In this document: positions 1 through 47,781 of the stretch, piece by piece | Numbering within the stretch: the first letter of the stretch is position 1 | Layout of the letters: each line of letters begins with the position of its first letter | Assembly (NCBI GenBank): GCA_019359435.1 | Contig: JAHHHI010000006.1 | Coordinates: 1 to 47,781 of the forward strand | DNA length: 47,781 bases | Direction: 5' to 3' | Origin: Kaiparowitsia implicata GSE-PSE-MK54-09C | GTDB taxonomy: Bacteria > Cyanobacteriota > Cyanobacteriia > Elainellales > Elainellaceae | Translations under genes and position numbers: made by a program | Notes under the pieces: model-generated | The model's database searches: none | The model's input: only the letters and a program-made list of their open reading frames with translations | Told to the model about the DNA's origin: nothing

Positions 1-93
1 GTCAACTCAACGCTGCGCCGCATTAGCCGCGACGAGGGCGGCCTAGACCTCGACCAGCTCGAGCACCGGATTCAGCGGGTGCTGGAAGCGTGA
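1..93 (+). CDS. 3' end of an unidentified protein (partial)
   Basis: An open frame runs in from the left edge and stops at TGA 91-93, giving about 30 residues that end RIQRVLEA. The charged, helix-like tail carries no motif I recognise, so no function can be given. Only the C-terminus lies in the window. The attC-like inverted repeat at 104-190 begins about ten bases after the stop. The frame could also be a chance extension. Confidence 0.4.
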   Translation, partial: VNSTLRRISRDEGGLDLDQLEHRIQRVLEA

Positions 94-103
94 TGGCGGC
101 AAC

Positions 104-190
104 GCCCAACGGTGAAGTGCAGTGGCGGCCAATAATTTCTAGTGCAACTACCACTGACCCAATCAGACCACTGCAACAGCGTTGTTATGC
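104..190. repeat. attC-like imperfect inverted repeat
   Basis: The segment starts GCCCAAC (fits the RYYYAAC box of integron attC sites) and ends GTTATGC (near the GTTRRRY box). Internal arms TGCAGTGG (118-125) and CCACTGCA (168-175) pair. Length is 87 bp. A second segment of similar size and sequence lies at 47535-47618. It sits between the partial gene and the 3' end of the methyltransferase, as a cassette site would. No integron integrase is visible, so this remains a resemblance. Confidence 0.3.
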
Positions 191-886
191 TGCAGATGGC
201 TTACGCCCTCCATATACAGAAAAATTGTAATATTTCCAAATAACATCAACTTCCGCAAAACCCATGTCTTGCAGCCAAGCTAACTGATTCATCAGGCTAG
301 CTGGATGATCTTCGTCATAATGTTGAGGCATCCACTTTTGTTCAATTTCCTCTGCCGAAACTTGCAAACGCATATACTCTCGCCATTTTTCTATATACTC
401 CTCTTGGAGATAAGAACTGGAACCCAGAATCACATCAGCGTTATAAAAAACGCCGCCTGGATTCAAACAAGCATGTATTTTTTCGTAAAACCTAATTTTA
501 TCGTCCTCACTCACTAGATGATGTAAGGCAAGTGAGGAAACTGCTACATCATAGGCCGTGTCAAACTCATAATCTTCAAAGTTTGCAAGTTGATAGCGCA
601 CATCTCTACCATCACCAAGTTTCATCTGTGCCATCTGCAACATCTTCTTTGCAATATCAACACAGGTAATTTGAGCTTGAGGATAAACATCTTTAATCCG
701 TCTTGCGACTGTGCCTGTCCCACATCCTAAATCGATTACACAAATACGCTGAGATGGATCAAATGGTAGAGCAATAACAAGCGCATCAAGCATCTGTTCA
801 TAGTAAGGAATAAGACGACGAATAATCGCGTCAAACTCCTGGGCTTCTGCTTCAAAATGTTGCTTAACTTTTTCCATTGCTTTCAT
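185..886 (-). CDS. Class I SAM-dependent methyltransferase
   Basis: The 233-residue protein has a Rossmann-type methyltransferase core. The SAM-binding motif I DLGCGTGTVARR lies near residues 52-63, an acidic CVDIAKKML strand end follows, and the motif IV-like SSLALHHL and a later GGVFYNADV strand match methyltransferase type 11/25 domains. The substrate cannot be inferred. ATG 886 has AAGG directly next to it, while the in-frame ATG at 877 sits eight bases from GAAGG, so translation may start three codons later. It looks like a stand-alone accessory gene; the nearest neighbour is a doubtful short frame. Confidence 0.85.
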   Translation of the reverse strand: MKAMEKVKQHFEAEAQEFDAIIRRLIPYYEQMLDALVIALPFDPSQRICVIDLGCGTGTVARRIKDVYPQAQITCVDIAKKMLQMAQMKLGDGRDVRYQLANFEDYEFDTAYDVAVSSLALHHLVSEDDKIRFYEKIHACLNPGGVFYNADVILGSSSYLQEEYIEKWREYMRLQVSAEEIEQKWMPQHYDEDHPASLMNQLAWLQDMGFAEVDVIWKYYNFSVYGGRKPSAA

Positions 887-889
887 CCT

Positions 890-1153
890 TCAGTCCTTGT
901 AACGACTTGCCAAAGTCAGGGCATTTTGGCGGTGATTCTTTGCCAAGGTATCTGGGGTCAAGATCTTTGCTAAATGCATATACCGATTCACCCAGCGGCC
1001 AAACTCTTGAAGCGATCGCCTTGGCAAATTCACTGAAAAATCGACATAAGGCTCTCCTCTATGGTGGCCCTTTTTAACAGTTTGGGTAGGGTGGCAGCGA
1101 TCGCCCATTCCCTGCACCGCATAAAGCATGGCGACCTTGGCCGGGTTTGCCAT
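890..1153 (-). CDS. Small hypothetical protein, doubtful
   Basis: An 87-residue frame lies four bases upstream of the methyltransferase. It is basic and carries a stretch WVNRYMHLAKILTPD that could be helical, but I recognise no family. It contains HIP1-like GCGATCGC sites. It may be a real small gene co-transcribed with the methyltransferase, a fragment of a larger decayed gene, or noise. There is no signal peptide or membrane segment. Confidence 0.3.
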   Translation of the reverse strand: MANPAKVAMLYAVQGMGDRCHPTQTVKKGHHRGEPYVDFSVNLPRRSLQEFGRWVNRYMHLAKILTPDTLAKNHRQNALTLASRYKD

Positions 1154-1189
1154 CAGCCTTCTGTAGGATGGCGAGGCGCTCCGGATAAA

Positions 1190-1220
1190 CCCCGCCTTAG
1201 CTTGTATTTGTAAGACGGGG
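1190..1220. repeat. Hairpin resembling an IS200/IS605 right end
   Basis: Arms CCCCGCCTTA (1190-1199) and TAAGACGGGG (1211-1220) pair with one mismatch around an 11-base loop. Subterminal hairpins of this kind occur at right ends of cyanobacterial tnpB elements. No tnpB coding remnant is visible next to it, so a terminator is an equal alternative. Confidence 0.3.
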
Positions 1221-1270
1221 AGTTACCAATCCTGCACCATGCCTAGCCCGTTAGCCAAGCCACGGTACTA

Positions 1271-1828
1271 ATGAAGTTTCCAAGCCTGCTTACCCTCTCC
1301 AGCATTTTGTTTCTGCTGGGAGGCATCCCAACCACTCCAGCCTTAGCTCAACGAGAGATTTGTCGAGATAATGATTGGGTCGCGCCTTCTAGCACCCTGA
1401 GAACTATCGAGCTACCTCAATTCGGCATAGATATGGATATCCCAGCTAACTACCGGGCAATCGCCGTTAGCTATGGCTCTGTGGACATCTATGACCCTGG
1501 AACTTACGAAATCGTGGCTTGCTTGAATCGAGGCGGTGAAGCGTCTGTACCCCGAAGTCTTGAGTTATTCAGCATCAGACGAGTCAGCAATCCTAGAAAC
1601 CTGACACTTCCTGCCCTCATCCAGCAGGAAGAAGGGGCATTTCAGCCCAAGTATCGATACAACCTAGCAGGAACTACCGTATTTGTGATGCAACCGTTGG
1701 GTTTTGGGGTAACTGCCTGGTTTACGCCACGTGGAGCCAGAGATGCAATTGTAATGTATGACACTTGTGACTGTGACCCACGAGATAGCGACCTTTTCAA
1801 TCGGCTCAACCATACCCGCTTCCGCTAG
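1271..1828 (+). CDS. Secreted hypothetical protein
   Basis: The 185-residue protein opens with a clear Sec signal peptide: basic MKF, a hydrophobic core around residues 5-20 and a cleavage site at ALA-Q near 26-27. The mature part has several scattered cysteines (for example the DTCDCD stretch near 164-169) that could form disulfides in the periplasm. No enzyme motif is evident. It stands alone on the plus strand between leftward genes. I do not recognise the family. Confidence 0.6.
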   Translation: MKFPSLLTLSSILFLLGGIPTTPALAQREICRDNDWVAPSSTLRTIELPQFGIDMDIPANYRAIAVSYGSVDIYDPGTYEIVACLNRGGEASVPRSLELFSIRRVSNPRNLTLPALIQQEEGAFQPKYRYNLAGTTVFVMQPLGFGVTAWFTPRGARDAIVMYDTCDCDPRDSDLFNRLNHTRFR

Positions 1829-1831
1829 ACG

Positions 1832-2013
1832 CTACACATTCTTTGCCCCCAGCACCTGTAACTTAATCCGCGTCAATGACAAAAAAAGGGCCACTCGAGG
1901 GCTGACCTCCTCCAGCATTTGCTGTCGCACTGTCTGCTCGATGCCTTCTAGACTATCGAGACCCTCTGGGTTGCTATTGCGGTACAAAATCTCGGCAATC
2001 TCTGCTGTACAGG
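1832..2013 (-). pseudogene. ISKra4-type transposase, N-terminal remnant
   Basis: Reading leftwards, a frame encodes AEIAEILYRNSNPEGLDSLE followed by VRQQMLEEVSPRVALF, then leaves the family and stops at 1832-1834. This resembles the N-terminal region of cyanobacterial ISKra4-family transposases; I recall the pattern but have not searched it. The rest of the transposase is absent. The fragment joins directly onto the GNAT gene at about 2013-2020, so it marks a decayed insertion. Confidence 0.45.
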
Positions 2014-2400
2014 CTTCCGGTCAATCAGCACCGCCGTCACCTCGGGGTCGGCAAAGCAGCGGGCCAGGGCCAGCCGTATCATGGTGGTGCTGTAGTCTTT
2101 GCTCAGCTCGGTGGGTTCGCCAATCCAAATGTCGATTGCCCGCAAATGGGCGAGCACCCCGCCCCAGTAGTGGCTATCTTCTTGGGCGGGGTAAATGATT
2201 TGAATGAAGCCAATGGGGCGACCATCTAGCTCAGAGATCAACTGCTCGCGCCAGACTGGGGTGCAGGCTAGCTCGACCTCTCAGCCCCAGTCGTCGTTGG
2301 GGTCGGCGGCGACCACCTGGGGTTGCTCGTCCCAGTGGCGGGAAGGCTCACATCAGCTGGGGTGGAGGGTCGCAGGGTTAATGGTGTTTGACTCAGACAT
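2014..2400 (-). pseudogene. GNAT (AAC(6')-type) acetyltransferase, disrupted
   Basis: The frame from ATG 2400 meets a stop after 15 codons. The remaining family signature then appears in pieces, as DEQPQVVAADPNDDWG, a second in-frame stop, then PVWREQLISELDGRPIGFIQ and IDIWIGEPTELSK, which are typical of AAC(6')/GNAT acetyltransferases. The C-terminal end after VTAVLID is replaced by the ISKra4 remnant. With two nonsense codons and a lost C-terminus, the gene is dead. Confidence 0.7.
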
Positions 2401-2458
2401 GATGGGTTCCGGCTGGTGCAACATCGGCTAACCGCTCAAATAGATTAGTTCACTTGTA

Positions 2459-2902
2459 CTATTTTGCGGGCAGCCGAAATGAATCTTCAAAAGCTTGGCC
2501 GTTTATTGAATACTGGTCTGGCAGGGCGACTCTAGCTCGCGAGGCGACCAGGATGTTAATGGCTAGAGGCAGTACCAGCCAAAAACCAGTGTCTAGATCT
2601 AGCCCGATGCCAAAGAGTGCGATCGCCAGCAGTCCCCACCCCGCAAAAGCTGGTAAAACGCGGTCAAGACTGTGTTCAACCCAGTGGCACAGACCACCAC
2701 AAAGCATCAGAAAGAATCCAGCTAGCAGGAACCAGTAATATCCCCAAATGCGGAGAGCCTCTGGTTTGACCGCATCGATGAATCCCATATCCGCAATATC
2801 TTGCCAGATGCCCTCAAATCCGATCAGCCCTGGCGCGATTAAACCGATCAGGCTGTGAAGTAAGGCGATCGCAATGACTGCAAGCCCACTGATCTTGTGC
2901 AT
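2459..2902 (-). CDS. Four-helix membrane protein (DUF6463-like)
   Basis: The 147-residue protein has four hydrophobic segments (about residues 7-27, 50-70, 82-100 and 104-122) and a HSLIGLIAPGLIGF-type start like the DUF6463 family. It is the last gene of the leftward ECF41 cluster, 79 bp after the sigma factor. Its role is unknown; co-transcription suggests it belongs to the same envelope or redox response. There is no sign of damage. Confidence 0.65.
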   Translation of the reverse strand: MHKISGLAVIAIALLHSLIGLIAPGLIGFEGIWQDIADMGFIDAVKPEALRIWGYYWFLLAGFFLMLCGGLCHWVEHSLDRVLPAFAGWGLLAIALFGIGLDLDTGFWLVLPLAINILVASRARVALPDQYSINGQAFEDSFRLPAK

Positions 2903-2981
2903 CGATTTTCTCCATTTATCTGTTTGAAACTTGATAGTACGATTCCACGATCGATTAGTAGATAGTAGATGTATTAGAGAT

Positions 2982-3881
2982 CTAAAAAGTTGAGGAGGTA
3001 TGTTGTTCAGAAACTAATTTTTGCCTTAACAGCATTAGTTTTTCTGGATTGCCCTGAGTATAAATTGTCTGAATGCGATCGCCAGCAAAGTCAAAGGTAT
3101 ACACATAAGAAAGCTGCTCATCAACAAACTGAAGCATTCCTGCTTGCCCATTAATCTCGACTGGATAATCTCGCGTTGAAGGGGGTTTGTGACGACGAAT
3201 GTTTAGCAACAGTCGAGCAACTTTGACTGCCCCTTGAACAGGCTTTAGAGCAGCGGGCACCTTGCCGCCGCCATCTGAGCAGAAGGTGATATCTTCGGAG
3301 AGCAGCCTGATCAAGCCCTGCAAATCACCCTGCTGGCAAGCCCGAAGAAATTGCTGTACGAGTTGTTCCTGTCGCTGGGGTGAAACCTCGAAGCGAGGCC
3401 GCTGGGACGTTAGGTGTTGTCGTGCTCGTCGCACCAATTGCCGACAGTAGGTTGGATTTTTATCCACCATGCGCCCCACGTCACTGTACTCGTAGTCAAA
3501 GACTTCCCGGAGTAGAAATACGGCTCGCTCTAGAGGCGAGAGGTTTTCCATCAACATTAAGAAAGCTGTTGAGAGAGTATCGGCTAGCTCGACCGCATCG
3601 GCTGGATCTGACGTTTGCTGGGTCAGCATTGGCTCAGGTAGCCACGGCCCCACATACTGTTCTCGCTGCACGCGGGCAGAGCGCAAATGGTCGATACAGA
3701 GACGGGTGACGATCGTTGATAAATAGGTTTTGGCAGAGTTTACCGTTACCTCTGCCGTTTGTTGCCAGCGCAGAAAGGTTTCTTGCACCATATCTTCCGC
3801 ATCGGTAACCGTCCCCAACATGCGGTAGGCGATGGAAAACAGTAAAGGGCGGTATTGATTGAATGTTTGCAGATCACTCAT
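2982..3881 (-). CDS. sigJ: ECF41-group RNA polymerase sigma factor (SigJ-like)
   Basis: The 299-residue protein carries sigma-70 region 2 (about 5-70, including YRMLGTVTDAEDMVQETFLR) and region 4 (about 100-155), followed by a SnoaL-like C-terminal domain. All three hallmark motifs of the ECF41 group are visible: WLPEP at 80-84, DGGGK at 203-207 and NPEKL near 279-283. In this family the fused C-terminal domain controls sigma activity, and no anti-sigma factor is encoded. Its neighbours, an AhpD/CMD-type protein and an oxidoreductase, are the classical ECF41 partners. The matching promoter upstream of the cluster (5061-5087) implies autoregulation of the whole operon. Confidence 0.92.
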   Translation of the reverse strand: MSDLQTFNQYRPLLFSIAYRMLGTVTDAEDMVQETFLRWQQTAEVTVNSAKTYLSTIVTRLCIDHLRSARVQREQYVGPWLPEPMLTQQTSDPADAVELADTLSTAFLMLMENLSPLERAVFLLREVFDYEYSDVGRMVDKNPTYCRQLVRRARQHLTSQRPRFEVSPQRQEQLVQQFLRACQQGDLQGLIRLLSEDITFCSDGGGKVPAALKPVQGAVKVARLLLNIRRHKPPSTRDYPVEINGQAGMLQFVDEQLSYVYTFDFAGDRIQTIYTQGNPEKLMLLRQKLVSEQHTSSTF

Positions 3882-3909
3882 AGAAATTTAGGCGGCTCAA
3901 CACATCACA

Positions 3910-4521
3910 TTAAGCAGCAATTAGGTCAATTGCTTGGGTACGCGCATTGGAGATTGACTCAACATCGTTACCGACATAAATGAAGGTGATATCAGTAATG
4001 CCGATAAACCCAAACACAGTAACCAGATAAGGATCGTGATGATTCATGGTCTCGTACTGCCCACCGGGGTGATACTCAGCGGCTCCTCGAGATTCGATGA
4101 CGAACATTCTCTTGCCCCGCTCTAGAGGCTTGAATCCATTAGTAGAGTCATCTGTGCCATAGATGACCGTGCGGCCGACCCGCACAATCTGGTCAATATA
4201 CGATTTAAAAACCCCAGGAACGCTGAAGTTATACATCGGAACACCGATCACATAGATATCTGCGGCCAAGAATTCGTCTACGAGCTGATCGCTCAGGCAA
4301 ATCGACTCCCACATCTCAGACGTGCGCTGTTCGGGTGGCGTGAACGCTGCCGCAATCCACGGTTCATCTACGTAGGGAACAGGCTGATGGCCCAGATCTC
4401 GATAGGTGACGGTATCGCTGGAGTGAACTTGCTTCCATTGGCCAACAAACTCGTGAGTCATGCGGCGAGAGTGCGATCGCTCCCCCCGTGGACTGGTATC
4501 AATGTGTAATAGATGTGCCAT
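3910..4521 (-). CDS. azoR: FMN-dependent NADH-azoreductase family protein
   Basis: The 203-residue flavodoxin-like protein starts LLHIDTSPRGERSHSRR, the phosphate-binding loop of AzoR-type quinone/azo reductases, and has the FMN-contact motif PMYNFSVPG near residues 95-103. Family members pass electrons from NAD(P)H through FMN to quinones or azo compounds, giving protection against electrophilic stress. It lies 30 bp after the AhpD-like gene and 28 bp before the sigma gene, consistent with one operon. The GAAEYHPGG segment also fits the family. Confidence 0.88.
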   Translation of the reverse strand: MAHLLHIDTSPRGERSHSRRMTHEFVGQWKQVHSSDTVTYRDLGHQPVPYVDEPWIAAAFTPPEQRTSEMWESICLSDQLVDEFLAADIYVIGVPMYNFSVPGVFKSYIDQIVRVGRTVIYGTDDSTNGFKPLERGKRMFVIESRGAAEYHPGGQYETMNHHDPYLVTVFGFIGITDITFIYVGNDVESISNARTQAIDLIAA

Positions 4522-4551
4522 GGTAATAGATCTCTAGATAATTGGGTCAAC

Positions 4552-5022
4552 CTAAACTGCGGCTTCGACGGGCTTTGGTTCATAGGAGCCAGGCAACGTT
4601 TGAGCTGTAATGGCAATGCGGTTCCAGCTGTTGATGGTGACGATAGCCATCAGCAAATCAATAATTTCATTTGGTGCGAAGTAGCGGTTAACGTCAGCAT
4701 AAATAGCATCAGAGACTGGACTTGAGGCAATTAACGTAACCGCTTCAGTTAAGGCCAGTATGGCTCGTTCTTGGGCTGTAAAGAATGGCGTTTCGTGCCA
4801 GGCACTGAGTGCATAGATACGCTGCTCAGTTTCACCATTCAATCTGGCATCTTTGGTATGCATATCTATACAGAAGGCACAACCATTAATTTGGGAGACC
4901 CGAATTTTAATCAGCTCCAGTATGGTCGAATCAACACCACTACTCCTGACATACCGTTCTAGCTGCATGATTGCCCGATAGGCGGCTGGATTAGCCTGAA
5001 CAAGATCTAGTCGAGTTTGCAT
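4552..5022 (-). CDS. Carboxymuconolactone decarboxylase / AhpD-like protein
   Basis: The 156-residue protein has the AhpD/CMD core with the CxxC-containing motif NGCAFCIDMHTKDAR at about residues 46-60. Cys and His in this motif are the redox or acid-base residues of the family. It is the first gene of the leftward ECF41 operon, and its ATG is 38 bp downstream of the predicted -10 element. CMD-like proteins are the most frequent targets of ECF41 sigma factors. The exact substrate is unknown; peroxidase-like activity is likely. Confidence 0.9.
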   Translation of the reverse strand: MQTRLDLVQANPAAYRAIMQLERYVRSSGVDSTILELIKIRVSQINGCAFCIDMHTKDARLNGETEQRIYALSAWHETPFFTAQERAILALTEAVTLIASSPVSDAIYADVNRYFAPNEIIDLLMAIVTINSWNRIAITAQTLPGSYEPKPVEAAV

Positions 5023-5060
5023 GGATTGTACTCAGTCTTAACAATGGCCTGCATCTATAA

Positions 5061-5087
5061 GACGAGTCAGGCGAGCCTAGTGTGACA
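5061..5087 (-). promoter_or_regulatory. ECF41-type promoter
   Basis: On the minus strand TGTCACA (5081-5087) is followed after exactly 16 bases by CGTC (5061-5064). This matches the target promoter described for ECF41 sigma factors. It sits 38 bp upstream of the AhpD-like start codon and should drive the four-gene operon that includes the sigma gene. Confidence 0.85.
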
Positions 5088-5257
5088 GACCAAGCCCCTA
5101 AGAGTCTGATCTTTACCCCATGGGATAGGGTATGGTTTTGGCAAACTTTGGGGCAATCTGGTAGTCACCTGCACGTAAGGAGAAGCTCCTATGGTTTGGC
5201 TTGGATCATCACAGGTTCGCCAAAGTGCTGTCAGCAGAGTTTTGCTCACCAGGGTAT

Positions 5258-6655
5258 TCACTGGCTGGCACCGAGAGGGGCGCGGCGAGCAGTGAGACGA
5301 TGAAACCGCCAGACAAAGATGATACCCGCTACAGCAACTCCAAGGGATTGCCCCGTCCACAATCCCACCCCGCCCAGTCCTAGTCGAAACCCCAGCAAGT
5401 AACTGCTGGGCAGACCTATGCCCCAAAAAGCTAGCCCGCTCAGCACCATGGGCATGCGGGCATCTTGAAGCCCATGGAGTGCGCCCATAGCTACCCGCTG
5501 AATGCCATCTAGCAGTTGTACGATCGCTGAAACCACCAGCATGGGAACTGCCAGGGCCACAACACTGACATTCTCCGGCCTGCGGATATCGAGGTAGACC
5601 CCAATCACCTGCTGACGAAAGAGCAGCAGTGCGATCGCCGTCACCCCCATGAAGAGCGCCACGCAGGCAATGCCGACATAGCCTGCCCGGCGGATGCCCT
5701 GGACATCGTGCTGACCCAACCACTGCCCTACTCGAGCAGTGACGGCGTAGGCCATTCCCAGTGGCACCATGTAGATCACCACAGCGGTTTGGTAAACCGT
5801 GTGGTGGGCGGCTAAAATTTCGGTGCCGAGGCTGCCCATCATTAGGGTGACGGCAGCAAATAAGCCATATTCCAGGGCAATGGTAACAGCGATCGCGACG
5901 CCAATCGCCGTCAAGCGGCGGAGAACTAGGGGTCTGATCTGATACAGATTCCGCAGCAACCGGTAGTGCTTTAGATGCGGATGCTTCAGGGTATAGGCCA
6001 AAAATATCAAAAACATCAGCCAGAAACTCAGTCCACTGGCTAGGCCCAGACCAGCTAACTCCATCCGGGGCAAGCCAAACTTGCCGAACCCTAATGCATA
6101 GTTACCCAGAATATTAAACAGGGTGCCAATGATCACAATGACCGTCACAATATGGGCATGAGAAAGCGCCGACACGTAGCCTCTTAGCATTGCAAACCCC
6201 AGAGCCGGGACGATTCCCCAGGAGATAAAGAACAGATAGGGCTGGGCTAGAGCAACGATCTCGGCGGGCTGACGCAAAAATTGGAGGGCTATATCTAGAT
6301 GGGCGATCGCCACCATCAGCGGCAAGCCCAGCAATAGCGCCAACCAGAGTCCCTGGCGGGCAATCTGCTCGATTTGGCTTTTGCGACCAGCCCCATAAGC
6401 CTCCGCCACCAGCGGGCTCACCGCCATCACTACTCCACCCGAAACATTGAGCAATAGCTGAAAGGTTGTTGAGGCTAACCCACCGGCGGCCAGGCTTTCG
6501 GCACCCAGGCGGCCCATCATAATTGTGTCTACAAAGCCAGTGGCTGCCTGAGCAACTTGGGCACTAGCCAGGGGAATTGCAATCTTTAGAAATTCACGGC
6601 TCTCTGTGCCCCAAGGCGATTTGACCAATGCTTTTATTTTCATGCCTTTGCCCAT
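5258..6655 (-). CDS. MATE family multidrug/sodium antiporter
   Basis: The 465-residue integral membrane protein has the usual length and about twelve hydrophobic helices. N-terminal features include FLKIAIPLASAQVAQAA and the DTIMMGRLGAESLAAGGL loop of the MATE family. Members export cationic drugs or metabolites in exchange for Na+ or H+. It is transcribed divergently from the AraC-type regulator at 6811; the 155-bp gap probably holds both promoters. It ends about 170 bp before the ECF41 promoter. The two Met codons at the start (MGKGMK) leave the exact start open by four codons. Confidence 0.93.
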   Translation of the reverse strand: MGKGMKIKALVKSPWGTESREFLKIAIPLASAQVAQAATGFVDTIMMGRLGAESLAAGGLASTTFQLLLNVSGGVVMAVSPLVAEAYGAGRKSQIEQIARQGLWLALLLGLPLMVAIAHLDIALQFLRQPAEIVALAQPYLFFISWGIVPALGFAMLRGYVSALSHAHIVTVIVIIGTLFNILGNYALGFGKFGLPRMELAGLGLASGLSFWLMFLIFLAYTLKHPHLKHYRLLRNLYQIRPLVLRRLTAIGVAIAVTIALEYGLFAAVTLMMGSLGTEILAAHHTVYQTAVVIYMVPLGMAYAVTARVGQWLGQHDVQGIRRAGYVGIACVALFMGVTAIALLLFRQQVIGVYLDIRRPENVSVVALAVPMLVVSAIVQLLDGIQRVAMGALHGLQDARMPMVLSGLAFWGIGLPSSYLLGFRLGLGGVGLWTGQSLGVAVAGIIFVWRFHRLTARRAPLGASQ

Positions 6656-6810
6656 AGTGTAATTCCTGGAAGGCTTACACCATAGGCAAAAGTCACTTCG
6701 CCAAACTACTCACATCTTGCGTGACTGGTAAGAACTTGCGGAGAGTTTCTAAGGGCTAGCCGTGCTAGCTTTGGAATCAACTAAACTGAAGCTAACGCCA
6801 GATTTATTTT

Positions 6811-7701
6811 ATGGCTATCACATCAACAACAAATCCTACTCAGCCTCATCTGAGTCCGCTTCAGCCGCCGATACTGTCGAGTGAAACCTACGGTTGGCAA
6901 AACATTTTAGTCAGAGAGTTCGAGCAGCCGCCTAGTCGGGAGGCCCATCAGAGTGCTACCGAGCATCTGCTGTGTCTATCGCTCAATAGTCGACCTTCCC
7001 GCGTGTTTCAGCAGATGGATGGCTGTCGTCACAGCGCTCTTTTTACCAAGGGCGATCTGTCCATTGCTCCGGCCGGAGCGTCGCTAGTCAGTCAGTGGCA
7101 TCACAGCGAAAAATACCTACAAATTCAGCTAGCCTCTAAATTTTTAGAAGACGTTGCCCAAAGCACCCTAGACAATCAGGCCAAGTCGACAGAATTGGCC
7201 CCAGAGTTTCGAACCAGAACTCCCCAAATTGAGCAGATTGCCATGATGCTCCTGAGCGAACTTCGCAATGGCGCACCCACTGGGCTGCTCTATGCTGAGT
7301 CATTAACCCATGTGCTGGCGGTACACCTGCTCAAATACCACTTTGTGAGTCAGCCCTGCATCGTACTATATGAAGGTGGTTTGAGCGATCATCAGCTTCT
7401 TCAGGCAACAGACTATATCATTGCCCACTTGGCTAGTGATCTCCAGCTATCGGATTTGGCGACATCGGTAGGCTTGAGTCAGTTCCATTTCAGTCGGCTG
7501 TTCAAACAATCGACTGGCATCACCCCCTATCAATACATTCTTCGTCAACGAGTAGAACGGGCCAAACATCTTCTCAAAACGACAAAACTTTCGGTAATGG
7601 AAATTGCTTTACTGTGTGGTTTTAGTAGCCACAGCCATCTCGGCAAGACGTTTCGGCAACATACTGGACTAACACCGAAAAACTATCGAATTAGCCAATG
7701 A
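6811..7701 (+). CDS. AraC family transcriptional regulator
   Basis: The 296-residue protein has a C-terminal pair of helix-turn-helix motifs (about 195-293): LQLSDLATSVGLSQFHFSRL and VMEIALLCGFSSHSHLGKTF, ending with the typical FRQHTGLTPKNYR. The N-terminal half is a poorly conserved cupin-like sensor region. It probably controls the divergent MATE exporter. Two GCTAGC palindromes three bases apart (6756-6770) lie in the shared intergenic region and could be part of an operator, though that is only a guess. Confidence 0.9.
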   Translation: MAITSTTNPTQPHLSPLQPPILSSETYGWQNILVREFEQPPSREAHQSATEHLLCLSLNSRPSRVFQQMDGCRHSALFTKGDLSIAPAGASLVSQWHHSEKYLQIQLASKFLEDVAQSTLDNQAKSTELAPEFRTRTPQIEQIAMMLLSELRNGAPTGLLYAESLTHVLAVHLLKYHFVSQPCIVLYEGGLSDHQLLQATDYIIAHLASDLQLSDLATSVGLSQFHFSRLFKQSTGITPYQYILRQRVERAKHLLKTTKLSVMEIALLCGFSSHSHLGKTFRQHTGLTPKNYRISQ

Positions 7702-7768
7702 TTTTTTTAGCTTCTGGGTTCAGAGAAGCCCGCGATGTATGCATAGCATCAGCGTCGGGAGTGTTCAC

Positions 7769-8404
7769 CTAAAGTTCATTTGGGTCGATGCCGAGTTCCT
7801 TCAGTTTGGCAAAGGCCCGGTCGCGCTCTTCGATCACCTGCTCAGGATCTTTGAAACGATCGCCATTTGGATAAAACACTTCCAACCCACTCTCAAACAG
7901 CTCAAAGCAAATCCCCAGGATGGGGGAAGCCCAGGGAAAATTCATCGCCATGATAGGAGTGAAATTGCGATCGGGGCTGGAGCGAATGATGCCCCAGAAG
8001 TCAAAGGACTCTGGATCGTAGAAGTACATCTCTAGAACGCCGTACTTGCCATAGAAGGCCTGCTTGGCTAGCATTTCCCTGGCCGTATTGCTAGGGGAAA
8101 GAATCTCAAAAACGACCTGGGGCATGATGTTGTCTTCTTCCCACTGTTTGTAACTGCCCCGGTCACCCTCAGTCCGCCCCAATACCACCATGACGTTTGG
8201 GGCCTGAGCTGGAGCGGGGGGTGTCTCGACTTGAACCGGGTACCAGAGCAAATCTCCGGCCACAAACGCCCTTTGGTCTTTCAATAGCCGCTTGAGATTA
8301 CTGACCAGACGAACAATCCAGCGATACTGGATGGTGTTATCTGCCATGGGTTGGCCGTCGGAGTCAGGGTAGGGAACCTGGGAAACGCTGGGGCTTTGAA
8401 CCAT
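7769..8404 (-). CDS. Uma2 family endonuclease-like protein
   Basis: This PD-(D/E)XK-type Uma2 (DUF820) protein, very common in cyanobacteria, shows PYPDSDGQPMADN near the N-terminus, PQVVFEILSPSN and the YGKYGVLEMYFYDPE core. The C-terminal tail (DPEQVIEERDRAFAKLKELG) is the usual coiled region. I chose ATG 8404 because family members start shortly before the PDSDGQP motif; a GTG at 8455 would add 17 residues. No cellular role is established for most members. Confidence 0.85.
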   Translation of the reverse strand: MVQSPSVSQVPYPDSDGQPMADNTIQYRWIVRLVSNLKRLLKDQRAFVAGDLLWYPVQVETPPAPAQAPNVMVVLGRTEGDRGSYKQWEEDNIMPQVVFEILSPSNTAREMLAKQAFYGKYGVLEMYFYDPESFDFWGIIRSSPDRNFTPIMAMNFPWASPILGICFELFESGLEVFYPNGDRFKDPEQVIEERDRAFAKLKELGIDPNEL

Positions 8405-8489
8405 GGACAAGTTCTTCAGCAGGGGGCAAGACAATTCTACTGTAGTGGTCAGCACCTTGCTCTAGGCGGCTATGGAAGCCTGAAAGAGC

Positions 8490-9614
8490 TTAGCCCTGAG
8501 CAGTTTTGCCATCTTCTGCCACGACCCCAAGCTTCTCGGGATTGATCTGAAATTGAATATTGGCTGACTTCTTTTTCCCAGGGATCTCCTGTGCACCTAA
8601 GAGATATCCGTCTTCTCTCAGCTCTTCAACAGTGCGCCAAAAGATTTGGTTATTTCGAGACGAGTTACGACCCAGCAGGTCTAAATTTTTGAACAGATAC
8701 CGCTTTGAAATACTCAGGTATTGCCCATCTTGGAGCCTATCCCACTTCATGCGGCTGGCCAGATAGACCAGCAGCTTGGTTTTATAGTCATGTTTGGCGT
8801 TGCCGCCGAGCTTTTGGCTGATGTCTAGACTATTGGCAAACAGCACATAGTCACCCGTGCGGGCGGGACCATCGAAGAACTCTAGGGAAATGGTGTAAGC
8901 GTCGGCTAACTCGTAGGTATAGTCGGCAGCCTTGAGGAGATCGAAGTTGCGGGGGACATTCTCGATCTCGTAGTCTTTGATGCGCAGCACGCTTTTGATA
9001 GTGACCTTTGCCCCCAGGTTGTCGCCTTTACGCAGCGACTGGGCAAAGACCAACTCCGTGCGGTGGAGGGCTACTAAGTCGCGATGGAGCTGCGATCGCA
9101 ACTTTGAAGCAAACCCGCCATCCTTCGTGCGGGTATACCCCAGTGCCTCTAGTAAGTCGTTGGAGCGAAATGAGACCAGTGGGCCATTGCCCTGCTCAGA
9201 GGCCAAACGGTAGAGGTAGAGAACGATGGACACCTGACGGGGATTGAGAAAAGTCAACAGGGCCATCAACAACCGCTCTATGCGGCGGTCTTGAATTTTC
9301 TCAATGCCTTTACTGACGCCCAGATCAGCAAGGGATTGTAGGTCAAGGTTTGAACACTGCGCCTGGAGCTCTTCCCATTCCTCCTCTGAGACGTTCTCCA
9401 GCGGCACTCGCCGAGTGACGGCTACCTCAGTGGCGTCTCGCCCATCTGCCTCTACTCGCATTTCTAAGTAGTAGCCATCGCCATCAGAGCGGAGGATAGG
9501 CAGCTGAACATCTGGGTTGCTCAACGCTGCCCCAGCTCGCGGCAGCACCATCAAGAGCTGTCCATCGACGGGGAACGTCGACTCTTCGTTAGAAGCTGTA
9601 GAGAGATTACTCAA
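8490..9614 (-). CDS. Plasmid replication initiator (Rep), winged-helix type
   Basis: The 374-residue protein lies immediately beside the iteron cluster and reads away from it, the usual geometry of an initiator. Central and C-terminal parts (about 110-200 and 245-345) look like two winged-helix units: LLMALLTFLNPRQVSIVLYL, a TRTKDGGFASKLRSQLHRDL recognition segment, then YKTKLLVYLASRMKWDRL and FWRTVEELREDGYLLGAQ. No nickase motif (HUH) or polymerase motif is seen, which favours theta replication through iteron binding. I do not recognise a named family, and the call rests on context and fold-like pattern. Confidence 0.7.
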   Translation of the reverse strand: MSNLSTASNEESTFPVDGQLLMVLPRAGAALSNPDVQLPILRSDGDGYYLEMRVEADGRDATEVAVTRRVPLENVSEEEWEELQAQCSNLDLQSLADLGVSKGIEKIQDRRIERLLMALLTFLNPRQVSIVLYLYRLASEQGNGPLVSFRSNDLLEALGYTRTKDGGFASKLRSQLHRDLVALHRTELVFAQSLRKGDNLGAKVTIKSVLRIKDYEIENVPRNFDLLKAADYTYELADAYTISLEFFDGPARTGDYVLFANSLDISQKLGGNAKHDYKTKLLVYLASRMKWDRLQDGQYLSISKRYLFKNLDLLGRNSSRNNQIFWRTVEELREDGYLLGAQEIPGKKKSANIQFQINPEKLGVVAEDGKTAQG

Positions 9615-9698
9615 CCGGAGTTTCTACCCTCGTAGGCGATCGCAAAATCAAACTCATTCTAATGAATAACTCGGCAGATTGATCACCTGGGTAAGGTG

Positions 9699-10012
9699 CC
9701 TGTAACTCCGGCGTATGTTTTGATCGCTTGGGCCTGTAACTTTGGCGTATGGTTTTGCCTATAACTCTGGCGTATGGGTACGAAAGCACCTGTAACTTTG
9801 GCGTATGGTTTTGCCTATAACTCCGGCGTATACCTTTTCCATCGCACCTATAAAAACCTCTCTCTGCGTCTTGATCCCTACAACAGAGCCTGTAACTTTG
9901 GCGTATGGTTTTGCCTATAACTCTGGCGTATGGGTACGAAAGCACCTGTAACTTTGGCGTATGGTTTTGCCTATAACTCCGGCGTATGTAAGCCCTGTAA
10001 CTCTGGCGTATA
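9699..10012. repeat. Ten 19-bp iterons: predicted replication origin
   Basis: The consensus CCTRTAACTYYGGCGTATG occurs ten times, starting at 9699, 9733, 9758, 9789, 9814, 9889, 9914, 9945, 9970 and 9994, mostly 24 or 25 bp (some 31 bp) apart. All are in one orientation. A 99-bp block of four iterons (9733-9831) is repeated at 9889-9987, so the array grew by duplication. The leftward Rep gene starts 85 bp away. The next 50 bases contain A/T-rich tracts that could melt. No convincing DnaA box was found; TTTATCCGA near 10090 is a poor match. Confidence 0.85.
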
Positions 10013-10070
10013 GGGCATTTTGAGGTATTGAGAAGATTTTTGAGCGGTGTTAACCTTTAGCGAATGTTCT

Positions 10071-10160
10071 ATGGAAGAACATCTGAACCATTTATCCGAA
10101 CTCACCATGGAGGTGCTCAGACCCATCACAGATATCTCTATATCAAAAGACCTTAGCTGA
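10071..10160 (+). CDS. Possible 29-codon peptide ending in a hairpin
   Basis: ATG 10071 opens a frame of 29 codons (MEEHLNHLSELTMEVLRP and onward) whose TGA overlaps the apex of the perfect hairpin at 10146-10179. It sits just after the iterons on the plus strand. There is no strong ribosome-binding site. It could be a small regulatory peptide with its own terminator, or coincidence. Confidence 0.25.
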   Translation: MEEHLNHLSELTMEVLRPITDISISKDLS

Positions 10161-10179
10161 GGGAACAGCTAAGGTCTTT
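10146..10179. terminator. Perfect 14-bp hairpin after the iteron region
   Basis: AAAGACCTTAGCTG (10146-10159) pairs perfectly with CAGCTAAGGTCTTT (10166-10179) around a 6-base loop. It has the shape of an intrinsic terminator in both directions, with short T runs on each strand. It could end a small transcript from the origin, for example a copy-control RNA. Confidence 0.6.
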
Positions 10180-10580
10180 CGCTCAAAACTCCACTGCGGG
10201 AAGCAACGACAACACTCAAAAAAATGCTTTGGCGAGCAGCTTGAGGGTTGTCGATAGAGTTATGCGTTCATTCTAGGTTGCTAGATCAGATTCATCAAGG
10301 GCTGTTGTGCTCTTGGAGAATTTTGTGCTGGTTTACGGCTGTAAACGAGTGGTTTTTGTGCGCCTATGTATAGACATTGCTTGGAAATATCAACGCAATA
10401 GCTCAACTATTCTGGCGTTAGCTGTAGGTCGGGTGATGTCCACAAGACACCCTACTCTACGGACAAAACTTGGAATATTTTTTCAAGAAATTACCTAATA
10501 AAGCTCCGTGTTACCTAGGCTTTGAAAAACGCAGATCTGCTCCCGCGCACTGACGTTGCGCTCTGGGACTATCAATCAGC
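10180..10580. other. Intergenic stretch before the primase-like gene
   Basis: About 400 bp without a convincing gene; a 63-codon frame at 10307-10498 looks accidental. A short imperfect palindrome (GTAGGTCGGGTG to ACACCCTAC, 10434-10455) resembles small dispersed repeats in cyanobacteria. The promoter of the gene at 10581 must lie here, but I see no clear one. Confidence 0.4.
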
Positions 10581-12257
10581 GTGAAAACTTTATTAACCCG
10601 GTTTATTTGTGCAGAAGAGCAGGACAAACCATTTCTGGGCCTGTGGCCCCACCGATTTGACTATATCTGGGCCGAACAAGTTGCCCCCAACGAGAAGCCA
10701 GCATGGCAGACTGAGTCGCGGCATCCCCTCAGCGATCGCCTGATTTTACAGGGAGGTTTGCTCTATGGGGTGCGCTTTGGCCGTACCACAAAGTATGTGC
10801 TCATTGACATTGACCGGGGTAGCCGATACCACCCGGCTTCTGACCCCCAGGGCCTGCGTCGTATTCAGGATGCGCTAGAGCCTCTGGGGTTGCCGTCGTG
10901 CATTACGATCACATCGAGCTATAGCGGTGGGTTGCATCTTTACTTTCCGTTTGATCAACCGCAGGTGAGTTGGGAGATTGCCCTGGGGATAACTACGCTG
11001 CTACACAATGCCGGGCTCAGGTGTGCGCCGGGCCAGCTTGAGGTGTTTCCAAACCCGAGGAAGTTTTCTGCCCCTGGCACTGGTGAGATTTCTCTCTACG
11101 CGGCTCACCGGTTACCGCTGCAGGCGGGGTCATATATTCTCAACAGCGATCTAGAACCGGTTTATAGTTCGCAAGAGCGATTTGCTGAGCTTTGGCAACA
11201 CACCAGCAGCCACAACACGATTGATAGTCAGCTGCTTAAACAAACTCTCAAAAGTGCTCGACGGCGGGAATATCGGATAACTACTAAGGCCGAGAAGTTT
11301 CTCAATGATCTCAATGCTGAGATCGAGCCTGGGTGGACTGGGCCAGGGCTGACGAATCGACTGTTGGGCAGAATTGCGATGCGGAGCTATGTGTTTGGCC
11401 ATGTGCTCTATGCTCAGGCACCGCTGACGGGGGAGGCGCTGGTGACAGATATTGTTCGGTTGGCGCGAGAGCTGCCAGGGTTTTACGAGTGGAGTAACCA
11501 CGTCCACGAAATTGAGGAGAAGGCAAAGGACTGGGCCAGAGCAGTTGAGCAAAGCCACTATTACCCCTATGGTGTGAACAGAGCTCCTAAGGCACTTGCT
11601 ACGGCTGGGCTCTCGACCTATAACGAGGAGAAAGCAAAACAGGCCCGAGAGAAAATTCGACTGGCAATCGCCACCTTACTCGACAACGGCCAACTCCCCA
11701 TTACCGTGAAAGAACGGTTCTCTGTGCTGACCAAGCGGTTTTCTATTGGCGGGCCAACGCTCTACAAGAACAAAGACCTGTGGCACCCACATCATCTGCA
11801 TGGAGCTGATTCTGGGGAAATTCCCCCAGACCCCCTGGTTAATTTAGAGATGACTTCGGGGCACGAGCGCTTTGGAGCGCTCAGCCCCGAAAGTCACCCA
11901 AGCTTATTGGCAGAGAAAGAGTGTAACCCGTTGCCACATAAGGCCTGTGGCGATCGCAACGAGGCAGATGGGCAGCGTGAGGTGTGTAACGCAGAATCGG
12001 TGCAGCTTTCGCTGGTTCAGATTAGGGAGGCGATCGCAGTAAACCAAAAGCAGCGGCGGCAACAGCAAGTGCAGTCAGCCGCCCTCCAAGAAGCCCTCCA
12101 AAACCAGAACAGTATTAAGCAAGCGCAAATTCAGCAGCACCGAGCACGGATTCGTGGCTATCTCCAGTCGGGTGACCCCATCTTAGTGGCGGAGGCGATC
12201 GCCTGTTTGCGAGTAAACCCTAGACTTTTGGATGAGGAAGGTCCAGAGGGGGACTGA
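10581..12257 (+). CDS. Archaeo-eukaryotic primase (AEP)-like plasmid replication protein
   Basis: The 558-residue protein starts at GTG 10581. The N-terminal third shows AEP-type motifs: YVLIDIDRG (D76 and D78, the metal-binding DxD), SYSGGLHLYF (S115-H119, the SxH nucleotide-binding motif) and a third basic/hydrophobic segment LEVFPNPRKF (about 145-155). The rest is helical, Gln-rich near 465-520 (NQKQRRQQQ), with no helicase Walker motifs. AEPs on plasmids prime DNA synthesis. Its position next to iterons and Rep supports a replication job. Motif reading only; a structural prediction would settle it. Confidence 0.65.
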   Translation: MKTLLTRFICAEEQDKPFLGLWPHRFDYIWAEQVAPNEKPAWQTESRHPLSDRLILQGGLLYGVRFGRTTKYVLIDIDRGSRYHPASDPQGLRRIQDALEPLGLPSCITITSSYSGGLHLYFPFDQPQVSWEIALGITTLLHNAGLRCAPGQLEVFPNPRKFSAPGTGEISLYAAHRLPLQAGSYILNSDLEPVYSSQERFAELWQHTSSHNTIDSQLLKQTLKSARRREYRITTKAEKFLNDLNAEIEPGWTGPGLTNRLLGRIAMRSYVFGHVLYAQAPLTGEALVTDIVRLARELPGFYEWSNHVHEIEEKAKDWARAVEQSHYYPYGVNRAPKALATAGLSTYNEEKAKQAREKIRLAIATLLDNGQLPITVKERFSVLTKRFSIGGPTLYKNKDLWHPHHLHGADSGEIPPDPLVNLEMTSGHERFGALSPESHPSLLAEKECNPLPHKACGDRNEADGQREVCNAESVQLSLVQIREAIAVNQKQRRQQQVQSAALQEALQNQNSIKQAQIQQHRARIRGYLQSGDPILVAEAIACLRVNPRLLDEEGPEGD

Positions 12258-12290
12258 AGATTAGGCAATCCGGATCCAAACACAACCGAG

Positions 12291-12318
12291 CAACAGGCTT
12301 GTAGAGACAAGCCTGTTG
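12291..12318. terminator. 12-bp perfect hairpin between convergent genes
   Basis: CAACAGGCTTGT (12291-12302) and ACAAGCCTGTTG (12307-12318) form a perfect stem with the tetraloop AGAG. It sits between the rightward primase-like gene and the leftward conflict operon and probably ends transcription from one or both sides. There is no long T run. Confidence 0.65.
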
Positions 12319-12350
12319 TCTCCATGCAACAACTAACCCCAACCACGCGG

Positions 12351-12365
12351 CCGCGCTTCGCGCGG
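12351..12365. terminator. Short GC hairpin downstream of the conflict operon
   Basis: CCGCGC, loop TTC, GCGCGG: a compact GC-only stem 30 bp after the stop of the vWA-FGE gene. It may stabilise or terminate the leftward mRNA. No T run follows. Confidence 0.4.
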
Positions 12366-12395
12366 CAAAGGGCAAGAGAACAAAAGGGAAAAGGG

Positions 12396-15300
12396 CTACG
12401 GAGTCCTCGGGGCACTACAGACAACCCGAAAACCGATGTTGTCGTCGTCGAAGTCGGGCGAATTAAAGGCGCGATAAGCAGAGCGACAATCCCTCGGATC
12501 GAGGTCCCAGGAACCGCCGCGTAGTAGACGTTGAGCTTTGTCATCATCACTTAGCCAGGCGCTTCCATCTGTCGGTGCGCCTTCATAACTACCGTGCCAG
12601 TGATCCTCACACCACTCCCATACATTCCCGTGCATGTCGCACAGCCCAAAGGCATTCGCCAGTCCAAAGTGATCCACCGAGGTCGTCTCTTTTTGATATT
12701 CTCCCTTAGGGCTGCCATCGAGTGTGGTGCCGTCATAGGTGACGGTGCCGTCGTAGTTTGCCAGCTCTGTCGTCAGGGTGCTGCCAAAATAAAATGGGAT
12801 CTCCGTACCTGCCCGACACGCATATTCCCACTCCGCTTCGCTTGGTAGTCGATAGGGTCGCCCTGTGTGCTCGCTAAGGCGACGGCAAAACTCCACCGCG
12901 TCATACCAAGACACGCGCTCCACCGGGTGATTTTCTCCTTCGAAGTTGGATGGAGCGGAGTTTATATCCCTTTCTATCTGCGACATCTCTGCCACCGCTC
13001 GCCACTGCGCCTGCGTCACCAGATAGCGCCCCATAAAAAAAGGCGGCACCGTCACCTCATGCTGCGGCCCTTCATCCTCATGCCGTTCTGGCTCCTCCTC
13101 CGGCGACCCCATCATGAAAGTTCCACCTGGCACCAGCACCATGTCCAGCCCCACCGCCTCAGCCCCCAGCCCCGGCAGTTCTTCTGTAAAATACTGAGCC
13201 GTCCTATCCCGACGACGAATCACAAAATTCGGCAATCCGAGGTCAATTAAGATGGGCTGCTCTACCCTTAACTCCAATAGCTCAGGCTCTACCTGAATCT
13301 CATCTTCATCCCCATGCTCAAGAAACCAGAGAGTAACCTCAGCCACTGCATCTACTGTTAAATTGTGAACTCCTTCCTGATAGGTAGGATATTCATTAAA
13401 CTCAGCATGGTACGTGTCAAAGTCAGAATAGGTAAGTTCTACTCCAAAATGAATTATGGCTCCTAATTCAAAAGATGCCTGAATATCTGAAATTTCAGTA
13501 ATTGTGCGTTCAAGAATCACAACTGAAATGTCCTCGTTCTCGGCCAGAGTTATTTCTTCAGGCTGAGGCTCTGCTGCTATATCTTGGGGGCGAAGACCTG
13601 GAAAATCTGCTTCGAATTGGTGTTCCAGCTGAATAAAAGCATCTAAAATCTCATGCTGAAAATAGTCAAGCTGTGCATCTAAAGCAGCATTAACTGTTAG
13701 CTCATCTAAATACTGTTCTTTCTGTTGTTGATTAAATACAGGAGGCTGATCTGATTTGTCTATAGAAGCGGTTGCGATGGTGAATTCTTCTGTTTGAAGT
13801 GGTGGGAAAGACGAATCGTTCTCTGATTCTTCGTCTTCCTCTATCAGTTGAGCATCCACTATCAGTTGAGCATCCACAAACTGAAGAATTTTGAGTTCAG
13901 GGAAGCTTGCCTCTTCTAGCTGAGACTGGGATGATGGCGGTTCCTCCCCTGCGCCTTGGCGGAGCTGCTGAGCAAAGTCTGCATACTCAGATCCGAGCTG
14001 CTTGAGAATGGAGGCTGTGACGCTGGCAAAAGAGCGTAGCCCCTCCAAGCCCTCCGGCGGTAGTACGCTGGGGTCGGTTAGAAATGCTCGAAAGTCTTGA
14101 TTAGAAAACTGGTTCCAGCGCCTTTCTACCGCAGCGGAGACGCTGTTGATCACCTCAAGGGTGTCTACAGTCGGCAGCACCTCCAGAAGCACCTCCCTCG
14201 CCTTTGGTACAAAGTCATATTGCACCTGATCTGGCTCGATGGATTCCTGTCTGGGCAGGGGCTGCAATAGCCCACTGAGAAACACCTCAGCAATGGGCAG
14301 CGGAGAACGACATTCGTACAGCATGGAATCGCGAATCAGCCGCATCACTGGCAGTGTGACGACCGGAGCCGCCGCCAACAGCATCACCAATCGGCGGGCA
14401 TGGGGCGACGACAGCTCTCTGAACCGCTCGACCCGCCGACGTGCAATGGACTCAACCTCAGCTTCAAACGCAGCCTCCAAATCGCTGGTTTCATCCAGCT
14501 CAGGATTTTGCTCAAGGCGATCGCGGACAATGTCTTCCAGCGTCCTTGCCTTGGGCACTGAGCCTCCTGGCGGCGGCAGCAGAAAGCCGGGTGTAATTTC
14601 TCGGCGATCGCCTGCTAGCATCAGGCTCCAGTTTGTGAGATCGCGCACCTCACTCGTTACTACCGGCATCGGCAGCCGATACGCCGCATCTGCCGCCTCA
14701 TCCCGGATCAGGCTCCGCACGATTAACTGTTGATTGGCTGCGCCCGGTTTGTCATTACTAAGGGCAACCGGATCACCCCGTCCTAGAGATGTTCGCTCCC
14801 ACATCCATTCTGGCAACATCTGCCACACAACCGTTGGCATGGTTTTAGACCAGTCTTGCAGCATGGGCAATAGCGTCCCGTCCCACCAATAGGAACCGGC
14901 ACAGTCGCTGAGGGCGATCGCAATTCGTCGCCCGCGTTGGTCGATGAGTTCACTGGGGCGATGCCCAGGGCGATCGGGATGCGATCGGAGCAACACGCGG
15001 TCTTCTTTCTTAGGAGCGTCGCGGTCGACCTCCAGGTCAAATACCTGTACATTCCGAAACGCACCATAGCGGCGTAGGATAGCCACCAGATCTATGACTA
15101 GGCGCTGCCAAATGTGCATCGATGAGCCGCGATCGACCACCAGGACGATATCGAACCACGCCTCTCGCTCAGGTGCCAAAATCGGCAGCCAAAGCCGGGT
15201 GCGGGCAATCTGATCTACTGTTGCAGGTTCATCAAGCAGGCGACCGGTTCCCGCTTCAACTCGTTTGAACAAGGGCTTCAACGCACGAATCACCGACAAA

Positions 15301-15662
15301 GGATCGGCCAACATCGCTGGATCAGCCAGCCAAACTGGGAGAACCTGGGGTGGCAACACACCAACCTGCGATGGGGGGGTGGTGATATTTGCTCTGGGCG
15401 GTGGCGGCGGTGGCGGCGGCAAATCGTTTAGGTCTATATCCTCTGGGTCATGGTCGAGGGTGCTAGAGTCTACGTCTTCGGGCCTCTGCTCCCTGACCTC
15501 TGGCTGCTGCTCGGCGACTAATTCCGACGCTGGCTCGACCTGCATCGCCAGCCAGAGGGTTTCGGCAATTTCGATGCTGGTAAACTGCCGATCTTCAGCA
15601 AGCAGCTTCACCAGCTCACTGATGCGATCGCTCGATGCCTGCACCCCTTCCGCAGATGCCAT
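12396..15662 (-). CDS. vWA-like (SAV_2336-type) protein fused to a formylglycine-generating-enzyme-type domain
   Basis: 1088 residues. A Pro-rich linker (PPPPPPPP, about 83-90) precedes a SAV_2336/vWA-like domain (about 160-340) with FDIVLVVDRGSSM as a degenerate metal-adhesion (DxSxS-like) site and IALSDCAGSYWWDG. A long acidic middle (about 560-840) leads to a C-terminal FGE-sulfatase/SUMF1 domain (about 850-1088) with GGTFMMGSPEEEP, RLPSEAEWEYACRAG, GNVWEWCEDHW and LRGGSWDLDPRDCRSAYR. Its ATG overlaps the MoxR stop by one base, so the two are translationally coupled. It is the vWA and probable effector component of the ternary system. Whether the FGE domain is a catalyst or a binding domain is unknown. 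Confidence 0.85.
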   Translation of the reverse strand: MASAEGVQASSDRISELVKLLAEDRQFTSIEIAETLWLAMQVEPASELVAEQQPEVREQRPEDVDSSTLDHDPEDIDLNDLPPPPPPPPRANITTPPSQVGVLPPQVLPVWLADPAMLADPLSVIRALKPLFKRVEAGTGRLLDEPATVDQIARTRLWLPILAPEREAWFDIVLVVDRGSSMHIWQRLVIDLVAILRRYGAFRNVQVFDLEVDRDAPKKEDRVLLRSHPDRPGHRPSELIDQRGRRIAIALSDCAGSYWWDGTLLPMLQDWSKTMPTVVWQMLPEWMWERTSLGRGDPVALSNDKPGAANQQLIVRSLIRDEAADAAYRLPMPVVTSEVRDLTNWSLMLAGDRREITPGFLLPPPGGSVPKARTLEDIVRDRLEQNPELDETSDLEAAFEAEVESIARRRVERFRELSSPHARRLVMLLAAAPVVTLPVMRLIRDSMLYECRSPLPIAEVFLSGLLQPLPRQESIEPDQVQYDFVPKAREVLLEVLPTVDTLEVINSVSAAVERRWNQFSNQDFRAFLTDPSVLPPEGLEGLRSFASVTASILKQLGSEYADFAQQLRQGAGEEPPSSQSQLEEASFPELKILQFVDAQLIVDAQLIEEDEESENDSSFPPLQTEEFTIATASIDKSDQPPVFNQQQKEQYLDELTVNAALDAQLDYFQHEILDAFIQLEHQFEADFPGLRPQDIAAEPQPEEITLAENEDISVVILERTITEISDIQASFELGAIIHFGVELTYSDFDTYHAEFNEYPTYQEGVHNLTVDAVAEVTLWFLEHGDEDEIQVEPELLELRVEQPILIDLGLPNFVIRRRDRTAQYFTEELPGLGAEAVGLDMVLVPGGTFMMGSPEEEPERHEDEGPQHEVTVPPFFMGRYLVTQAQWRAVAEMSQIERDINSAPSNFEGENHPVERVSWYDAVEFCRRLSEHTGRPYRLPSEAEWEYACRAGTEIPFYFGSTLTTELANYDGTVTYDGTTLDGSPKGEYQKETTSVDHFGLANAFGLCDMHGNVWEWCEDHWHGSYEGAPTDGSAWLSDDDKAQRLLRGGSWDLDPRDCRSAYRAFNSPDFDDDNIGFRVVCSAPRTP

Positions 15663-16798
15663 CAGTCCGCCTCGCTCAACCGCTTAAACAGCAAGGCTTG
15701 GATTCGCTTCATTTCGTCTGAGCCGGGGCTAGACTTCCGAGTCATCAGGTAAATCGCATTCAGAAGCTGATCGGTAGCTCGGTCGGCCTTGTTGCCTTTG
15801 TCCAAGAATTCGCCAATCAGCGTTCGGAGGTTCTCTTCTGTCTTCGTCCATCCACTTTGGTCAGTCGTGTCAAAGTGCGATCGTACAATCGGTAACAGAG
15901 ACTCTGGGGTTGGGTTGGGCATCTTGACCCGCAAGCAGCGGCGATAGAAAGCAGGTGGAAATTCCCGTTCGCCATTGCTAGTCATGATGACAATCGGAAA
16001 CTCGCAGCACTTCACCCGCCCATTGGTAATCGGGGCTTCCATATCCCGATCAGCAGTGCGAACCACCACTGTTGCGTCTTGTTCCGCTGCGTCTCGACGC
16101 TGCCGTTTGCGTCTTACCAATTCTGGAATCTCAAACTCGCCTTCTTCAAACAGGTTGAGCAGATCGTTCGGCAGGTTCAAATCGCTTTTGTCGATCTCGT
16201 CGATCAGCAACACCCGTGGCCACCGCGATGGCAAAAAAGCTGTGCCCACCGACCCAAGCTGAATATAGTCGCCCAGATCCCCTTCTTCTGGTTGGGCAAT
16301 GGATTCAGCCAGCGCTGGTTCTTCTAGAGCAGATTGAGTTCCAGACGGCGTGCGGGACTTGTCGAGCTGAGCGTCTTGCAGGCGGGCGATCGCATCGTAG
16401 CGATAGAGCGCATCGGTGAGGTGCGATCGCGCGGTAATGGGCCAGGTCAACACCGGACCCAGTTGCAGCTCATAGGCAATGGCATAGGCTAGCGAAGTTT
16501 TTCCCGATCCGGGTGCCCCAGTCACCAGCAAGGGGCGGCGGACATGAATGGCGGCGTTGACAGCATCAATAATTTCCGAGTTTCCACTTTCATCAGTCAG
16601 CACTCGAAAGCTCTGCCCACGCTGAATCGCCCGGTTATCACTCTCAGCCAGATGGCGCAGCTCATCCCAATACTCATCATCTTGAGCCTGCTGCACTTCC
16701 TCTGTGGGCAAAAACTTTCGCCAAGGCGGAGCGTCAGGCAACTGGGTTAGCGCCTTTGGCTGGGCATCGGGATTCGCACTAAAGCATTTCCAGGACAT
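15662..16798 (-). CDS. MoxR-type AAA+ ATPase of the conflict system
   Basis: The 378-residue ATPase has Walker A VTGAPGSGKTSLAYA (about 92-106), Walker B RVLLIDEIDKSDLNLPNDLL (about 197-216), a sensor 1 segment IVIMTSNGEREFPPAFYRRC and the PNPTPESL region after it. MoxR ATPases act with vWA proteins as remodelling machines. It lies between the VMAP gene (20-bp gap) and the vWA-FGE gene (one-base overlap). In the published scheme of such systems the NTPase is thought to license or gate the effector. Confidence 0.9.
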   Translation of the reverse strand: MSWKCFSANPDAQPKALTQLPDAPPWRKFLPTEEVQQAQDDEYWDELRHLAESDNRAIQRGQSFRVLTDESGNSEIIDAVNAAIHVRRPLLVTGAPGSGKTSLAYAIAYELQLGPVLTWPITARSHLTDALYRYDAIARLQDAQLDKSRTPSGTQSALEEPALAESIAQPEEGDLGDYIQLGSVGTAFLPSRWPRVLLIDEIDKSDLNLPNDLLNLFEEGEFEIPELVRRKRQRRDAAEQDATVVVRTADRDMEAPITNGRVKCCEFPIVIMTSNGEREFPPAFYRRCLRVKMPNPTPESLLPIVRSHFDTTDQSGWTKTEENLRTLIGEFLDKGNKADRATDQLLNAIYLMTRKSSPGSDEMKRIQALLFKRLSEAD

Positions 16799-16818
16799 AG
16801 GATCGGGTGCAGGGGGAC

Positions 16819-18288
16819 TCAGGACGCAACAAGCAAATCTTCATCATTCTTGAGGTCGGGCAGGCTGGGATAGCGATCGGGACAGTCGCAAAGCAATCTT
16901 AGGCTTTTGATTGCCTTATTTTCGGGCTTCGCACGCCTGTTCCTCCACTTTTCGGCAAGGTCAGCAAAATTCGTCACCTGACTCTCGTTCAGTAGGCCAT
17001 GAATCTGCTGTTCGAGTTCCTTAGCAGTGTACTGACCAAATTCAAATAGCCACAGAGCAATGGGAACCGCAGAATTGATGATGTCATACAAAATGTCTAT
17101 GCGCTGTTCTCGATTGGCAGGAAGTTCTGCCAAGAGCGATAGGCCCGGTTTACGATCCAGTAAAGCACTAAGCGCACCTGGACTTGGACAGTCATCTTGA
17201 CGATGGAACTGGTTACAGACGGTTTTCGCAGCTGCATGGGATTCTAGCAGTTGCCAGTTCTGCTTTAAGACGGCTTGCGCAGTCTTGTTCATGACCCGTT
17301 CGAGCGATCGCACTAAAAACCTCCGATGTAACCCCAATGGGCGAGGGCGGTTTTGCTCATTTTTGACTTCCCAATCTGCCACATCTTCTTCCAGATGAAC
17401 CCCAGGCAGAAATAGCTCAAGCGTGACCTGTCCACACTCATAGGGAATCAGTGCTGCTTCAGCATTTTGAATCAGCTCAGAAAGCAGACCCGGAACCTCA
17501 TGAAGCGGACAAGTGACAGAAGAAGCTTTGAACTCAATTGGGGCTGCTTCCCCCACAACATGCAGCTCAGAAAACACCGTGACAAAAGCACCGTCCTTCT
17601 GGGTTTGCCGACCGCTCTCTCTGAGAGATACAAGCAGGTAGCCCTGTCGAGCGATTGGAGCAATGGGTTCAGGAGCTTTGAGCTTGACTTTGTGTTTTTC
17701 AGCGATGCGATCGCGCCATTGCTCTAGCGGAGCCAGATCTCGGCTGCCTCCTTCGCCAGCTCGCTGAAACTGAGCCATAGCAAGCTCTACAAATCGAACT
17801 GCCAATTTGGGATTATCCAGTTCAGATAGGAGTTTTTGAATTTGGCTGACTTCCTTCGGTAGCGGTTGATCGGCGCGCGCTTCTCTGAATTCAGCACCAA
17901 TAATCTGCTTATATCCCCCGAGCAGTGCCCTTTGGAGATCGGCAAAATCGTAAGGAGAAAAGAGCGAGAACAAGTCTGTCCAATCTTCTTCAGCAAGCTT
18001 GGAGACTGACGGAATGAGCGGATTTTGCTGTAGCTCTGTGATTAAAGAGTCGTTTGGATTCTCGCAGCAAAATGCCTTGTAGACTTCATTAAGCCTTCCA
18101 TTTGCTCTTGCCCAGACCACCAATCCAGCAGCTGTATCTTGTAGGTTACTGCTTGGCGCAATGACCTCAAGGTTCTCGTTTAGCTCCTCATCAACAAATA
18201 GCGCTAATGCTGCCTTGTTGATATAAACCCGTTGTAGAGCTAGCCGGAGAGTCTTACGCTTGCTGTTATCGTTCCAATCAATCGGCAC
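16819..18288 (-). CDS. VMAP (vWA-MoxR-associated protein) with N-terminal EAD1
   Basis: 489 residues. The N-terminal ~90 residues (RKTLRLALQRVYINKAALAL, then FVDEELNENLEVIAPSS, GLVVWARANGRLNEVYKAF) match the death-like effector-associated domain EAD1. A middle beta-rich part (about 215-300) carries LLVSLRESG and QVTLELFLPGVHLEEDVADW. The C-terminal end (AVPIALWLFEFGQY to RLLCDCPDRYPSLPD) matches the VMAP C-terminal region. VMAP is the third core component of the ternary systems. The same EAD type occurs in the trypsin-like protein of this operon, which predicts direct homotypic contact. Confidence 0.82.
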   Translation of the reverse strand: MPIDWNDNSKRKTLRLALQRVYINKAALALFVDEELNENLEVIAPSSNLQDTAAGLVVWARANGRLNEVYKAFCCENPNDSLITELQQNPLIPSVSKLAEEDWTDLFSLFSPYDFADLQRALLGGYKQIIGAEFREARADQPLPKEVSQIQKLLSELDNPKLAVRFVELAMAQFQRAGEGGSRDLAPLEQWRDRIAEKHKVKLKAPEPIAPIARQGYLLVSLRESGRQTQKDGAFVTVFSELHVVGEAAPIEFKASSVTCPLHEVPGLLSELIQNAEAALIPYECGQVTLELFLPGVHLEEDVADWEVKNEQNRPRPLGLHRRFLVRSLERVMNKTAQAVLKQNWQLLESHAAAKTVCNQFHRQDDCPSPGALSALLDRKPGLSLLAELPANREQRIDILYDIINSAVPIALWLFEFGQYTAKELEQQIHGLLNESQVTNFADLAEKWRNRRAKPENKAIKSLRLLCDCPDRYPSLPDLKNDEDLLVAS

Positions 18289-18291
18289 AGC

Positions 18292-18711
18292 TTACTTCTC
18301 AGGAGGAATTACAAAAGCAACAGCGAGCGTGTATGTAACAAGTAGCAGTGAGCCATACAGCGGCTCATAGCCTTCCCACGAAGCAGCAAATGGGCCACCC
18401 GTCGCAAATACCCAAACGATAAAGGCGCCACAGGAAATTGCAATCTGGGTTCGAGCCGTTAACTTTCCGGGTTCCTGAGTCTGTCGCCGAGTCCAGGCGT
18501 ATGTGAAAAATAGTCCAACGACGAATAGAAACCAAAGTAGTCCTGCCTTGGGAATGTTCTCGGCAGCACTCTGGATCATGCCACTGACCGTCAGCCAAAA
18601 ACCCACCACCTCAGCTGGAATATATTTTCTAAGGCGCTCAAAATATCCATCGGGTGGAACATTGGATGCCGCACTTGTTTGAAGCTGCTCAGAAACAATC
18701 CGAAGACTCAT
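18292..18711 (-). CDS. Small membrane protein of the conflict operon
   Basis: 139 residues with about four hydrophobic segments (roughly 31-49, 55-72, 86-105 and 115-135) and a cytosolic N-terminus containing RLRKYIPAEVVGFWL. Short membrane proteins with this KYIPAEV-type motif recur in bacterial accessory loci, but I know no assigned function. It fits tightly between the EAD-trypsin (2-bp gap) and VMAP (3-bp gap). A role as membrane anchor or membrane target of the system is an inference. Confidence 0.7.
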   Translation of the reverse strand: MSLRIVSEQLQTSAASNVPPDGYFERLRKYIPAEVVGFWLTVSGMIQSAAENIPKAGLLWFLFVVGLFFTYAWTRRQTQEPGKLTARTQIAISCGAFIVWVFATGGPFAASWEGYEPLYGSLLLVTYTLAVAFVIPPEK

Positions 18712-18713
18712 CC

Positions 18714-19778
18714 TTACTTCCCCTCCTCACCACTTAAAACTGCCGAAATCCTTGGGTAGATGGCGCTGAAGAGGATTCCTTCCCGGACGCTACCAAAGCT
18801 GGTCGCCATCTCCTTGTGGTGTAGCGCTACCAGATTCCAATCGCTATCAAAACACGGTGAACCACTCGATCCACATTTGGTTGGGTTCACGTACAGCACC
18901 AATCCGCGTGCGCCGTTAGTCTTCACTACTCCGTTATTACTCAAAGACACTTTCATTGCCTCTCCTTCAGGGTGTTGCAGGAGATTGAGCGGCGACCGAG
19001 GCATCAGCATCAGCGAATGGTTGAATGGAACTGGCTCGACTGAAAAATTTGCAACAGGGCTGAGACGAATCAAAGCATAATCTAGCTCATTGATAGGGCT
19101 GAAAGCAGGAACTGGGTCACTGTCAGCCGCTTTTAGGGTTTGAGTGCGGGTCACTTCACCAAAATTGGGACTGACATAGCCAAACTCGAAGCGGGCTGAC
19201 TGGGCGATCGCATTCAAATCAGCGCCTTCTTTCAAACTCAAGACATGATAGTTTGTCAACACCAGTTCCGGAGCAATCAGCACCCCTGTAGCGCTTTCTT
19301 GAGGTGAGCGATCTGTGAACGTAATTTTGCACACTGAGTTTGCCAGTTCCAAACCCCGCCGGAGGATTCCCACGTCTGCTTCAAAACTAAACTGCTTAGG
19401 CAGAAATGCTTGTAGCTCCTCGTAGCCAACCTCTAAATCCCATGCGGCTGGGTCTAGATCGGACGGCAACTCGCTTGCCGAACCCTCAGAAGTATTCAAG
19501 CTCAAGCGCTGCTGGAGGATACGCCCACAAAATCGCTGAATATGCGGATTTTGGGTATCCTCCGCCAGCGCCAAAATCAGTTCGTCGATGTATCCTTTGG
19601 CGATCGACCACCTAATAAGCTCAAAAATTACTGTCCGATGTGCCTCAGCTGTGGAAATGAGGGACAGATTCTGACCCAGCTCCTCATCGACAAAGAGTCG
19701 GAGATCTGCTGGAGACGGGTAGGCAGATTCAATTGCCTCACGGAGCTGCTTGCGATCCTCATTCGATAGGTTCAGCAC
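18714..19778 (-). CDS. EAD1-trypsin-like serine protease (effector)
   Basis: 354 residues. EAD1 occupies about 1-87 (LREAIESAYPSPADLRLFVD then EELGQNLSLIS, ELIRWSIAKGYIDELI). A trypsin-like domain follows with the full triad visible: H178 in VLTNYHVL, D233 in ELDYALIRL and S305 in KCGSSGSPCF. There is no signal peptide, so the protease should act in the cytosol. It is the first gene of the five-gene operon. EAD-linked trypsins are recognised effectors or processors in VMAP ternary systems; the substrate is unknown. Confidence 0.88.
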   Translation of the reverse strand: MLNLSNEDRKQLREAIESAYPSPADLRLFVDEELGQNLSLISTAEAHRTVIFELIRWSIAKGYIDELILALAEDTQNPHIQRFCGRILQQRLSLNTSEGSASELPSDLDPAAWDLEVGYEELQAFLPKQFSFEADVGILRRGLELANSVCKITFTDRSPQESATGVLIAPELVLTNYHVLSLKEGADLNAIAQSARFEFGYVSPNFGEVTRTQTLKAADSDPVPAFSPINELDYALIRLSPVANFSVEPVPFNHSLMLMPRSPLNLLQHPEGEAMKVSLSNNGVVKTNGARGLVLYVNPTKCGSSGSPCFDSDWNLVALHHKEMATSFGSVREGILFSAIYPRISAVLSGEEGK

Positions 19779-20062
19779 TTAGCTCTCCCACACACTTCTG
19801 CACAAACCATCCCCTTCTCGCATCGGATTAACCTGGCTCTATCCCGATTTAAGCTTGAGCCGCTACATTACTCTTTACTAACAGCTTTACAGCGACCTTT
19901 TCCGAAATTTCATTCTTTTTCTCTAAAAATCGAGATGGGCGATCTTCCCCGATGTGTCCCCCGTATTGAACAGCGGAATGATCCCAATGCTAGAACTCCT
20001 CATCATAAGCATGAGAAACAATGATTATTACAGTCTACGGGTCAACACTTCCCTATATAGAC
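19779..20062. other. Upstream region of the conflict operon
   Basis: 284 bp between the EAD-trypsin start and the HNH nuclease stop, both leftward. It must contain the operon promoter, but no clear -35/-10 pair, operator or hairpin stands out. The stretch 19890-19940 is pyrimidine-rich on the plus strand. Confidence 0.5.
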
Positions 20063-20509
20063 TTAACTACGGCCCATGCGCCCCAGGGCGGCGGGATAGG
20101 GATACTTATTCTGGGCAATCAAGATTTGACGTTCTAGAACACGATCGCCATCATTAAACCCCAAAATTCTAGAGGTTACATTCCCAATCGCTGTCAGTGG
20201 ATGCAGGATAGTCGCTTGTAGCTGAAAATGGTCTGCCCAGCGATCGCGACGCGGATTATAAAAGCGAGTAAATTCCTGGGTTTCCCAAACAATCGAACCA
20301 ATATCGCTACCTTTGAAGCGGTTGCAAAACACGCAGGCATAGGCCAGGTTATCGGCTTCGCTGGTACCGCCGTGCTTCAGGCTGATGATATGGTCGACAG
20401 CGCACCCAAAGGCGGTGTCGTTTTCGTGGATGAGACAATACTCACAGAGGTTATTGGCACGAGTTGCGACTTGGCGGCGCAGGTCTTGGCTCAAATATGG
20501 GCGCTCCAT
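20063..20509 (-). CDS. HNH endonuclease
   Basis: The 148-residue protein has a complete HNH zinc-binding core: NLCEYCLIH (CxxC), AVDHIISLKHGGT, NLAYACVFCNRFKG (second CxxC with the HNH asparagine). The C-terminal extension ETQEFTRFYNPRRDRWADHF is typical of a widespread cyanobacterial subfamily. It follows the 83-codon gene at 20519 by ten bases; this pair recurs in cyanobacteria. A DNA-nicking or defence role is possible but unproven. Confidence 0.88.
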   Translation of the reverse strand: MERPYLSQDLRRQVATRANNLCEYCLIHENDTAFGCAVDHIISLKHGGTSEADNLAYACVFCNRFKGSDIGSIVWETQEFTRFYNPRRDRWADHFQLQATILHPLTAIGNVTSRILGFNDGDRVLERQILIAQNKYPYPAALGRMGRS

Positions 20510-20518
20510 CCAAAACCC

Positions 20519-20755
20519 CTAGGATGTGGCGATGTATTGGTAGGCTCGGGCTTTGGCTAACCGCAGCAGGTGCTCCAGCATGAGGTATTGATCTAGCTCG
20601 GCTTTTTCGTCGGTGGTCAGGGCTGCTGTTTTTTCGCGAAAGATTAAATCGGCGACCCGCTCTTTGGCAACCTCGGACGGTTGAAAGTCGATCAAACTTT
20701 GGGGGGTGGTGCCCGCCGCAATGAATTCAATAATTTCTTCGTATGCTCGGGTCAT
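20519..20755 (-). CDS. Small partner protein of the HNH nuclease
   Basis: About 78 residues, helical (TRAYEEIIEFIAAGTTPQSL, IDFQPSEVAKERVADLIF, LTTDEKAELDQYLMLEHLLR). Such short proteins often precede HNH genes of this type in cyanobacteria and may be antitoxin- or adaptor-like, although no function is established. ATG 20755 was chosen over 20770 because MTRAYEE is the common start; the longer form adds five residues. Confidence 0.65.
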   Translation of the reverse strand: MTRAYEEIIEFIAAGTTPQSLIDFQPSEVAKERVADLIFREKTAALTTDEKAELDQYLMLEHLLRLAKARAYQYIATS

Positions 20756-20770
20756 AACAGTGGGAGGCAT

Positions 20771-21011
20771 CAGCGCAGTTGCTCTATTGCAGGGGGCCTA
20801 GCCCAATCTTAGTGGGTTTCTGCTAGCGCTGGCGAAATCATGCAGCTAGGGGAATTTCACACTGGATGGCTTCTTCAATCTAACTGAGATTGCAGTCGTA
20901 ATCGTTGACCAAGTTGGCTTTCAGGATAGCGATCGCCCAATCCTCCATAGCATTAGCTACATGCTGATAGCCCTTGCACAACTGCGTTATTAATTTGAGG
21001 AAGTTCGTCTT
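20771..21011. other. Intergenic stretch with debris
   Basis: 240 bp. Leftward reading shows short coding-like pieces (MEDWAIAILKANLVNDYDC) interrupted by stops. This may be the decayed continuation of the DUF1016 gene or of another lost gene. Nothing else is seen. Confidence 0.35.
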
Positions 21012-21458
21012 TCAGAACCTTCCGGCTCCAGCCTGCTCCACCGTTTTTCGGGCATACCATAGCCGTTCTTCTGGAGTTTTCACCTTGTCCAGCAAAACGC
21101 AGTTATGAAACCAAGGAATTTGTGCAGCAACCTGCTGCACAATTGCCTCATGTGGATACGCCTCTGCAAAAGCCCGCATGTACGCAAGGTTGCGCTTGGA
21201 GAAGCCCTTCATCTCTGGAAACTCGCGCTGCAAATCTTTGGCAAGCCGAGCAATCACCTTAGTTCCCCAATCCTGCTGTTGCTGACGAGCCAGGATTTCG
21301 CACCCCACTTGCCAGTACAGCATCACCAACTCCTGATTGACCGCCAGCGCCGCTCGAATCTGAGCATTGCGAATACGCGACTTCAAGCTGCTGAAAAAGG
21401 CAGCATAATCCTCATCGGCTGGAAAGAGGGAGGACTGCTTAGGCATTGGACAAGCCAA
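21012..21458 (-). pseudogene. DUF1016 (YhcG-like) nuclease, truncated
   Basis: The first ~140 residues match the DUF1016 N-terminal domain: IRAALAVNQELVMLYWQVGC, GTKVIARLAKDLQREFPEMK, GFSKRNLAYMRAFAEAYP. After WYARKTVEQ the frame slips by one base: the expected GWSR sequence appears in another frame. The gene then ends, and the PD-(D/E)XK nuclease half is missing. The likely start is the second Met (MPKQSS, 21443), downstream of a hairpin. A second, also decayed copy lies at 24526-25540. Confidence 0.8.
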
Positions 21459-21485
21459 TACGGAGGGCTGTATTGGCTTAGTCCA
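21447..21485. repeat. Hairpin at the start of the DUF1016 remnant
   Basis: TGGACAAGCCAATAC and GTATTGGCTTAGTCCA pair with a one-base bulge around an 8-base loop. It lies just before the preferred start codon of the leftward gene. It could affect translation or be a small mobile repeat. Confidence 0.5.
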
Positions 21486-21621
21486 AAAGGTTGAAGGGGC
21501 GATCGCCCCAGCTCATCTGCCACGCCGAAATTCAGCACCAGTCCTTTCTGCCACCTACGGTGTCAGTTTTGCTTCTTTACTTATTGAAGAGCGATCGCCC
21601 TACATACACCCCACGCATCCG

Positions 21622-21825
21622 CTACGGCCTTTCTGAAATTTGCGCACGAACCTTCTCTCGAAACTCGATCACGGCGTCTAGTGGTTCAGGCTTTGGCACG
21701 TAGGTTGCCAGCAGGTTTAGATCAAGACCCGGCAAAAGCTCACTGGTCGTCATCCGTTCATAATCCTGCTCCCGCAGACAATACACCTCAATCTGTCCAC
21801 TCCTCCAGAACCAAACCTCTGGCAC
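21622..21825 (-). pseudogene. Uma2 endonuclease, C-terminal fragment
   Basis: The 67 codons contain the C-terminal third of a Uma2 protein: MPEVWFWRSGQIEVYCLRE, SELLPGLDLNLLATYV and EPLDAVIEFREKVRAQI. The catalytic part is missing, and 5' of the fragment lies the end of another gene (21864). It is a relic unrelated to the complete Uma2 at 7769. Confidence 0.75.
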
Positions 21826-21863
21826 ACCCAGACGCCTTTGTCTTTGAAAACACAGCCTTAAAG

Positions 21864-22292
21864 TCAGGCTGCTTTGGCTTGCTGAAGCGCACAGTATTGC
21901 TGAAGCCAGTAAACCTGCTTCTTCTGTACACTAACCTGGCAATCCTCAAAGCTGCTGGCATCAGGATCGAGCAGGAAGGTCACGGCCAGTTCGACGACAA
22001 ATTCTGGTGGAAACTCTGCCTCAGTTGCATACTGCTCTATTCCTCGCTGAAGGGGGAGAGGTAGGTACGTCAGTATACTCTGTTCACCGACGGGCGCACC
22101 TGGGCCATTGGTGTTAGAGTCTGCTGGCTTTAGCTCAACGTCGGCTGTTTCCAGGAGGTAGGCGATCGCCAAGTGCACCACAGTTTCGGGAGCCAGGTCA
22201 CCTGCAGAGGCATAGGCTTGAAGCGCAGCTTGAACTCTCTCAGGGAAATAGCTGAGTAGCGTCGCTTGTGTAGTGAGATCAGCCGTTTGCAT
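21864..22292 (-). CDS. Hypothetical protein with two homologous helical repeats
   Basis: 142 residues. Two segments look alike: LLSYFPERVQAALQAYASAG to VVHLAIAYLLE (about 12-50) and ILTYLPLPLQRGIEQYATEA to VVELAVTFLLD (about 73-110). Each has an amphipathic pair of helices. The repeat resembles small cyanobacterial proteins of unknown function, possibly DNA-binding or antitoxin-like. It lies 17 bp downstream of the GIY-YIG gene, so the two may be co-transcribed. Confidence 0.6.
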   Translation of the reverse strand: MQTADLTTQATLLSYFPERVQAALQAYASAGDLAPETVVHLAIAYLLETADVELKPADSNTNGPGAPVGEQSILTYLPLPLQRGIEQYATEAEFPPEFVVELAVTFLLDPDASSFEDCQVSVQKKQVYWLQQYCALQQAKAA

Positions 22293-22309
22293 CTGTCAGT
22301 CCTCCGATG

Positions 22310-22669
22310 CTAGCGCTCGCTGTACGGGGGGCAAGCATTCTTAATCATGACTTGCTCTAACTGATATGATACCCGATTCCACTGGAAGGCCAGAGTAATG
22401 TAAGCGATCCGCACATCGTCAGGGTCAAGGCGATCGATAAATGCCCACCCCAGGGCTTTGTGCCCTCCCCTTAGTCGTGCCCGAATGATAGAACTCCTGC
22501 CAATGTATAAAATACCTAGATTTTGATGTTTTATGGCATAGATCCCCGGACGAGCAGGCAACTCCTTAAATTGTCGGCTCAGGGGCGCATCGTCTTCAAA
22601 TGGGTTGCTACGCAGCAGGTCGAGGAGACGCAGTGCTTCTTCAACCAGATAATCGGGATAATCGTCCAT
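22310..22669 (-). CDS. GIY-YIG domain protein
   Basis: 119 residues with a compact GIY-YIG core: PGIYAIKHQNLGILYIGRSS (about 40-59), IIRARLRGGHKALGWAF with the conserved Arg and His, and a C-terminal Glu in YQLEQVMIKN that fits the metal-binding position. Short stand-alone versions occur in many cyanobacteria. It is divergent from parA, whose start lies 54 bp away. The role is unknown; DNA cleavage or repair is possible. Confidence 0.75.
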   Translation of the reverse strand: MDDYPDYLVEEALRLLDLLRSNPFEDDAPLSRQFKELPARPGIYAIKHQNLGILYIGRSSIIRARLRGGHKALGWAFIDRLDPDDVRIAYITLAFQWNRVSYQLEQVMIKNACPPYSER

Positions 22670-22723
22670 GAAAGTTGTTTAGAGGTCGCAGTCAGCAGAT
22701 AAACTAAGCTTGTTCCTATACGT

Positions 22724-23482
22724 TTGATTGTGCCTAAAGTCATTGCTATTTTTAACCAAGCGGGCGGCGTCTGTAAAACGACGTTGACGATGAACCTGGG
22801 CTACCACCTGGCATTGCGCGGACGTCGGGTGCTGCTGGTGGATGTTGACCCCCAGGCGTCTCTAACAACATTTATGGGGTTGGAACCCCATGAGTTGGAG
22901 GAAACCATCGCAGATGCCATTTTGCAGGAGGAAGGGAAACTGCCAATCCAGGCGAATCTCCACAAGATGAACCTTGCCCCTGCCAACATTACGTTGAGTG
23001 CCGCAGAACTGCAACTGGCATCAGTGATGGCGAGGGAGTTGCGATTGAAGGAGGCTCTAGAGCCAGAAATGGCAAACTATGACTTCATCTTGATTGACTG
23101 CCCCCCTAGCCTTGGAGTTTTGAGCATCCTGGCTTTAACTGCCTCTAGCCATGTTCTGATTCCGATTCAGACGCACTTTAAGGCGTTTAAAGGCACTGAA
23201 CTCCTGTTAGACACGATTAAGAAGGTAAGAAAGCACCTAAACCGAAAACTGGCAATCGCCGGGGTTGTTCCCACAATCTATAACAATGCCAGCCAGGACA
23301 GAGCAATTTTGGAGGCATTGAAGGAGCAACTATCTCCCCTTGCACCGGTTTTCTCGCCCATCTCCCGTGCGACAGCCTATGCAGATGCAGCCATGGCGCG
23401 ACAACCGCTAGCGGTTTATGCGTCTAAGCATCCGTCCCTGAAGGTTTTAGATGAAATTGCACAGGCAATGGAGGAGCTGTAG
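22724..23482 (+). CDS. parA: ParA-type partition ATPase
   Basis: 252 residues with the deviant Walker A segment FNQAGGVCKTT (about 9-19), VLLVDVDPQASLT (Walker A' region) and FILIDCPPSLGVLS (Walker B). The signature lysine of the KGGxxKT motif is replaced by Ala and a Gly by Cys; AGGVxKTT forms are common in cyanobacterial plasmids. There is no N-terminal HTH, so it is a short ParA with a ParB partner. The start is TTG 22724 or GTG 22730. It overlaps parB by one base. Confidence 0.92.
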   Translation: MIVPKVIAIFNQAGGVCKTTLTMNLGYHLALRGRRVLLVDVDPQASLTTFMGLEPHELEETIADAILQEEGKLPIQANLHKMNLAPANITLSAAELQLASVMARELRLKEALEPEMANYDFILIDCPPSLGVLSILALTASSHVLIPIQTHFKAFKGTELLLDTIKKVRKHLNRKLAIAGVVPTIYNNASQDRAILEALKEQLSPLAPVFSPISRATAYADAAMARQPLAVYASKHPSLKVLDEIAQAMEEL

Positions 23483-24405
23483 TGGCTAGTAAGCGTCCTC
23501 AAGTTCCCCAGATGCGGGGGGTAACTGACCTTTTCAATATTGAGATTGAGGAAGAATCCTCCATCAGCACTGTCCCCATCCACAAAATCAGATTGGCGCT
23601 TCGGCAACCTCGGCGCTACTTTGATCCAGAAAAGCTGGCTCAGTTAACGCAGTCCGTAAAAGAGCATGGCATTCTAGAACCGATTCTGGTTCGTCCGTTG
23701 GAAAAGGGCTATGAACTGATCGCTGGGGAGCGACGGTATCGGGCTGCAAAGGAACTGGGATTGGCTGAAGTCCCAGTTGTTGTTCGGGATTTTGACGATC
23801 GCCAAGCATTACAGGTTGCGCTGATCGAAAACCTGCAACGGGATGACCTGAATCCGGTGGATGAAACCGAGGGGCTTTTGCAGTTGATGGCGATTGACCT
23901 TGATACCTCTACGGATGATGTGGTGTCGATTCTCAATCAGGTGGCAAATGCTAAAAAACGGGGGCAGGATGTGACGGATAACGTTATCCGTCAGCTTGAA
24001 TTGATCGAATCTCTGCTTTCTACGGTTGGTCGGTTTAGTGCTGAGTCTTTCCGTGTGAACCGTCTTCCTCTACTCAATTTGCCGCAGGATGTGCTGGAGG
24101 TTCTCCGCCAAGGCAAGATTGAGTTTACAAAAGCACGGGCGATCGCACGGGTTAAGGATGAAGGCCAGCGAGAGGCACTCTTGCACCAGGCAATAGCTGA
24201 AGGTCTACCACTGAGTGACATCAAGGACGCGATCAAAACGTTGCAACCGAAGGCGGAATCAGAGCCAACACCCGAGAAGGCGATCGCCCAGCGCTGGAAT
24301 GAGATCGGGAAGCGGTTGCAAAAGGGGAATCTGTTGGGCGATCTCAAGAAGCGCGATCGCATCCAGAAGTTGATGAATGAGCTAGATAAGTTGACTTCCA
24401 TGTGA
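23482..24405 (+). CDS. parB: ParB/Spo0J family partition protein
   Basis: 307 residues. The N-terminal ParB/Srx-like CTPase domain shows LRQPRRYFDPEKLAQLTQSV, EPILVRPLEKGYELIAGERR and YRAAKELGL. ALIENLQRDDLNPVDETEGL marks the box II region, and a central HTH follows (about 190-250). It uses GTG at 23482, coupled to parA. With ParA it would move plasmid copies to daughter cells. A canonical parS palindrome was not found; the inverted repeat at 24424 is one candidate. Confidence 0.92.
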   Translation: MASKRPQVPQMRGVTDLFNIEIEEESSISTVPIHKIRLALRQPRRYFDPEKLAQLTQSVKEHGILEPILVRPLEKGYELIAGERRYRAAKELGLAEVPVVVRDFDDRQALQVALIENLQRDDLNPVDETEGLLQLMAIDLDTSTDDVVSILNQVANAKKRGQDVTDNVIRQLELIESLLSTVGRFSAESFRVNRLPLLNLPQDVLEVLRQGKIEFTKARAIARVKDEGQREALLHQAIAEGLPLSDIKDAIKTLQPKAESEPTPEKAIAQRWNEIGKRLQKGNLLGDLKKRDRIQKLMNELDKLTSM

Positions 24406-24423
24406 TGGGTGGAAGCTGAAGCA

Positions 24424-24452
24424 GAATTAGCCAGCAACCTGCTGGCTAATTC
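24424..24452. terminator. 13-bp perfect inverted repeat after parB
   Basis: GAATTAGCCAGCA (24424-24436) and TGCTGGCTAATTC (24440-24452) are perfect arms around three bases, 19 bp after the parB stop. It may terminate parAB. As it lacks a T run, it could instead be the ParB-binding centromere; such sites often flank the operon. Confidence 0.5.
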
Positions 24453-24525
24453 CACAATCGAGGTCTATTCGAATGTCGATACCGTTCGGCAGCGGCAGAC
24501 CCCCAGGGCTATAAACCTGTCGTGC

Positions 24526-25540
24526 TCACAGAAGGGAGTCGTTTTGCTCAGACCCAATCTCTCTGATTGCGGCATCTATCTCCCTTTCCAACTGCTTCGC
24601 TGTGGGTAGACATTCCTGTAATGATGGAGGCAGCTCTTCGCGCAGCTTGTAGGTAGCTACGCCAATGGGGTTCTGGACTATATCCAGGGCAAATTCAACA
24701 GTGGTTCGCTTCTTGGACTTGCACAAGATAATGCCGATTGTGGCTTCGTCCCGCTCGTCGCAAAGCCAGTGGTTAACGGCGCTGACATAGAATTCATCTT
24801 GCCCGCGTACTCTGGCTTAAACTCCGTCACCTTGAGGTCAATGACCACATAGCGGCGTAGCTTCAGGTGGTAGAACAGCAAGTCGATAAAGTATTCGTCG
24901 CCATCTACCTCAAGTCGATACTGACTGCCGACAAAGGCAAACTCTACCCCTAGCTCTACAAGAAAGTCCCGGATGCGTTCTACCAGCGCCCGCTCTAGGT
25001 CGCGCTCCTGTACTGCATCGGTAAGGGCTAGAAACGCGAAGTTGTAAAGGTCTTTTAGAAGCTCGCGGCTTAGATCTGACTGCTCAGGCGTGAGGGCGCG
25101 CTCAAAATTGATAATGAGTGGCTCCGCCCTGGCGGGCAAACAGACAGATTGCTATCTATCTGTAGGTCTAGAATGTTGCGGCTCCACCCAAATTCAACGG
25201 CTTTGCTGGCATACCATAGGCGCTGTTCAGAGCTGTTGAGCTTATTGAGCAACGACTGGTTATGCCCCCAGGGAATTTGTGCTACGACCTCTAGCACTAT
25301 TTGCTAGTTGGGGTAGGCTTCGGCCAAAGCCCTCATGTATTGTAGGTTTCGGGGGGAGAATCCCTTCATCTCTGGAAACTCGCGACGGAGGTCGTTGGAG
25401 ATGCGATCAATGACTTTGCTGCCCCAACTGGACTGCTGCTGCCGAGTCAAGATTTCACATCCGATCTGCCAGTACAGCAAGATTAGCTCCTGGTTTACCG
25501 CAAGGCTGCTTTGACCTGGGCCGTGCGGATTCGCTGCTTT
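24526..25540 (-). pseudogene. DUF1016 (YhcG-like) nuclease with several lesions
   Basis: Leftward pieces reconstruct a near-complete DUF1016 protein. The N-terminal part ends GFSPRNLQYMRALAEAYPN at an in-frame TAG (about 25301-25303). The middle VAQIPWGHNQSLLNKL leads to WYASKAVEFGWSRN, then a frame change occurs near 25140. The nuclease domain has YFIDLLFYHLKLRRYVVIDL and TEFKPEYAGKMN, then another shift near 24785 and the tail EELPPSLQECLPTAKQLE. At least one stop and three shifts make it non-functional. The N-terminal edge is also damaged near 25515. Confidence 0.85.
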
Positions 25541-25688
25541 AGTCTGATTAATCGAGCATGTGGCAGCGGGAACTCTAGCTTCGGGCGATGATCGCCCTCC
25601 CTGATAGCTTCTGTGTAGCAAGAGGAGAACTAAATCGCGACTATCCCCGTCCTCTGCAGGGCGGGGCAGGATAAACGCCCTAGAACGA

Positions 25689-26399
25689 ATGCAGGGCGAA
25701 GACCCTAAGCTCAAAGCTGTAAAGCACTACCTGGCTCAGGAAAACTGGATGCAGCACGGCTGCATTATCTTTAGCCAGTATTACGACACCGCCGCCTGGG
25801 TCGCTGAGAACCTGGCGGCCCTTTTCCCTGAGCAACTTGTTGGCCTTTATGCAGGAGCTGGCAAGAGCGCTCTGTTTCGAGGGCCAGAGGATCGCAACAG
25901 CGCCGAACGGCAAACCCTTAAAAAAATGGTCGAAGACCAGGCCATCAAAATCATGGTGGCCACCGACGCCGCTTGTGAAGGGTTGAACCTCCAACGCCTC
26001 GGCACGCTCATCAACGTGGATCTGCCCTGGAACCCGACCCGCCTAGAGCAGCGTATTGGCCGCATTAAACGCTTTGGCCAAACCCGTCCCAACGTAGACA
26101 TGCTCAACCTGGTCTACCAAGACACTGTGGATGAGAACATCTATGAGCGGCTTTCAGAGCGTATGAAAGATCGCTTCGACCTGTTTGGTTCGTTGCCTGA
26201 TACCATCGAGGACGAATGGATCGAGGCGATCGAAACACTCGACGAGAAACTTGATGAGTACATCAATGCTCAGAAGCGAGTGAACGGTTTTGATATTCGC
26301 TACAACACTAATCTCGATGCTGAAGAAGACGAATGGCGCAATTGCGCCAGGGTGTTGTCGCGGCGAAGCATTGATACTCTGATGCGAAATGGGTGGTGA
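25689..26399 (+). pseudogene. SNF2/DEAD-type helicase, C-terminal fragment
   Basis: 236 codons encode only a RecA-like domain 2: CIIFSQYYDTAAWVAENLA (motif IV region), MVATDAACEGLNLQRLGTLI (motif V) and NPTRLEQRIGRIKRFGQTRP (motif VI). The ATPase domain 1 with Walker motifs is absent and the start lies in unrelated sequence. The end WRNCARVLSRRSIDTLM resembles the continuing parent protein but then stops. Similar helicases occur in anti-phage loci; here it is a relic. Confidence 0.75.
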
Positions 26400-26538
26400 G
26401 GAATAAACTTTAATTGTCCAACAGCCTGTTGGATACTAAGCACCTCAGCCATATCCTTGCCTTTGGCGCGCAAAGCTAGGCGAACTGGCCACAGAATACT
26501 ATCTCCTAGAACTCATTGAAGCCAATTCGCCTTTGCCA
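26400..26538. other. Short intergenic gap
   Basis: It contains a small hairpin (TCCAACA, loop GCC, TGTTGGA at 26417-26433) and coding-like debris on the plus strand. No gene can be supported. Confidence 0.4.
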
Positions 26539-27861
26539 TTACCTCCAGGCAGAGGCTGGATTAGAGAGAGAAAGGAAGATAGTATTACAAAAACTTTGGC
26601 TAGAATAGGAATTTGACGAGCAAGAGTCGAGTTCTCTCAACTTATCGTCAACTTCGTTTAAATTACGCGTATAGAGACTAATGCGGTCAGAAATCTGGCG
26701 ATATGCATTGCTGGTAGGTGGCACCGTTTTTGTCTGATCAATTGCCTTCTGCCAAAGCGATTTAGACTGAGTTAGCTCAGCTGTTTGAAACCGATACCTG
26801 CCGTTGGTGTAGTCGTAGGCCTGGCGAGCCAGGTTATCACTAGCCAGCAGTATATCCATCGCTGTTCGCTCATTGGCCATCCCCTGATCCATCCAGGCCA
26901 ATTTCTCCTGATACTCGGCTAGAGCAGCTCTAGCTTGGTCTGCATAGATGCTGCTTTTAGCAATGGAGCCAATCATGGCGATCGCACTGCTCAAGTCATC
27001 TCTTGCCTTTTGCCATTCTTCCAGGGGGTAAGGAGGCGTATTTACGTATTGAATCGCCCTCTGGGCCATAGCCTGCCCATCTTGCCAATTAGAGACAGCA
27101 GATTCTTCTGCTTTAATTCGACTTTCTACGGCTTGTAAAGACTCCCGTACCTGGGTCAACTCCGCTTGGGCTGTGGCATAGCGAGAACCACGAGCATCTT
27201 CGATACTCCGCAAAATATCTCGCGCTTCCCTGAGCTTTTCAGACGCGGTTGCTAGCGCATCTAAGCCAACAGCATTGGGAGCATTGGCCTCAGCGATCAG
27301 GGTCTGGGCTGCTGCAATCACTTTACCGTCATTTGTACGAGTTGTGGCAATGTTAAAGCCAAATACTCCACCCGTAGTAAGCAGCGCCAGCAGCACAAAG
27401 GCAACTGACCCAGTAATAAAACGTTTATCAGTTACTATCTTATGACCACGAAGTAGTCCGGCCTGGCTTATCTTAATAGCCTGCTGCCGCAATTGATGCC
27501 AGTCAACTCCGTCAGATTTTGATCGAGCTGCTGGACTAACCGATTTAGATGGATTGGGGTCATCTTTCAGGAAAATCTCGTCAACCCAGCCTTCTCCAAG
27601 AGTATTGATCGTCTTTCCATAGACTTTGACACTGATTAAACAGTCAATCCCCAAATCACTAATTCCGCGCTTGATAACACCCATCAATGATTGCTGGTTA
27701 GGGAGTGCATTCCCTTCAGCAAAAATAGTCAAGTGATTCTGCGCCAGCTTAGCTCTAATTTTAATATTTTTAGACGATAGCGCTCGATTTAGGAGATCTG
27801 ACAGTGCCTTAGGATTACCCTGCCGTGCTTGGGAGATAATATCGAGTTGATGGGCAGACAT
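26539..27861 (-). CDS. Single-pass membrane protein with coiled-coil region
   Basis: 440 residues. The N-terminal domain (about 1-95: ARQGNPKALSDLLNRALS to KVYGKTINTLGEGWVDEI) is also present, diverged, in the next gene upstream. One membrane helix follows at about 151-172 (GSVAFVLLALLTTGGVFGF). The large C-terminal part (about 175-420) is helical and coiled-coil-like. Its topology suggests a cytosolic N-domain and a periplasmic rod. Function unknown. It follows its paralogous neighbour by 23 bp, probably in one operon. Confidence 0.7.
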   Translation of the reverse strand: MSAHQLDIISQARQGNPKALSDLLNRALSSKNIKIRAKLAQNHLTIFAEGNALPNQQSLMGVIKRGISDLGIDCLISVKVYGKTINTLGEGWVDEIFLKDDPNPSKSVSPAARSKSDGVDWHQLRQQAIKISQAGLLRGHKIVTDKRFITGSVAFVLLALLTTGGVFGFNIATTRTNDGKVIAAAQTLIAEANAPNAVGLDALATASEKLREARDILRSIEDARGSRYATAQAELTQVRESLQAVESRIKAEESAVSNWQDGQAMAQRAIQYVNTPPYPLEEWQKARDDLSSAIAMIGSIAKSSIYADQARAALAEYQEKLAWMDQGMANERTAMDILLASDNLARQAYDYTNGRYRFQTAELTQSKSLWQKAIDQTKTVPPTSNAYRQISDRISLYTRNLNEVDDKLRELDSCSSNSYSSQSFCNTIFLSLSNPASAWR

Positions 27862-27884
27862 AGGACAAAACTGTATTGAATAAA

Positions 27885-29174
27885 CTAATCGTTAGAAGAT
27901 CCCGATGCGCATTTTGGTTCACTGCCTTCTGAAATTGAGGGCAGTGATGGTGCTGACTTAGAAGGACGATTGCTCTGACACCAAATTGACTTAGTGTGCA
28001 TCTGGACTTTGTCATTGCCTATTACAAAAACTGCTCCAATAAAGCTTCTGAGGCCTCCTGTTTTAGCCGTTGCTGCCACCGCTGTCATATCATCATCTGA
28101 GATTGTTATTTGATATTTATAGTAGTCACTCTCGGAAGACAAACTGCTTCCGAGCTCGTCAAGAGTTCCTGCAAAACCATTGTTCTCCAACTGAAAGGCT
28201 TGCTGACCTCGATTGATTGTTCCAATATATGTTCTTGCTGTAGCCTCACGTGCTTTGTTGGCTTGCCCTGATGACGTAACCGAATAGTAAGGGATACTTA
28301 TTATGGCTATGACCACAGCTGCTAAAGGAGGAGCAGCGAGGGCTAAAAATGCCTGCCTATCAAGCTTTCGCTTACGAAGATAGGCGACTACCACTACTAA
28401 ACCAGTGCCTAAGAAGAGAAAGAACCATCCCCACGACAGGCCTGTCGCTGCCATTGCCATATCGGCTAAGCCTCTAAATGGGTTGCCTGCCAACTCTCTA
28501 TCCGTTGAAGCTTTTAGTTCTGATATGAGGGAGTGATAGTACCAAAACGTACCGCCGACCAGCAAAAAAGACCATACACTAGAGCCATAAAGCCAGGAGT
28601 AATGCTTCCTGGCCAATAAAAGTGTTGATAGTGCTGTCAGGACTATTAAAATGATGGCTTCCTCAGCCCCATTCCTAAGGTAATTTACCGTTCCTACGAT
28701 TGGTGCTGTTAAAACAGGAGAGAAAATTCCAAGAATGGTAATAACTATGCCGACAAAACCCATGATCTGAATTACGTCTAGGCTTATCTCTTCGCTGTTA
28801 ACCCCAGAAAGCCGAATAGTAAAGCCAGGTTCAGAATTTATCTGAGCATGCTGTTGAACTGATGAATTAACGAGTGCAAAAGGACGCGTTTTCAGTTCAT
28901 AGTCATGACACCAAGTCGCAAAAGGCTCTCCTACCTTACGACCATAGACATGCACATCATAGGCTGGCTCAATGTTGAGCCTCTGAACTCCTTTGAAGAT
29001 AAAGTCGGCAGCAGTTTCAGGTGGAACCTGCCTGGCATCGAGCATGACATGGAGATCACCATGATCAAAATCCACTGATGCTGTGATGCCTTTTTTCTGA
29101 AGCGAACGATTGATAATCGCTGCGATCGCTTCTTTATTCCCGTGTTGTGCCGCTTCTAGCGCAGGGGATGTCAT
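27885..29174 (-). CDS. Polytopic membrane protein with a type IV pilin-like (GH) tail
   Basis: 429 residues. The N-terminal domain (about 1-95: AAQHGNKEAIAAIINRSLQK to VHVYGRKVGEPFATWCHDYE) is shared with the downstream gene. About six membrane helices occupy 125-305. The last third has the pilin-GH pattern, a hydrophobic helix then GQANKAREATARTYIGTINR and GQQAFQLENNGFAGTLDELG. Pilin-GH domains usually sit behind a prepilin leader; here one is attached to a membrane domain and a cytosolic sensor-like domain. Function unknown, possibly surface or envelope related. Confidence 0.7.
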   Translation of the reverse strand: MTSPALEAAQHGNKEAIAAIINRSLQKKGITASVDFDHGDLHVMLDARQVPPETAADFIFKGVQRLNIEPAYDVHVYGRKVGEPFATWCHDYELKTRPFALVNSSVQQHAQINSEPGFTIRLSGVNSEEISLDVIQIMGFVGIVITILGIFSPVLTAPIVGTVNYLRNGAEEAIILIVLTALSTLLLARKHYSWLYGSSVWSFLLVGGTFWYYHSLISELKASTDRELAGNPFRGLADMAMAATGLSWGWFFLFLGTGLVVVVAYLRKRKLDRQAFLALAAPPLAAVVIAIISIPYYSVTSSGQANKAREATARTYIGTINRGQQAFQLENNGFAGTLDELGSSLSSESDYYKYQITISDDDMTAVAATAKTGGLRSFIGAVFVIGNDKVQMHTKSIWCQSNRPSKSAPSLPSISEGSEPKCASGSSND

Positions 29175-29271
29175 TTTCCTATGAATCCTGTGAGGTGCAT
29201 ATGCTGAGCCTAGAATTTGAAAGCTTGAGGGCAGCTTTTAGATTTCTAGACTAGGCATCATTTCTTCTAGA

Positions 29272-29326
29272 GTTCCCATAATGCCACTGTCAATAACTTT
29301 GTTATTGACAGTGGCATTATGGGAAC
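29272..29326. repeat. 55-bp palindrome with 26-bp perfect arms
   Basis: Left arm 29272-29297 (begins GTTCCCATAATGCC) pairs without mismatch with right arm 29301-29326 around TTT. It is far longer than a normal terminator and has no T run. It lies 140 bp downstream of an integrase pseudogene. It could be a recombination site, abutted transposon ends or a mobile hairpin. The odd centre argues against a telomere-resolution site. Confidence 0.85.
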
Positions 29327-29466
29327 CACAGGGACAAAGGCACACGAACAGGATGCAGTTCACGTAAATTTGATTGCTAAGAAATACTCTTGTTCCGCTG
29401 TTTTATGTAGGGCTGATATTTAAGCTTGGGAAGAATTTAGGCTGGCGTGGTCTCACTTTTAGCCAC

Positions 29467-29864
29467 TTACAACTGTGCGATCGCATTCACCTTCTCCTTC
29501 TCTGACACATCCAGATACCGCTAGAGCGCTGCCATCGACTACCCCCGCCCAGGTCTTGAATCGCCTTTAGCCGCACCCCCGCCTTATCGATCTGAGTCGC
29601 CCAAGGGCGCCGGTTGCTGTGGGTGCTGTAGCTTCGTAATCCTAGGCGATCGCACGCCTTCCGCAGCGCCAAATCACAGGCCTACCGCGTAATCGACTGT
29701 TCTCCACTGCGACCCGGAAACAGATACCCCCGACTAGGTAAACCCGCTGCCGCCAGTATCACCCTCAGCTTGGGATGAATCGGCACCGCCCGCGTCCGCT
29801 TCGTCTTCGTGGTAGCCTTGCGCAGCACCAGCGTATTCTCTATCACATTCTCCGTCTGCAGCAA
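29467..29864 (-). pseudogene. Tyrosine recombinase/integrase, C-terminal remnant
   Basis: Leftward frame: KRTRAVPIHPKLRVILAAAG, YLFPGRSGEQSITR, then TAG where Gln is expected, then CDLALRKACDRLGLRSYSTH with the box HSNRR (the HxxR motif). In the continuing frame further TAG codons interrupt before RYLDVSEKEKVNAIAQL, which includes the nucleophilic Tyr. At least three nonsense mutations and one frameshift are present, and the N-terminal half is missing. Dead integrase. Confidence 0.85.
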
Positions 29865-29963
29865 AAACTTGTTTGACTTCTAACCTTTGTTAGCTTCACT
29901 GATAGCAAGTCCGAATTTCCAAACCTACTAATTGAGCGTTTTGAATCGTTATGCTAACGATTA
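29858..29963. repeat. 106-bp dispersed repeat, copy 1
   Basis: This segment matches 33963-34068 with about ten differences. It begins GCAGCAAAAACTTGTTTGAC and ends with the reverse complement of codons for SITIQNAQL. It carries the 3' end of a gene whose complete version is at 34001. Copy 1 is cut off by an IS605 remnant. Confidence 0.85.
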
Positions 29964-30029
29964 CAGTCCAGCAAGCAAAACCTATGTCTTTCAAGCGTGG
30001 GATGTAGCGCCGTACGGCTTTAGCCGCCA

Positions 30030-30119
30030 TCAGCCTTGGGCCTCGATATAGCGCTGAATCGTTTCTGAAGAGACGTTTCCCGCAGACCCACAGAAGTAGG
30101 AGCGTGTCCACAAAACCTT
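30030..30119 (-). pseudogene. IS200-type TnpA, C-terminal fragment
   Basis: Thirty codons read VLWTRSYFCGSAGNVSSETI then QRYIEAQG and stop. This is the conserved end of IS200/IS605 TnpA, including the YIEAQ tail after the catalytic tyrosine region. The HUH part is gone. Confidence 0.75.
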
Positions 30120-30120
30120 G

Positions 30121-30234
30121 AGTACTCGAACTCATCGGTGCAAGTGCGGCACCGTCATCGACCGTGATGAAAATGCCGCACTCAATATCCTGAAGCTAGG
30201 CGTTGAACAGTACCGGAGGGCATCCGGAAACTAA
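30121..30234 (+). pseudogene. TnpB, C-terminal fragment
   Basis: The frame HRCKCGTVIDRDENAALNIL then KLGVEQYRRASGN preserves the last zinc-finger CxC and the RuvC-III Asp (DRDENAA). It directly abuts the TnpA fragment. Unlike the complete TnpB at 43611, the catalytic Asp is retained here. Confidence 0.8.
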
Positions 30235-30334
30235 ACGCTTGGGGAGACTGGGCCTCTATTCATCCTGGCTTCGGCCTGATTGGGTAAGCTCGGTCGCTGA
30301 ACCATGAATCCCACTGGCTTCAGCCGTGGGAGTG

Positions 30335-30526
30335 TCAAGCTCTTATTGAGTTCGATGGGAATGTAGGCCCGACCTGAATGTAATTAGGGTCGGAGCGCTT
30401 GCCGGTGGCTTTGCGCTGCCGTTTCTGGGGTTCCGCCTCCAGCGCGGGGGCTGCTTTTCCATTGTTGCTTAACTGAATCTCTAGCGAGATAATTGCCCTA
30501 AGCTGCACCCTGTTCTTTCTTGGCAA
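30335..30526 (-). pseudogene. Truncated small plasmid protein (ribbon-helix-helix type?)
   Basis: The 63-codon frame ends in the right end of the IS605 remnant. Its part KRQRKATGKRSDPNYIQVG looks like the linker before the ribbon-helix-helix of small cyanobacterial plasmid proteins (GKRSxPxYxQV), after which the DNA-binding part is missing. It is probably a partition or copy-control gene cut by the insertion. Confidence 0.45.
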
Positions 30527-30590
30527 GTGCCATGGGTTAAGGTGACTGATGCGGCGGCCCTAGGGTAAATAGCGGTAGATTTTGAGGGGA

Positions 30591-30863
30591 TTATTCCAAA
30601 TCCTCTGGCCCCCAGAAGGTGAGCCATTCCTCATCTGACGGCCCCCAGAATCGCATCCAGTCAGGCTCTGGGGTTGGGGCCTGCGGCAAGCTATCGCTAG
30701 GGTGCTGGTCAACGGGCGTGAGAGCCTCAAAGTCGGGGCATCGCCGCTGGTCTGGCCCGGCTGGATGCACCGCACAGACCAGGTAGGGACTGCGCGCGTT
30801 GAAACGACAGCTCCGGCATTGCCGCGTAGGGGAGAGGTTTATAGAAACGTTGACCATTGCCAA
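30591..30863 (-). CDS. Cysteine-containing small cyanobacterial protein
   Basis: 90 residues. A four-cysteine pattern CRSCRFNARSPYLVCAVHP then C in RRCPDF suggests a small zinc-binding fold, similar to DUF6464-type proteins. The C-terminal half has two alike units, WMRFWGPSDEEW and WLTFWGPEDLE. No function is known. The start MAMVNV could also be the second Met. Confidence 0.65.
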   Translation of the reverse strand: MAMVNVSINLSPTRQCRSCRFNARSPYLVCAVHPAGPDQRRCPDFEALTPVDQHPSDSLPQAPTPEPDWMRFWGPSDEEWLTFWGPEDLE

Positions 30864-30902
30864 GGAAAATCTGCTGTCTGTGCGAGTCGATGGGCTGATC
30901 TT

Positions 30903-30933
30903 AGCCCTTACCGCTAGCCTAACGGTAAGGGCT
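30903..30933. repeat. 11-bp hairpin upstream of the 30863 gene
   Basis: AGCCCTTACCG and CGGTAAGGGCT form a perfect stem with a 9-base loop, 39 bp upstream of the small Cys gene. It may be a terminator or an operator; no T run follows. Confidence 0.5.
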
Positions 30934-31031
30934 GCTAAGTGCTTAGGCGATTAATTGATTAACCAGATCAGGTATTCTTTTAGCCTCGGGTATTCTTTCT
31001 GCTTGACTGATTAAGTAGGTAAGCTAATAAC

Positions 31032-31058
31032 AAAAATCCCCGCTGGTAATAGCGGGGA
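31032..31058 (-). terminator. Rho-independent terminator of the DUF4278 gene
   Basis: On the minus strand TCCCCGCT, a 6-base loop and AGCGGGGA are followed by five T residues. It lies 30 bp after the DUF4278 stop and is a textbook intrinsic terminator. Confidence 0.85.
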
Positions 31059-31087
31059 GACAAGATCTCTGAGAAAAGGCTAGTGGG

Positions 31088-31264
31088 CTAGCGAGTGTAG
31101 CGAACGCCGCGATAGGTCAAGTCTGCGGGCTGCTGTCGCTGAGTAACGGTGAATTGCTTGCGAGCGTAGGAGAGGCCCAGGAAGGTAGCGGTTTCGCCGG
31201 TGGCGATCGCATCGACAGAAGTATCAAGGGTTTCGTAAGACTGGCCGCGATAGGTGAGTTGCAT
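31088..31264 (-). CDS. DUF4278 domain protein
   Basis: From ATG 31264 the protein has 58 residues and starts MQLTYRGQSYE, the standard DUF4278 opening, and ends with the family repeat LTYRGVRYTR. A good ribosome-binding site (AGGAG, about ten bases upstream) supports this start over the longer frame to 31345. Such proteins are found almost only in cyanobacteria; their function is unknown. It has its own terminator. Confidence 0.85.
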   Translation of the reverse strand: MQLTYRGQSYETLDTSVDAIATGETATFLGLSYARKQFTVTQRQQPADLTYRGVRYTR

Positions 31265-31342
31265 GGTTGGGGCTCCTGCGTAAGAGGGGGTTGCATTCAC
31301 AAATTCATGGTCGCATGAATCTTTAATTGTCAAGGTGATAGA

Positions 31343-31446
31343 CACGACTTGGAAGGTTAATCAGCAGAATGGAAATTTCAGTGACCAGTTCAGTGGCTCA
31401 AACCCCCATTCTTTCGTTCTGAAAATAGCTAACTTTCCAAGTCGTG
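31343..31446. repeat. MITE-like pair of inverted repeats
   Basis: CACGACTTGGAAGGTTA (31343-31359) and TAACTTTCCAAGTCGTG (31430-31446) are inverted copies with one mismatch, 70 bp apart. The space between holds no gene. No target duplication is evident. It could be a miniature element or a two-site operator upstream of hsdM and the DUF4278 gene. Confidence 0.5.
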
Positions 31447-31626
31447 TGACAGAGGTGTTGGCTGCGCAGTAGTAATTTTAGGTAGGCGGGGTGAGCGAGC
31501 CTGCCCGCTGGACTGACCCAGATCACAGGTGGGCGGAGACAGGCCTCAGGGTGTCCGTTGGGGAACTCTACATGCGGCCAACTCCGCTATCCTGACTAGT
31601 ACTTACCCCGAGAGAGCACGCCCCGC

Positions 31627-32802
31627 ATGATCACTGGTGAACTGAAATCCAAAGTCGATAAGCTCTGGACCACCTTTTGGAACAACGGCATCAGCAACCC
31701 CCTCTCGGTGATTGAGCAGATTTCATACCTGCTGTTCATCAAGCGCCTGGACGACCTAGAGCTGGTGAAGGAGAAGAAGGCCCAGCGGCTCAATCGCCCC
31801 GTGGCAGATCCCACTCCTCGGCACATCATCACCATGATGGTGCAGCTGCTGGCCCCTGGGCCTCGGGAAATCATCTGCGACCCAGCCTGTGGCACGGGGG
31901 GCTTTTTGGTGGCGGCGGCAGAATACTTGCAGGACCTGACCGACAGCGACGGCAAGGGGGTGCTCAATGCCCCCGGCAACCGCGAGCATTTCAACAGCGA
32001 GATGTTCCACGGCTTTGATTTTGACGCCACCATGCTGCGGATTGGCAGCATGAACCTGCTGCTGCACGGCATTGAAGACCCCAAGATTGAGGCGCGGGAC
32101 TCGCTCTCGGAAGACCATGCCGGGGTGGAGGAAGCCTTCACGATGATTTTGGCGAATCCGCCCTTTAAGGGGTCGGTGGAGAAGTCGACCATTGCCAAAG
32201 ACCTAAGCAAAATCATCTCTACGACCAAGACGGAGCTGCTGTTTGTGGCGCTGTTTTTGCGGCTGCTGAAGAAGGGCGGACGCGGGGCGGTGATTGTGCC
32301 GGATGGGGTGCTGTTTGGCTCGTCGAAGGCACACAAGGAGATGCGCCAGATTTTGGTGGAGAACCACAAGCTGGATGGGGTGATCTCGATGCCGTCGGGG
32401 GTGTTTAAGCCCTATGCAGGGGGCTCGACGGCGATTTTGATCTTTACGAAGGTGGGGGTGCCCCAGGCGGGGGCGGATGTGGTTTGGTTCTATGACATGG
32501 TGGCGGATGGCCTGTCGCTGGATGACAAGCGACAGCCGGTGGAGTCCAACGACATCCCAGATCTGCTGCGCTGCTGGCAGAGGCGGGATGCGGCGCAGGA
32601 TACGGACCGCACGGCAAAGGCGTTTTTTGTGCCCCGTGAGGAGATTGCGGCGAATGGCTATGATCTATCGATTAACCGCTATAAGGAAACGGAGTATGCG
32701 GAGGTGCAGTACGACCCGCCGAAGGCGATTTTGCAGCGGTTTCGGGAGTTGGAGGATGACATTCGCCAGGATTTGGATTCGTTGGAGGAGATGCTGGGAT
32801 GA
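31627..32802 (+). CDS. hsdM: Type I restriction-modification methyltransferase subunit, internally deleted
   Basis: 391 residues. Motif I DPACGTGGFLVAA and motif IV LANPPFKGS of N6-adenine methylases are intact. However, the N-terminal IEQISYLLFIKRLDDLELVK region jumps at RLNRPVADP straight to TPRHIITMMV. Family members have roughly a hundred residues between these points (the helical domain that contacts HsdS and HsdR). The junction is in frame, so this is an internal deletion of about 300 bp. With only a stub of hsdS downstream and no hsdR in the window, the modification system is probably inactive. Confidence 0.88.
   Translation: MITGELKSKVDKLWTTFWNNGISNPLSVIEQISYLLFIKRLDDLELVKEKKAQRLNRPVADPTPRHIITMMVQLLAPGPREIICDPACGTGGFLVAAAEYLQDLTDSDGKGVLNAPGNREHFNSEMFHGFDFDATMLRIGSMNLLLHGIEDPKIEARDSLSEDHAGVEEAFTMILANPPFKGSVEKSTIAKDLSKIISTTKTELLFVALFLRLLKKGGRGAVIVPDGVLFGSSKAHKEMRQILVENHKLDGVISMPSGVFKPYAGGSTAILIFTKVGVPQAGADVVWFYDMVADGLSLDDKRQPVESNDIPDLLRCWQRRDAAQDTDRTAKAFFVPREEIAANGYDLSINRYKETEYAEVQYDPPKAILQRFRELEDDIRQDLDSLEEMLG
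32772..32802 (+). repeat. 31-bp imperfect direct repeat, copy at hsdM end
   Basis: The last 31 bases of hsdM (TTTGGAT at 32772 to TGGGATGA at 32802) reappear at 33605-33635 with four mismatches, directly before the hsdS stub. The pair brackets the brnT-brnA-hicB block. This fits insertion of that block at the hsdM-hsdS junction. Confidence 0.8.
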
Positions 32803-32827
32803 TTAAGCGGTTTGGGTGTGAGCTTCG

Positions 32828-33100
32828 ATGAAACCGTTTCGGTGGAATGAGGAGAAGAATCGTCAGTTGCAGTCTGAGCGAGGCGTTAGTTTTGAACAGG
32901 TGCTACAGGCGATCGCATCTGACCAACTCCTGGATGTGATTGAGCATCCCAATCAAGAACGATATCCATCCCAGCGAATTTTTATTATTGACATGAATCA
33001 ATACGTATATCTGGTGCCTTTTGTTGAGAATGACCAGGAAATTTTTCTCAAAACCATCATCCCTAGCCGCAAGCTCAAGAAACAGTATTTAGGAGAGTAG
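32828..33100 (+). CDS. brnT: BrnT family toxin
   Basis: 90 residues. It starts MKPFRWNEEKNRQLQSERGV and has SFEQVLQAI, HPNQERYPSQRIFIID and the end IFLKTIIPSRKLKKQYLGE, which is the BrnT/COG2929 pattern of a ribonuclease-type toxin with RelE-like fold. It precedes its antitoxin by two bases. It sits in the middle of a type I restriction locus. Confidence 0.85.
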   Translation: MKPFRWNEEKNRQLQSERGVSFEQVLQAIASDQLLDVIEHPNQERYPSQRIFIIDMNQYVYLVPFVENDQEIFLKTIIPSRKLKKQYLGE

Positions 33101-33102
33101 CC

Positions 33103-33366
33103 ATGCCCCCGCTAGATGCCGAAGAACAAGCGATTTTAGAGTCTGTGGAACTGGGCGAGTGGCAGCCTGTGCCGGATGTGACCCAGGAAATTGAGCGCTA
33201 TCGCACCTATGCTCAGTCTCAGGTGAATGGTTTGGCCGCAGTCAGCCTAGAATTGCCGACGAGTGATTTACAGCGATTGCAATCGTTTGCTGAAGAGTCA
33301 GGGGTATCGGTATCACTGCTGATGGCGACGGTGCTGCATCAGTTTGTGGTGAGTCGTCAGGAGTAA
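33103..33366 (+). CDS. BrnA-like antitoxin
   Basis: 87 residues. The N-terminal part ILESVELGEWQPVPD is acidic and typical of antitoxins paired with cyanobacterial BrnT; the C-terminal part LPTSDLQRLQSFAEESGVSV resembles a ribbon-helix-helix that would bind the operator. Its gene follows brnT immediately. It should neutralise the toxin and autorepress. Confidence 0.75.
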   Translation: MPPLDAEEQAILESVELGEWQPVPDVTQEIERYRTYAQSQVNGLAAVSLELPTSDLQRLQSFAEESGVSVSLLMATVLHQFVVSRQE

Positions 33367-33381
33367 ATTTAAGAGAAACTG

Positions 33382-33594
33382 ATGTCGATTAAATACGAGT
33401 TGATTATTTACTGGAGTGAGGCGGACGGAGCTTTTATTGTAGAGGTGCCTGAGCTGTCGGGATGTATGGCGGATGGGGGCAGTTATCAGGAAGCGCTAAT
33501 GAATGCAGAGGTGGTGATGCAGGAATGGATCGAAACCGCACAGGCGCTAGGCAAACCTATCCCAGAACCAAAGGGTAGATTGTTGTATGCCTGA
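33382..33594 (+). CDS. HicB family antitoxin-like protein
   Basis: 70 residues with the HicB fold pattern YELIIYWSEADGAFIVEVPE, LSGCMADGGSYQEALMNAEV and WIETAQALGKPIPEPKG. It is the short form without a C-terminal DNA-binding domain. No hicA is visible on either side, so it is an orphan. It lies 15 bp after the BrnA-like gene and may share the transcript. Confidence 0.85.
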   Translation: MSIKYELIIYWSEADGAFIVEVPELSGCMADGGSYQEALMNAEVVMQEWIETAQALGKPIPEPKGRLLYA

Positions 33595-33604
33595 TGGGGC
33601 TGGG

Positions 33605-33635
33605 TTTGGATATGTTGGAGGGGATGTTGGGATGA
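33605..33635 (+). repeat. 31-bp imperfect direct repeat, second copy
   Basis: A second version of the hsdM end, including a TGA at 33633-33635 that overlaps the ATG of the hsdS stub (33632) as ATGA. In its original place this would have been hsdM-hsdS coupling. Confidence 0.8.
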
Positions 33636-33790
33636 AATGGGCAATAGCTACTCTTGGAGAAATCGCCACAATTGAAAGGAAAGGAAAGGCATTGATGCGT
33701 CTGATATAGCTCTAGGCACAGAATTTCTGGGACTAGAACATATTCAGAGCGGTGGAGAAATTATCGGCGAATTCAATACTTTGAGAGTAA
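33632..33790 (+). pseudogene. hsdS: HsdS specificity subunit, N-terminal stub
   Basis: MKWAIATLGEIATIERKGK opens a target-recognition domain, but the frame shifts near 33680. The expected KGIDASDIALGTEFLGLEHI and QSGGEIIGEFNTLR continue in another frame. The rest of hsdS is absent. Without it the HsdM above cannot recognise a site. Confidence 0.8.
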
Positions 33791-34000
33791 CCCTCAACCT
33801 TTCTTTCACCACGCTAAACTTCTCTCGAACTCACGCTTTTGATAGATGTGCCCACTGCAATGAGTTTTGCTCGAAGCCCTATCAATGGTTGACAAATAAC
33901 GTCTAAATTCTTGCATTGCAATCTCCATAGAAAGAAAAGCTGCTGGCTCCTGGGGGGAGTCCGCAGCAAAAACTTGTTTGACCTCTAACCTTCGTTAGCC
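33791..34000. other. Intergenic stretch with repeat copy 2
   Basis: No gene is seen. The right part (from 33963) belongs to the 106-bp repeat shared with 29858-29963. The rest is A/T-rich and featureless. Confidence 0.5.
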
Positions 34001-34068
34001 TTACTGATAGCAAGTTCGAAGTTCCAAGCCTATTAATTGAGCGTTTTGAATCGTTATGCTAACGATTA
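33963..34068. repeat. 106-bp dispersed repeat, copy 2
   Basis: It matches 29858-29963. It covers the end of the gene at 34001 and about 38 bp downstream. The same downstream flank (GCAGCAAAAACTTGTTTGAC) in both copies shows that a larger block was duplicated, not only the gene. Confidence 0.85.
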
Positions 34069-34405
34069 TTAAATCGGGATATTCATGCCCCAGGAACATC
34101 CTGTAACGGCCATCGGGAAGATTAGCAAAACGGGTACCCAGCACTCGAAGTGGAACAGGGTTTGCCAAAGCCCATGAACCAGGCCGAAGCCCTCCAGCAT
34201 GGTTGAGAATATCGGCTAAAAATTCACGAGACATCTTTTCTTCTGGACTGTGCTGGCGGAGACACTCGCTCAGAGAAGGCACCTCAGTAATCAATTCACT
34301 TGAAGCGCTTAAGGCACTCGCGTCTCGATCGTCTAATGGAAATACTAGGAAAATCCAACCCGAAGCCAAACCACCAATCAAGAGACCAACAAGGATAGGT
34401 TTCAT
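34001..34405 (-). CDS. Hypothetical membrane-anchored protein
   Basis: From ATG 34405 the protein has 134 residues and begins MKPILVGLLIGGLASGWIFL, a signal anchor or signal peptide. The exported part contains SLSECLRQHSPEEKMSREFL and ends IIVSITIQNAQLIGLELRTC. A frame from 34429 would add eight residues. No family is recognised. The 3' end also exists as a decayed copy at 29896-29963. Confidence 0.6.
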   Translation of the reverse strand: MKPILVGLLIGGLASGWIFLVFPLDDRDASALSASSELITEVPSLSECLRQHSPEEKMSREFLADILNHAGGLRPGSWALANPVPLRVLGTRFANLPDGRYRMFLGHEYPDLIIVSITIQNAQLIGLELRTCYQ

Positions 34406-34429
34406 TTTTTTGCTCCGAAGAATCTCCAT

Positions 34430-34576
34430 CCAGGGAATCGATAAAATATTTTGAACTTTTGCTTGTTGATGAATGAAGAGAGAAAACGTCTGTCATCTAT
34501 CAGCCTGAATTGCTTTAGCGAGGAGATATTTTCGTTCAGGAATAGACAGGGTTGTTCACTAAGCAAAGATGAACTA
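34430..34576. other. Short intergenic region before the IS630
   Basis: Overlapping short frames on both strands look accidental. The left target TA of the IS lies at 34575-34576. Confidence 0.4.
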
Positions 34577-34605
34577 GTACTCGACGGCATAAATAAAGCG
34601 CATAT

Positions 34606-35232
34606 TCATGAGGTTAGGGGTTTGCCCTTGTAAGTCCACTTAAAGGGCTTAGCCATGGTGCGGTTGAAGTACTCAATAAAGGCGAGGATTTTGGCTTTGA
34701 GGTCAGCTTGGCTGGTAAAGTTGCCCCGACGCAGCACCTTGCGCAGCAGGATGCTGAACCAGATTTCAATTTGATTGAGCCAGGAGCAATGCTTGGGGGT
34801 GAAGTGCACGACTAGGCGATGGTCTGGGTTCCGCAGAAACGCGGTGCGAGTGGCCATCGACTGCAAGATGCCAGAGTTGCCCTTTTGTCCCAGTTCGATA
34901 GGCTCCGGCTCAAGGGCAGCGACCAGGCGTACCACGGCCTCAGACTGATGGGTATTGAGACAGTCCATCACCAGATGGAGTTTGGGTACGTTGGGATGCT
35001 GGGCTATCAAAGCGCTCAGGTGAGCCAACAAATCGGCTTCGGTGCGGGTGTCACCGACACTGGCCTGCTCGATGTGTCCAGTGGCTACATTGAAGGAGGC
35101 AATCAGGCTTTGGGTGCCATGGCGGATATACTCGAACTCGGCTTTCTCTGGTCGCCCGGGCTTCATCGGCAGGTTTGGCATGGTGCGCTCTAGGGCTTGA
35201 ATCCCCGTCATTTCGTCCAGGCTAATCGTCAC
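34606..35232 (-). CDS. IS630 transposase, DDE half (orfB)
   Basis: 208 codons: TISLDEMTGIQALERTMPN (first Asp of the DDE triad in the SLDE motif), KLHLVMDCLNTHQSE (second Asp) and HFTPKHCSWLNQIEIWFSIL (Glu in NQIE). The catalytic triad is complete. It overlaps the upstream frame by four bases, but the in-phase fusion needs a -1 shift further upstream at the C8 run near 35311-35318. ATG use at 35232 is less likely than frameshifting. Confidence 0.85.
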   Translation of the reverse strand: MTISLDEMTGIQALERTMPNLPMKPGRPEKAEFEYIRHGTQSLIASFNVATGHIEQASVGDTRTEADLLAHLSALIAQHPNVPKLHLVMDCLNTHQSEAVVRLVAALEPEPIELGQKGNSGILQSMATRTAFLRNPDHRLVVHFTPKHCSWLNQIEIWFSILLRKVLRRGNFTSQADLKAKILAFIEYFNRTMAKPFKWTYKGKPLTS

Positions 35233-35837
35233 CGCTCCCTGTGCTGCTCGCTCAATGGCCTGCTCGTAGACAGCGCAGATGTCGGTGACTTTGGCGGCAA
35301 ACTCGCCGTCGGGGGGGGATGGAGCCAGTAGCGGCTCTGGTGCGGCTTCAACTCGGCTTCGGCCAGCAATCGCCCCACATGGCGTTCACTAATCTGCTCC
35401 ACAATCCCCTGCTTCACCATCTCATCGGCCAGTTCCCGAGGGCTCCAATGGCTGATAGGGCGTCCATATTGCTCCGGCGGTGCACAGGCTAGGGCATAGA
35501 GTTGAGTGATTTGCTCCAAGCTAAAGGTGGCGGGTGCTCCCGGTCGGGGTGCATCCCGCAGCCGCTCAACCACTGGAATCCCCCGGCCACTGACCTCAAG
35601 CCAGCGCCGCCGCCACAGCCGACTCATGTCTTTACTGATACCCAACTCCCGCGAGATTTGGCCATGGCTTTCCCCCCGGCTCGCCCGCAGAATGATCCGC
35701 GCCCGCAGCGCGATCTGCTGAGCCGTGCTCGGGCGTCGAGCCAAGATCTCAAGGTCTGTCTGTTCTGACGCGGTTAAGATGATGGGGGCCGCTGCCAATC
35801 GGGGCATGGGAGTGTCCTGTTCCGCCCTACCCCTCAA
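35229..35837 (-). CDS. IS630 transposase, helix-turn-helix half (orfA)
   Basis: 202 codons. It has two HTH modules: STAQQIALRARIILRASRGE then HGQISRELGISKDMSRLWRR, and EQISERHVGRLLAEAELKPH near residue 160. After SRYWLHPPP the frame runs over eight C residues and leaves the family; the continuing family sequence DGEFAAKVTDICAVYEQ is in the -1 frame. This is a plausible programmed slippage site. Confidence 0.85.
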   Translation of the reverse strand: MRGRAEQDTPMPRLAAAPIILTASEQTDLEILARRPSTAQQIALRARIILRASRGESHGQISRELGISKDMSRLWRRRWLEVSGRGIPVVERLRDAPRPGAPATFSLEQITQLYALACAPPEQYGRPISHWSPRELADEMVKQGIVEQISERHVGRLLAEAELKPHQSRYWLHPPPTASLPPKSPTSALSTSRPLSEQHRER

Positions 35838-35875
35838 TGGTAGGCATTTCTCTGCCAGCCGGTACTAGTTAATAG

Positions 35876-35950
35876 TTTAGAGCAGAAAGCATAAAAACCA
35901 AATGCTTTTGTGCTTTTTTGCTCTAAGTTGTCAGTCAAAACTTGCTCTAA
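35876..35950. promoter_or_regulatory. Three TTAGAGCA/TTGCTCTAA copies
   Basis: TTTAGAGCA (35876-35884) and two inverted copies TTGCTCTAA (35918-35926, 35942-35950) lie upstream of the small gene at 35992. Spacing and repetition suggest a protein-binding region, perhaps autoregulatory. The first copy lies right beside the IS630 end. Confidence 0.45.
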
Positions 35951-35991
35951 AAACGTGCCAAAATATATCGTCCATCGCTTTTTGCTGTGCC

Positions 35992-36195
35992 GTGCCAGAA
36001 GACCGCTCGTACTATCGTGCTTACCTGCCCACCGATTTATATCGGCTCTTGGAGCAAATTGGAGCGCTTCATGAGCCTTCCCTCGACAAATCTGAGATGG
36101 CTAGGCTTGCATTCACGATGTGGGTCAATTCACCTGAGATAGCGAAACTCATTGAGTATCACAAGCTCAAGCAGTACGAAGGCAACACCGATTAG
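35992..36195 (+). CDS. Small hypothetical protein next to the protelomerase-like gene
   Basis: From GTG 35992: 67 residues, VPEDRSYYRAYLPTDLYRLL followed by EQIGALHEPSLDKSEMARLA and FTMWVNSPEIAKLIEYHK. The frame is open back to 35902, but the upstream part does not look coding. It may be a small DNA-binding or regulatory protein. It converges with the leftward protelomerase-like gene, overlapping its stop by four bases. Confidence 0.45.
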   Translation: MPEDRSYYRAYLPTDLYRLLEQIGALHEPSLDKSEMARLAFTMWVNSPEIAKLIEYHKLKQYEGNTD

Positions 36196-38060
36196 CGAAT
36201 CAGCTTCACAGACTCGGCAATGGGCTTCTCGTGCCGTTTGTTATGGCGTTTCGACAGCCCATGCTTCTGGTGATGGGCCTCAATTTCTTCTGACATCACT
36301 TCGACCGCTGCTTTCACTTTGGACTGAGTTCCAGCCCCAATCGACCGTGCAAGTGTCATTACCGATAGGCCGTTGATAGCCCACATGTCGTTTATCGATT
36401 GTGCTTGCTCGTTGTGGTGGATGATTGAGCGAATCACACGAACCAAGCGCGGATCGATATCTGCTGCAGCTGATGGCAACGCAGGTTGTGCAGCCCCATC
36501 AGAACCATTATTGAAAGTATTTTGTTGTGTGTCTGCAGCTTCGACTGACTCATCTTCAACTGGCTTATCTTCAACTGGCTTATCTTCAACTGGCTTATCT
36601 TCGACTGGCTCAGCCTTGACTGACTCAACGGCCCGAGGAGCTTCAGCCGGAACCCCTAACAATTGCCGCATCGCTTCTAGCTTTTGGCAAGCGTCGTCTC
36701 GCTCCTGGCGCATGGCATCTAGAGCCTCGTGATCGGGCTCAACCTGCACACGCAGCTTGCCAACTAAGCCACCCATCTGTTTAACCAACTCATCTAGTTG
36801 AGCAATAGAAGATCCACTTGGCTCAGCTTGTGGCTCGGCCTGTGGGCTTAGATCTTCTCCGGCTCGGGAATTAATTAACTTTTCAATAACTGCAGCAAAG
36901 ACCGAATCAAATAGAGATTGATATCCATCCTCGGCTAATACCGGAATCTCTAGTAGAGAGGCACAGAGCCGCAACATTTCAACATCCACCTTCAACCGCT
37001 TAAAATCACCGCTGCGGGAAGATCCTGAACTGTTTGAGCTGGCATCCTGCAATGCAGACTTTGCATTGGAGAGTGTTTGATTGCTGATTCCCCCGTCTAC
37101 CACTTGATTACTCCTGAAATCCTCAAGAACTTCTACGCTCTGCCAATCGAGCCGAATCCCCTTACGAATTGCGCCATCGTCATCGACGATAAAATATCCT
37201 CTGTAATGGCGATCTGCTGCAATTTGCCGCCTCTCTGCTAAAGATAAATCTGTATGCCCAGAAAAATGACCTTGAATGTGAGATCGATACTCAACTTCAT
37301 CGACTTGTAAGGGGCAGTAGAAATATACCGCGATCGCTGCATACAATTTTCGCAGCATCTGAGCATGAACTCGCTCACGCCCTTTCACAGGCGGCAATAG
37401 ATCACCAAAACCTCGATCAACCGCAGCACCAATTTGCCCGGATAGAGTGCCATTAACAGCTTCAATAGACATGGACTCGGTTGGGCAAATTTTGCGAAGT
37501 TTGTCTAATGCTGTAAGAACTGTGGTCGCTTCTGTCAAGGAAGGAACCTCAAATGCCAGTTCAACGGGTTCACCTCGACGTTTGAGTGCACCTCGAAAGA
37601 TGACTGAGAACGAGCTTTTTGGCTCAAGTCGAGCCGTTTTCAGTATTTCTGTACTGCGCCTACCAGTCAACAGCATTAGCCCAGCAGCAATATCAGCCCA
37701 TTCTCGGCTCAAGAGTAGATTCGTCGCCCGATAAACTAGGGCATTTACAGTTTTGGGAGTCAACGGAATCAATGCCTCGTTTTGCTCAGCAACAGTAGCC
37801 GCTGTACCACGATTCACTTCAATCCATTCCTCGGTTGTGAAGTTGAGATATTCGAGTACCGGGTGAGCCTCTCCAAAACGCTCCTTCACAGCCTTACGGC
37901 TCTGGGTCATTGCGTTCTTTTGCTGAGCTACCGTTTTCAGACCCCGCTCCACCCATTGAGAGCGAAGCAGTTCGGACTGAATCCGCAAATTTTCATCCGA
38001 GTCATCTTCCAAAATATTTTTGGAAAACACCTCAAACATCGGAACTAGCCAATGCAGCAT
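36192..38060 (-). CDS. Telomere resolvase (protelomerase)-like tyrosine recombinase
   Basis: 622 residues. Residues ~100-300 follow the catalytic pattern of telomere resolvases: LMLLTGRRSTEILKTARLEP (R134/R135), VIFRGALKRRGEPVELAFEV (K160), VHAQMLRKLYAAIAVYF (R237), IQGHFSGH (H265) and AADRHYRGYFIVD (candidate nucleophile Y286). A helical N-terminal part and a C-terminal tail with four PVED(K/E) units (about 495-515) and a basic end complete it. A strong GGAGG site lies five bases before ATG 38060. Protelomerases cut palindromic sites and seal hairpin ends of linear replicons. The motif spacing between H and Y is wider than in known enzymes, so a related recombinase is possible. Confidence 0.65.
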   Translation of the reverse strand: MLHWLVPMFEVFSKNILEDDSDENLRIQSELLRSQWVERGLKTVAQQKNAMTQSRKAVKERFGEAHPVLEYLNFTTEEWIEVNRGTAATVAEQNEALIPLTPKTVNALVYRATNLLLSREWADIAAGLMLLTGRRSTEILKTARLEPKSSFSVIFRGALKRRGEPVELAFEVPSLTEATTVLTALDKLRKICPTESMSIEAVNGTLSGQIGAAVDRGFGDLLPPVKGRERVHAQMLRKLYAAIAVYFYCPLQVDEVEYRSHIQGHFSGHTDLSLAERRQIAADRHYRGYFIVDDDGAIRKGIRLDWQSVEVLEDFRSNQVVDGGISNQTLSNAKSALQDASSNSSGSSRSGDFKRLKVDVEMLRLCASLLEIPVLAEDGYQSLFDSVFAAVIEKLINSRAGEDLSPQAEPQAEPSGSSIAQLDELVKQMGGLVGKLRVQVEPDHEALDAMRQERDDACQKLEAMRQLLGVPAEAPRAVESVKAEPVEDKPVEDKPVEDKPVEDESVEAADTQQNTFNNGSDGAAQPALPSAAADIDPRLVRVIRSIIHHNEQAQSINDMWAINGLSVMTLARSIGAGTQSKVKAAVEVMSEEIEAHHQKHGLSKRHNKRHEKPIAESVKLIR

Positions 38061-38152
38061 ATCGACCTCCTACTGCAGTAAGTTTACTCACATCTATTCA
38101 TTCCACCCAACCCTAGTGACTTACCCACTTGATGAGGTAAACATAGTGGCGA
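38061..38152. other. Upstream region of the protelomerase-like gene
   Basis: It contains the ribosome-binding site and a 10-bp palindrome TACTGCAGTA just upstream (38070-38079). Nothing else is evident. Confidence 0.4.
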
Positions 38153-38344
38153 TTATCTTTGCTGCCCTGTGCCATCGCCGCCTTCCTGGTACAAATTTTC
38201 TGCTGCCCTCTTCGCTGCGTTAGCGGCAGCATCCGCGACAACATAGACAACATAATCAATCTGCGTTCGTGCGCCTTGGTCATCTGGGCTGGGCTGTTTG
38301 GCTTGCCGAATTGGCGACCCGTAATACCCAGTCACAGTGATAAT
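38153..38344 (-). pseudogene. Fused parA-start / partner-gene remnant, left copy
   Basis: The frame encodes RIITVTGY (start of the small ParA) joined directly to YGSPIRQAKQPSPDDQ (start of its partner), then an unrelated tail ending GDGTGQQR. All of parA between codon 9 and the partner gene is missing. The ATG is lost; a GTG at 38335 is the only start. It is a relic of a former partition copy. Confidence 0.6.
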
Positions 38345-38350
38345 TCTTGT

Positions 38351-38398
38351 CTGGCCATCTGGCTATCTGGCCATTTGGTTATCTGGTTATCTGGTTAG
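38351..38398. repeat. Six tandem 8-bp repeats (centromere-like), left array
   Basis: Units CTGGCCAT, CTGGCTAT, CTGGCCAT, TTGGTTAT, CTGGTTAT, CTGGTTAG follow each other without gap, then the inverted form AGATAACCAGAT. Similar arrays occur before the functional parA (39974) and the right copy (40984). Tandem short repeats upstream of parA are typical centromeres of type Ib partition systems. Confidence 0.75.
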
Positions 38399-39241
38399 GC
38401 AGATAACCAGATTTTACTACCAGGAAGCTGATTTGGGTCTGTTTTTTGATGAGGAGCTTTATCTGGTTGTCTGGTTAGGCAGATAGCCAGATTCTGGCGT
38501 TAAGTGGCTGAATGTGGATCTCTTTTGTGCGATCGGGCAAGGCTTGGGACCTAGGATGATGGCTCTGACTTAGGGAGGCTTACTCTCTAGGGCAGATTGG
38601 GTGTCATTAATCCAGTATTGGAACGTCTGAGTGTAGGGTGTTCAGGGCCGAGTTAGGCCAGGTAAAAGGGTCAAGCTTGCAGCCGTGGGGTTAGGGCTTC
38701 GCGGTAGCGGCTCTGGTTGTGGCGTAATGCTCCAAAATTGAACAAACTACTGCCGACATTGGGATGCTCGTCCCTTACTCGATTGCTCTGGTCATCGCCA
38801 CATAGAGTAACTGGGCCTCATCAGCCACATCGTTATAGTGGCTCGGTCATGCGAGAGGCGCAGCAGCTGTAGGAGAGGATAAGAGTGGACATGGTCTAAA
38901 ACCCTTTGACTGCTTTCAGTGTGCCTTCGGGACAGGGGCTCTCTGGATATCCAGAAAGCTCCCCTCCCCAAAGGGCTCCTCTCCTTCAGCAGTGGGTTAA
39001 TTTGCTAAAAGAGGGGGAGGATCTCTCATTATTCATTGTCGATCGCTTTGCATCTCAAGGCCAGCAATCTGGTTATCTGGTCGTCTGGTCATCTGGTAAA
39101 CCAAACTTCTGGGTCAGCGCCTCCACCATTACATCGGTCATGGTAACGTCTTGGATTTTGGCTTGAATGGCCCAGTGTCTTCTTAAAGACTCAGGTACCT
39201 TGACACAGAGGTTCACTTGCTTCTCTTTAACCTGGTCGCCG
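38391..39241. repeat. 851-bp direct repeat, left copy
   Basis: The sequence is the same as 40014-40864 (offset 1623) wherever I compared it, including every block of the long non-coding part. It covers the non-coding region 38500-39070 and the 3' part of the partner gene. Together the two copies bracket parA. The near identity indicates recent duplication or ongoing recombination. Confidence 0.9.
38400..39072. other. Non-coding stretch downstream of the partition genes
   Basis: About 670 bp without a convincing gene. It holds a second set of 8-bp repeats (around 38463-38485) and a structured segment with GGGGCTCTCTGGAT and ATCCAGAAAGCTCCCC (38936-38967) that folds into a long imperfect hairpin. 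A plus-strand frame from 38906 overlaps the partner gene antisense and is probably not coding. A small RNA is possible. Confidence 0.5.
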
Positions 39242-39381
39242 GGTTCCGGCTTACCAGTAATCTGGTTATCTGGTTTGCTGGTTATTTGATTATCTGGTCT
39301 ACCAGCAATCTGGCCATCTGGTCTGGGCTGTTTAGCTTGCCGAATTAGCGACCCATACTTTCCGCCCTGCTGCTCAGCCAT
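39073..39381 (-). CDS. Ribbon-helix-helix partner of the small ParA (ParG/ParB-type)
   Basis: 102 residues. The C-terminal half VNLCVKVPESLRRHWAIQAK then IQDVTMTDVMVEALTQKF is a ribbon-helix-helix DNA-binding domain. The N-terminal half is a flexible linker with near-repeats PDNQITSK and PDNQITGK, which arise because the 8-bp centromere-like repeats continue inside the gene (39262-39325). Its start overlaps the end of parA by eight bases. It should bind the repeats and stimulate ParA. Confidence 0.8.
   Translation of the reverse strand: MAEQQGGKYGSLIRQAKQPRPDGQIAGRPDNQITSKPDNQITGKPEPGDQVKEKQVNLCVKVPESLRRHWAIQAKIQDVTMTDVMVEALTQKFGLPDDQTTR
39262..39325. repeat. Eight 8-bp units inside the partner gene
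   Basis: CTGGTTAT, CTGGTTTG, CTGGTTAT, TTGATTAT, CTGGTCTA, CCAGCAAT, CTGGCCAT, CTGGTCTG form a gapless array with the same 8-bp period as the upstream arrays. Another four units overlap the gene's stop (39069-39100). The coding DNA thus also looks like centromere DNA. Confidence 0.75.
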
Positions 39382-39973
39382 TGCCTAGTACCTCCAAGAT
39401 TTCTTTGCCTAATGCCTCATAGTCGAGCCAGCCCATGCGATCGCGCCCGGTGAGCGCCGACACTGGCACCCCCGCAAGAGCAGCCTTTTGAAAGCCTGCT
39501 GCACGGCGAATCATGGTTTTGAATACCGGCAACCCGTTATCGCTCAGCTCGGCCCGCATCGTCTCGCCCTCATGGCTGGGTTTGGGCGGAACGATGGTGA
39601 GTAGAGCCCGGTAAGTGGCATTGCCTAGGTCGCTGGCCGTTTGCAGCATAGGCTCTAGGGAGACCACGTCGGGCACCGTAGGAAGGATCAGTAAATCGGC
39701 ACCATCGGCCAATTCTTTGAGGTCGGATGAGTCAGGGCGGGCGGGGGTATCAATCACGACGAAGTCACGGCCTTGAACTACCTTCATGGCTTTTCGCTCA
39801 TCGGCTACTAAGAACGGCAGCTGGCCACGATCGCTCCATGCGATCGCGGTGCGGTTGGGGTCGCCATCCACCAGCACCACATCTCCCAGGCGACTAAAGT
39901 AGGTCGCAACGTGGATCGCTGTCATGGATTTACCGCAGCCTCCCTTGTACCCAGTCACAGTAATAATTTTCAT
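39374..39973 (-). CDS. parA: Small ParA-family partition ATPase (type Ib)
   Basis: 199 residues with canonical deviant Walker A GYKGGCGKSMTA (about 8-19), VVLVDGDPNRTAIAW and FVVIDTPARPDSSDL (Walker B). Its length is that of ParF/type Ib ATPases without HTH. It lies behind an 8-bp repeat array that starts right at the ATG and before an overlapping ribbon-helix-helix gene. It is unrelated to the larger ParA at 22724. It is the only complete copy of the three partition relics here. Confidence 0.92.
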   Translation of the reverse strand: MKIITVTGYKGGCGKSMTAIHVATYFSRLGDVVLVDGDPNRTAIAWSDRGQLPFLVADERKAMKVVQGRDFVVIDTPARPDSSDLKELADGADLLILPTVPDVVSLEPMLQTASDLGNATYRALLTIVPPKPSHEGETMRAELSDNGLPVFKTMIRRAAGFQKAALAGVPVSALTGRDRMGWLDYEALGKEILEVLGNG

Positions 39974-40021
39974 CTGGCCATTTGGTTATCTGGTTATCTG
40001 GTTGTCTTGTCTACTGGTTAG
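39974..40021. repeat. Six 8-bp repeats upstream of parA (centromere and operator)
   Basis: CTGGCCAT, TTGGTTAT, CTGGTTAT, CTGGTTGT, CTTGTCTA and CTGGTTAG lie immediately upstream of the parA start codon. The array probably serves as parS and as operator for autorepression by the ribbon-helix-helix partner. Confidence 0.8.
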
Positions 40022-40864
40022 GCAGATAACCAGATTTTACTACCAGGAAGCTGATTTGGGTCTGTTTTTTGATGAGGAGCTTTATCTGGTTGTCTGGTTA
40101 GGCAGATAGCCAGATTCTGGCGTTAAGTGGCTGAATGTGGATCTCTTTTGTGCGATCGGGCAAGGCTTGGGACCTAGGATGATGGCTCTGACTTAGGGAG
40201 GCTTACTCTCTAGGGCAGATTGGGTGTCATTAATCCAGTATTGGAACGTCTGAGTGTAGGGTGTTCAGGGCCGAGTTAGGCCAGGTAAAAGGGTCAAGCT
40301 TGCAGCCGTGGGGTTAGGGCTTCGCGGTAGCGGCTCTGGTTGTGGCGTAATGCTCCAAAATTGAACAAACTACTGCCGACATTGGGATGCTCGTCCCTTA
40401 CTCGATTGCTCTGGTCATCGCCACATAGAGTAACTGGGCCTCATCAGCCACATCGTTATAGTGGCTCGGTCATGCGAGAGGCGCAGCAGCTGTAGGAGAG
40501 GATAAGAGTGGACATGGTCTAAAACCCTTTGACTGCTTTCAGTGTGCCTTCGGGACAGGGGCTCTCTGGATATCCAGAAAGCTCCCCTCCCCAAAGGGCT
40601 CCTCTCCTTCAGCAGTGGGTTAATTTGCTAAAAGAGGGGGAGGATCTCTCATTATTCATTGTCGATCGCTTTGCATCTCAAGGCCAGCAATCTGGTTATC
40701 TGGTCGTCTGGTCATCTGGTAAACCAAACTTCTGGGTCAGCGCCTCCACCATTACATCGGTCATGGTAACGTCTTGGATTTTGGCTTGAATGGCCCAGTG
40801 TCTTCTTAAAGACTCAGGTACCTTGACACAGAGGTTCACTTGCTTCTCTTTAACCTGGTCGCCG
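40014..40864. repeat. 851-bp direct repeat, right copy
   Basis: It matches 38391-39241. It includes the same non-coding part and the C-terminal codons of a partner gene copy. After 40864 the two copies diverge quickly. Recombination between the copies would delete parA and the partner start. Confidence 0.9.
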
Positions 40865-40982
40865 AGTTCTGGCTTGCCAGTAATCTGGTTATCTGGTCTA
40901 CCAGCAATTTGGCCATCTGGTCTGGGCTATTTATCTTGCCGAATTAGCAACCCGTAATACTCAATCACAGTAATAATTTTCA
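40696..40982 (-). pseudogene. Fused parA-start / partner gene, right copy with a stop
   Basis: From ATG 40982: MKIITVIEYYGLLIRQDK, then TAG where the intact gene has Gln, then PRPDGQIAGRPDNQ and the complete ribbon-helix-helix part. As in the left copy, the first nine ParA codons are joined to codon ~9 of the partner. The stop prevents expression of the DNA-binding part from this start. Confidence 0.75.
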
Positions 40983-40983
40983 T

Positions 40984-41023
40984 CTGGTTGTCTGGCTATC
41001 TGGTTTTCTTGCCTACTGGTTGG
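40984..41023. repeat. Five 8-bp repeats, right array
   Basis: CTGGTTGT, CTGGCTAT, CTGGTTTT, CTTGCCTA, CTGGTTGG, then the inverted form GACCAGAT. More diverged than the other two arrays, so this copy is older. Confidence 0.65.
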
Positions 41024-41354
41024 GCAGACGACCAGATTCTACTATCTGACTGCTGATTTGGTTCTGCTTTCTGGCGAGGAAGGTTTCATCTGGTCGTCTG
41101 GGTTTCTGGTTAGACAGATAGCCAGATTCTGGCGTTAAGTGGTTTAAAGAGTCTTTGGTCAGTGCGTTGGGTGCAGCCAGCACGGTAGTTGTCCCTGCTG
41201 AGGCAACAAATAAGAGCACAAACTCAGTACTGGAAACCCTTAGTTTCATTGATAAGCAGGAAAGGGTTGAAGCATTGTCTTAAGCGGAGATTGATACTTC
41301 TATCAGAACATAGCTTTTCACTTACACTAAAATTACACTATTGAAATTATCGCT
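41024..41354. other. Intergenic region with decayed repeats
   Basis: Continues the diverged third copy of the partition repeat (to about 41140). The region to 41354 is A/T-rich and should hold the promoter of the next gene. No gene can be supported; a leftward 78-codon frame at 41013-41249 overlaps the repeats and looks accidental. Confidence 0.5.
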
Positions 41355-41825
41355 ATGCCGCGACGAATAAACCGCAAGTGCATGGGTTGTGCAGAGCTAA
41401 CCATTGACGACGCGATCGCACAACATGGGACAGAGGGTGATGGTTGCTGGAATCCGAGCGTGTGCCACCGCCGCAGATCCCACTATCGCAATCGCGAGGA
41501 TAATAACCGTCGCCGTAGCAAGCAGGGATTGGTGATTGAAAATATTTTGCCAACTCCCCTTTCCTATGGGGCTGTGCTGGTGGTAGTGAGAGATGGTACT
41601 GAACAACCGATCCATGCGATTGGCGTGGACATTTGGCAAGGAAATCAAAAGGTTGAGGCAATCGCGCCCCAGCATACACTTGGAATGAGAAGCCGCGAGA
41701 TTCAAACTTATATTCAGTCCGTCCTGGACACCTTGAGCGAAAGGTACGGTATTGCTAAGTTTGACCCACCGCCTAAAGAGATTCCTGTGAGCCAATGCCC
41801 CATTAAGGAGTGTCCCCACCGATGA
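41355..41825 (+). CDS. Hypothetical protein with N-terminal CxxC
   Basis: 156 residues. It starts MPRRINRKCMGCAELTIDDA with a CxxC near 9-12, a further Cys-rich basic part (GCWNPSVCHRRRSHYRN) and ends PVSQCPIKECPHR with two Cys. Together these could bind zinc. The middle part SYGAVLVVVRDGTEQPIHAI is beta-rich. No function is known. Its stop overlaps the next start (ATGA), so the two genes are coupled. Confidence 0.65.
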   Translation: MPRRINRKCMGCAELTIDDAIAQHGTEGDGCWNPSVCHRRRSHYRNREDNNRRRSKQGLVIENILPTPLSYGAVLVVVRDGTEQPIHAIGVDIWQGNQKVEAIAPQHTLGMRSREIQTYIQSVLDTLSERYGIAKFDPPPKEIPVSQCPIKECPHR

Positions 41826-42439
41826 CCCATGAGTTGGAGGCTGCTATCGAAGAGGCGATCGCTTGTCCAATGGAGGCGGATGTCGGTGAACTGTGTGTAT
41901 TGCTGGATAGCGTTTTGGAGACACTATCTCCGTATGAGCAATTGGCACAGGGAGGGGTATACATTGCTCAGATTGCTGAAATTTGCTGGTTGAGGGCCGA
42001 TCGATTAGCAAACGATCAACCAGAATCTTTTGAAGAGTTAGATTTATCCAGCTTCTTCCGTCAAAGCTTGTCCCTACCCACTGAACAATTCTCACATCCA
42101 GTGCCAAAGCGCATTGTCCAGAAGGCGCAGCCTAACAAGCCCTTAAAGCCATTGCCGCAGAAGACGGTCGAAGCATGGATAGAATCTGCTGAGGAGCAGC
42201 GCAAGAAAATATTTTCACTATCGCATGATGAGAACGTAGAAGTCTGGTCACAGCGGATCGGTGCCGCGTTGGATGGACCAATGTCGTTTGCTGAACTTCG
42301 ATCTGTTTTAACGGATGTGCCCTGGATTGAGGTTTGGATGGGTGTACTGCTCGGTGGCTTTGAAGTTGAAATTCTTGAGAGCAATGAGTTTTACAATGCC
42401 AATTTTATTGTGCGGACACCTAGCGATGCCGCCAGGTAA
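41822..42439 (+). CDS. Hypothetical protein coupled to the CxxC protein
   Basis: 205 residues from ATG 41822. An acidic helical N-terminal half (THELEAAIEEAIACPMEADV, LCVLLDSVLETLSPYEQLAQ) and a C-terminal half with SFAELRSVLTDVPWIEVWMG and VLLGGFEVEILESNEFYNAN. No family is recognised. Given the one-codon overlap with the gene before it, the proteins probably act together. Confidence 0.6.
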   Translation: MTHELEAAIEEAIACPMEADVGELCVLLDSVLETLSPYEQLAQGGVYIAQIAEICWLRADRLANDQPESFEELDLSSFFRQSLSLPTEQFSHPVPKRIVQKAQPNKPLKPLPQKTVEAWIESAEEQRKKIFSLSHDENVEVWSQRIGAALDGPMSFAELRSVLTDVPWIEVWMGVLLGGFEVEILESNEFYNANFIVRTPSDAAR

Positions 42440-42457
42440 TTTGCCCAATATCGCGAT

Positions 42458-43083
42458 TTAACACCGCAAGCGGTTAGCAAGCAATGTATATCGATCTTGA
42501 TCCTTGTCTTGCTGGATAGCAAGCCCAATAGCTTTTTTATCACCCACCAGGATGGCCAACTCTCGTGCGCGGGTTAGTCCGGTATAAATCAAATTTCGCG
42601 ACAGTATCATAAAGTGCTGCATAAACATAGGCAGGATCACAACACGATATTCGCTTCCCTGAGACTTATGGATTGTGGTGGCAAAAGCCAGGGTAATTTC
42701 ATTCAGGTCGGCGTAATCGTAAGTCACCTCACCTCACGCCCCGCCAGCTGAGCGCTGATTTCTTGTTCTTCCACATCGATTGCCGTAATCATGCCCAGGT
42801 CGCCATTGAATACCTCCCGGTTGTAGTCATTCTTTAACTGGAGAATGCGATCGCCCACTCGCAGCGTCATCCTCCCTTGTACCAGTTCAGCCTTACCAGG
42901 GGTGGGGGATTCATGAGTTCCTGCAAAGTTTGGTTGAGCTCACCGGTTCCTCCATCTCCCCAGTCCATGGGGCAAAGCACCTGTCATTACGCGACGGATC
43001 AAATCCCAGTTGTGGAATCAGATGAGTGATCAGATCTCGAATCGCTTGCACACCCTGTTCAGGTTCTGCAATATTGAACAATT
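42458..43083 (-). pseudogene. recD2: RecD2-type helicase, C-terminal part
   Basis: LNEITLAFATTIHKSQGSEY then VVILPM and IYTGLTRARELAILVGDKKA are the UvrD_C_2 end of RecD-like helicases. Upstream pieces (RVGDRILQLKNDYNREVFNG and GDLGMITAIDVEEQE) appear in changing frames, with stops. The gene is broken both by point lesions and by the IS200/IS605 insertion to its right; the missing middle continues at 45004. Confidence 0.8.
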
Positions 43084-43137
43084 TTAGCGACGCATTCCCC
43101 CACCTCGGGGCGGGTGGGGGTCAAGGAGCGGCGGGGT

Positions 43138-43557
43138 CTAGTCGTCATAGCGCTGATTCTCGATGTACTGCTTGAGGATGGAGAGGGGTGCGCCACCACT
43201 AGAGACTGCGCTAAACCCACGCTTCCAGAAAACGGGCTTCCAGTAATAGGGCCGCAATTCCTCAGCGTACCGCTTTCTAATCTCCCGGCTAGTCACCGTT
43301 TTAAGGGTGTTACACAGCCTAGACACCGACACCTTTGGAGCCATGTCCACCAGCAAGTGGATGTGGTCTTTGTCCCCCAAATCCGCCTTTGCGTCCTCAA
43401 GAAGGCAGTCAACTTTGAGGCAGATGCTCTCAGCCAATGCCTTGATGTCTGCCTCTATCGCCTCAGTGATGACGGGATGCCGGTACTTGGTGACAAACAC
43501 AATGTGCACCTTTAGCAAGGCAACACTGTGAGAGAACGATCTAAGCTTAGCTGCCAT
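43138..43557 (-). CDS. tnpA: IS200/IS605 transposase TnpA
   Basis: 139 residues, full length for a Y1 HUH transposase. The HUH motif is DKDHIHLLVDM and the catalytic Tyr is in ILKQYIENQR near the C-terminus. N-terminal VHIVFVTKYRHPVI is the family signature. It excises and inserts the element as single-stranded DNA by recognising the end hairpins. It is divergent from tnpB. Confidence 0.93.
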   Translation of the reverse strand: MAAKLRSFSHSVALLKVHIVFVTKYRHPVITEAIEADIKALAESICLKVDCLLEDAKADLGDKDHIHLLVDMAPKVSVSRLCNTLKTVTSREIRKRYAEELRPYYWKPVFWKRGFSAVSSGGAPLSILKQYIENQRYDD

Positions 43558-43610
43558 ACATCAATGTGTTCAGTGCTTACTTTCCTCCTTCACTGTAGTA
43601 GAGTAGGGCA

Positions 43611-44966
43611 ATGAAGACCAAAAAACCTTCCAAAATTATCCGCACCGATAAATGGACGCTTAACCCGACTGCCGAGCAGCGAGTGCAGCTGGGCAAAACG
43701 GTTCAGGTCTATCGTCGGTTGTGTCGGCACTTGGTCGGGATTGTCTTCATGCACTGGCCGGATCTAGGGAGATTGTCTAACCAAGAGCTAGTTCCCGCCG
43801 TGGAACGGCTCATCCACAAAACAGCCCAAACCCCTAATCCAAAGTACGGGCTGCTGGATGCAACGTTCCACAAGTTCCCGAGCTACTATCGCCGCGCCGC
43901 CATCATGTTCGCGGCGGGTCAGGTTAGCAGCTACATGACCCGGTACTGGGATTGGCAAGGAGGTCAATCCCGCAGGCGAAAGAATGCGAAACCCCCTCGG
44001 TTAAATGCTGCGGCAGGGTGCTATCCCGCTCTTTACAAGGGCCAGTGCTACAAGCTGCACGGCTATGACAAGGTTGAGGTCAAGGTGTTCATGGGGTCTG
44101 ACTGGGTTTGGACAACAGTTCAAATCACAGGTCTCCGTAATCGCCATGAAGTGGCAGGCAACATGATGTTGTCGCCTTACTTGATCTTTAATGGCAAGGC
44201 TTGCCACCTCTCGGTTCCGTTTCACTGCACCCCAGCGAAGCGGTATCCTGATGGCAATGTCACAGCAGTTGACATGGGCATCAACACCACGGCCACCGTG
44301 GCAGTCGTGACCCACGACGGCACTGTAATCCATCGTGAATTCATTCACCCTGGAAGAGACATAGACCGTCGTGACAAACGGCTGAAGTCCGTCTCAATGC
44401 GGGCATCAAAGACGATGGGCAAAGGCGGGAAACTCCACAAGGGGTTTTGCACTAATACCTACCGGAAGTGCCGGAACATCAACCAGCAGATTAGCCACAT
44501 CGTTTCTAAGCGGGTTGTGCAAATCGCGGCTGAGTTCAACTCAGAAGCGATTGTCTTTGAGAACCTGAAAGGGTGGAAGGCGACGGGTGGGCGGCGACGT
44601 TCTAACCTGCGCCAACGCTTTCACGGCTGGCTCAAGGCCAGTATCCGCGACTACACCGAAATGAAGTGGCAAGAGGTGGGTGGCAAGGTGATTGATATCG
44701 TTGCCGCCTACACCTCAAAGCTGGCCTACGATGGTTCTGGCATTGTTAGGCGCGACAAGAAAAACTACGCGCTAGCAAAATTCCCATCTGGCAAGCGCTA
44801 TAACTGCAACCTCAATGGTGCGCAGAATATAGCGGCTAGAGGCATCCTTCAGCTCACTCGCCGAAAGGACAGTGAGGGCCGTTCCAGCAAACGCTCTGGA
44901 CGGTCGCTTAGAAGCTGGGCTTGTCTATGTGATCTCTGGACTCAGGATAGTTCGAGATTAGCATAG
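43611..44966 (+). CDS. tnpB: TnpB family protein lacking the RuvC-III aspartate
   Basis: 451 residues. RuvC-I is intact (TAVDMGINTTATVAVV, D221) and RuvC-II too (EAIVFENLKGWK, E317). In RuvC-III the expected Asp is Asn (YNCNLNGAQNIAARG, N400), and the zinc-finger cysteines are largely absent (AYTSKLAYDGSGIVRRDKKN). Active TnpB proteins are RNA-guided nucleases that help retain the element. This version may bind its guide RNA without cutting, or use another acidic residue. The guide RNA would come from the tnpB end and right end of the element. Confidence 0.9.
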   Translation: MKTKKPSKIIRTDKWTLNPTAEQRVQLGKTVQVYRRLCRHLVGIVFMHWPDLGRLSNQELVPAVERLIHKTAQTPNPKYGLLDATFHKFPSYYRRAAIMFAAGQVSSYMTRYWDWQGGQSRRRKNAKPPRLNAAAGCYPALYKGQCYKLHGYDKVEVKVFMGSDWVWTTVQITGLRNRHEVAGNMMLSPYLIFNGKACHLSVPFHCTPAKRYPDGNVTAVDMGINTTATVAVVTHDGTVIHREFIHPGRDIDRRDKRLKSVSMRASKTMGKGGKLHKGFCTNTYRKCRNINQQISHIVSKRVVQIAAEFNSEAIVFENLKGWKATGGRRRSNLRQRFHGWLKASIRDYTEMKWQEVGGKVIDIVAAYTSKLAYDGSGIVRRDKKNYALAKFPSGKRYNCNLNGAQNIAARGILQLTRRKDSEGRSSKRSGRSLRSWACLCDLWTQDSSRLA

Positions 44967-45003
44967 GACACTCCCACCTCGGCTACGCCAGGTAGGAGAG
45001 CTT

Positions 45004-45240
45004 CATCCACAAGCAATCGCTATGAGGAGCACTGGACACAGGTTCCAGTTTCGGGAATTGACCGCTATTAATTCGGTGGGCATTGCTGACAATCGCTGAT
45101 GCTTGAGCTTGGCGAAACACTTCAGTCAGCCGGACGACTGGGATTGAATCAGGGGCAATTAGATCATGCAGTACAGCCTCTGGTCCTATGCTAGGCAATT
45201 GGTCGGTATCCCCAACGAAGAGTAGATAACTTTCACAGCT
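45004..45240 (-). pseudogene. recD2: RecD2-type helicase, middle part
   Basis: [40 protein letters not shown] then [20 protein letters not shown] are motifs around the Q-loop and motif III of RecD2 (superfamily 1 helicases). The frame is cut on the left by the IS at about 45010 and on the right near 45240, where unrelated sequence and the amidase gene begin. The N-terminal ATPase part is lost. Confidence 0.8.
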
Positions 45241-45306
45241 CTGTGGGGATACTTACACCGTCCATTGAAACGCAATGTTTGGGCTGCATGGCAACTAACG
45301 CTGATT

Positions 45307-46785
45307 TCAATAGCCCAATGGATTGCGGAAGTCTCCAACCACCTTATCGAGTTCTTGTGCAATCGCCAACAATTCCATTTCACGCCAACGTTTTCCCACA
45401 ATTTGCATTCCAATCGGTAATCCATTCTGAGTTTGCCCAATCGGAACAATCACAGCAGGATGTCCGCTCAGATTAAAAGGCATTGTGTAAGCTCCATTGG
45501 CAACGGCGTGGGGATAGGGTTTACCATCAATGTCTACCGCACCCCATGCAGGACAATGGGTGAACGCCACAGTCGCAGCAACTGGGGTTAACCAGACATC
45601 CCACGGCTCCAACGCTCTATCAAGTTGAGCCGTAAAGTGATCGCGCTCAGTTAATACTTGAAAATATCCTTTCAAGCTAGGATTTAACAATTCTGGGAGA
45701 AGGCGGCTGAAATCGCCTAGCTTGCGAAGGGAGCGATCTCCTTGAGTGGCGGTGCGAAAGAGTTGGGTCAAACTACGGCGAACGTTGTAGCGATCAACAG
45801 GTTGAGCATAGATATTAAGGTAAGCGGCCAACCGTCCATACACGTTCAGTATCTTGGTAAGGTCAAAATCCTGGGGCAGCCAAGGGTCAATTTGGACATT
45901 AGCTTGAGCCAGCTTTTGCCTCACAGCTTGCATCGCGGCTCGAATTTCAGACGCAACTGGCACTTCAGCCCATTGATCAATCCAAGCGATTTTGAGATTT
46001 TGCAAAGACTTCCCCGCAGGAATATCGAGCGGCACGGGTGGGACATCAGGGCGGCGATCGTCGGCTCCAGCAATCAACGAAAAGCAGAGTTGAAGGTCTT
46101 CGAGGGATCGGGCAAAACAGCCCACTGTAATCATTTGTCGGATACAGACTGGCATCCCAGGGACTTCTGGAATTTGTCCTGCGGTAGAAATGCGGCGATC
46201 AGTTGGCTTTAAACCATAGACCCCGCAGAAATGAGCAGGCTGACGAACCGAACCTGCCAAGTCGTTTCCTAAATCTAAAGGCGATAGTCCAGCAGCAACC
46301 GCAGCAGCACTGCCTCCAGAACTTCCCCCTGGGGTGTAGTCAAGATTCCAGGGATTATTCACCCGTGGGAAGAGGGAATTGGTACTTTGGTAATCCCCTG
46401 CCAATTCTGCCATGTTGGTTTTGCCCATAATGACGGCTCCGGCGGAGCGCAACCTTGCGACGACCGTGGCATCTTGCTGAGGAATGTAATCCTTGAGAGG
46501 AATATACCCTGCTGTGGTGCGGAGTCCTGCAGTTTCAAAGATATCCTTGATGGTGACTGGAACCCCATGTAAAGCGCCCCAGATTTCTCCATTTCCTAAA
46601 GCTTCATCTGCCTGCTTAGCTCGGTGACGGGCGTTTTCTTCATCCAGGGTACAAATGGCATTCAGCTTCGAGTTATGCTGAGCGATTTGAGCCAGATAAG
46701 CGTCGAGGACTTCCACTGCTGAGACTTGGCGATCGCGAATCATCTGAGCAAGCTGATAGGCAGAGGCAAAGGCTAGATTCGTCAT
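45307..46785 (-). CDS. Amidase (amidase-signature family)
   Basis: 492 residues. The Ser-cisSer-Lys triad is visible: Lys in GVPVTIKDIFETAG (about 75-88), the glycine-rich TPGGSSGGSAAAVAAG (about 150-165) with the cis-Ser, and the nucleophile in GNDLAGSVRQPAHFCGVYG (about 173-191). It hydrolyses an amide or ester; the substrate is unknown. It is divergent from the TetR-type regulator and separated by 72 bp with a palindromic operator, so regulation by that protein is likely. Its stop lies close to the recD2 relic. Confidence 0.93.
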   Translation of the reverse strand: MTNLAFASAYQLAQMIRDRQVSAVEVLDAYLAQIAQHNSKLNAICTLDEENARHRAKQADEALGNGEIWGALHGVPVTIKDIFETAGLRTTAGYIPLKDYIPQQDATVVARLRSAGAVIMGKTNMAELAGDYQSTNSLFPRVNNPWNLDYTPGGSSGGSAAAVAAGLSPLDLGNDLAGSVRQPAHFCGVYGLKPTDRRISTAGQIPEVPGMPVCIRQMITVGCFARSLEDLQLCFSLIAGADDRRPDVPPVPLDIPAGKSLQNLKIAWIDQWAEVPVASEIRAAMQAVRQKLAQANVQIDPWLPQDFDLTKILNVYGRLAAYLNIYAQPVDRYNVRRSLTQLFRTATQGDRSLRKLGDFSRLLPELLNPSLKGYFQVLTERDHFTAQLDRALEPWDVWLTPVAATVAFTHCPAWGAVDIDGKPYPHAVANGAYTMPFNLSGHPAVIVPIGQTQNGLPIGMQIVGKRWREMELLAIAQELDKVVGDFRNPLGY

Positions 46786-46830
46786 GAGAGTTAGCCAGGA
46801 TATTTCTGATAAAGTTAATTGTATTCACTT

Positions 46831-46851
46831 TTAGTTAATTTGGTTAACTAA
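46831..46851. promoter_or_regulatory. Palindromic operator between amidase and TetR genes
   Basis: TTAGTTAA (46831-46838) and TTAACTAA (46844-46851) are perfect inverted arms with a 5-base spacer. It lies six bases before the TetR start. A half site GTTAATT occurs upstream (46814-46820). This is the expected position for TetR autorepression and amidase control. Confidence 0.75.
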
Positions 46852-46857
46852 TGCTCT

Positions 46858-47451
46858 ATGGGTCGCCCACTCAAGGAAAATTCTTTAACGCCGCAAGATG
46901 TGGTTCAGGCTGCGATCAATTGCCTTGATCGAGACGGGGAAACGGCATTGGGGGTTAATCGAGTTGCCCAGGAGTTGGGGGTCAAGCCACCTGCCATCTA
47001 CAAACACTTGGACGGCAACACAGGGCTGCGCCGTGCCGTAGCCTTAGAAATCTGGCGCACTTATTTAACGGACTGCCAAAGCCAAATGACCGGCATCACA
47101 GAACCTCATACCTTGCTCCGTGTCAAGGCACAAGCAACCCGTAACTTTGCCCAACGGTATCCCGCTCGATATACCGTGATGATGCAATACCAAATGCGAC
47201 CGACAGATCCAGAGGAAGTGGAAATCATTCAGGACTCTCTGCACCTCCTCCAAAAATCACTGCAATTATACAAACTGAGTGAAGAAGCGTTGATCGATGT
47301 GATGCGGATGGTCAATGCAGCAATTTACGGTTTTATTACTAGAGAACAACAAGAACTGATGACCCTAAACCGTTCGACGGATCGGAGCTATGAAGTTATG
47401 CTAAATGCCCTACTTGTTGCAATTGAATATATCCAGCAAAGTGATCACTAA
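46858..47451 (+). CDS. TetR/AcrR family transcriptional regulator (WHG-type C-terminus)
   Basis: 197 residues. The N-terminal HTH is clear: TPQDVVQAAINCLDRDGETA, LGVNRVAQELGVKPPAIYKH (about 28-50). The C-terminal ligand domain matches the TetR WHG group, with VMRMVNAAIYGFITREQQE. It probably represses itself and the divergent amidase through the palindrome at 46831. Confidence 0.92.
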   Translation: MGRPLKENSLTPQDVVQAAINCLDRDGETALGVNRVAQELGVKPPAIYKHLDGNTGLRRAVALEIWRTYLTDCQSQMTGITEPHTLLRVKAQATRNFAQRYPARYTVMMQYQMRPTDPEEVEIIQDSLHLLQKSLQLYKLSEEALIDVMRMVNAAIYGFITREQQELMTLNRSTDRSYEVMLNALLVAIEYIQQSDH

Positions 47452-47534
47452 ATGCCCGAAGCGGGTGAACAACAAATCACTACTTACCAACAGACAATTT
47501 CAAGGTATTGTCAAAGCCAGCGATTTAATGCAGT

Positions 47535-47618
47535 GCCTAACGGTGAAGCTCAACGGCGGTAGACAACCTTTGTATCATAACCGAGAACTTTATTCCGTCC
47601 GTTACAGAGCAGTTATGG
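47535..47618. repeat. Second attC-like imperfect inverted repeat
   Basis: 84 bp from GCCTAAC (RYYYAAC box) to GTTATGG. Inner arms AACGGCGG (47552-47559) and CCGTCCGTT (47595-47603) pair with one bulge. The left 25 bases are nearly the same as at 104-128 (GCCYAACGGTGAAG). Like the first site it lies just after the end of a gene. Confidence 0.35.
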
Positions 47619-47781
47619 GGAGACGGAACTAAAGAGAGGAGACGACCCTGGACTGCTCGACAGCGAGATGTCCACTAACATATTGCCTCGCTCCTCCCTT
47701 CAAAGCTTCTGAGACACCGAAGAATGATATAGAAAAAGAAACTGGGCAGGGAGTTGAGGACGACTTTGCAGCGCCAGACAG
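47619..47781. other. Right edge, no gene recognised
   Basis: About 160 bp without a convincing frame or structure. Confidence 0.5.

Follow-up and report, generated by a model that had tools for sequence, protein, structure and literature searches.

A predicted telomere resolvase encoded on a plasmid-like contig of a cyanobacterium, and possible odd-length hairpin junctions in its clade

Borrelia, Agrobacterium and the N15-like phages are the best-known carriers of covalently closed hairpin telomeres, and the locus described here raises the question of whether a cyanobacterium encodes an enzyme that makes such ends and, if so, which DNA it would act on. The window, i.e., the whole stretch of DNA that was analysed, is contig C6 (47,781 bases) of the 6.72-Mb, 109-contig genome of Kaiparowitsia implicata GSE-PSE-MK54-09C. 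The initial annotation, made from the sequence, had proposed that a 622-residue protein is protelomerase-like, that its gene lies beside a partition locus, and that the replicon may be linear or derived from a linear phage-plasmid. The open reading frame, designated tel, has 622 codons and an ATG start, and was found here to lie on the minus strand, which the initial annotation had not given. The features referred to in the text are:

36192–38060, minus strand: putative telomere resolvase gene (tel), 622 aa (open reading frame, PF16684 match, predicted model compared with TelA)
37761–38060, minus strand: N-terminal helical domain and linker, residues 1–100 (predicted model aligned to TelA)
37248–37745, minus strand: catalytic domain with R135, K160, Q234, R237 and H265 (PF16684 match, phmmer alignment to TelA)
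37203–37205, minus strand: codon for Tyr286, the predicted nucleophile, corresponding to TelA Y405 (clade alignments)
36195–37169, minus strand: C-terminal extension, residues 298–622 (sequence and AlphaFold2 model)
39073–39973, minus strand: ParA-like ATPase and small companion open reading frame, amid TATCTGGT-type repeats (open reading frames, Pfam)
22724–24405, plus strand: ParA/ParB pair (Pfam)

The translation contains the series of motifs that had been read in it as typical of telomere resolvases (GRRSTEI, FRGALKRRG, LRKLY, GHF and HYRGY). A Pfam scan matched the protein to PF16684 (ResT-TelK_cat) with 100.6 bits against a cut-off of 27 (E = 1e-28), and no other Pfam family exceeded its cut-off. 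When the PDB was searched with phmmer, the E-values were 8.6e-13 for TelA (4dwp), 1.7e-6 for TelK (2v6e) and 0.58 for ResT; a profile built from the clade alignment, which comprises the window protein and 31 relatives (n = 32), reached 1.7e-28, 4.3e-14 and 4e-6, respectively, and matched nothing in the PDB besides protelomerases at E 0.01. PF16684 was matched by all 32 proteins of this alignment, and the Pfam families listed for these proteins, 23 in all, included no integrase. All 32 also matched the NCBIfam TelA equivalog NF052462 to some degree, the window protein with 69.8 bits, far below the cut-off of 800; judged from its sequence, it is a relative of TelA, not TelA itself.

An AlphaFold2 model based on the 32-row alignment had a mean pLDDT of 77 and a pTM of 0.55, with the N-terminal and catalytic parts mostly above a pLDDT of 85. 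Searching with this predicted model, Foldseek returned eight chains at E ≤ 0.001, every one of them a telomere resolvase. VIA-align superimposed the model on TelA with a Z score of 24.9 (277 residues, 2.8 Å rmsd), on TelK with 19.2 and on ResT with 13.1, followed among the matches listed by other tyrosine recombinases, from XerA (8.8) downward, including Cre (7.8). The structural match spans the N-terminal and catalytic domains, covering model residues 1–297 for TelA (residues 112–418) and 1–304 for TelK. The C-terminal extension contains acidic PVEDK repeats and predicted long helices, with a confident helical part at about residues 530–610.

The residues of TelA considered here, as given in the accessible part of its structural description, are R255, K286, Y363, R366, H394 and Y405, together with Y201 and R205, which take part in refolding; R205 caps the hairpin (PMC3558466). 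In the phmmer alignment, R255, K286, Y363, R366 and H394 pair with R135, K160, Q234, R237 and H265 of the window protein, while the partners of Y201 and R205 are W79 and N83. (The TelA numbering appears to be the PDB chain number minus 20, which was consistent at each residue checked.) This alignment ends just short of Y405, and Y286 was placed by the clade alignments, in which it is a Tyr in all 32 proteins. The catalytic Arg, Lys, Arg, His and Tyr are all present in the window protein, and the variable sixth position is Gln234. Nine residues (H66, N83, R134, R135, K160, R237, Y240, H265 and Y286) are invariant in the 32 proteins. Position 79 is Tyr in 17, Trp in 12, His in two and Ser in one; the refolding positions of the window protein hold an aromatic residue (W79) at the Y201 site and, at the R205 site, an Asn that is common to the whole alignment. 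At position 234 the window protein alone has Gln, the other 31 having His.

Since family, fold and catalytic residues agree, we regard the window protein, on the strength of its sequence and predicted model, as a telomere resolvase and not an integrase; it would be a genuine member of a cyanobacterial branch, and is probably active. An ordinary phage or integron tyrosine recombinase has the catalytic fold in common with it, as the Z scores of XerA and Cre attest, but TelA, TelK and ResT are far ahead in both sequence and fold and no integrase family appeared in the Pfam results, which makes this identification exceedingly improbable. A better match to a plain tyrosine recombinase, which would have spoken against the initial annotation, was not obtained: telomere resolvases gave the better match. 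The catalytic Lys and Tyr are present as K160 and Y286. A decaying or repurposed resolvase, still binding DNA but having lost hairpin formation, is a less remote idea, which we nevertheless consider unlikely. Gln234, found in one of 32 proteins, is the sole feature of the catalytic site that speaks against full activity, which it could weaken; the end branch of the window protein is 0.74 long, compared to 0.24 for its nearest relative, and there is a tandem duplication upstream of the gene. However, the 622-codon frame is intact, the rest of the catalytic residues are retained along with the invariant H66, N83 and Y240, and TelA itself carries a Tyr at the position of Gln234, according to the accessible part of PMC3558466.

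Relatives of the protein are spread across the cyanobacteria. Of 386 genomes sampled across the phylum, 15 contained a PF16684 match, which in 14 exceeded the cut-off, and the window protein matched 20 of the 36 genomes of its own family, the Kaiparowitsia genome being counted in both cases. Seventeen of these 20 matches included most of the catalytic region; that in genome G389 ran from residue 227 on, and those in G011 and G415 were confined to the last 200 residues. (The last domain may be a module common to other proteins.) The best match, 48% over residues 3–328, was in a genome of the same family. Among plasmid records, 25 were matched, 22 of them cyanobacterial and three from Pseudomonas. 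A 64-protein tree placed the window protein inside a clade of 38 rows with an SH-aLRT of 98; this was a quick tree with some long branches, from which rows L008, L014, L015, L038 and L042 had been dropped beforehand. PF16684 was also over the cut-off in a control genome, that of the well-studied Synechococcus elongatus. Among 46 stretches searched for synteny, the adjoining ParA matched one (L092) and the small open reading frame none.

The replicons that carry these relatives are mostly filed as linear. Of the 25 matched records, 19 resolvase-bearing cyanobacterial plasmids were viewed, and by the depositors' own topology labels 14 are linear and five circular, compared to none linear and eight circular among eight control plasmids (Fisher P = 5.8e-4). 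The controls were hand-picked via the other ParA of the window or by accession; they were absent from the matches to the window protein, PF16684 not being the criterion, and seven of them came from strains in which another plasmid bears a resolvase. Terminal inverted repeats were present in 11 of the 19 records, and none was detected in the other eight, three of which are filed as circular. The repeat is perfect over 1,340 bp in pGLO7428.02, and measures 957 bp in pNPM10, 1,099 bp in Chondrocystis plasmid5 and 1,491 bp in Fischerella plasmid7, the last of these filed as circular; imperfect repeats (81–85%) occur in pLBY, L. boryana NIES-2135 plasmid2 and Cy782206.

When 85 ends of contigs and records bearing a resolvase were examined, including both (negative) ends of the window, 14 proved to be terminal palindromes, versus 3 of 4000 internal control positions; the remaining 71 ends had none. 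Two of the 14, L079 (imperfect) and L080 (7-bp arms), are weak, and the other 12 came from eight replicons, the two ends of one plasmid being non-independent. A further 15 contig ends of relatives, some from the same contigs, yielded one terminal palindrome and 14 ends without. The one is that of G400:C52, which opens with a perfect 36-bp palindrome 0.8 kb from its resolvase match. A 98,395-base Elainella contig has a copy of the gene at both ends, within a repeat that is 89.8% identical over 1,719 bp. In draft assemblies, the gene tends to start at a contig end: the start lay within 1.2 kb of an end, reading inward, at 15 of 37 loci, compared to 5.0 expected from the contig sizes and a maximum of 13 in 20,000 draws, whereas the downstream side was near an end at seven of the 37 (37 of 41 loci were used, a few of them from the same genome). 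Linear-replicon biology is thus supported in the cyanobacterial relatives.

Two relatives have the gene inside very large palindromes. In genome G027 (L023), a single contig of 4,681,111 bases, there is a perfect inverted repeat at about 2113190 with arms of 3,079 bp and one central base, and each arm of this 6.2-kb palindrome contains a resolvase gene. On contig G410:C1 (L126), a perfect palindrome with an even centre at about 916523 has arms of at least 10 kb, the distance to which they were traced, with resolvase genes on both sides; mirror positions at least 300 kb from the centre did not match, so the arms must end within 300 kb. Since bacteria do not generally maintain perfect palindromes of such length stably, we read both as telomeres that were joined or read through by the assembler. 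If this is true of G027, its 4.68-Mb contig would be a linear chromosome.

The tips of the palindromes differ between the clade of the window protein and its neighbours. Six clade telomeres with arms of at least 11 bp had tips that could be read (Chondrocystis plasmid2 and plasmid3, G027, Chroococcus FPU101, Microcoleus FACHB-1515 and Leptolyngbya FACHB-8), and all six have an odd number of bases, the middle one being A or T within the sequence TC-A/T-GA. Five telomeres outside the clade, also with their tips read, are of even length (pGLO7428.02, Fischerella plasmid8, pNsp_d, G400:C52 and G410), and pNPM10 and Cy782206 were taken as even from the points at which their records start. On the tree, the six odd telomeres fall within the 38-row clade of the window and the seven even ones outside it. 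To our knowledge, the known junctions of other resolvases are even-length. For TelA, PMC3558466 gives the self-complementary six bases TCATGA.

An artefact at the apex is unlikely, though possible, since the six telomeres stem from different genomes and assemblies. We suggest, at slightly less than even confidence, that the clade of the window protein resolves odd-length junctions in which one central A:T pair sits on the dyad axis (TC-A/T-GA); our estimate is held down because two weak clade telomeres do not fit this apex, L080 being odd with the centre AAT-G-ATT and L079 even and imperfect. In two other members of the clade there are longer palindromes upstream of the gene (L093, arm 32; L088, arm 17); these are not at contig ends, and their apex does not fit either. 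If odd junctions are real, they would constitute a change to the known reaction: the stagger of the cuts would be odd, the two hairpins would have different tips, one ending in A and its partner in T, and the base at the tip would switch from one generation to the next. On the side of the enzyme, the invariant Asn83 in place of TelA Arg205 could be the corresponding change.

What, then, is the replicon that carries the gene? The claim of a partition locus beside it holds: a ParA-like ATPase (39374–39973) and a small open reading frame (39073–39381), in which no Pfam family was matched, both adjoin tel, and there is a second locus, the ParA/ParB pair. With these two partition loci, contig C6 looks plasmid-borne. 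Upstream of the gene, a 676-bp segment is duplicated with 98% identity (38325–39000 and 39948–40623), surrounded by the TATCTGGT-type repeats, a 45-nt family in 18 overlapping copies that is perhaps a partition site. Elsewhere, the window holds a transposase split over two open reading frames with DDE_3 and HTH_32 halves (34606–35837, minus strand), a group of AAA ATPase, VMAP-C/EAD1 and EAD1-trypsin proteins that resembles a conflict system (15662–19778, minus strand), a TnpB-like protein whose OrfB_IS605 and Cas12f1-like matches are both under the Pfam cut-offs (43611–44966, plus strand), and a 142-bp repeat (47598–47738) that recurs, at 95% identity, where contig C65 of this genome starts.

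No telomere could be seen on this contig. Both ends of C6, which need not be the ends of the replicon, lacked a terminal palindrome or terminal repeat, and no overlap joined them; a search of C6 for TC-A/T-GA palindromes gave none scoring above a 6-bp arm. Of the 218 contig ends in the genome, 78 were checked (76 plus the two of C6), and terminal palindromes were likewise absent from these. A covariance model (R1) built from five clade telomeres found nothing in the Kaiparowitsia genome at E 10, with 150 of 1118 candidates scored. This empty result is weak, since the control run of R1 found all five source replicons or genomes, but missed Leptolyngbya FACHB-8 (11-bp arm) and was empty in the genomes of L078 and L082. 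A near-palindrome about 890 bp upstream of the gene (38926–38971, with a copy at 40549–40594) was rejected as a telomere: it is even-length and imperfect (82%, 28-nt arms), away from the contig end, and does not fit the apex. About 7 kb from the gene is an inverted repeat of 55 bp (29272–29326) with perfect 26-bp arms and a 3-nt TTT loop; apart from its own reverse complement it is single-copy in the genome, and it had no match in the plasmid collection. The proposal of linear replicon biology in a cyanobacterium was supported for the relatives, with their 14 of 19 linear records and terminal palindromes, but not for this replicon, in view of the contig and contig ends searched.

The replicon may be linear, in which case its ends would lie in another part of the assembly, or it may be circular and encode a trans-acting enzyme. 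The enzyme most likely serves a linear plasmid. That the contig is part of a circular (or integrated) plasmid, from which the resolvase acts on other linear replicons, is a serious contender to which we give somewhat less than an even chance; it posits the same enzyme as our preferred explanation, differs in the replicon alone, and our confidence in the two overlaps. Three of the 19 resolvase-bearing records are indeed circular without terminal repeats, the contig contains no telomere, and more than 9.7 kb separate the gene from each contig end. Kovacikia minuta plasmid pB, which is circular and was not among the resolvase matches, encodes a ParA with 82.5% identity to the one of the ParA/ParB pair, but a relative of the latter with 57.9% identity is on the linear pGLO7428.02; also against circularity are the 14 of 19 records filed as linear and the lack of an overlap between the contig ends. 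A precedent for action in trans is ResT, which is encoded on the circular cp26 of Borrelia (PMC4379921, accessible part). Nostoc ATCC 53789 is a possible parallel: it has two linear plasmids according to the accessible part of PMC7118181, and only pNsp_d was among our plasmid matches, although pNsp_f may lie outside the collection searched. The origin from a phage-plasmid, as put forward in the initial annotation, found no backing. Ten matches in the phage collection, all Vibrio and Halomonas phages and several of them annotated as protelomerase, would be consistent with a remnant of an N15-like phage-plasmid, but their identity is 25–32% and extends over no more than 32% of the protein, a scan of viral contigs gave no relative, and no phage structural family was found in the 30 of the 66 open reading frames of the window (those of at least 100 aa) that were scanned with Pfam. 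We consider such an origin very improbable.

In our preferred explanation, which we hold with good confidence, the window protein is a telomere resolvase whose substrate would most likely be a linear plasmid of the same cyanobacterium, either its own carrier or another in the cell, and whose junction, judged from the clade, is expected to be an odd-length palindrome with the apex TC-A/T-GA. Family, fold, catalytic residues and the hairpin-like ends on the replicons of relatives are the observed part of this explanation; the reaction steps are borrowed from TelA, and we infer these steps, the activity, the substrate and the linearity for the present case. This work places the enzyme in many cyanobacteria and connects it with plasmids whose ends are palindromes or terminal repeats, offering a possible explanation for the upkeep of the ends of cyanobacterial linear replicons, together with a specific and testable site motif.

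That cyanobacteria have this enzyme family and hairpin plasmids was already known in outline. Several cyanobacterial plasmid genes are annotated as ‘protelomerase family protein’ or ‘telomere resolvase’, and the accessible part of the TelA paper names cyanobacteria among the bacteria with hairpin telomeres, without a reference (PMC3558466). In Nostoc sp. N6, sequencing reads had led to the conclusion that plasmids pNPM8, pNPM9 and pNPM10 are linear with hairpin ends (PMC5987646); the main text of that article does not contain the terms ‘telomer’ or ‘resolvase’. A term search of PMC13293297 and PMC12042878 found no occurrence of cyanobacteria. Among the open-access literature matches listed, we found no report that connects the gene with linear topology and terminal palindromes throughout the phylum, nor one of the odd-length apex of the present clade.

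Of the known systems, TelA of Agrobacterium tumefaciens (4dwp, 4e0p) is among the closest: its fold is matched over residues 1–297, four of its catalytic residues (R255, K286, R366 and H394) by direct alignment and Y405 by the clade alignment, and the position of Y201 is Tyr or Trp in 29 of the 32 clade proteins. It differs in that R205 is replaced by Asn in all 32 and Y363 by His in 31 and by Gln in the window protein, which also has a longer His-to-Tyr loop and the 325-residue C-terminal extension. TelK of phage phiKO2 (2v6e) resembles the predicted model in fold, but is 20% identical over the structural alignment, and the window gene was not seen on a phage; ResT of Borrelia (8vs5) resembles the model in its catalytic fold at 12% identity. 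The plasmid genes of Leptolyngbya boryana pLBX, Gloeothece and Nostoc belong to the same family and are mostly on linear records, although the pLBX protein is 40.8% identical to that of the window. Nostoc sp. N6 pNPM10 likewise carries a resolvase, but one outside the clade of the window, with an apex that, from the start of its record, appears to be even-length.
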